From positions 1-32,041 of the forward strand of contig CAMAUC010000036.1 in assembly GCA_945861265.1 (NCBI GenBank): DNA of 32,041 nt. Direction: 5' to 3'. The first letter of the stretch is position 1. Each line of letters begins with the position of its first letter. Both the position numbers and the translations under genes were made by a program. Below the pieces are notes generated by a model. The model saw only the letters and a list, made by a program, of their open reading frames with translations, had not been told where the DNA came from and did not search any database. The DNA is from Rhizobium sp. Q54. Its GTDB lineage: Bacteria > Pseudomonadota > Alphaproteobacteria > Rhizobiales > Xanthobacteraceae. Below, one piece after another: positions 1 to 32,041 of this stretch.

Positions 1-17
1 CTAACCGCGAGACGTCC

Positions 18-1724
18 ATGCGTATCCTTGCCGGCGGCCCTGCACCACGCGGGGTCGCCGCGTCCTTGTCGGCGATCAAGCTCGCCGGCATCGCGATCGC
101 GCTCATGGCCGCGGCGCTGGTGGCCGCGCCGCTGATCAGCCTGGCGCGCACGGCATGGATCGGCGACGCCGAATTATGGCCGCATCTGGCCGCCCATGTT
201 CTGCCGGTGGCGATCGTGCAGACCGCGCTGCTTCTGATCGGCGTCGCCATCGTCACCACGGTCGCCGGCATTTTTCCGGCCTGGCTGGTGACGACATTTC
301 AGTTTCCAGGACGCGACAGTTTGCAATGGCTCCTGCCTTTGCCGCTGGCGATCCCGACCTATATCGCCGCATACATCTATGCCGATCTTCTCGACAGTGC
401 CGGGCCGGTGCAGAGCACCTTGCGCAGCCTGCTCGGCTTGCAGACCGGCGATTACTGGTTTCCGCCGGTCCGCTCGCTCGGCGGTGCGGTGTTCGTGTTC
501 GGCATCGTGCTTTACCCTTACGTCTATCTCGCCGCGCGCGCGCTTTTTCAAACGCAGTCCGGCGCCTTCAACGAGGCGGCGCGCACGATCGGGGCGAGGC
601 CGTGGCGTGTATTCTGCGACATCAGCCTGCCGCTGGCGCGGCCGGCCATTGCCGTCGGCGTCGCGCTGGCGCTGCTGGAAGCGCTTAACGATATCGGCGC
701 CTCCGAGTATCTCGGCGTGCAGACGCTGACACTGTCGATCTTCACCACCTGGCTCAACCGCGGCAGCCTGCCCGGCGCGGCGCAAATCGCGCTTGCCATG
801 CTGCTGCTGGTCGCGGCGTTGATTGCGCTCGAACGTTACGGGCGGCGGCGGCAAAGCGGCCGGTCCGCGGTGCACGATGGCGGTCTTGCCAGGCGCATTC
901 AACTCCATGGCCGATCCGGATGGCTGGCGATGGCCGCCTGTTTCGCGCCGGCGCTATTGGGATTCTTCGTGCCCGCCGGATTTCTCCTGCGTGAAGCAAT
1001 GTCGCGGGCGGTGTCGGGGGGATTCGACCTGGAGCTCTTGCGGCATACGCTAAACACGATCGGCCTCGCCGCCGTGGCCACGCTGGCGGTGCTGGCGATC
1101 GGGATTGCCGCCGCCCTGCCGCTTCGATCGGTGCGGATGCGCTTTCTGCTGGCCTGTCTTGCGGTCGCCAGCATGGGCTACGCCATACCCGGGACCGTGC
1201 TGGCTCTCGGACTTTTATCGCCGATGGTAGCAATCGATGAAGCAATCAATGTAACGGTGCTGTCGTTCGGCGGCGCACAGGTCGGCCTGCTGCTGGCCGG
1301 TTCGAGCGCGGCGCTGGTCGTCGCCTACACCATACGCTTCGCCTCCATGTCCATCGGCTTTGTGCAGGCGGGACTGGCCAACCTGCCGCATGAACTGGAC
1401 CACGCCGCCCGCCTTGCCGGCGCCGGACCATTGAGAGTCCTGCGCGACCTCCATCTGCCGCTGTTGCGGCCGGCGCTGGCGGCGGCCGCGCTCCTGGTCT
1501 TCGTCGATTGCCTGAAAGAACTGCCGATGACGCTGCTGATGCGGCCGCTCAACCTGGAAACGCTATCGACCTCGATCTACCAGCACGCCACGCGCGGCAG
1601 CTTCGAGGAAGGCGCGCTGGCCGCCCTGCTGATTGTCGCGGCCGGAATTTTCCCGGTGATCCTGCTTATCCGGCTAACCGATGCGGTCGAAAGCCGCCGG
1701 GGCGCCCTGTCCAGCACCTTATAA
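18..1724 (+). CDS. Iron(III)-type ABC transporter permease, two fused MetI domains
   Basis: Inner-membrane subunit of a binding-protein-dependent importer, 568 aa. It is strongly hydrophobic throughout, with about 12 predicted membrane segments. It has two MetI-type permease halves, each with an EAA loop that docks on the ATPase: EAARTIGARPWRVF near residues 186-200 and DHAARLAGAGPLRVL near 460-475. This double architecture and length are typical of the FbpB/SfuB ferric-iron permeases (family knowledge). The ATG at 18 is the first start in the window, and the protein begins with a plausible N-terminal membrane segment. The binding-protein gene, usually just upstream, would lie outside the window. 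No ATPase gene follows, since the next gene is an AsmA protein. Family assignment is firm. The iron substrate is inferred from architecture only; thiamine or phosphonate-type relatives are less likely. Confidence 0.85.
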   Translation: MRILAGGPAPRGVAASLSAIKLAGIAIALMAAALVAAPLISLARTAWIGDAELWPHLAAHVLPVAIVQTALLLIGVAIVTTVAGIFPAWLVTTFQFPGRDSLQWLLPLPLAIPTYIAAYIYADLLDSAGPVQSTLRSLLGLQTGDYWFPPVRSLGGAVFVFGIVLYPYVYLAARALFQTQSGAFNEAARTIGARPWRVFCDISLPLARPAIAVGVALALLEALNDIGASEYLGVQTLTLSIFTTWLNRGSLPGAAQIALAMLLLVAALIALERYGRRRQSGRSAVHDGGLARRIQLHGRSGWLAMAACFAPALLGFFVPAGFLLREAMSRAVSGGFDLELLRHTLNTIGLAAVATLAVLAIGIAAALPLRSVRMRFLLACLAVASMGYAIPGTVLALGLLSPMVAIDEAINVTVLSFGGAQVGLLLAGSSAALVVAYTIRFASMSIGFVQAGLANLPHELDHAARLAGAGPLRVLRDLHLPLLRPALAAAALLVFVDCLKELPMTLLMRPLNLETLSTSIYQHATRGSFEEGALAALLIVAAGIFPVILLIRLTDAVESRRGALSSTL

Positions 1725-1883
1725 TCCGGCACCGCGCAAGCAAAATTATTCAAGCCCCAGGCGGCCGGCCCGGCGAGGTTAGCCGGCCATCAAAGGGTCA
1801 CAGAGGCCGCCCAGGTTGGCGGCGACGGGGCCGATGGTATAGTCCTACGGCGCCGCTATCGTAACATCCGGAAGTTCTCGACT

Positions 1884-3827
1884 TTGACAGCCAACACTGG
1901 CCTCCGACGTTTGGGTTTCGTGTTGCTGGCCGCGATCGCGGCCGCGACCGGCGTGCTCACCACGGCCGGCTATCTGATCTCGCCCGATACGGTGCGCAGC
2001 GAAGTCCTGGACGGCATCCGCACGGCCACCGGCCTCGACCCGGTCCTGCGTGGCAAGGCGAGCGTATCGCTGTTTCCCAAAGGCAGCGTCAGCTTCGCCG
2101 ACGTCATCCTAGGCGACGCCGCCAAGCCGGCGCTAACTGCGGAGCGGCTGACCGCGCGCCTGCGGTTTTTTCCGCTGCTGATCGGCCGCGTCGAGATCGC
2201 CGACGTCTCGCTCGAGCGGCCGACCATCGCCGTCGAGCTTGAGGCCGACGGCAGGTCGAACTGGTCGGTGCTGATCGACGCGCTCGCGCGCGGCAAGAAG
2301 ACCAACGGAGCACGGCCGGTGGCGGCTTTCTCGGAAATGCGCATCGAGAGCGGCACCGTCATCCTACGCAACCATGTCACCAGGACCGTCGAGACGCTGA
2401 GCAATGTCGATTTTTCGCTGGCCTGGCCGTCGATATCCAAAAGCTTCGGCGCGACCGGGCATTTTGTCTGGCGCGACGAGCCGGTCGACGCCAGCGTGAC
2501 GCTCTCCGACTTTCCGGCGGCGCTGCAAGGCAACCGCAGCGGCCTGAAACTGCGGTTCGCCGGCAGCCCGTTGAAGGCGGCGTTTGAAGGCTCGATCAGC
2601 GTCAAGCCGACGCTCAAGATCGAAGGCACCTTGGCCGCCGACGCCGCCTCGCTGCGGACGGCTTTGATCTGGACCGGACAAAATCCGCTGCCCGGCGGCG
2701 GCTTCGGCCGTTTCGCCATCAAGGCCCAGACCAATGTCGTCGGCGGCACGATCGGCCTGTCGGGCGTCAATGTCGAACTCGACGGCAACAGCGCCGAGGG
2801 CGTGCTGACTTTCGCTACCGACGGCCGGCAGACGCTGCAAGGCACGCTCGCCGCCGATACGCTCGATCTGTCGCCTTATGTTTCGACGATCCGCTTGCTC
2901 ACCAGCAACCAGCGCGAATGGAGCAGCACCCGCATCGCGCCGGACGGGCTGACCGGCATCGATTTCGACATGCGCCTGTCGGCCGCCAATGTCGTCGTGT
3001 CGAATGCCAAATTCGGCCGCACCGCCATCGGCGCCAACTTGCGCGCCGGTCACCTGGCGGTGACCGTCGGCGAAGCGCAGGCCTATGGCGGCGTCATCAA
3101 GGGGTCGCTGGCGCTGGCCAATTTCGAAGCCGGCATCGATCTCAAATCGCAAATGCAATTCATCGACGTCGATCTGGAGAGCTGCCTCGGCCAGTTGTTC
3201 GGGCTGCACCGGCTGACCGGCAAGGGCAATATTTCATTCAACGTCGAGGGCACCGGCGAAAGCGTACTCGGCGTCACCCGCACAATGAACGGCACCGCCA
3301 CCCTCGTCGGCCAGAAGGGGGCGCTTACCGGCCTCAATGTCGAGCAGTTGCTGCGCCGGTTGGAGCGGCGGCCCTTGTCGGGCGGCGGCGAATTCCGCAC
3401 CGGCAGCACGCCCTACGACAAAATCACCATGGGCCTGAAAATCGCCAAGGGCACCGTGTCGGTCGAGGACGTAAAGATCGAGGGTTCGGCGGTGCGGCTG
3501 GCGCTGGCCGGCACGGCCTCGATTCCCGACCGCGAACTCGACCTCAAAGGCACCGCCACCTTGGTCTCCACCGCCCGGGCTGGCGCGGCTACTTTTGAAT
3601 TGCCCTTCATCGTACAAGGCAACTGGGACGACCCGATCATGCTGCCCGATCCGGAAGCCTTGATCCGCCGCTCGGGCGCCGCCGCACCGCTGCTCGATGC
3701 GGTGCGGGAACGTGGCGCCCGCGACGCCGTACGCTCGGCGATCGAGCGACTGACCGGCAACGCTCTCGCACCCGCCGCACCGGTGGCCGAACCCGCGGTT
3801 CCCGTCGCCACCCCGGCGCCACGATAG
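1884..3827 (+). CDS. AsmA family protein
   Basis: Protein of 647 aa with one N-terminal membrane anchor (about residues 8-30, LGFVLLAAIAAATGVL). A long periplasmic region follows, rich in beta-strand-like repeats. The N-terminal part carries AsmA hallmarks: a region on base and target values (VLRGKASVSLFPKGSVSFADV near 54-74), then LERPTIAVELEADGRSNW. The C-terminal part has the AsmA_2-like GKGNISFNVEGTGES and MNGTATLVGQKGAL stretch. Family knowledge links AsmA/TamB-like proteins to outer-membrane biogenesis and inter-membrane lipid transport. The exact role here is unknown. The start used is TTG at 1884; no ATG fits upstream of the anchor, and another TTG nine codons downstream is possible. 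The last 20 residues are Ala/Pro/Val-rich. The gene converges on the response regulator at 3846 with an 18-nt gap. Confidence 0.8.
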   Translation: MTANTGLRRLGFVLLAAIAAATGVLTTAGYLISPDTVRSEVLDGIRTATGLDPVLRGKASVSLFPKGSVSFADVILGDAAKPALTAERLTARLRFFPLLIGRVEIADVSLERPTIAVELEADGRSNWSVLIDALARGKKTNGARPVAAFSEMRIESGTVILRNHVTRTVETLSNVDFSLAWPSISKSFGATGHFVWRDEPVDASVTLSDFPAALQGNRSGLKLRFAGSPLKAAFEGSISVKPTLKIEGTLAADAASLRTALIWTGQNPLPGGGFGRFAIKAQTNVVGGTIGLSGVNVELDGNSAEGVLTFATDGRQTLQGTLAADTLDLSPYVSTIRLLTSNQREWSSTRIAPDGLTGIDFDMRLSAANVVVSNAKFGRTAIGANLRAGHLAVTVGEAQAYGGVIKGSLALANFEAGIDLKSQMQFIDVDLESCLGQLFGLHRLTGKGNISFNVEGTGESVLGVTRTMNGTATLVGQKGALTGLNVEQLLRRLERRPLSGGGEFRTGSTPYDKITMGLKIAKGTVSVEDVKIEGSAVRLALAGTASIPDRELDLKGTATLVSTARAGAATFELPFIVQGNWDDPIMLPDPEALIRRSGAAAPLLDAVRERGARDAVRSAIERLTGNALAPAAPVAEPAVPVATPAPR

Positions 3828-3845
3828 CTGCCCTGTGACAACGCT

Positions 3846-4346
3846 TCAGGCGGCGGGCGTTGCGCGTCGCTCTTTCGTCACCGGCTCGCGCGGCAGCGGG
3901 CCGTAATAGCCTTCGAACTGCACCGTCGCGCGGGGCTTGAGCAGGATCGAAATGAGACGATCCAGCAGCGCCTTGGCGGAAACCGGCTTGCACAAGAACT
4001 CGTTCACCCCGAGCTTCACCGACTCGACAATGCGCCAGCGCTCGCCATGCGCGGACAGCATGATGATGGGCACGTCGGGCACGGGAAACACACCGGGCGA
4101 GCGCACGATGCGGACCAGCTCGGGGCCGTTCAACAGCGGCATTTCCCAGTCGAGAATGATCACGTCGGGCGTCGCTGCGCGGATCATCTCCAGCGCGGCG
4201 ATGCCGTCGCCAGCCTCGACAATCGACTTCACGCCGATCGTGTTGAGCAGGCCGCGCACCAGTTTGCGCGTGAAAGCATTATCGTCGACCAGCAACACGT
4301 TGAGTTGCTGGACCAGATATTCGGCATGTTTGGGATTGATGTTCAT
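3846..4346 (-). CDS. Receiver-only response regulator (CheY-like), paralogue 1
   Basis: 166 aa, a single receiver domain with no output domain. Visible receiver residues are the acidic pair D21-D22, the phospho-acceptor D66 in LDWEMP, the conserved Ser98 switch residue in IIMLSAHG, and K120 in LCKPVS. After the receiver comes a short tail containing GYYGPLPREP. It is a paralogue of the regulator at 5995-6513: from the start codons to K120 the two align with no gap, and both tails contain YYGP.PR. It lies 39 nt downstream of glpK on the same strand, so co-transcription with the glycerol genes is plausible. No histidine kinase is in the window. Output is probably by protein-protein contact, as for CheY or DivK (inference). 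Confidence 0.88.
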   Translation of the reverse strand: MNINPKHAEYLVQQLNVLLVDDNAFTRKLVRGLLNTIGVKSIVEAGDGIAALEMIRAATPDVIILDWEMPLLNGPELVRIVRSPGVFPVPDVPIIMLSAHGERWRIVESVKLGVNEFLCKPVSAKALLDRLISILLKPRATVQFEGYYGPLPREPVTKERRATPAA

Positions 4347-4385
4347 CGCGCGACCTGACCGGTACGCCAGTATGGCGGCGAAAAG

Positions 4386-5882
4386 TCACTTTGCCGTTAA
4401 TGTGCGGCGCACCGCGTCCTTCCAGCCGGCATATTTCGCGTCCCGCTGCGCCGGCGCCATGGACGGCTCGAAACGGCGGTCGAGCCGCCATTGCGCGGCA
4501 AAGCCGTCGAGGCCGGGACAGATCCCGGCGGCAAGCCCGGCGAGATAGGCGGCGCCGAGCGCGGTCGTCTCCATGACTACCGGCCGGTCGACCGGGCTCG
4601 CCAGAATATCGGCCAGGAATTGCATGCAGGAATCGCTGGCGGTCATGCCGCCATCGACGCGCAGGATGGTTTGGGCGGATGCCGAAGCCGGCCAGTCGGC
4701 GCGCATGGCCTCCAGCAAATCGCGGGTCTGGTAGCCGACGGAATCAAGCGTGGCGCGGGCGATCTCGGCCGCGCCGGAATTGCGCGTGAGCCCGAAAATC
4801 GCGGCGCGCGCCTGCGGGTCCCAATAGGGCGCGCCCAGACCGACAAAGGCCGGCACCAGATAGACCGCCTCGGCCGGATCGGCGCGTTCGGCCAGCGCGC
4901 CGACATCGGACGATTTGGCGATGATCTTCAAGCCGTCGCGCAGCCATTGCACGGCAGCGCCGGCGATGAAGATCGAACCTTCCAGCGCATAAGTGCGCTT
5001 GCCGTCGAGTTGATAGGCGATGGTGGTGAGCAGCCGGTTGTGCGAGGCGATGCGTTCAGAGCCGGTATTGAGCAGCACGAAACAGCCGGTGCCGTAGGTC
5101 GATTTCATCATGCCGGGCGCAAAGCAGCCCTGGCCGATGGTCGCGGCCTGCTGGTCGCCGGCGATGCCGAGGATGCGGATCGGGCCGCCGAACAACTCCG
5201 GCGCGGTGACGCCGAATTCGCCGGCGCAGTCCTGGACGTGCGGCAGCAGGCGCGTCGGCACGCCAAAGATGGCGCACAGGCCTTCGTCCCAGACGCCCTT
5301 GCCGATATCGAGCAACATGGTGCGCGCGGCATTGGTGGCGTCGGTCGCGTGCACCTTGCCGCCGGTCAGCCGCCACAGCAGAAAACTGTCGATGGTGCCG
5401 AAGGCAAGTTCGCCGTCACGCGCTTTGGCGCGCGCGCCGTCGACATTGTCGAGCAGCCAGGCGATTTTGCTCGCGGAAAAATAGGGATCGAGCAGCAGCC
5501 CGGACCGCTTGACGATTTCGGGCTCATGGCCGAGAGCGCGCAAGGCATCGCAATGACCGGCGGTGCGGCGGTCCTGCCAGACGATGGCCTTGTGAATCGG
5601 CGCACCGCTCGCGCGGTCCCAGATCACGCTGGTCTCGCGCTGGTTGGTGATGCCGATGCCGGCGACATCCTTGGCGCTTACGCCGGCAGACGCCATCGCT
5701 TCGCGCACGGTGGCGACGGTCGCCTGCCAGATTTCCTCCGGGTCGTGCTCGACCCAGCCGGGCGCCGGATAAAATTGCCGCAGTTCGCGCTGCGCGCTGG
5801 CGCAAGGCTTCAACGCCGCATCGAACACGATGGCGCGCGTCGAGGTGGTGCCCTGATCGATGGCGATGAGATGGTTCGGCAA
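4386..5882 (-). CDS. glpK: Glycerol kinase
   Basis: Phosphorylates glycerol with ATP to sn-glycerol 3-phosphate, a cytoplasmic FGGY-family enzyme. The 498 aa match the usual length. Motifs in order are DQGTTSTR (9-16, phosphate binding), GITNQRET (glycerol-contacting Arg-Glu), the [13 protein letters not shown] region, [47 protein letters not shown] and LRVDGGM near the C-terminus. The start is ATG at 5882, giving [11 protein letters not shown]. It sits in a minus-strand run with glpD upstream, and one response regulator lies on each side. Together GlpK and GlpD feed glycerol into glycolysis as dihydroxyacetone phosphate. A glycerol facilitator and a GlpR repressor are absent from the window. 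Confidence 0.96.
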
Positions 5883-5994
5883 ATCTGCCCCCGGCCTTGG
5901 CTGTCAGGCCAACGCTAGCGCACGAAGCACAAGCGGGGAAACCGGAATTACGCGGGAGCGTATGGCAAACAGAACTGCCGGCGGAGTGCCCGCG

Positions 5995-6513
5995 TCAGGT
6001 CAGCATCACCAGATGGCCGGCATTGTCGTTGTCTTCGTGGATATTGGCCATCTTGCGCGGCGCCGGGCCGTAATAGTCGCCGGATTTCATCAGCGGCCGC
6101 GGCTTGGTCATCACCGCGATAATGCGGTCGCGCAGCGCCTTGGACGACACCGGCTTGAGCAGGAATTCGTTGACGCCGATTTCGATCGCCTCGATCACGC
6201 GCGAGCGTTCGCCATGACCGGTCAGCATGATGATCGGAATATCGGGCAAGGGAAATGTCTGCGGCGAACGCACCAGGCGCACGAAACCGGCGCCGTCGAG
6301 CCCGGGCATTTCCCAGTCGAGGATCACCATGTCCGGCATGGTGTTGCGGATCATTTCCAGACCGGCCGGACCGTCGGCCGCCTCAAAGATGTTGCGCACG
6401 CCGATGCTCATGAGCAAAGTGCGCACGACCTTCCGCATGTAATGCTCATCGTCGACGATGAGAATCTTCGCGGTGGCGAACCGGGCTTCGAGCGATCTTG
6501 TGTCAATCGGCAT
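5995..6513 (-). CDS. Receiver-only response regulator (CheY-like), paralogue 2
   Basis: 172 aa from ATG 6513. An upstream in-frame ATG at 6537 would add eight residues. I chose 6513 because it gives exactly 16 residues before the first receiver strand (ILIVDD), the same as in paralogue 1, so the two proteins align without gaps. Receiver residues are D21-D22, phospho-acceptor D66 in LDWEMP, T98 in IIMLTGHG, and K120 in LLKPVS. The tail continues with DYYGPAPRK and a further short acidic stretch. There is no output domain. It sits between glpD (130 nt upstream) and glpK (112 nt downstream) on the same strand. The partner kinase and the process controlled are unknown. Confidence 0.88.
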   Translation of the reverse strand: MPIDTRSLEARFATAKILIVDDEHYMRKVVRTLLMSIGVRNIFEAADGPAGLEMIRNTMPDMVILDWEMPGLDGAGFVRLVRSPQTFPLPDIPIIMLTGHGERSRVIEAIEIGVNEFLLKPVSSKALRDRIIAVMTKPRPLMKSGDYYGPAPRKMANIHEDNDNAGHLVMLT

Positions 6514-6643
6514 AGGTAATCCGCTTATGTCGAACATCTAATCCACATCGATATTCAAGCACAAAGTTATGGCGCTGCGATAAAGCCGGACGAATCAATT
6601 TCTCCGCCCGCATTAAGGTTTCATCAACCCTGTCGATCGCCGC

Positions 6644-8170
6644 TCACGGCGCGGCCTGCCCGTCCGGCGCGGTCTTGACGGCGGCTGGGCCGCGCAATGA
6701 AGCGATGAACTGTGCGACCGCCGTACGCTCTTCGACGCTGGCCGACAGGCCGAGCTTGCTGCGCCGCCACAGCACGTCGTCGGCGGTCTGCGCCCATTCG
6801 TGGTCGACCAGATAGCGCACTTCCGCGCCGGTGAGATCGCCGGTCAGTACGGGCCCGAGGTCGGAAAGCTTTTGCGCGTCGCCGAGAAACCTTTCGCAGC
6901 GCAGGCCGTAGGCGCGCGCCTGACGCCGCACCGTCGCGTCCGTGAGAAACGGCCAGCGCGCCCTCATCTCGGTGACGACGTCGGCGAAACCTTCGGGTGG
7001 AAATTCGCCGCCCGGCAGCGAGGATTTCGCGGTCCATGCCGGCTTCGCCAAAAAGAAATGGCGCATCTTGCTCATGGCGGCCTCGGCCAGCCGCCTGTGC
7101 GTGGTGATCTTGCCGCCGTAGACGGTGAGCAACGGCGCCAGATGGCGCTGCTCGTCGAGCGTCAGCACATAATCGCGCGTCACGTCTTCGGGCTTGCCGG
7201 CGCCGTCATCATAGAGCGCACGCACGCCGGCAAAGGACCAGACCAACTCGTCGGGCGTCAATCTGTCGCGGAAATACTCGTTCGCCACCTCGCAAAGATA
7301 CATGATCTCCACCGGACCCGGCGCCGGCGATTTCAGATCGCCGACGAAATTCTCGTCGGTCGTGCCGATCAGCGTGAAATCTTCGGCGAAGGGCAGCGCG
7401 AAGACGACGCGGCCGCCTTTGGCCTGGAGAATATAGCCGTCGCTGTGATCGAAGCGGCGGCGCACGACGATGTGGCTGCCTTTGATCAGGCGCACCGGCG
7501 CCGGCAGCGGCTGCCGAATGATGGTGTCGGCCACTTCGCCGATCCAGGGACCGGCGGCATTGACCAGAACGCGCGCGGTCGCGGTTTCGCGCTTGCCGCG
7601 GTTGTTGAGCACCAGTTCCCATTCGTCGCGCCGTTCCACCCGCACGCAGCGGGTGCGGGTGCGGACGGTGGCGCCGCGTTCCGCGGCATCGACCGCGTTG
7701 AGAACGACCAGACGGCTGTCGTCGACCCAGCAGTCGGAATATTCGAAGGCGTAACGGAACGACCGTTTGAGCGGCTGGCCGACCACATTATGCGTCAGAT
7801 CGATGGTGCGCGACGGCGGCAGCAGCTTGCGCGCGCCCAGCCAGTCGTAAAGCAGAAGGCCGAAGCGCAACTTGAGCGGCGCGCGCATGCCCGGCACGGG
7901 CGGCAGCACGAAGCGCATCGGCCGGATCAGATGCGGCGCCATGCGCAGCAGCACCTCGCGTTCGCCGAGCGCTTCGCGCACCAGCCGGAACGCGCCGTGT
8001 TCGAGATAGCGCAGGCCGCCATGGATCAGCTTTGAGGAGGCCGACGAGGTGCCGGAGGCCAGATCGTTCGCTTCGACCAGGAGCACGCGCAGGCCCCGGC
8101 CGGCGGCGTCGCGCGCCAGGCCGGTGCCGTTGATGCCGCCGCCGATGATTGCGAGGTCGTAGTCGGCCAT
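6644..8170 (-). CDS. glpD: FAD-dependent glycerol-3-phosphate dehydrogenase
   Basis: Oxidises sn-glycerol 3-phosphate to dihydroxyacetone phosphate and passes electrons to the quinone pool. It is a peripheral inner-membrane enzyme. The 508 aa are close to the standard GlpD length of about 500. The N-terminus has the FAD dinucleotide fold DLAIIGGGINGTG (residues 5-17), followed by the family stretch SGTSSASSKLIHGGLRYLE near 39-57. Further on are VLVNAAGPW, the strand with FALPFAEDFTLIGTTDE, and VYGGKITTHRRLAE, all typical of GlpD. The C-terminal helical domain (DAO_C) ends in an Ala/Pro-rich tail. The ATG at 8170 opens MADYDLAIIGG. It is the first gene of the glpD-regulator-glpK-regulator run. 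The facing gene at 8362 is divergent, so the 191-nt gap should hold the promoters of both. Confidence 0.96.
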   Translation of the reverse strand: MADYDLAIIGGGINGTGLARDAAGRGLRVLLVEANDLASGTSSASSKLIHGGLRYLEHGAFRLVREALGEREVLLRMAPHLIRPMRFVLPPVPGMRAPLKLRFGLLLYDWLGARKLLPPSRTIDLTHNVVGQPLKRSFRYAFEYSDCWVDDSRLVVLNAVDAAERGATVRTRTRCVRVERRDEWELVLNNRGKRETATARVLVNAAGPWIGEVADTIIRQPLPAPVRLIKGSHIVVRRRFDHSDGYILQAKGGRVVFALPFAEDFTLIGTTDENFVGDLKSPAPGPVEIMYLCEVANEYFRDRLTPDELVWSFAGVRALYDDGAGKPEDVTRDYVLTLDEQRHLAPLLTVYGGKITTHRRLAEAAMSKMRHFFLAKPAWTAKSSLPGGEFPPEGFADVVTEMRARWPFLTDATVRRQARAYGLRCERFLGDAQKLSDLGPVLTGDLTGAEVRYLVDHEWAQTADDVLWRRSKLGLSASVEERTAVAQFIASLRGPAAVKTAPDGQAAP

Positions 8171-8184
8171 GGCCTGAACTTAAG

Positions 8185-8194
8185 CTCTCGAGAG
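8185..8194. promoter_or_regulatory. Perfect 10-bp palindrome in the glpD leader
   Basis: CTCTCGAGAG is a perfect inverted repeat 14 nt upstream of the glpD ATG, inside the glpD/amidotransferase divergent gap. It could be an operator, but it is short, may be chance, and matches no operator I can name. Confidence 0.2.
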
Positions 8195-8361
8195 TGAGAT
8201 AAAACCGGGCACAATCTAGCGCCTGGCGCGTTAACACCGCTTAAAGCTTCCGGATTCAGGCGTGAAAACAGGCAGCGCCTTGGCTTGGCCACAGACCGGG
8301 CGATAAAATTGCCGACCGAATTTATGCGATTCCTGGCTCGCCGACCCTTCAAGGACTGGAA

Positions 8362-9228
8362 ATGCCCTCCCCGCGCCTGCTCGTCATCGAAGGCAATTCG
8401 CCCGAAACCATGGCCGAACATGTGTCGTTCGGCGGCGTGCCGGCGAGCACGGGCTATTCCGACCTGTTGCGCGAATTGTTGCCGGGCGCGGCGGTGGACA
8501 TCTGTCATCCGGCCGACCCCGGCGCCGTCTTGCCGGACGGCCAATCCCTGCAGGGCTATGACGGCATCGCCATCACCGGCTCCAGCCTGCACATTTACAA
8601 CGGCGGCGCGGCGGTCACGCGACAGATCGATCTGGTGCGTGAAGTAATGACGACCGGGACGCCCTTGTTCGGCTCCTGCTGGGGGCTACAGATCATTACG
8701 GTCGCCGCCGGCGGCGTGGTGCGGAAAAATCCGAATGGCCGCGAGATCGGTTTCGGGCGCGGCATCAGGCTGACCGCGGCCGGCCGCCAGCATCCGATGT
8801 ATGTCGGCAAGCTCGACGTGTTCAACGCGCCGACCGTGCATCTCGACGAGGTCGAGACGCTGCCGCCGGGCGCGACGGTGCTGGCCAGCAATGCGACGTC
8901 GGCGGTGCAGAGCGTGGAAATCCGCACCCCGGAGTCGATCGCCTGGGGCGTGCAGTATCACCCGGAATATCCGCTGCGCGAACTGGCGACCATCGTGCGG
9001 CGAATCGGCACCGGGCTGATCCGCGAGGGCTTCTTTGCCGACGAAGGCGACATGAGGACTTTCGCGCAGGACCTGGACACGCTCGACAGCGATCCGGATT
9101 GCAAGCGATTGTCGTGGCGGCATGGCATCAGCCGCAACGTACTCGACAAGAAGCTGCGCGTCAGCGAAGTGGCGAACTGGATGGAATACCAGGTGCTGCC
9201 GATGCGGGTGAAACGCGGGAGGGGATGA
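8362..9228 (+). CDS. Class I glutamine amidotransferase-like protein
   Basis: 288 aa with a class-I GATase fold. The catalytic triad is visible: nucleophile C106 in the elbow GSCWGLQ, and H200 and E202 in QYHPEYP. An ITGSSLHIYN segment near 71-80 corresponds to the oxyanion strand region. After the GATase core (about 1-215) is a roughly 70-residue extension with no domain I recognise. No synthetase domain is fused and none is encoded nearby, so the ammonia acceptor is unknown. It may instead be a stand-alone gamma-glutamyl hydrolase or GMP-synthase-like GATase. It is divergent from glpD and precedes an SDR gene by 79 nt, with a palindromic repeat between them. Confidence 0.85.
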   Translation: MPSPRLLVIEGNSPETMAEHVSFGGVPASTGYSDLLRELLPGAAVDICHPADPGAVLPDGQSLQGYDGIAITGSSLHIYNGGAAVTRQIDLVREVMTTGTPLFGSCWGLQIITVAAGGVVRKNPNGREIGFGRGIRLTAAGRQHPMYVGKLDVFNAPTVHLDEVETLPPGATVLASNATSAVQSVEIRTPESIAWGVQYHPEYPLRELATIVRRIGTGLIREGFFADEGDMRTFAQDLDTLDSDPDCKRLSWRHGISRNVLDKKLRVSEVANWMEYQVLPMRVKRGRG

Positions 9229-9235
9229 CAGCCAC

Positions 9236-9274
9236 CGCCGTCATGCCCGCCCTTGTGCCGGGCATCCACGTCTT
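9236..9274. repeat. Short palindromic intergenic repeat
   Basis: Arms ATGCCCG (9243-9249) and CGGGCAT (9259-9265) form a perfect 7-bp stem around a 9-nt loop. A flank reading CCACGTCTT follows. From memory this core closely resembles a dispersed intergenic repeat found in many copies in Bradyrhizobium and Rhodopseudomonas genomes. It fills most of the gap between two same-strand genes and could stabilise or partly terminate the upstream mRNA. There is no T-run. Confidence 0.55.
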
Positions 9275-9307
9275 TAAGCTGGCCAACAAAGAAGGCAGGC
9301 TTATTCC

Positions 9308-10012
9308 ATGAGCTTCACTAACAAGCATGTCGTCGTCACAGGCGGCACCGGGGCGCTCGGCACGGCCGTCGTCAACGGACTGCTGAAAGCCGGCGCGTCC
9401 TGCACAATCCCCTACCGTCACGAATCCGAAGCACAACATTTTATATCTCGCGCCAATCCTAAGGTGACATTGATCGCGGCCGGCGATCTTGCCGATGAAG
9501 CCGCGGTGGCCAAGCTCTTTGAAGGCGCAAAGCCCTGGGCGTCGATCCATATCGCCGGCGGCTTCGCGCCGGGAAATGTGTCGGACACCGACAAGGCCGC
9601 GCTGATGGCGCAGCTGGATAGCAATCTGGTGTCGTGCTTCCTGTGCTGCCGCGCGGCCGTCAAGGCGATGGCCGGCCAAATTACCGGTCTTGGCGGCCGC
9701 ATCGTCAATGTCGCGGCGCGCCCGGCGCTGGAGCCACGCCTTGGCGCCGGCATGACCGCCTATACGATTGCCAAATCCGGCGTGGCGGCGCTGACGATCG
9801 CGCTCGCCGAGGAAGTGGCAAAGCAGGGCATTCTGGTGAATGCGGTAGCGCCCTCAATTATGGATACACCGGCCAACCGTGCGGCGATGCCGAAGACCGA
9901 CGTCGACAAATGGCCCAAGGTCGAGGAAGTGGCGGCGACGATTTTGTTTCTCGCCTCGCCCGACAACAAGGTCACGCGCGGCGCCATCGTGCCGGTGTAT
10001 GGGAAGGCATGA
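9308..10012 (+). CDS. Short-chain dehydrogenase/reductase (SDR) with atypical active site
   Basis: 234 aa, a one-domain Rossmann oxidoreductase. The cofactor motif is TGGTGALG (11-18). The YxxxK pair is Y152/K156 in AYTIAKSG. After the YxxxK comes GILVNAVAPSIMDTPANR, the usual SDR lid region. The position normally holding the catalytic Ser, about 13 residues before Tyr, reads AARP (136-139), so the canonical Ser is missing. The TG..GALG motif and the missing Ser recall dihydropteridine-reductase-like SDRs (family comparison from memory). Substrate unknown. The ATG at 9308 is preceded by a purine-rich AAGGCAGG. The gene converges on the malonyl-CoA decarboxylase with only 4 nt between stop codons. 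Confidence 0.85.
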   Translation: MSFTNKHVVVTGGTGALGTAVVNGLLKAGASCTIPYRHESEAQHFISRANPKVTLIAAGDLADEAAVAKLFEGAKPWASIHIAGGFAPGNVSDTDKAALMAQLDSNLVSCFLCCRAAVKAMAGQITGLGGRIVNVAARPALEPRLGAGMTAYTIAKSGVAALTIALAEEVAKQGILVNAVAPSIMDTPANRAAMPKTDVDKWPKVEEVAATILFLASPDNKVTRGAIVPVYGKA

Positions 10013-10016
10013 GAAT

Positions 10017-11384
10017 CTACCCCGCGACCGGCACCAGTTCGAGCGTCGGGCGCAGGAAACGCTGCACCGCGTTTGACGCGACCACCGTGCGGCCTTCGGC
10101 GAAGGCCTCGTGGTTCTTCTCGATTTCGTCGAGGTCGTAGAGATAATTGACCATCAAGCCGCAGCCCTGGGCGATGCCCTTGTCGGACGTGTCGCCCAGC
10201 CAGTTGATGCGCTCGAGCCGTGCGCCATTGCCGAGATGAAAACGCGCGACGGCATCGACCGGCAAACCGGCCGGCGTCTTGCCACGCAGATAATAAAACG
10301 CCGCGAGGCGCAGCAGCGGGTCTTCAAGCTTCGAGAAAACTTCCGGATCGGTCCACCAGTGCGGGCGCTCCATCAATGACAGCACCGCGCGGTCGGCTTC
10401 GTTGAGAACCGGCGAATTCTCGGCCTTAAGCTCTCGTGACAGCCAGCGCGCGAAGTTGGGCACCGGCGATAACGTTACAAAGGTCGAAAGCTTCGGCAAT
10501 TCGCGACAGATCTCCTCGACCACCTGCTTGATCAGGAAGTTGCCGAACGACACGCCGGCAAGGCCGCGCTGGCAATTGGAGATCGAATAGAACACCGCGA
10601 CGCGCGCCTTCTCCAGCGGCACGAAATCCAGCCGTCCACTGGCCAGGATCGGCGCGATGGCGCCCGGAATCTCCCGTTCGAGCGCCACCTCGACGAAAAT
10701 CAACGGTTCGTCGATCAGCGCTGGATGAAAGAACGCAAAGCAGCGCCGGTCCGGCGGATCGATGCGACGGCGTAGATCGTCCCAGCCGCGAATTTCGTGA
10801 ACCGCCTCGTAACGAATGATCTTTTCCAGCACGATCGCGGGCGTCGACCAGTCGATCCGCCGCAACACCAGAAAGCCGCGGTTAAACCACGATGAGAACA
10901 GGTGCACAAAATCGTCATTGACCGCGGTGAGGTCTTCGCGATTGCCGAGCACATCCAGTAACTGCTCGCGCATGCGCACCAGCGCCTGAGTGCCGCCGGG
11001 GGCAAGATTAAGGCGGCGAAACAGCTCCTGCCGGCGCGGCTCGGAAGTCGCATGCACCTCGGCCGCGGTCGCGTCGGACGGGGTCGCCCGCCAGGCCGCG
11101 ATCGCCGCTTCCATGCGCGCCGGATCGGTGCCGAAGCGCTGCGCCAGCGACTCAAAAAAGGCGATGCGCGGTCCGATGGTAAGATCGGCATATTGGCTGA
11201 GGATATCCCGCGCCAACGCTACCCCGGAGGCCTCACCGCGCCCGGTGAGCAAATCTTCGCATAGCCCGATCAGGTTTTCCGATCGTGCCGCCGGATTGCC
11301 GCGCCGGTCGCGGCCACGGTCCAGCAACGCGCGACCGCGCTCCGAGATGGTTTGCAGCAATTCGCCGAAGAAAGAGGTGTTCAT
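10017..11384 (-). CDS. Malonyl-CoA decarboxylase
   Basis: Converts malonyl-CoA to acetyl-CoA and CO2. From ATG 11384 (MNTSFFGELLQ) it is 455 aa; an in-frame ATG at 11435 would add 17 residues that do not look conserved. The N-terminal half is the helical MCD_N-type region (ENLIGLCEDLL through about 170). The catalytic GNAT-like half includes VAVFYSISNCQRGLAGVSFGN, TLSPVPNFARWL and RFHLGNGARLERINW. The Ser in LSPVP (S306) and the His in FHLGNGA (H383) are candidates for the catalytic pair by analogy with the animal enzyme; that alignment is by eye. The gene diverges from the peptide-class ABC operon across a 272-nt gap in which I see no clear promoter. Rhizobial homologues are called matA, but no mat synthetase or carrier is adjacent. 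Confidence 0.92.
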   Translation of the reverse strand: MNTSFFGELLQTISERGRALLDRGRDRRGNPAARSENLIGLCEDLLTGRGEASGVALARDILSQYADLTIGPRIAFFESLAQRFGTDPARMEAAIAAWRATPSDATAAEVHATSEPRRQELFRRLNLAPGGTQALVRMREQLLDVLGNREDLTAVNDDFVHLFSSWFNRGFLVLRRIDWSTPAIVLEKIIRYEAVHEIRGWDDLRRRIDPPDRRCFAFFHPALIDEPLIFVEVALEREIPGAIAPILASGRLDFVPLEKARVAVFYSISNCQRGLAGVSFGNFLIKQVVEEICRELPKLSTFVTLSPVPNFARWLSRELKAENSPVLNEADRAVLSLMERPHWWTDPEVFSKLEDPLLRLAAFYYLRGKTPAGLPVDAVARFHLGNGARLERINWLGDTSDKGIAQGCGLMVNYLYDLDEIEKNHEAFAEGRTVVASNAVQRFLRPTLELVPVAG

Positions 11385-11656
11385 TCGGTCCCCGAAGCGG
11401 CGCGGTATCGATTTCGCGCCGCACCAAATATGCACAAAAGCCGGCCTTGCGACATCCTACTGTGGGCGCAATCGCACTGCCTGCTATTTCACCACAACAA
11501 ATTGCCGCGGACCGGGTTCCGGCCCGCCGGAAAGAAGCTCGCCTGCGACCAAACACCGGACTTGCGCGATGAACACGCGCAACGCATTCTGCCGCCCGGG
11601 AGGACGGGAACGCCCTAAATGGGTGTTTTCGCAGCGCTTTTGAGAGGGATAAAGGC

Positions 11657-13717
<2,061 letters not shown>

Positions 13718-13752
13718 GATAACGCTCAAAACGTTCAAAAAGCGCACAAATA

Positions 13753-13760
13753 GGGAGGAG
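13753..13760 (+). promoter_or_regulatory. Strong ribosome binding site of the binding-protein gene
   Basis: GGGAGGAG lies 5 nt before the ATG at 13766. It is the best Shine-Dalgarno of the operon and fits the high expression expected of a periplasmic binding protein. Confidence 0.75.
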
Positions 13761-13765
13761 CTACC

Positions 13766-15379
13766 ATGAAGATTTCCAGAAGAACGGCCTTGCAAGGGAC
13801 GGCGGGAGCGCTTGCTCTTGGCATGAGCGGGTTCGATTGGGATTTCACCAAGGCCAATGCGCAAGCGCCGAACGTCAAGCGCGGCGGCGTTCTCAACTTC
13901 GCGATCAGCGCCGAGGCGCCGCATTACGACCCGGCCGGCAGCGACACGTATGCGACGCTGCATTTCGCCGCGCCGTTCTATTCGACGCTACTGCGCTTCA
14001 ACCTGTCGAAATTCCCGGCGGTCGAGAACGATCTGGCGACGTCTTACACGGTCGCGCCCGATCTCATGACCTATACGTTCAAGCTGACGCCGAACGTGAA
14101 ATTCCACGACGGCACGGCGCTCACCTCCGCCGACGTCAAGGCGACCTACGACCGCATGCGCAATCCACCGGCCGGCGTGGTATCGACGCGCCAGGCGACC
14201 TTCGCCGATATCGGCTCGATCGAAACGCCCGACCCGCTCACCGTTGTGTTCAAGATGAAGGCGGTGAACGCATCGATGCTTGAGCACTTCGCCTCGCCCT
14301 GGAATGTCATCTACTCGGCCAAGGACCTTGCCGAGAACGCGGCCGGCCCGCGCACCAAGATCAACGGCACCGGCCCGTTCATCTTCGTCGAACACGTCAA
14401 GGGCAGCCACGTCGCCGGCAAGAAGAACGACGCCTACTTCAAGAAGGGTTTCCCCTATCTGGACGGCTTCAAGGGCATCTTCACGCTGCAGGCGGCGGCG
14501 ATGCTCAATGCCGTGCAAGGCGGCCAGGTGCTTGGCGAATTCCGCGGCATCTCGCCGGCCGAGCGCGATCGCCTGGTGCAGACCATGGGCGACAAGATCC
14601 GCATCGAGGAGTCGAGCTGGACGCTCAACCTGCTGGTTTGCTTCAACGTCGACAAGAAGCCGTTCGACGATGTGCGGGTGCGCCGCGCATTGCTGATGGC
14701 GATCGACCGCTGGGGCGGCAGCGTCGGCCTTTCCAAGATTTCGACCTTGCGCTCGGTCGGCGGCGTCATTCGCCCCGGCTCGCCATTCGCAACGCCGGAA
14801 GCGGAGCTGGTCAAGCTGCCGGGCTTCTCCAAGGACATCAAGAAGTCCCGCGAGGAAGCCAAGAAGCTCCTGAAGGAAGCGGGCCACGAGAACCTGAAGT
14901 TCACCTTGTGGAATCGCAACCTGGCGATGCCCTATACGCCGGCCGGCATTTTCCTGGTCGATCAATGGCGGCAGATCGGGGTCGAGGTCGAGCACAAACA
15001 GTCCGACACCGGCGCTTATCTGGCGACCATGAACGCCGGCAACCATGACGTGGCGATCGATTTCTCCAACCTGTTCATGGACGATTCGAGCCTCGGTCTT
15101 GCCAAGTATCTGTCGATCGGCCGTTCGCCGGAAAACCGCTCGCGTTCGAAAGACGAGATGCTCGACAAGCTCTATGACGATCATCTGCGCGAGCGCGATC
15201 CGGAAAAGCGCAAGACGATGATCCGCGCCTTCGAGAAGCGCGTGTTCGAGCAGGGCTACCAGCAACCGTTGCTGTGGTGGCACCGCATCGTGCCGACGCA
15301 CAAGACGCTGATGGGCTGGAAAATGTCGCCCAGCCACAACCTCGGCCAGCAGCTCGAAGACGTCTGGATGAACGTGTAA
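13766..15379 (+). CDS. ABC transporter substrate-binding protein, family 5 (peptide/nickel class)
   Basis: 537 aa periplasmic ligand-binding protein. The N-terminus is a twin-arginine (Tat) signal: SRRTAL at residues 4-9, a hydrophobic stretch, and a probable cleavage near ANAQA (about 29-33). Export in a folded state is therefore likely. The mature part shows family-5 hallmarks: RGGVLNFAISAEAPHYDP at its start, FKLTPNVKFHDGTALTSADV near 105-125, NGTGPFIFVEH, and FNVDKKPFDDVRVRRALLMAIDR. It is followed by two permeases after a 133-nt gap filled with hairpins. Family members bind peptides, nickel-chelates, glutathione, opines or sugars, so the ligand cannot be read from sequence. Confidence 0.93.
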   Translation: MKISRRTALQGTAGALALGMSGFDWDFTKANAQAPNVKRGGVLNFAISAEAPHYDPAGSDTYATLHFAAPFYSTLLRFNLSKFPAVENDLATSYTVAPDLMTYTFKLTPNVKFHDGTALTSADVKATYDRMRNPPAGVVSTRQATFADIGSIETPDPLTVVFKMKAVNASMLEHFASPWNVIYSAKDLAENAAGPRTKINGTGPFIFVEHVKGSHVAGKKNDAYFKKGFPYLDGFKGIFTLQAAAMLNAVQGGQVLGEFRGISPAERDRLVQTMGDKIRIEESSWTLNLLVCFNVDKKPFDDVRVRRALLMAIDRWGGSVGLSKISTLRSVGGVIRPGSPFATPEAELVKLPGFSKDIKKSREEAKKLLKEAGHENLKFTLWNRNLAMPYTPAGIFLVDQWRQIGVEVEHKQSDTGAYLATMNAGNHDVAIDFSNLFMDDSSLGLAKYLSIGRSPENRSRSKDEMLDKLYDDHLRERDPEKRKTMIRAFEKRVFEQGYQQPLLWWHRIVPTHKTLMGWKMSPSHNLGQQLEDVWMNV

Positions 15380-15384
15380 CTCTT

Positions 15385-15432
15385 GTCCCGGACGCGGCGC
15401 AGCGCGCAAGCGCTGCTCCGCAGATCCGGGAC
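15385..15432. repeat. Long imperfect palindrome (hairpin 1) after the binding-protein gene
   Basis: Outer arms GTCCCGGA (15385-15392) and TCCGGGAC (15425-15432) pair perfectly. The inner arms GCAGCGC (15399-15405) and GCGCTGC (15410-15416) close on a GCAA loop, and GCGG/CCGC pair in between. The layout resembles the REP-like CCCGGA...CCGGG repeats I remember from Bradyrhizobiaceae genomes. It starts 6 nt after the binding-protein stop codon. Confidence 0.7.
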
Positions 15433-15456
15433 CATTAAGACATGTGCCGTAACGAT

Positions 15457-15499
15457 CCCGGGCCAGCATCGCAACATTTCATGTTGCGATGCGCCCGGG
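15457..15499. repeat. Strong 19-bp hairpin (hairpin 2) before the permease gene
   Basis: CCCGGGC (15457-15463) pairs with GCCCGGG (15493-15499), and GCATCGCAACAT (15466-15477) pairs with ATGTTGCGATGC (15481-15492). There is a 2-nt bulge and a TTC loop. It ends 13 nt before the permease ATG and just before its AAGGA. It has no T-run, so it is more likely an mRNA stabiliser or translational modulator than a terminator. Confidence 0.75.
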
Positions 15500-15512
15500 A
15501 CAAGGAAATGAA

Positions 15513-16469
15513 ATGCTTCGCTACTCCATCAACCGCATTCTGCTGATGATCCCGACCTTGCTCGGGGTCGCGGTGCTCGTGTTCTTCCTGCTGCGCATCG
15601 TCCCCGGCGATATCGTCGAAATCAAACTGCGCGGCGACGGCGGCACCGTGACGCAGGAGACCATCGAACTGGAGCGCAAGCGGCTCGGCCTCGATCGCCC
15701 GCTGATCAACCAGTTCGGCACATGGATGATCGACATGGCGAAGCTCGACTTCGGCAACTCGATGTGGACCGAGCGGCCGGTGGTCACCGAAATCGCCGGC
15801 CGGCTGGAGTTATCGCTGCAGGTCGCCATCATGGCGACCATTATCGCCGTGCTGCTCGCCATTCCCATGGGCACCGCCGCCGCGTTATTCCGCGGCACCT
15901 GGATCGATTACACCGTGCGGCTGGTGACGATAGGCGGGCTGTCGATACCGTCATTCTGGTTCGGCATGATTATCATGCTGACGCTGCTCAGCCTGTTCAA
16001 TTGGCTGCCGCCGATCACCTTCACGCCGATCTATGTCGACCCGGTCGCCAACCTGACGCAGTTGATCTGGCCGGCGCTGGCGGTCGGCTACCGTTATTGC
16101 GCCGTGGTGGCGCGCATGATCCGCTCATCGTTGCTCGAAGTGATGAACGAGGATTACATCCGCACCGCGCGCGCCAAGGGCGTCTATGAGAAGCTCGTCG
16201 TCTCGCGCCACGCGCTGCGCAACGCCCTGCTGCCGGCGATCACCGTCATCGGCCTCGAATTCACCTTCCTGATCGGCGGCCTTGTTGTCACCGAGCAAGT
16301 GTTCAACCTCAATGGCATCGGCCAGTTGTTCGTGCAAAGCGTATCGCGCAACGACTTCACGCTGATCCAGGGCATGGTCATGTTGATCGCGGCCTTCTAC
16401 GTGTTCGTCAATCTGGCCATCGACCTGCTTTACGCCGTCTTCGACCCGCGCATCCGGTACAATTCATGA
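15513..16469 (+). CDS. ABC transporter permease, DppB/OppB type
   Basis: 318 aa inner-membrane subunit with about six membrane segments. The N-terminal MLRYSINRILLMIPTLLGVAV and VLVFFLLRIVPGD are characteristic of DppB-type permeases. The ATPase-docking EAA loop reads NEDYIRTARAKGVYEKLVV, followed by RHALRNALLPAIT. I chose the ATG at 15513 because AAGGA lies 6 nt upstream and the protein then begins exactly where the family does. An in-frame ATG at 15489 lies within the hairpin repeat. The stop overlaps the start of the next permease (ATGA at 16466), so the two are translationally coupled and probably form a heterodimer. Confidence 0.94.
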   Translation: MLRYSINRILLMIPTLLGVAVLVFFLLRIVPGDIVEIKLRGDGGTVTQETIELERKRLGLDRPLINQFGTWMIDMAKLDFGNSMWTERPVVTEIAGRLELSLQVAIMATIIAVLLAIPMGTAAALFRGTWIDYTVRLVTIGGLSIPSFWFGMIIMLTLLSLFNWLPPITFTPIYVDPVANLTQLIWPALAVGYRYCAVVARMIRSSLLEVMNEDYIRTARAKGVYEKLVVSRHALRNALLPAITVIGLEFTFLIGGLVVTEQVFNLNGIGQLFVQSVSRNDFTLIQGMVMLIAAFYVFVNLAIDLLYAVFDPRIRYNS

Positions 16470-17377
16470 CGATAGCCGACCCGACACTTCCCCTTGCCCC
16501 GGCGATCGCGGCTGCGCCGTCGCGTCAACCGAGCAAATTTGTCGACTTCTGCCGCCAGCAGCCGCTCGGCGCCGCGAGTTTCCTCATCATCTTCGCCATG
16601 ATGTTCGCCGGTATCTTCTCCTCGCTGGTCGCGCCTTACGATCCGCTGACCATCGACTTCGCGTCGCTTCTGGCCCCGCCCTCGGCGGACCATTGGTGCG
16701 GCACCGACGCCTACGGCCGCGACATCTGCTCCCGCCTGATTTACGGCGCGCGCACCGCGCTGGTGATCGGCTTTACCTCGTCGTTCGTCGGCTCGTCGCT
16801 CGGCGCCATTCTCGGCATCGCGTCGGCCTATTTTGGCGGCAAAATCGACGCCTGGATCCAGCGTTTCGTCGACGTGCTGCTGGCCTTCCCGCTGATCGTG
16901 CTGGCGCTGGTGGTGGTGGCGGCGTTCCGCAAGTTCTCTGTCGGCGGCGTCGATATCAACCTGATCGTCGCCATCGCCATTCCGATCCTGCCGCGCGTCG
17001 CCCGCGTGGTGCGCGCCGCGGCGCTGTCGGTGCGGGTCGCGCCCTATATTGATGCCGCGCGCGCCGCCGGCTATTCGCACACCCGCATCATCTTCCGCCA
17101 TATGGCGCCGAACGTGGTAGCGCCCTACCTGATCATGCTGACCGCTTTCATCGCCCAGGCGATCCTGGCGGAGGCGTCGCTGTCGTTCCTCGGCCTCGGC
17201 GTCACCGAGCCGACCGCCGCCTGGGGCCTGATGCTGTCCGGCAACGCCGCCGACTTCTACCGGCAGGCACCCTGGATGATCCTGTTTCCGGGCGTGGCAA
17301 TCAGCCTGGCGGTGTTCGCGTTCAACCTGTTCGGCGACAGCCTGCGCGACTTCCTCGATCCGCGTTTCAAGGTATAA
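16466..17377 (+). CDS. ABC transporter permease, DppC/OppC type
   Basis: 303 aa second permease of the importer. It has the DppC-type N-terminus: a cytoplasmic stretch, one membrane segment (SFLIIFAMMFAGIFSSLVAPYDP), then a periplasmic loop ending HWCGTDAYGRDICSRLIYGAR, the family's GTD..GRD..S signature. The EAA loop is YIDAARAAGYSHTRIIFRHMAPN. About five further membrane segments follow. The start ATG overlaps the preceding stop by 4 nt (ATGA). It completes an importer of two ATPase domains, two permeases and one binding protein. After the stop there is a T-run (TTTTTT near 17399) but no convincing stem before it, so I do not call a terminator. Confidence 0.94.
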   Translation: MTIADPTLPLAPAIAAAPSRQPSKFVDFCRQQPLGAASFLIIFAMMFAGIFSSLVAPYDPLTIDFASLLAPPSADHWCGTDAYGRDICSRLIYGARTALVIGFTSSFVGSSLGAILGIASAYFGGKIDAWIQRFVDVLLAFPLIVLALVVVAAFRKFSVGGVDINLIVAIAIPILPRVARVVRAAALSVRVAPYIDAARAAGYSHTRIIFRHMAPNVVAPYLIMLTAFIAQAILAEASLSFLGLGVTEPTAAWGLMLSGNAADFYRQAPWMILFPGVAISLAVFAFNLFGDSLRDFLDPRFKV

Positions 17378-17472
17378 GGACGCCCGGATCGCGCGCCTTT
17401 TTTGCGGTGCATCAAGGGGCGCCCATATAAAACCTTCAAAAAGCGCTGCTAAAGAAGCCGCAAGGAAAAGCC

Positions 17473-18645
17473 ATGCCTAAACCCCTCGCCGGAATCCGCG
17501 TCCTCGAACTCGCCCGCATTCTGGCCGGGCCCTGGGCCGGGCAGACGCTCGCCGATCTGGGCGCCGACGTCATCAAGGTCGAGCGCAAGGGCGCCGGCGA
17601 CGATACCCGCGGCTGGGGCCCACCCTTCGTCGAGGCCGCCGACGGCGGCAATCTTGGCGCCGCCTATTTCCACGCCGCCAATCGCGGCAAGCGCTCGATC
17701 GAACTCGACTTCGAAGACCCTGAGGGCCAGCGCATCGTCCGCAAGCTCGCCGCCAAATCCGATATCCTGATCGAGAACTTCAAAGTCGGTGGCTTGGCCA
17801 AATTCGGGCTCGACTACAAAAGCTTGTCGAAGGAGTTCCCGCGCCTGATCTATTGCTCGGTGACCGGCTTCGGCCAGGACGGCCCGAATGCCACACGCGC
17901 CGGTTATGACCTCATGGCGCAGGGCATGGGCGGCCTGATGGACCTCACCGGCATGGCGGGTGGACCGCCGACCCGCGTTGGCGTCGCCATCTCCGACGTC
18001 TTCACCGGCTGCTATTCGGTGATCGGCATTCTGGCCGCCCTGGTCGAGCGCGAGAAGACGGGTAAGGGTTGCTATGTCGATACCGCGCTGGTCGACTCGA
18101 CGGTCGGCGTGCTCGCCAATCAGGCACTGAATTATCTGGTGTCGGGCGACCTGCCGCAGCGCATCGGCAATTCACACCCCAACATCGTGCCGTATCAGGA
18201 ATTTCCGACCGCCGACGGGCACATCATCGTCGCCACCGGCAACGACAACCAATATGTCAAATTCTGTCATGTTCTCGGCGCGGCCGACCTCGCGAACAAT
18301 CCTGAATACAAAAACAATGTTGGACGCCTGAAGCACCGAGGCGAGTTGGTGCCAAAACTGTCCGCGCTGACCGCGCAGATGAAGCGTGACGATCTGCTCG
18401 CCAAACTGGAAGAGCAGAAAGTGCCGGCCGGCCCGATCAACAATCTCGAGCAGGTATTCAACGATCCGCAGGTGAAGTTTCGCGGCATGAAGCTCGATCT
18501 GCCGAGCGCCGCCGCCAAAGGCGGCACCATTCCGGGCGTGCGCACGCCGATCGTCATCGACGGCTGGCGCGCCGCGAGCGAACGGCCGTCGCCCCGGCTC
18601 GGCGAACATACGGCAGAAATCCTCAAGGAGATCGGCGAGGGCTGA
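17473..18645 (+). CDS. Family III CoA-transferase (CaiB/BaiF)
   Basis: 390 aa. Moves CoA between carboxylic acids through an aspartyl-CoA thioester. It has the N-terminal family signature (LAGIRVLELARILAGPWAGQ, 5-24), LADLGADVIKVE, the ANRGKRSIELDF stretch, and SVTGFGQDGP followed by GYDLMAQGMGGLM. By comparison with formyl-CoA transferase, the catalytic Asp is D175 in VAISDVFTG. The length is normal for a single-domain subunit that interlocks as a dimer. It lies 95 nt after the ABC permease on the same strand, so it may activate an imported carboxylate (inference). The malonyl-CoA decarboxylase nearby gives a second CoA-ester enzyme. The acid substrate is unknown; formyl-CoA:oxalate transferase-like or alpha-methylacyl-CoA racemase-like activity cannot be separated by eye. 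Confidence 0.93.
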   Translation: MPKPLAGIRVLELARILAGPWAGQTLADLGADVIKVERKGAGDDTRGWGPPFVEAADGGNLGAAYFHAANRGKRSIELDFEDPEGQRIVRKLAAKSDILIENFKVGGLAKFGLDYKSLSKEFPRLIYCSVTGFGQDGPNATRAGYDLMAQGMGGLMDLTGMAGGPPTRVGVAISDVFTGCYSVIGILAALVEREKTGKGCYVDTALVDSTVGVLANQALNYLVSGDLPQRIGNSHPNIVPYQEFPTADGHIIVATGNDNQYVKFCHVLGAADLANNPEYKNNVGRLKHRGELVPKLSALTAQMKRDDLLAKLEEQKVPAGPINNLEQVFNDPQVKFRGMKLDLPSAAAKGGTIPGVRTPIVIDGWRAASERPSPRLGEHTAEILKEIGEG

Positions 18646-18827
18646 TTTTCACGTCGCCACCGGCGGCTAAAGACTTGATGCGACTCACTTTCCCTGCAAC
18701 CCGGCGATTGTCACTGAAATGCAACACGCCGAATCAATCGTATCGGCCGGTTTATCCACAGGTAGTTCGATGCCACCCGACTCAGATACGCATGGTCCGT
18801 CCAGGGCCTGATTCGGGGGAAAAAAGA

Positions 18828-18986
18828 ATGCGCTTGGAGACGGGCGACTATCGAGCCTCTCAGTCCGACCAGCGTAGCGTTCAAGACCAGCCGAAAGAAA
18901 AAAGTCAACTCACACCGGCACGGCGCGCCGCGCTCGACGCGCTGGAGCGTGAATTCCAGGAATTGCTGCACCACGCCGCACGCTGA
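18828..18986 (+). CDS. Hypothetical small protein, 52 aa
   Basis: Small ORF starting at ATG 18828 with GGGGGA 7 nt upstream. The product is hydrophilic and charged. The first half is Gln/Asp/Ser-rich (DYRASQSDQRSVQDQ), and the second half is a likely amphipathic helix (TPARRAALDALEREFQELLHHA). Longer in-frame versions starting at 18675 look non-coding. No family recognised. The clean ribosome site and helical C-terminus argue for a real gene. A DnaA-box-like 9-mer lies upstream but is probably chance. Confidence 0.45.
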   Translation: MRLETGDYRASQSDQRSVQDQPKEKSQLTPARRAALDALEREFQELLHHAAR

Positions 18987-19050
18987 TTCGCCGCTTGGCG
19001 AGTCACTCTGAGAGCAGTTCGCAACCCTAAGCATCATCGGCTATTATCCA

Positions 19051-19074
19051 ACGGCGGCGGCCTATCGCCGCCGT
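19051..19074. other. Perfect 9-bp stem-loop before the small membrane protein gene
   Basis: ACGGCGGCG (19051-19059) and CGCCGCCGT (19066-19074) enclose a 6-nt loop. It ends 20 nt upstream of the ATG at 19095 and has no T-run. It could act as a leader hairpin or mark the end of the small-ORF transcript. Confidence 0.4.
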
Positions 19075-19094
19075 TGCCGTTTGGACACCCCGCC

Positions 19095-19538
19095 ATGGAA
19101 GCCGATGCCCTCCGCCGCCTGCATTATGCCACCGCGATTGCCTGCGGCGTGTTCGCGGCGCTGGCGGTGCATATTGCACTCACAGTTTTTGGCGCGGGAC
19201 TGGATACGGTGCTGCGCGGCGCCGCCGCCGGGCACCGGCAACAGGTCGTCTCGGCGCTGGCGTGGTGGGCGATTGCCGGCGCCGGCTTCGTCGGCGGCTG
19301 GGGCACCGGCGCCTATCTGATCGCCGCGGCGCGCGGACGCGAATTCGTGTTCCGGCTGGCGCAACGCTTCCTGATCGCGGTGGTGTTCGCGGTTGCCACC
19401 GCCGGCGGCATCATGAGCAAGAGCGGCAATCTCGGCGGCACCCTCGACGTCGTCGCCGGCCTGACCGCGCTGACGCTCGGCCTGGTCTGCGCCTTTTGCG
19501 GCGCCCGGCTTGCTTACCTCAACGCCGAACAGGTGTGA
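19095..19538 (+). CDS. Small integral membrane protein of unknown function
   Basis: 147 aa from ATG 19095. An in-frame TTG at 19074 lies inside the hairpin and would add only seven residues. Four hydrophobic segments are visible: near ATAIACGVFAALAVHIAL, WWAIAGAGFVGGWGTGAYL, FLIAVVFAVATAGGIM, and VAGLTALTLGLVCAFCGARL. No domain recognised and no conserved catalytic motif seen. It converges on the DEAD-box helicase with only 3 nt between the coding regions. A DUF-type inner-membrane protein is the safest description. Confidence 0.65.
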   Translation: MEADALRRLHYATAIACGVFAALAVHIALTVFGAGLDTVLRGAAAGHRQQVVSALAWWAIAGAGFVGGWGTGAYLIAAARGREFVFRLAQRFLIAVVFAVATAGGIMSKSGNLGGTLDVVAGLTALTLGLVCAFCGARLAYLNAEQV

Positions 19539-19541
19539 GCT

Positions 19542-21698
19542 TCACGGCGTATCGGTGATCATCGGGTTAGGCCGATGCTTCGGCTTCTTGTTTTTCTTCG
19601 GGCCTTTGTGCTTGGCGAACGTGTTGCCCTTGGAGAAATGCGGTTTGCCGTCATCGCGCTTGGCAAAATGCGGTTTGTCGTCGCGGCGCGGCGCGCTGTC
19701 GGTCGGCGGCTTGTGGTCGTAGTGCGTCTTCTTGCCGAGATAAGGCTTCTTCTCGAAGCCCGGCTTGGTGCCGAATTCGCGCTTCTTGGCATAGTCCGGC
19801 TTCTTCTTGTCGAAGTCCGGCTTGTTGTCGAAACGCGGCTTGTTGCCGAGATACGGCTTCTTCTCGAAGCGCGGTTTGTCGACGAACACCGGCTTGTCTG
19901 ACGCGCGCGGTTCAAACTTCGGTTCAATCTTGGTTTCAATCTTCGGCTCAACCTTGGGCACGAAGGGCGGCGGGCTCACTTTGACCGGCGCGCCTTCGCC
20001 TTGCGGACCGTTCGGCAACGCGGTGATGACGTGCTGCTCCTTGTCCGGGCGCTGTATTTTGGCGGTGAACTTGTCGACCGCGTCCTTGGCGATCTCGAAT
20101 TCCGAATGGTCTTCGTAAATCCGGATGGCGCCTATCTCGTCTTTATTGACGCCGCCGCGGCGGCAGATCATCGGCAGCAGCCAGCGCGCTTCGGCCTTTT
20201 TCTGCTTGCCGGCGGAAACGCGAAACCAGACGCTGCCGCCCGGCAGCGTTTCGCGCGCACGCGGCTTGCGCTCGCTGCGCTCTTGACGATCTTGCGGCGC
20301 ATAATTGTCGTCGCCGCGCTGCGAGCGGCTGTCGCGGCCACGGTTGCGATCGTTGCGCTCGGCAAAGCGGTCCTGAAAGCGATCCTGGCCGGGGTCGAGA
20401 ATGTCCTCCGGCGCCGGCAGGCGCGCGCGATAGAGCCGGGCCAGCGCCGAGGCAATGGCTTCCGGCGTGCGTTCGGCGAGCAATGCGCGCGCCAGCGTCA
20501 AATCGTCCTCGGTCGGATCCTCGGTGAACAGCGAATCCTGCATCATGCGCTGCTGATCGAGAAGACGAATTTCTTCGGCCTGCGGCGTGGTGCCCCAGAC
20601 TGCATCGATGCCGGCGTTCTTCAGCAATATCTCGGCCTTGCGGCGGCGCGCCGGCGGCACCAGCATGACGCTTGTGCCCTTCTTGCCGGCGCGTCCGGTA
20701 CGGCCGGAGCGATGCTGCAGAACTTCCGAATCGTTCGGCAAATCGGCGTGGATGACGAGGCCGAGATTGGGTAGATCGATGCCGCGCGCGGCGACATCGG
20801 TGGCAACGCAGATGCGCGAACGGCCGTCGCGCAGCGATTGCAGCGCGTGGGTGCGTTCGTTTTGCGACAATTCGCCGGACAGCGCCACCACCGAGAAGCC
20901 GCGCTCCAGGAGCGCCGCCTGCAAATGGTTGACCGCGTTGCGCGTATTGCAAAACACGATGGCACTCGGCGATTCATAATAGCGCAGCACGTTGACGACC
21001 GCGTGCTCGATGTCGTGCGTCGCGACGCGGATGGCGCGGTATTCGATATCGGCATGGCCGCCTTCATCGCCCGCGACTTCGATGCGCACCGCGTTTTTCT
21101 GATATTGCCTGGCCAGCGCGACGATGCCGCGCGGCAAGGTCGCCGAGAACATCAGCGTGCGCCGTTCTTCCGGCATGGTCTTGAGGATGGCTTCGAGGTC
21201 TTCGCGAAAGCCGAGATCGAGCATCTCGTCGGCTTCGTCGAGCACCACGGCTTTGAGTTCCGACACGTCGAGGCGATTGCGCCGCAAATGATCGCAAAGG
21301 CGTCCTGGCGTGCCGACGACGATATGCGCGCCGTCGGCCAGTTCGCGCTGCTCGCGCCGCGGATCCATGCCGCCGACGCAGGAGACGACACGTGCGCCGG
21401 TATACTGATAAAGCCAAGTCAACTCGCGCTGCACTTGCAAGGCCAGTTCGCGCGTCGGCGCCACGACCAGCGCTAGCGGCTTGGCGCCATGCGCGAAGCG
21501 GCCGGACTCGCCGAGAAGGTTTTTCCCGATCGCCAGACCGTAGGCGACGGTTTTGCCGGAGCCGGTCTGCGCCGACACCAAGAGATCGCGGCCGCCGGCC
21601 GTGTCGGCCAGCACCGCGGTCTGTACTGGCGTCGGCTCGTTGTAATTGCGCTCAACCAGGGCGCGGTCGAGCTGCGGGCTTGTCGGTACGAATGTCAC
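19542..21698 (-). CDS. DEAD-box ATP-dependent RNA helicase with DbpA domain and repetitive basic tail
   Basis: 718 aa. The helicase core (about 1-375) carries all family motifs: Q motif NEPTPVQ, AQTGSGKT (43-50), PTRELA, TPGR, DEAD (154-157), SAT (185-187), VATDVAARGID (298-308) and HRSGRTGRAG (329-338). An Arg/Asp-rich linker (about 435-485) leads to a DbpA/CsdA-type RNA-binding domain (about 488-560: GSVWFRVSAGKQKKAEARWLL, DHSEFEIAKDAV). The last 110 residues are a low-complexity tail of degenerate K-P-aromatic repeats, including two near-identical FEKKPYLG units. The start is GTG at 21698, with an in-frame stop 9 nt upstream and a weak ribosome site. Likely role: ribosome assembly or mRNA remodelling in the cold, as for DeaD/CsdA (inference). 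Confidence 0.94.
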   Translation of the reverse strand: MTFVPTSPQLDRALVERNYNEPTPVQTAVLADTAGGRDLLVSAQTGSGKTVAYGLAIGKNLLGESGRFAHGAKPLALVVAPTRELALQVQRELTWLYQYTGARVVSCVGGMDPRREQRELADGAHIVVGTPGRLCDHLRRNRLDVSELKAVVLDEADEMLDLGFREDLEAILKTMPEERRTLMFSATLPRGIVALARQYQKNAVRIEVAGDEGGHADIEYRAIRVATHDIEHAVVNVLRYYESPSAIVFCNTRNAVNHLQAALLERGFSVVALSGELSQNERTHALQSLRDGRSRICVATDVAARGIDLPNLGLVIHADLPNDSEVLQHRSGRTGRAGKKGTSVMLVPPARRRKAEILLKNAGIDAVWGTTPQAEEIRLLDQQRMMQDSLFTEDPTEDDLTLARALLAERTPEAIASALARLYRARLPAPEDILDPGQDRFQDRFAERNDRNRGRDSRSQRGDDNYAPQDRQERSERKPRARETLPGGSVWFRVSAGKQKKAEARWLLPMICRRGGVNKDEIGAIRIYEDHSEFEIAKDAVDKFTAKIQRPDKEQHVITALPNGPQGEGAPVKVSPPPFVPKVEPKIETKIEPKFEPRASDKPVFVDKPRFEKKPYLGNKPRFDNKPDFDKKKPDYAKKREFGTKPGFEKKPYLGKKTHYDHKPPTDSAPRRDDKPHFAKRDDGKPHFSKGNTFAKHKGPKKNKKPKHRPNPMITDTP
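19570..19890 (-). repeat. Degenerate in-frame repeats encoding the helicase tail
   Basis: The DNA encoding the C-terminal tail contains many copies of a 9-15-nt theme giving K-P-x-F/Y units. The best pair encodes KKPYLG at about 19736-19760 and 19848-19876, differing at one base over 22 nt. Repeats like this change in copy number through replication slippage or recombination. Confidence 0.6.
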
Positions 21699-21937
21699 GA
21701 GATGTCAGACCTTGGGCTGCGGCTGAATTGGCAAATCGAGCCGGGAGGAAGCGCCGGTGCACGGCAACGCAAGGCGCTGCCGCGATAAACGACGAATTGA
21801 GTGATGTGGGGATGCTGTAGACCAAAACAAGCAAAAGCGCCAATGGCCTTCGCCGATTTTGCGCCGGATTGGCGGGTCTACCGCCAAATCACGGCGAAAC
21901 CGCGCCGCAGCGTTAATATCGGGGCAACCGGATGAAT

Positions 21938-22014
21938 TGGCGCGCCCGGAGAGATTCGAACTCCCGACCCTCGGATTCGAAGTCCGATGCTCTATCCAGC
22001 TGAGCTACGGGCGC
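21938..22014 (-). tRNA. tRNA-Arg (anticodon TCG)
   Basis: A 77-nt cloverleaf including an encoded CCA. The acceptor stem GCGCCCG/CGGGCGC is perfect. The D arm GCTC...GAGC, anticodon stem TCGGA/TCCGA, loop CTTCGAA and T arm GGGAG-TTCGAAT-CTCTC (one G-T wobble) all fold. The anticodon TCG occupies plus-strand 21978-21980 (read as CGA) and decodes CGA and other CGN codons. It lies 40 nt downstream of the catabolic operon on the same strand, with no convincing terminator between. I see no duplicated 3' end that would mark an integrated element. Confidence 0.97.
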
Positions 22015-22054
22015 TGCTCCAGACCTTTTAGCGCCTTTCGGCGGCTTTGCCAGC

Positions 22055-22891
22055 CTAGGCTGCGAAGGTGTCGTTATAGCGCTCGATGCAGGTCTTCAGC
22101 ACCTCGTCGCCCGGCCGGGTCCACCAGTCCTGGGCCGAGAATATCTCGATTTCGGTGTGGCCCTTGTAGCCCGCCTTCTCGATCCAGCCGCTGATGCGCG
22201 GCAGGTCGATAACCCCGTCGCCGGGCATGCCGCGGTCGAGCAAGAGGTCCCTGGTCGGCACCAGCCAATCGCAGATGTGATAGCCGAGGATGCGTTTTTC
22301 GGCGCCCGCCCGCGCGATCTGCGTTTCCAGCTCCGGGTCCCACCAGACATGATAGGCGTCGATGGCGACACCGACGTCGCCGCCAAGCTGCCCCGCCATG
22401 TCCAGTGCTTGCTTCAACGTGTTCACGCAGGCGCGGTCGCCGGCATACATCGGGTGCAACGGCTCGATCGCCAGCGGCATTTTGCTGGCGCGCGCATGCG
22501 GCAAAAGCGCCGCCATGCCGTCCAGCACCATATGCCGCGCGGCGCCGATATCGCGCGAGCCTTGCGGCAGACCGCCGACCACCAGGACCAGACATTCGGC
22601 GCCGAGTGCCGCCGCTTCGTCGACCGCACGCTTGTTATCAGCGATCGCCGCCTGACGGCCAGCAGCGTCGGCGGCCGGAAACATGCCCCCCCGACATAAA
22701 CCGGAGACGCGCATGCCGTTGTCCTTGATGACTTTAACCGCGGTATCGAGTCCGACCGCCGCCACCTGATCGCGCCACGGATCGATACAAGTGATCCCGT
22801 GCCGCGCACAGGCCTCGACCGCCTCGACGAGATTCCACTGCTGGCGCACGGTGGCCAGGTTGATCGAGAGACCTTCGGTTCGCATCGTCAT
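22055..22891 (-). CDS. Sugar phosphate isomerase/epimerase-like TIM barrel (second copy)
   Basis: 278 aa, AP-endonuclease-2/xylose-isomerase-like TIM barrel. The expected metal and active-site ligands are visible: E143 in AIEPLHP, D178 and H181 in VAIDAYHVWWDP, H205 in YHICDW, and E249 in TEIEIFS. The ATG at 22891 overlaps the stop of the enolase-superfamily gene (ATGA), so translation is coupled. It is the last gene of the catabolic operon. Related enzymes isomerise or epimerise keto sugars, or carry out beta-elimination on 3-keto sugars. The reaction here is not known. It shares the fold but little obvious sequence with the TIM barrel at 24312-25145. Confidence 0.9.
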   Translation of the reverse strand: MTMRTEGLSINLATVRQQWNLVEAVEACARHGITCIDPWRDQVAAVGLDTAVKVIKDNGMRVSGLCRGGMFPAADAAGRQAAIADNKRAVDEAAALGAECLVLVVGGLPQGSRDIGAARHMVLDGMAALLPHARASKMPLAIEPLHPMYAGDRACVNTLKQALDMAGQLGGDVGVAIDAYHVWWDPELETQIARAGAEKRILGYHICDWLVPTRDLLLDRGMPGDGVIDLPRISGWIEKAGYKGHTEIEIFSAQDWWTRPGDEVLKTCIERYNDTFAA

Positions 22892-24318
22892 TCTGCTTTC
22901 GGGCTAGAACTCATCAATGTCCAGTCGGGCACAACGGCACTACCCAAACCAGTCGCTTGCGCGATCGAGCGCAGCGACAGCGCGCCGTTCTCTATATCGA
23001 GACGGGCGCGGCCATTCTCCGCGCGGCGGTAGAGATCGCCATGCGCCGCGAGATAGGCGTCCTGCTCCGCTTGTGGCGCGCCGGCCATGCCGTCGACATA
23101 GTGATGGCCATTGCGCTCGACATGCGTTGCGCCGACAAGAGAGGCCAGCAACAGATCCTGCTGCACGGCGATACCGCCTTGCGTTGTGAGATCTTCCGCC
23201 GACATGACGAAGCCGCCGCCGTACTGCTCGTTATAATGCGCGACGCGGGCGCTGTTGAGCAGCGCCCGGTAAAAACCCTTGCAGGACTTCGACGAAATGC
23301 CGTGGTAGCCGAGCGCGCGGGCGCGCGGGAACACGTCGTAATCGGAATCCGATTCGTCGATCTCGACGGCGATATCCCGCGCCAGAGCATGCACCGGCTT
23401 GCTCAAAGCCTGCGCGCGCGTGATCGGCTGCTCGATCAGCAAGAGTGAAGCCTTCAGCCGCGCCAGTTTTTTGTCCTCGCCAATGCGCCGCCATAACTCC
23501 AGTACTGCATCGACGTTCTCATATTGCTCGTTGCCGTCGAGCGTCACCTTGTAAGGCGCGCTGGCGCGGTCGAGCACGGCCGCGATCTGCGCCAAGCGCT
23601 CGATGTCGGCGTCGGCATTGCCGCCGACCTTGAGCTTGAAATAGACATGGCCATAGGCGGCGATGACTTCTTCAAGGCTTTCCGGCAATCCGTCGTCAAG
23701 ACGCTTGCCTTGCGTATCCGCGCGCGTGATCGCGTCGACCAGGCCGACGGTATGGCGCGCGAAGATCGTCCCGGCTGGTTTCACGCCGCTCAAGAATTTA
23801 GTGAGATCGAAGCCGGCTAGATCGGGCGTCAGCGTGGCATCGAGACCGAGCCGATTGTAACGCACCAGTGCGGCGGCGGGCACGCCTTCGAGCCGACCGA
23901 GCGCGTCAATGATGGCGCGCTCGATCAAGGCCATGCCGAAAGATGCCACCAGTCCGTTCAATCCTGCTGCCGCGCATTCCTTGCGATGGCCCGCATTGGC
24001 GGCGGCAGTGATACCGAAGGCGGTCTGTTCGCCAACGCCGGTCATGTGCCGCAGCGCAATCGCCACCGCCCGCCGCAATTGATTGAAATTGTCGTCGTTG
24101 GACAGCTCCGGCGCCTTGTCGAACCATTTCGGCACCAGAAGTTCGGCCGACACGCCCTCGCCGTCGCGGCCATCGGCCATGCGGATGCGCGCGCGGACGA
24201 AAAGTTGCGGCGCCTCGCGCAATGTGACGACGCCGAAGCGGAACGGCAGCCGCAGTTTCACTGGCCGCTCAAAGGCAACGGCTTCGATCAGACGCAGGCG
24301 CGGCGCGGCGTCTAGCAT
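22888..24318 (-). CDS. Enolase-superfamily enzyme, MLE/mandelate racemase-like
   Basis: 476 aa from ATG 24318. The reading frame stays open upstream inside the neighbouring gene, but that extension is frame shadow, and MLDAAPRLRLIEAVAF is where the fold begins. Enolase-superfamily residues are visible: KxK in FKLKVGG (K228, K230), metal ligands D261 in TLDGNEQY and E296 in LLIEQPI, the third ligand in EIDESD (319-323), and opposite lysines in SSKSCKG (K344, K347). The two-sided Lys layout is that of the MLE/epimerase subgroup. At 476 aa it is longer than the usual 350-400, with an enlarged N-terminal part. It overlaps the upstream gene by 7 nt and the downstream gene by 4 nt. Likely a sugar-acid dehydratase, racemase or cycloisomerase step in this operon (inference). 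Confidence 0.88.
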   Translation of the reverse strand: MLDAAPRLRLIEAVAFERPVKLRLPFRFGVVTLREAPQLFVRARIRMADGRDGEGVSAELLVPKWFDKAPELSNDDNFNQLRRAVAIALRHMTGVGEQTAFGITAAANAGHRKECAAAGLNGLVASFGMALIERAIIDALGRLEGVPAAALVRYNRLGLDATLTPDLAGFDLTKFLSGVKPAGTIFARHTVGLVDAITRADTQGKRLDDGLPESLEEVIAAYGHVYFKLKVGGNADADIERLAQIAAVLDRASAPYKVTLDGNEQYENVDAVLELWRRIGEDKKLARLKASLLLIEQPITRAQALSKPVHALARDIAVEIDESDSDYDVFPRARALGYHGISSKSCKGFYRALLNSARVAHYNEQYGGGFVMSAEDLTTQGGIAVQQDLLLASLVGATHVERNGHHYVDGMAGAPQAEQDAYLAAHGDLYRRAENGRARLDIENGALSLRSIAQATGLGSAVVPDWTLMSSSPKAE

Positions 24319-25145
24319 CGCGGCAAGGCCTCCATCAGGCCGCGCACGTAACCGATGGCGCGCGCAGCGCAGGTCGGCCCATCGGGCACGTAAACAAAGG
24401 GCTCTATGCCGTAATCGCCGGCGTAGCTCTGCTCGCGCAGCGCGGCGAAAATCGGCGCAAAATGCAAGTCGCCTTCGCCCGGCCCGCGCCGGTTCGGATC
24501 GTTGAGGTGGACGTGCGCGATCATGCCGGTCGGCAGCCAGCGTTTGATGAGGTCTGGGATAGACTCGGTCTCGGTCGGCGCGGCCGAACTGCAATCCAGC
24601 ATGGTGCGCAGCGCCGGATTGTTGATCTCCCTGACGATCTGCGCCGCTTCTTCGATAGTGTTGATGTGGTCGGTCTGCCGCCGCGACAAAGGCTCGACGC
24701 AATAGACGACGCCGGCTTTGGCTGCGGCCTCGCCCGCCGCGGCAAAGCATTCAATGGCGTGCTTGCGGCCTTCGGCCTCGAAGCCCGGTTCGAGCTTACG
24801 CTGATCCGGCGAGCCATGCACCAGCACCTTGCCGCCAAGATCGGCCGCAAGCTGGCACAAATCGCGCATGACGCCGACGGTGCGATTACGTTGCGCCGGA
24901 TCGCGGGATGTGATCGACAGGCCCGCCGGCGCCCGCATCAGGTAATGCAATCCGGTAATGACGATACCGGCGCTTTCGGCGGCGCGACGCAACGCCGTAC
25001 GCCGGGCCGTCGGCAAAAGGTGCGGCTCATCACCGAGCGTGAACGGCGAGACTTCGAGGCCGTCATAGCCAAGTTGTGCCGCTATTTCGCACTGCTTCTC
25101 GAACCGCAGTTCAGCGATGACCTCATTGCACAGGCCGATTTTCAT
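24312..25145 (-). CDS. Sugar phosphate isomerase/epimerase-like TIM barrel (first copy)
   Basis: 277 aa from ATG 25145 (MKIGLCNEVIAELRFEKQC). Xylose-isomerase-like TIM barrel with candidate metal ligands E151 in YCVEPLSRR, D184 in TMLDCSSA, H211/H213 in AHVHLNDPN and E248 in YGIEPF. The GPGEGDLHF stretch after HVHLND is typical of this family. The start is 5 nt after the tctA stop (TAG-CTGGC-ATG), and the end overlaps the enolase-superfamily start by 7 nt, so the gene is tightly embedded in the operon. Family members include inosose dehydratase-like, hydroxypyruvate-isomerase-like and 3-keto-sugar-processing enzymes. Which of these applies cannot be read from sequence. Confidence 0.9.
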   Translation of the reverse strand: MKIGLCNEVIAELRFEKQCEIAAQLGYDGLEVSPFTLGDEPHLLPTARRTALRRAAESAGIVITGLHYLMRAPAGLSITSRDPAQRNRTVGVMRDLCQLAADLGGKVLVHGSPDQRKLEPGFEAEGRKHAIECFAAAGEAAAKAGVVYCVEPLSRRQTDHINTIEEAAQIVREINNPALRTMLDCSSAAPTETESIPDLIKRWLPTGMIAHVHLNDPNRRGPGEGDLHFAPIFAALREQSYAGDYGIEPFVYVPDGPTCAARAIGYVRGLMEALPRC

Positions 25146-25150
25146 GCCAG

Positions 25151-26689
25151 CTATACGCCTTTGCCGGCGTCGCTGCGCCTGAACAGGCCGCCCAGCGAGG
25201 ACCACGCCCGCGATGTCAGCCGATTGAAGGCCGGCACATTCATCAGGATGGTGACAGCGACCAGTGTGAACATGACGAAGGCGATGGGCCTGGAAAAGAA
25301 CGGCAGCAGGTCGCCATCGGACAATACAAGTCCGCGGCGCAGGCTCTTCTCCATCAAATCGCCGAGCACGATGCCGAGCACCAAAGGCGCCATCGGAAAA
25401 TTGAGCTGCCGCAGCATGAAGCCGATGACGCCGAAGGCCAGCATCACATAGACGTCGAACAGGCGCGAGGCGATGGCATAAGAGCCGACCGCGCACAGCA
25501 CGAAGATGATCGGCATGATCAGGACGGCGGGAAACTGCAGCACCCGCACTAACAACTTCGTCAGCGTCAGGCCGTAGATCAGAATGCCGATGCTGGCGAT
25601 GAACATCATGGCGACGACTTCGTAAACAAACTGCGGATTTTCCACCATGATCAGCGGGCCGGGATTGACGCCGTGGATCAGCATCGCCGCGAGCAGCACC
25701 GCCGCCGGCGCCGAGCCGGGCACCGCGAGCGTTAATACCGGAATCACCGCGCCCGGCACGCAGGCATTGTCGCCGGTCTCGGCCGCCATCAGGCCTTCGA
25801 TCGAGCCCTTGCCGAACAGCTCCTTTTCCTTGCTGGCGCGACGCGCGGCTGCGTAAGAACTCCACGCCGCGACGTCCTCGCCGACACCGGGAACGATACC
25901 GATGCCGGTGCCGATCAAGCCGGAGCGGACGATCGTGCGCCAGTATTTGGTCACGTCGATGAGCTTGGGAATAACCGTGTCATAAGCGCTGACCATGACC
26001 GGGCGCGGCCGGTCCTTCATTACCGTGATGACTTCGGCCAGGCCGAAAGCGCCGACCAGCGCCGGCACCAGCGAGATGCCGCCGGACAGGTCGTGCACCT
26101 CGAAGGTGAAACGGTTGAAAGCGTAGAGCGCCTCCTGACCGATGCCGGCGATGAACAGGCCGAGAAAGCCGGCCATCCATCCCTTGATCGGGTCGTTGCC
26201 GGTCAAATTGCCGGAGATAACGACGCCGAAGATCGCCAGCCAGAAAAATTCATAAGCGCCGAACTTCAACGCCATCTCGCCAAGCACCGGCGTGAAGAAG
26301 GCGAGCGCGATCATGCCGATCCAGGTGCCGAGCACCGAGCCCGACGTGGCGATGCCCATGGCGCGGCCGGCGAGCCCCTGACGCGCCAGCGCATGGCCGT
26401 CGAGGCACGAGGCCGCGGACGCCGGCGTTCCCGGGATGTTGAGCAAAATGGCGCTGCGGCTGCCGCCATAGATTGCGCCGACATAGGTGCAGATCAGGAT
26501 CAGCAGCGCGTCGGCTGACGGCAGCTTGATGGTCAATGTCGTCATCAGCGCCACACCCATCGTCGCCGTCAATCCCGGCAGCGCTCCGATGATGAAGCCG
26601 ACAAAGCAGGCGACCAGCGCATAGACGATCGACGCCGGATTCATGAATCCGAGGATCGCCGTGCCGAATCCGATCAAACCGTCGAGCAT
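25151..26689 (-). CDS. tctA: Tripartite tricarboxylate transporter large permease (TctA family)
   Basis: 512 aa, very hydrophobic, about 12 membrane segments. TctA hallmarks: FVGFIIGALPGLTATMGVALM near 30-50, GAIYGGSRSAILLNIPGTPASAASCLDGH near 71-99, FFTPVLGEMALKFGAYEFFWL, and a second half beginning GTGIGIVPGVGEDVAAW. It forms the transport channel of a secondary, binding-protein-dependent carboxylate importer with TctB and TctC. The start ATG is 9 nt after the tctB stop, and TGAGG overlapping that stop serves as ribosome site. Family substrates include citrate and other di/tricarboxylates, terephthalate and sugar acids. Confidence 0.95.
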   Translation of the reverse strand: MLDGLIGFGTAILGFMNPASIVYALVACFVGFIIGALPGLTATMGVALMTTLTIKLPSADALLILICTYVGAIYGGSRSAILLNIPGTPASAASCLDGHALARQGLAGRAMGIATSGSVLGTWIGMIALAFFTPVLGEMALKFGAYEFFWLAIFGVVISGNLTGNDPIKGWMAGFLGLFIAGIGQEALYAFNRFTFEVHDLSGGISLVPALVGAFGLAEVITVMKDRPRPVMVSAYDTVIPKLIDVTKYWRTIVRSGLIGTGIGIVPGVGEDVAAWSSYAAARRASKEKELFGKGSIEGLMAAETGDNACVPGAVIPVLTLAVPGSAPAAVLLAAMLIHGVNPGPLIMVENPQFVYEVVAMMFIASIGILIYGLTLTKLLVRVLQFPAVLIMPIIFVLCAVGSYAIASRLFDVYVMLAFGVIGFMLRQLNFPMAPLVLGIVLGDLMEKSLRRGLVLSDGDLLPFFSRPIAFVMFTLVAVTILMNVPAFNRLTSRAWSSLGGLFRRSDAGKGV

Positions 26690-26698
26690 GGCAAAGCC

Positions 26699-27214
26699 TC
26701 AGGGCAGCCGGACCAGGAACAGGTCCTGGAACGCATAATGAATGACGAGGCCGGAGATGAGACCGGTCGTGACGGCGACCAGAACGCCGCGCGGCAAGGT
26801 GCCGTCGCGGCGGCGTTCGGCGAACTGGAAGACGAAGATAAAAACCGCGACGAAGATCGCCGAGGCGAGCCAGAACGGCAGGCCATGGCCGATCAGGCCG
26901 ATGGCGTAGCTCAGGCACAAGACCAGCACGGCGATCAGCCGCCAGTGCTCGCCGAGTTTCACGGACGGCCAATGCGCGCCGGCCAAAGCGCCAGCGCGCA
27001 ACGAGCGCACGATCAGAACAAGCGAAGCCATGGCGATGGCGGCGCCGAGTAGACCCGGCACCAGGCCCGGCACGGTGAAGATCGGAATCTTCAGATGCGC
27101 GAGGCGATCCATCGTCCAGGCGCCGACCATGATGGCGATCGCCAGCGCCAGCCAGAAGCCGCCGGCGACGAGATCGACAAAGGGCGACGGCTTTTCATCT
27201 TCCATCGTGGACAT
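26699..27214 (-). CDS. tctB: Tripartite tricarboxylate transporter small membrane subunit (TctB family)
   Basis: 171 aa with four hydrophobic segments: LVAGGFWLALAIAIMVGAW, VPGLLGAAIAMASLVLIV, LIAVLVLCLSYAIGLI, and FWLASAIFVAVFIFVFQF with a final GVLVAVTTGLISGLVIHYAF. Size and layout match TctB, the poorly conserved small subunit. The start is ATG 27214; another ATG three codons downstream is possible. Upstream lies the terminator that follows tctC, so expression depends on read-through or on an unseen promoter. Called mainly from context and topology. Confidence 0.88.
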   Translation of the reverse strand: MSTMEDEKPSPFVDLVAGGFWLALAIAIMVGAWTMDRLAHLKIPIFTVPGLVPGLLGAAIAMASLVLIVRSLRAGALAGAHWPSVKLGEHWRLIAVLVLCLSYAIGLIGHGLPFWLASAIFVAVFIFVFQFAERRRDGTLPRGVLVAVTTGLISGLVIHYAFQDLFLVRLP

Positions 27215-27234
27215 TCCGCTGAAGGGCGTTGATC

Positions 27235-27271
27235 AAAAAGACGAAGGCCGCCCCCGTTTCAGGGGACGGCC
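27235..27271 (-). terminator. Rho-independent terminator between tctC and tctB
   Basis: On the minus strand a 10-bp stem (GGCCGTCCCC / GGGGGCGGCC, one G-U pair; plus-strand arms 27246-27255 and 27262-27271) encloses a 6-nt loop. It is followed by TTCGTCTTTTT (27235 marks the last T). It starts 9 nt after the tctC stop. Its place inside an operon suggests partial termination, giving more binding-protein mRNA than permease mRNA. Confidence 0.8.
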
Positions 27272-27279
27272 TCCGTTCG

Positions 27280-28281
27280 TTACTTCGGAATGCCGACCGT
27301 GTCGGGCGAGACCTTCGACTTGCCGGCCTCGTGCAGCTGCCAGGCCGTGGTCTTGATCGCCGGCATCGCGGCTGCGAGCGCGGCAGCGCCGGAAACCGGC
27401 GCGAACAGTGCGCCGTTGGCGGTGGCGTATTTCTTCATCGCCTCCGACTTGGCGATAACGTTTTCCCACAGCATGTCGATGGTCTTAGTGACGTCGGCCG
27501 GCACGCCCTTCGGCACGAAAATGCCGAAATAGTTGGCGTCCGGCTTGTAGCCGGCGACCGACGAGGTGATCGGCGCGATAGTGCCGAAGCCTTCGAGTTC
27601 GAGCGGCTTGTCGGACAGCACGGCGAGCGGGTTGAGCCGCTTGGCGCGGATCATGTTGGCCTGCTCGACCGCGAGCTGCGTCGTCACTTCGGCTTCGCCG
27701 GACACCACGGCGATCACCGCCGGATTGCCGCCGTCATACGTGACGTGCTTGTAGGTCAGGCCGAGCGCGCGGGTGAAGGCTTCGATGGCGGCGTGGCCGG
27801 ACGAGTTGATGCCGGCAGTCGCGACCGACACCGTGTTCGGCTTGGCCTTCATCGCGGTGATCAGGTCCTGCGGAGTCTTGTAGGCCGACGAAGGGCCGAC
27901 GCCGAGCACCGACACGTTGACGACGCTCAGATAGAGGTTCCAGTCGGCGATCTTGGTGTCGAGCAGACCGCTGACCGCGTAAGTGCCAAGATCCTTGGCG
28001 GCGCCGGCGGTCCAGGTATAGCCGTCCTTAGGCGCTTCGAGCGCATTCTTGGTACCGATCGAGCCGGATGCGCCGGGCTGATTGACGATGACGATTTTCT
28101 GGCCGAGCGACTTTTCCATTTCGGCAGCGGCAAGGCGCGATACCTGATCGGTCGAACCGCCAGCCGCCCACGGCACGATCAAGGTGATAGGACGTTCCGG
28201 CTTCCACGGATAGTTCTGGGCAGAAGCGGCGCCGGAAAGTCCGATGGCCGCCGCGGCACTGAGCATCAAGATGCGTAACAT
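27280..28281 (-). CDS. tctC: Tripartite tricarboxylate transporter binding protein (TctC/Bug family)
   Basis: 333 aa periplasmic receptor. A Sec signal peptide is visible (MLRILMLSAAAAIGLSGAASA, cut near residue 21). The mature start YPWKPERPITLIVPWAAGGSTDQ, then KIVIVNQPGASGSIG and the APKDGYTW region, is the classic Bug-family pattern with the conserved Asp loop that grips the carboxylate. The ribosome site GGGAGAA lies about 7 nt before the ATG. It is 71 nt downstream of the DUF993 gene on the same strand and is followed by a strong terminator. Bug proteins bind many organic acids, so the ligand should be inferred from the catabolic genes around it. Confidence 0.95.
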   Translation of the reverse strand: MLRILMLSAAAAIGLSGAASAQNYPWKPERPITLIVPWAAGGSTDQVSRLAAAEMEKSLGQKIVIVNQPGASGSIGTKNALEAPKDGYTWTAGAAKDLGTYAVSGLLDTKIADWNLYLSVVNVSVLGVGPSSAYKTPQDLITAMKAKPNTVSVATAGINSSGHAAIEAFTRALGLTYKHVTYDGGNPAVIAVVSGEAEVTTQLAVEQANMIRAKRLNPLAVLSDKPLELEGFGTIAPITSSVAGYKPDANYFGIFVPKGVPADVTKTIDMLWENVIAKSEAMKKYATANGALFAPVSGAAALAAAMPAIKTTAWQLHEAGKSKVSPDTVGIPK

Positions 28282-28352
28282 TGTAGTTCTCCCTTGGTTG
28301 ATATGTCGTCGTTTCCTGGTCGCCGGTCTAATGCCGGCTTTTTATTCGCAGC

Positions 28353-29519
28353 CTAAGCCATCCCGTGCACCGCCAACAGCCTGTTCATGCGTGACGCGGC
28401 CAGATCCGGGTCGTGCAAAACCCGTGCTTTGTCGGCGAGGCGGAACAGCTCGGCGAGGTGCAAGATCGAGCGTGCACTCTCTTGGCCACCGACCATGATG
28501 AAGTGGTCCTGCAATCCGTTCAGCCAGGCCAGAAACACGACGCCGGTCTTGTAGAAGCGCGTCGGTGCCTTGAAGATGTGGCGCGACAGCGGCACCGTCG
28601 GCTCCATGATGCCGTGAAAGCCTTGCAGGTCGCCTTTCGATAGCTTCGCCAGCCCGGCCGAGGCCGCCGGTGCAATGGCGTCGAAAATGCCAAGCAGCGC
28701 ATCGGAATAGCCTTCCTCGTCGCCGGCGATCAGTTCGGCGTAATTGAAGTCGTCGCCGGTATACATGCGTACGCCCTGCGGCAGGCGGCGGCGCATCGAG
28801 ATTTCCTTGTCCTTCGACAGCAGCGAAATCTTGACGCCGTCGATTTTGGCGGCGTTGTCCTGCATCACGGCGAGGCACGTCTCCATCGCGGCCTTGTGAT
28901 CGGCATTGCCCCAGTAACCCGCCAGCGCCGGATCGAACATTTCGCCAAGCCAGTGAATGATCACCGGCTCCTTCACCTGACGGAGAATGCGGCCATAGAC
29001 GCGCTCGTAATCGGCAGGCGATTTGGCGGCGTGCGCCAGCGCACGCGACGCCATGACGATGAGCTTGCCGCCCATGCCCTCGACGGCTTCGATCTGCTCA
29101 TCATAGGCGCGGATGATATCGTCGATGGTCACGTCATCGGTGACCGCGAGATGATCGGTGCCGACGCCGCAGCAAATCTTGGCGTCCGGCCGGCCTTTGG
29201 CCGCTTCCAGCGCGTGCTTGATCAGCTGCTTTGCCGCCGGCCAGTCGAGCCCGCCGCCGCGCTGCGCGGTGTCCATCGCCTCGGCGACGCCGAAGCCTAA
29301 GTCCCACAGGTAATGCCGGAAGGCGATCGTCTTATCCCAGTCGATATTGGTGTCCAGCCACGGATCGTTATCGGCCAGCGGGTCGGCGACCACATGCGCG
29401 GCCGCATAGGCAACGCGGTTGAAGCGCGCCGTCTCTGCCTTGGACGGAAACTGGATCGGCTCGCCCGTCGTGTAGGAAGCGAATTTGCCGCCAGCGTGAG
29501 GAAGCGAAAGCGTCGCCAT
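28353..29519 (-). CDS. DUF993 family protein, dihydrodipicolinate-synthase-like TIM barrel
   Basis: 388 aa from ATG 29519 (MATLSLPHAGG). I chose this over an in-frame ATG 11 codons upstream because GGGAG lies 6 nt before it, overlapping the stop of the oxidoreductase gene. The sequence matches my memory of DUF993, annotated as a distant DHDPS/NAL-type aldolase. The probable Schiff-base lysine is K230 in DGVKISLLS, at the place of the GxK lysine in DHDPS. The strand PVIIHWLGEMFDPALAGYW (185-203) parallels the PxxLYN..P..T loop of that family. Likely a class-I aldolase cleaving or forming a keto-acid bond, but no reaction is known to me. The gap to the preceding gene is 10 nt. Confidence 0.85.
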   Translation of the reverse strand: MATLSLPHAGGKFASYTTGEPIQFPSKAETARFNRVAYAAAHVVADPLADNDPWLDTNIDWDKTIAFRHYLWDLGFGVAEAMDTAQRGGGLDWPAAKQLIKHALEAAKGRPDAKICCGVGTDHLAVTDDVTIDDIIRAYDEQIEAVEGMGGKLIVMASRALAHAAKSPADYERVYGRILRQVKEPVIIHWLGEMFDPALAGYWGNADHKAAMETCLAVMQDNAAKIDGVKISLLSKDKEISMRRRLPQGVRMYTGDDFNYAELIAGDEEGYSDALLGIFDAIAPAASAGLAKLSKGDLQGFHGIMEPTVPLSRHIFKAPTRFYKTGVVFLAWLNGLQDHFIMVGGQESARSILHLAELFRLADKARVLHDPDLAASRMNRLLAVHGMA

Positions 29520-29529
29520 CTTTTGCTCC

Positions 29530-30684
29530 CTAGATTTTGATTTCCGGCACATCCAGCCAGCGCCGCTCGGCCCAGCTTTTCAGGCCCAGCTCGGCCAACT
29601 GCACGCCCTTGACGCCTTCGATCAAGCCATGATGCCACGGCGTATCCGCCACGACATGGCGAATGAAATCTTCCCACTGAATCTTGAAGCCGTTCTCATA
29701 AGCGATATTGTCCGGGACTTCCTCCCATTGCGACGCAAAGTCCATCGTCTGCGGTACGTCGGGATTCCATACCGGACGCGGCGTGTTAACGCGCGCCTGC
29801 GTCACGCATTTGGTCAGCCCGGCAACGGCCGAACCATGCGTGCCGTCGACCTGAAACGTCACCAGGTCGTCGCGCTGCACGCGCACCGCCCAGGACGAAT
29901 TCATATGCGCGATCACACCACCCTCAAGCTGGAAGGTCGCGTAAGCCGCGTCGTCGGCGTCGGCCTCGTAGGTCTTTCCGTTCTCATCGACGCGCTTGGG
30001 AATATGCGTGGCGCCAAGGCAGCTTACCGCCTCGACCTTGCCGAACAGATTGTCGAGCACGTAGCGCCAGTGGCACAGCATATCGAGAATGATGCCGCCG
30101 CCTTCGGCTTTCTTGTAGTTCCAGCTCGGGCGCTGCGCCGGCTGGCCCCAGTCGCCTTCGAACACCCAATAGCCGAACTCGCCGCGCACCGAGAGCATAC
30201 GGCCGAAGAAGCCGGCTTCGCGCAGCATCTTGATCTTGCGCAGGCCCGGCAAAAACAGCTTGTCCTGCACCACACCGTTCTTCAGGCCCTTGGCTTTGGC
30301 GAATTTGGCGACCGCGATCGCCTTGTCGAGCGTATCGGCAACCGGCTTCTCACAATAGATATGTTTGCCGGCCTGCATCGCCTGCATGATCAAGTCGGCG
30401 CGCATTTGCGTCGTCGCCGCGTCGAAGAACACTTCGTCCTTCGGGTCGTTCAGCGCCGCGGTGAGATCGGTCGTATGGCGCTCGATGCCATACTGCTTGG
30501 CCAGCGCCGCGATCTTTTCGGCATTGCGGCCGACCAGGATCGGATCGGGCATCACCCGGTCGCCATTCGGCAGCAGCACGCCGCCCTGCTGGCGGATCGC
30601 CACGATCGAACGCACCAGATGCTGGTTGAGCCCCATGCGTCCGGTGATGCCGTACATCACAATGCCTAATCTGCGGGTTGCCAC
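29530..30684 (-). CDS. Gfo/Idh/MocA family NAD(P)-dependent oxidoreductase
   Basis: 384 aa, first gene of the catabolic operon. A Rossmann motif is at the N-terminus (IVMYGITGRMG, 8-18). The EKP catalytic Lys motif is at 112-114 (YCEKPVAD). The D-xxx-H pair is D201/H205 in GGGIILDMLCHWRYVLD, as in sugar dehydrogenases of this family. The start is GTG at 30684, supported by a strong GGAGGA Shine-Dalgarno at plus-strand 30692-30697. Family members oxidise sugars, inositols or sugar acids, often at C3 or C1. Its position directly behind the regulated promoter suggests it starts the pathway (inference). Confidence 0.92.
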   Translation of the reverse strand: MATRRLGIVMYGITGRMGLNQHLVRSIVAIRQQGGVLLPNGDRVMPDPILVGRNAEKIAALAKQYGIERHTTDLTAALNDPKDEVFFDAATTQMRADLIMQAMQAGKHIYCEKPVADTLDKAIAVAKFAKAKGLKNGVVQDKLFLPGLRKIKMLREAGFFGRMLSVRGEFGYWVFEGDWGQPAQRPSWNYKKAEGGGIILDMLCHWRYVLDNLFGKVEAVSCLGATHIPKRVDENGKTYEADADDAAYATFQLEGGVIAHMNSSWAVRVQRDDLVTFQVDGTHGSAVAGLTKCVTQARVNTPRPVWNPDVPQTMDFASQWEEVPDNIAYENGFKIQWEDFIRHVVADTPWHHGLIEGVKGVQLAELGLKSWAERRWLDVPEIKI

Positions 30685-30691
30685 GAAGCCG

Positions 30692-30697
30692 TCCTCC
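30692..30697 (-). promoter_or_regulatory. Ribosome binding site fixing the GTG start of the oxidoreductase
   Basis: GGAGGA on the minus strand, 7 nt before the GTG at 30684. It decides the non-ATG start. Confidence 0.75.
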
Positions 30698-30731
30698 GAT
30701 TTTCCTGCCCCGCGTTTTATAGGCGCGGTTA

Positions 30732-30749
30732 AGTAACCATACGGTTACT
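30732..30749. promoter_or_regulatory. Operator-like palindrome, probable TetR binding site
   Basis: AGTAACC (30732-30738) and GGTTACT (30743-30749) are perfect inverted arms around a 4-nt centre, a length typical of TetR-family operators. It overlaps the -10 of the predicted promoter, so binding would block transcription of the operon. Confidence 0.7.
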
Positions 30750-30775
30750 ATGCAGACGCACCCCCGGTCCGTCAA
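30747..30775 (-). promoter_or_regulatory. Predicted sigma-70 promoter of the catabolic operon
   Basis: On the minus strand TTGACG (30775-30770), a 17-nt spacer, then CATAGT (30752-30747). Transcription should start near 30740, about 55 nt before the GTG of the oxidoreductase gene. Confidence 0.65.
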
Positions 30776-30796
30776 GGCCCGGAACGGGGCCAACGA

Positions 30797-31468
30797 TCAG
30801 AGTTTTGTGGGCTTCAAATAGGCGAGGATGACCTCGACGATATGCTCACCGCGCCGCACCAGCCGCTCCGGCGCGCTGAGGTTCTCGCCGAAGATGGTCG
30901 AGAGCGTGTGCCGGTTCGACATATAGAAGAAGCCGAGCGCGGCGATGCTGATGTACAGCTCGATCGGGTCTATGCCGGCGCGGAAAACCTTCTCTGCCGC
31001 GCCCCGCTTCAGCAGAACTTCGATCATCCCAACCAGCGGCGCGTGCAAGGTGCGGATCTGCTTGGAGGTCTTGAGATAAGCCGCCCGGTTCATGTTCTCG
31101 GTCGCCAGCAGACTCAAGAATTCCGGGTGGTCGATGAAATACTGCCAGGTGAACAGCACCAGTTTGCGCATGCCGGCCACGGGGTCGAGTTCGGTCAGAT
31201 TGAGGCCGATCTCGGCGGCGCGGATCGCCGCGTAAGTGTGTTCGAGCACGGCGAGATAAAGACCCTGCTTGTCGCCGAAGTAGTGATAGAGCATGCGCTT
31301 GTTGACGCCGGCCCGCGCCGCGATGGCATCGACGCGGGCGCCGGTCAGCCCCTTGGCCGTAATTTCGGCCGTGGCGGCGCGCAGGATCGCCGCGCGCGTG
31401 CGCTCGGGGTCGCGCGTCAGACTGGCGGCGCGCGGCTTGCTCCTCGTTTTCGGCAGACTGCCTTCCAT
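30797..31468 (-). CDS. TetR family transcriptional regulator
   Basis: 223 aa. The N-terminal helix-turn-helix domain lies at about 20-70 (RAAILRAATAEITAKGLTGARVDAIA, then AGVNKRMLYHYFGDKQGLYLAVL), an excellent TetR signature. The C-terminal domain of about 150 residues is all-helical and would bind the ligand. A basic stretch precedes the HTH (PKTRSKPRAAS). The ATG at 31468 has GAGGGGAG just upstream. The gene ends 112 nt before the oxidoreductase gene, and that gap contains the operon promoter and operator. It is therefore the natural candidate for local repressor, with a pathway intermediate as inducer (inference). It starts 45 nt after the cobA-type gene on the same strand and could share its transcript. 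Confidence 0.93.
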   Translation of the reverse strand: MEGSLPKTRSKPRAASLTRDPERTRAAILRAATAEITAKGLTGARVDAIAARAGVNKRMLYHYFGDKQGLYLAVLEHTYAAIRAAEIGLNLTELDPVAGMRKLVLFTWQYFIDHPEFLSLLATENMNRAAYLKTSKQIRTLHAPLVGMIEVLLKRGAAEKVFRAGIDPIELYISIAALGFFYMSNRHTLSTIFGENLSAPERLVRRGEHIVEVILAYLKPTKL

Positions 31469-31513
31469 TGCTCCCCTCGCAGGCTCCTGTTTAGCGCAGG
31501 CGCCGGAGGAGTC

Positions 31514-32041
31514 CTAGGCCGTGCTGGCGATCCGCCTTGCCTGCTTGTCACCCAGGCTTTCCATCGCCCGGCCGATCATCACCAGCACCGGCCCCGGTAG
31601 TGCCGCTTGCGCCAGCCGCACCGGCAGTTCGCCGATGGCGCAGGCGATCACTTGCTGATCGGGCCGCGTGGCGCGGGCAATCGCCGCCGCCGGCGTCGAC
31701 GGATCGAGACCCTCGATGAGCGCGCGGGCGACCAAAGCCCCGAGCGTGCGCACCGGCATATAGATCGCCGTCGTCGTCGCCGTGTCGGCCAGGGCGCGCC
31801 AGTCGATATCGTCGGGCAGCTGGCCGCTCTGCGCATGGCCGGTGATGTATTGCAGCCGGCGCGAATGCTTGCGGTCGGTCAGCGACAGGCCTAGGCGCGC
31901 CGCCGCGCCCTGCGCCGCGCTGATGCCGGGCACGATCTCGACCGCGATGTTGGCCGCCTTGCAGGCATCTAACTCTTCGCCGGCGCGGCCGAAGATCAAC
32001 GGGTCGCCGCCCTTGAGCCGCACGACGCGCTTGCCTTGACG
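31514..32041 (-). CDS. cobA: Uroporphyrinogen-III C-methyltransferase, C-terminal part (cut by window edge)
   Basis: The 175 visible codons read in from the window edge; an internal GTG at 32023 is not the real start. The sequence opens RQGKRVVRLKGGDPLIFGR, the hallmark SAM-dependent uroporphyrinogen methyltransferase motif. ITGHAQ, TTTAIYMPVRTL and GPVLVMIGRAME follow, matching SUMT order. The enzyme adds two methyls to uroporphyrinogen III to give precorrin-2, for cobalamin and siroheme. About 90 N-terminal residues should lie beyond the window. No CysG-type oxidase/chelatase domain is visible in this part; in CysG that domain is N-terminal, so it cannot be excluded. The gene ends 45 nt before tetR. 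Confidence 0.9.
   Translation of the reverse strand, partial: RQGKRVVRLKGGDPLIFGRAGEELDACKAANIAVEIVPGISAAQGAAARLGLSLTDRKHSRRLQYITGHAQSGQLPDDIDWRALADTATTTAIYMPVRTLGALVARALIEGLDPSTPAAAIARATRPDQQVIACAIGELPVRLAQAALPGPVLVMIGRAMESLGDKQARRIASTA

Follow-up and report, generated by a model that had tools for sequence, protein, structure and literature searches.

A widely conserved bacterial gene cluster built around DUF993 that probably imports and degrades a carboxylated sugar

A stretch of 32,041 nucleotides from Rhizobium sp. Q54 (contig CAMAUC010000036.1; hereafter the window) contains a DUF993 gene among genes for an importer, an oxidoreductase and other enzymes, which raises the question of what this locus degrades and which reaction DUF993 contributes. 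A structure has been solved (4dnh), yet no function for DUF993 was found in the open-licence PubMed Central literature, where searches for PF06187 and five PDB codes also returned nothing relevant; an earlier reading of this DNA (the preliminary description), which knew of no assigned reaction, agrees with this. Our analysis indicates that the cluster probably imports and degrades a carboxylated sugar, with DUF993 as its centrepiece.

The operon consists of eight co-directional genes on the minus strand at 22055-30684, as read from the sequence and Pfam matches (Table 1), and each gene lies at the place and on the strand given in the preliminary description. Gaps or overlaps were described there as mostly below 12 nt, which is true of five of the seven junctions (gaps of 10, 9 and 5 nt, overlaps of 7 and 4 nt); longer gaps, 71 and 65 nt, flank tctC, and the hairpin in the tctC-tctB gap may cause partial termination. 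A tRNA-Arg gene directly follows the last gene of the operon. TctC, TctB and TctA all score above their Pfam cut-offs, so the tripartite tricarboxylate transporter is complete; this transporter family points to a carboxylate substrate. No NCBIfam curated or equivalog cut-off is reached by any of the eight proteins, and in the open-licence literature the gene set brought up two papers, both judged unrelated from their listing, in line with the earlier reader's knowing of no described pathway with this composition.

Table 1. Features of the operon and its upstream region (window coordinates)
Feature	Position	Strand	Basis or remark
GFO, Gfo/Idh/MocA NAD(P)-dependent oxidoreductase	29530-30684	-	Pfam; solved relative 3oqb
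DUF993 protein	28353-29519	-	PF06187, E 1.7e-186
TctC solute-binding protein	27280-28281	-	Pfam
TctB small permease	26699-27214	-	Pfam
TctA large permease	25151-26689	-	Pfam
TIM1, xylose-isomerase-like barrel	24312-25145	-	AP_endonuc_2
ENO, enolase-superfamily enzyme	22888-24318	-	MR_MLE_C, weak: 32.1 bits vs cut-off 29.4
TIM2, xylose-isomerase-like barrel	22055-22891	-	AP_endonuc_2
TetR-family regulator	30797-31468	-	Pfam TetR_N + TetR_C_29
Perfect palindrome GTAACC-ATAC-GGTTAC (GTAACC-N4-GGTTAC)	30733-30748		Candidate TetR operator
Promoter-like pair TTGACG-17-CATAGT	30747-30775	-	Consensus scan only
Terminator-like hairpin with U run, tctC-tctB gap	27241-27276	-	-35 kcal/mol, z -4.3

Do these genes belong together? 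Among 297 genomes of the order, DUF993 is present in 89 and a GFO orthologue in 61, all 61 of which also carry DUF993; ENO occurs in 43, 42 of them with DUF993 and 41 with GFO. GFO is located immediately upstream of DUF993 in 35 of 36 loci from the order and in 75 of 75 named loci. Of 140 other loci, 13 contain the gene set, TctB not being required (4 of 60 from the order, 9 of 80 named), Betaproteobacteria among them. DUF993 was also found in 36 of 398 genomes drawn from the phylum; 147 plasmid records out of 72,556, a set that includes Actinomycetota, carry it as well, and no relative was detected in the viral contigs searched. The cluster is therefore a real and widely conserved bacterial gene cluster, and the proposal that its partners belong together is borne out by co-occurrence and gene order in both sets of loci. 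The pairing of GFO with DUF993 is one-sided: every GFO genome has DUF993, but 28 of the 89 DUF993 genomes lack a GFO orthologue. Together with the other partners seen at 24 of the 60 order loci fetched (CoA-transferase at 15, aldehyde dehydrogenase at 10, GMC oxidoreductase at 8), this indicates that DUF993 serves more than one context.

The same comparison revealed that the operon joins two separable modules, TetR/GFO-DUF993-TIM2 and TctCBA-TIM1-ENO. When the latter is found away from DUF993, a dehydrogenase and a DHDPS-like protein of its own usually accompany it: at detached ENO loci, a dehydrogenase family (c51) closest to TerB oxidoreductase is present in 8 of 11 cases and a DHDPS-family protein (c45; profile comparison with DHDPS significant, probability 95.5%) in 7 of 11, compared with 6 of 60 for each at ENO loci beside DUF993. 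No link between the Tct importer itself and ENO was seen, the importer being present in 16 of 60 loci with ENO and 13 of 51 without. The preliminary description had missed this two-module structure, as well as the TetR gene, the palindrome beside it and the DUF993 genomes devoid of GFO.

The palindrome is located between the operon and the TetR gene and overlaps a promoter-like pair, one of two such pairs seen in the consensus scan of the region, where 1.6 are expected. The TetR protein, whose protein cluster is represented in 33 of 36 order loci and 63 of 75 named loci with GFO, is probably the repressor of the operon. Across 160 loci (leaving out four fetched via the palindrome itself and one duplicate), the palindrome with at most one mismatch and a spacer of 4 yielded 78 sites, compared with 0, 1, 2 and 2 sites at spacers of 2, 3, 5 and 6. 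Seventy-five of the 78 precede a gene start, compared with 26.7% of random positions; one is intragenic. Some of seven control palindromes gave up to 31 matches at one spacing in the same loci, but the three largest of these groups were intragenic (29/31, 29/29 and 19/20) rather than before genes. The ten GFO-containing genomes with the perfect palindrome have 12 such sites, of which ten are found at genes belonging to one module or the other; one genome carries it upstream of both modules, 2.7 Mb apart. The perfect form is absent from 51 of the 61 GFO genomes; 17 of its 29 sites across the 297 genomes fall in genomes without a GFO orthologue, and a reversed control pattern is commoner genome-wide (about 59 sites by hand count versus 29). 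The window's own genome has one perfect palindrome and, allowing one mismatch, four sites versus four for the reversed pattern, so further targets cannot be claimed there. That the genes are chance neighbours without a common pathway is hardly credible: transporters and TIM1 do vary from locus to locus, but GFO co-occurs with DUF993 in 61 of 61 genomes and directly precedes it in 110 of 111 loci (a total that counts one locus twice, L035 being identical to L111 and present in both the order and the named set), and the palindrome is common to distant modules.

We then asked what the enzymes could do, starting with DUF993. Its AF2 model (pLDDT 91.5) is predicted to be a (beta/alpha)8 barrel of the DHDPS/NAL type: in a Foldseek search the orthologue 4dnh is followed by DHDPS structures (E 3.7e-10; TM 0.59 query, 0.74 target), which bears out the fold proposed earlier. 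Lys230, invariant in a 51-row alignment (K229 in alignments, which begin after Met), ends the modelled strand 225-230, here counted as barrel strand six; an invariant lysine on strand 6 is a feature of class-I DHDPS/NAL aldolases and dehydratases as well. Profile comparisons place lysine opposite lysine but are not significant, neither with DHDPS (probability 0.3%) nor with c45 (0.6%). In DHDPS/NAL aldolases, a GXXG motif follows strand 2. No such motif was seen in the alignment and model of DUF993, in which MDTAQ (residues 81-85) follows strand 76-79; the protein is about 90 residues longer, and in the non-significant profile alignment its invariant H188 stands opposite the aldolase tyrosine, a proton shuttle located on strand 5. 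Judged by sequence, DUF993 seems to lack both GXXG, a substrate motif of these aldolases according to PMC9795676, and the catalytic tyrosine of ordinary members. Of the class-I aldolase assignment made earlier, fold and lysine stand. With motif and tyrosine apparently lacking, an aldolase is plausible, and a dehydratase or other Schiff-base lyase equally so.

One alternative follows directly: DUF993 could be a Schiff-base dehydratase resembling 2-keto-3-deoxy-pentonate dehydratase, in a Weimberg-like oxidative route that leaves C-C bonds intact. A DHDPS/NAL dehydratase with Gln143 in place of the tyrosine and no aldol cleavage is described in the review PMC9795676, and His188 of DUF993 would occupy the same aligned place. 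A further hint comes from the carbohydrate (xyl) operon of pAO1 in Paenarthrobacter nicotinovorans, which contains adjacent orthologues of GFO (58% identity) and DUF993 (52%), with a sugar ABC importer and AldH as neighbours. We take the role of this operon to be xylose utilization, the record itself contributing only the AldH tag 'D-xylose catabolic process'. It differs by its GMC, AldH and glycerate kinase genes, and TctABC, ENO, TIM1 and TIM2 are not annotated in the stretch compared. A semialdehyde route, however, needs an aldehyde dehydrogenase, which is not found among the operon genes, and the glycerate kinase genes that neighbour DUF993 in several cases point to a C3 product. Of nine annotated plasmid regions, four have such a kinase gene close to DUF993; it was seen in just 2 of the 161 loci of our locus survey, and once in the window's genome, away from the operon; its occurrence near plasmid DUF993 genes and elsewhere in this genome suits a C3 product. 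We regard the dehydratase route as doubtful, if worth keeping in view.

ENO is modelled with high confidence (pLDDT 94.3) and assigned by Foldseek to the enolase superfamily (E about 1e-15), although its hits mix MLE, MR and glucarate-dehydratase structures, so the fold does not decide the subgroup. The metal-binding acids D259, E294 and D319 of the superfamily barrel are invariant, as are K226, K228 and K342 in 31 rows (counted from 24312; add 2 for a count from Met), which end strands 224-228 and 338-342. A KxK on strand 2 with a lysine on strand 6 marks the MLE subgroup. The ENO set, KxK...D...E...D...K with lysines on strands 2 and 6, matches the succession of barrel-strand ends in that subgroup; ENO is nevertheless far from its solved members (best profile E 1.1e-5) and about 100 residues longer. 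Acid-sugar dehydratases of the MR subgroup use a dyad of His (strand 7) and Asp (strand 6), which we did not find in ENO: the residue at the end of strand 6 is K342, and those at the end of strand 7 are E373-D374. According to PMC7246345, acid-sugar dehydratases belong mainly to the MR, GlucD, ManD and GalD groups. The sugar-acid dehydration previously assigned to ENO is thus weakened by its MLE-type Lys/Lys set, unlike the usual dehydratase set, and is no longer the first choice.

Uronate or glucuronoside catabolism, in which ENO and the core would handle a keto- or unsaturated hexuronate, appears unlikely. Eight Rhizobium-type loci have a DUF2264 gene close to the core, and DUF2264 probably corresponds to GH154; one ENO operon holds GH39 and KduI/IolB-family genes, and the TerB-like c51 fits as well. 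Two GH154 members acted as uronate dehydratases (PMC12269599). Such genes, however, occur in few genera and are absent from the operon, and the link of DUF2264 to GH154 is a presumed one.

The remaining enzymes fit a sugar pathway. GFO has the Rossmann and C-terminal domains of the Gfo/Idh/MocA family by Pfam and alignment, with the functional Lys/Asp/His residues of the latter (K113, D201, H205) conserved to 97% or more across a 115-row alignment. TIM1, whose nearest solved relatives are ketose 3-epimerases, and TIM2, related to SMc04130 (3ju2) and 3qc0, both possess the Glu-Asp-His-Glu metal site of xylose-isomerase-like barrels: E154, D187, H214 and E251 in TIM1 (numbered from 25154, three codons upstream of the ATG; invariant in 17 rows) and E143, D178, H205 and E247 in TIM2 (invariant in 12 rows). 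Gfo/Idh/MocA enzymes and such barrels also make up iol and levoglucosan catabolism, membership of which we rejected on scores, no equivalog cut-off being reached and further iol markers being absent. An inositol-like pathway in which GFO, TIM2 and TIM1 act in iol fashion and DUF993 replaces later steps is even less to be expected. The best NCBIfam match of GFO is inositol 2-dehydrogenase and an ENO operon of another genome encodes an IolB/KduI-family protein, but both scores stay below cut-off (82.2 bits vs 355 and 161 vs 205), no operon protein matches the IolD, IolC or IolB families, and TctCBA suggests a carboxylate.

Another close counterpart is a locus of Sinorhizobium meliloti strain Ak57 (L093), in which TetR-GFO-DUF993-ENO-TIM2 follow each other as in the operon; it appears to correspond to the S. 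meliloti SMc04130-SMc04140 region, whose SMc04132 (4dnh) and SMc04130 (3ju2) structures were deposited without stated function. In place of TctCBA this locus has additional Gfo enzymes and an ABC importer of the sugar type, and TIM1 was not found. In the open-licence PubMed Central literature, the locus tags appear only in tables or networks.

Taken together, computation shows which genes make up the set, how it is conserved and divided into modules, which folds and conserved residues its proteins have, and that the palindrome is shared. We lean towards a TetR-repressed, non-phosphorylative catabolic operon for a carboxylated carbohydrate imported by TctCBA. ENO, through its lysine pair, would move the proton adjoining the carboxylate, thereby epimerising the substrate, opening or closing a lactone, or bringing about a syn-elimination; GFO would oxidize a secondary hydroxyl to a ketone, and TIM1 and TIM2 would shift or epimerise the ketose. 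Lys230 of DUF993 would then form a Schiff base and the keto acid would be split (or dehydrated), the most probable products being a C3 keto acid and an aldehyde. GFO-DUF993-TIM2 would be the core and TctCBA-TIM1-ENO a second module able to stand apart with other partners. A more specific version, which we offer as speculative, is that DUF993 is a new type of Schiff-base lyase. Its substrate would be a non-deoxy keto sugar acid that GFO produces and TIM2 positions, and its products hydroxypyruvate and an aldehyde.

Each of the core enzymes GFO, DUF993 and TIM2 has solved relatives deposited without stated function, and the constant partners, shared palindrome and two-module split make the function of DUF993 testable: the regulator offers a handle on induction, TctC on ligands and the conserved core on reconstitution. 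Were the hydroxypyruvate reading true, carbon would enter via glycerate and glycerate kinase by a non-phosphorylative route that differs from the Entner-Doudoroff, Dahms and Weimberg pathways, TIM1-ENO would be an exchangeable head for carboxylated substrates, and the pairs GFO/DUF993 and c51/c45 would be able to replace each other in oxidation and cleavage.

The eight genes of the operon are listed, with neighbouring features, in the table. As read from the window sequence, five of the seven junctions are overlaps or gaps of at most 10 nt, and tctC is flanked by longer gaps of 71 and 65 nt. The hairpin behind tctC perhaps raises the level of the binding protein over that of the permease. The operon as observed is confirmed: the preliminary description was correct on its genes and layout, but had left out the regulator, a TetR gene. 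The palindrome upstream of GFO, a candidate TetR operator, overlaps a promoter-like pair.

Features of the DUF993 operon and its surroundings
Feature	Coordinates	Strand	Annotation or position
Eight co-directional genes: GFO, DUF993, TctC, TctB, TctA, TIM1, ENO, TIM2	30684 to 22055	minus	operon
GFO		minus	Gfo/Idh/MocA
TIM1 and TIM2		minus	both AP_endonuc_2
ENO		minus	MR_MLE_C
Strong terminator-like hairpin with U run	27241-27276		directly 3' of tctC
TetR gene	30797-31468	minus	upstream of operon, co-directional
Perfect palindrome GTAACC-ATAC-GGTTAC	30733-30748		between TetR gene and GFO
tRNA-Arg (TCG)	21938-22014	minus	directly after the operon's last gene

Of 297 genomes sampled from the order, 89 contain PF06187, as do 36 of 398 sampled from the phylum; the two samples have genomes in common. 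A GFO orthologue (E <= 1e-100) was found in 61 of the 297 order genomes, all 61 of which also encode DUF993; ENO (E <= 1e-60) occurs in 43, together with DUF993 in 42 and with GFO in 41. Because the 297 genomes are related, Fisher values on this co-occurrence overstate independence; counted by genus (n = 123), DUF993 is present in 34, GFO in 23 and ENO in 16.

Gene neighbourhoods of DUF993 were compared in two sets, in which gene presence was scored by tblastn: 60 order loci, hand-picked from 98 DUF993 places to cover many genera, and named loci, the best 80 of at least 589 confirmed and therefore biased to close relatives. One locus common to both (L035 = L111) was counted twice. GFO was detected in 36/60 order loci and 75/80 of these best named loci, TIM2 in 43/60 and 77/80, TetR in 39/60 and 63/80, ENO in 22/60 and 38/80, TIM1 in 14/60 and 12/80, and TctA in 14/60 and 16/80, respectively. 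Where GFO is present, it lies immediately upstream of DUF993 (gap <400 nt) in 35/36 order and 75/75 best-80 named loci, and TIM2 follows immediately downstream in 30/36 and 61/73. The set of GFO, DUF993, TIM2, ENO, TIM1, TctA and TctC, anywhere in the stretch and in any order, occurs at four of the 60 order loci (L041, L044, L052, L077) and at nine of the best 80 named loci (L099, L109, L119, L124, L137, L148, L154, L157, L170), all nine with TctB above threshold; the bearers include records titled Limnohabitans and Hydrogenophaga (Betaproteobacteria). Both co-occurrence and gene order thus strongly support that the eight genes belong together.

DUF993 serves more than one context, since the 24 order loci without GFO carry other partners: a CoA-transferase (15), aldehyde dehydrogenase (10), GMC oxidoreductase (8), another Gfo (7), a TIM2 relative (7), TetR (6) and GH42 (4). 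A second locus type (L057, L063, L072, L083, L090 and similar) carries CoA-transferase, enoyl-CoA hydratase, aldehyde dehydrogenase, a LacI regulator and a sugar ABC importer, in combinations that differ between loci. Two records, titled Frankia sp. RB7 (L149) and an Acidobacteriales MAG (L103), hold a DUF993 64% and 70% identical to that of the window, perhaps through contamination or transfer. Another (L093, CP090106.1; 3.72 Mb), named S. meliloti pSymB, may be mislabelled, as its cluster matches SMc (chromosomal) proteins.

In twelve genomes, ENO is remote from DUF993, on another contig or, in G245, without any DUF993. Eleven such loci (L186-L196) were retrieved from ten of them, leaving out the fragmentary G026 and G032. 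Beside the detached ENO we found TIM1 (8/11), TctA (7/11), c51 (8/11), an NAD-dependent epimerase-family protein with the TerB oxidoreductase as closest solved relative, and c45 (7/11), of the DHDPS family. Since c51 and c45 are rare where ENO accompanies DUF993 (six each of 60 loci), the window operon looks like two joined modules, TetR/GFO-DUF993-TIM2 and TctCBA-TIM1-ENO; here GFO and DUF993 would stand in for c51 and c45. The importer type differs between loci (TctCBA, NMT1-type ABC or sugar-type ABC). NMT1-type importers were found only with ENO (31/60 ENO-positive loci, many of them Bradyrhizobium, versus 0/51 ENO-negative loci), whereas the Tct importer is independent of it (16/60 versus 13/51).

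We searched for the palindrome (GTAACC-N4-GGTTAC) in 160 loci, namely both sets, four annotated plasmid regions and the detached-ENO loci, with the duplicate removed. With at most one mismatch, 78 sites were found in 59 loci, 18 of them perfect; spacers of 2, 3, 5 and 6 gave 0, 1, 2 and 2 sites. Of the 78, 75 precede a called gene start (-40 to 300 nt), compared with 26.7% of random positions, and one is intragenic. Seven control palindromes gave 0-31 matches per spacing, the three largest groups being intragenic. The sites precede genes for Gfo-type proteins (27), TetR (14), TctC (11), sugar-binding proteins (8), c45 (6), TIM1 (5), NMT1-type proteins (5) and DUF993 (4), in a tally that retains the duplicate locus and scores sites between divergent genes for both. 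Most genes of such types lack the palindrome: in the GFO_2 and GFO_20 clusters, for instance, 27/142 have a site, or 47/142 at two mismatches.

Among the 297 genomes, the perfect palindrome occurs 29 times in 23 genomes. A reversed control pattern is commoner (about 59, hand count); hence the palindrome is not enriched across whole genomes, and the case rests on site position. A GFO orthologue is found in ten of the 23 genomes; these hold 12 sites, ten at genes of the two modules: six before GFO (the window, G145, G100, G206, G226, G202), one before TIM1 (G100) and three before c51 of a detached module (G040, G080, G115). The other two are a second site in G202 (L216, G202:C1:807590), which separates GMC oxidoreductase and aldehyde dehydrogenase genes and has a one-mismatch copy ~100 nt off, and one in G047. 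The remaining 17 of the 29 lie in genomes without GFO orthologue, and 51 of the 61 GFO genomes have no perfect palindrome. G100 has just two perfect sites, 2.7 Mb apart, one ~105 nt before GFO and the other ~15 nt before TIM1; in the window's genome, the only one is the operon's own. A one-mismatch copy lies between divergent second tctC-like and tctA-like genes of the window's own genome (L217, C2:44197).

In a fold comparison, the DUF993 model (pLDDT 91.5) hits 4dnh (SMc04132 of S. meliloti) first and DHDPS structures next (E 3.7e-10). When profiles were compared, the match to three DHDPS-family proteins from the same genome was not significant (0.3%); in this non-significant alignment, Lys229 (230 counting the start Met) lies opposite the Schiff-base lysine and His188 at the tyrosine's expected place. 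All 51 aligned rows keep Lys229, which ends a modelled strand (225-230); a GXXG motif was not seen in alignment or model. One account of the DHDPS/NAL family describes ordinary aldolases as marked by lysine, tyrosine and GXXG, and one dehydratase as having lost both the tyrosine and aldol cleavage (PMC9795676). Given the DHDPS-type fold and the invariant lysine, with GXXG and tyrosine not evident, DUF993 is likely a Schiff-base enzyme; the class-I aldolase originally proposed is a plausible candidate. No assigned reaction for the family was found in the open-licence papers searched.

ENO (model pLDDT 94.3) adopts an enolase-superfamily fold, its fold matches being a mixture of MLE, MR and glucarate-dehydratase structures; in profile searches, the closest solved relatives are mainly dipeptide epimerases and muconate cycloisomerases, all weak (best E 1.1e-5). 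K226, K228, D259, E294, D319 and K342, which we take to be an MLE-type set, are invariant in 31 rows and located at the ends of successive strands. According to one source, the MLE subgroup includes cycloisomerases, dipeptide epimerases and N-acyl amino acid racemases, acid-sugar dehydratases belonging mainly to other subgroups (PMC7246345). Because of these residues, the proposed dehydration of a sugar acid by ENO is not the first choice, though syn-elimination is possible. GFO, TIM1 and TIM2 keep their family-expected residues in alignments. The closest solved relatives of TIM1 are ketose 3-epimerases, and TIM2 is related to SMc04130, solved and without assigned function. None of the operon's proteins reached an NCBIfam cut-off.

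Four of the nine annotated plasmid regions examined, from pAO1, S. meliloti pSymA, Erwinia and Paracoccus yeei, encode a glycerate kinase near DUF993, but only two of 161 fetched loci do, a set that includes four of the nine; in the window's genome, one gene of the glycerate-kinase type lies away from the operon. pAO1 carries adjacent orthologues of the window's GFO (58% identity) and DUF993 (52%). A pathway that yields a C3 compound, for example hydroxypyruvate, would be compatible with glycerate kinase as a neighbour. Uronate-type neighbours (GH39, KduI/IolB, DUF2264) at some loci from few genera may hint at a uronate link.

Of the proposed oxidation/elimination/aldol scheme, the grouping of the genes stands and the chemistry is plausible in outline, but the dehydratase and aldolase steps are weakened or open. 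The operon is probably a variant of sugar-acid catabolic operons, centred on the DUF993 family.
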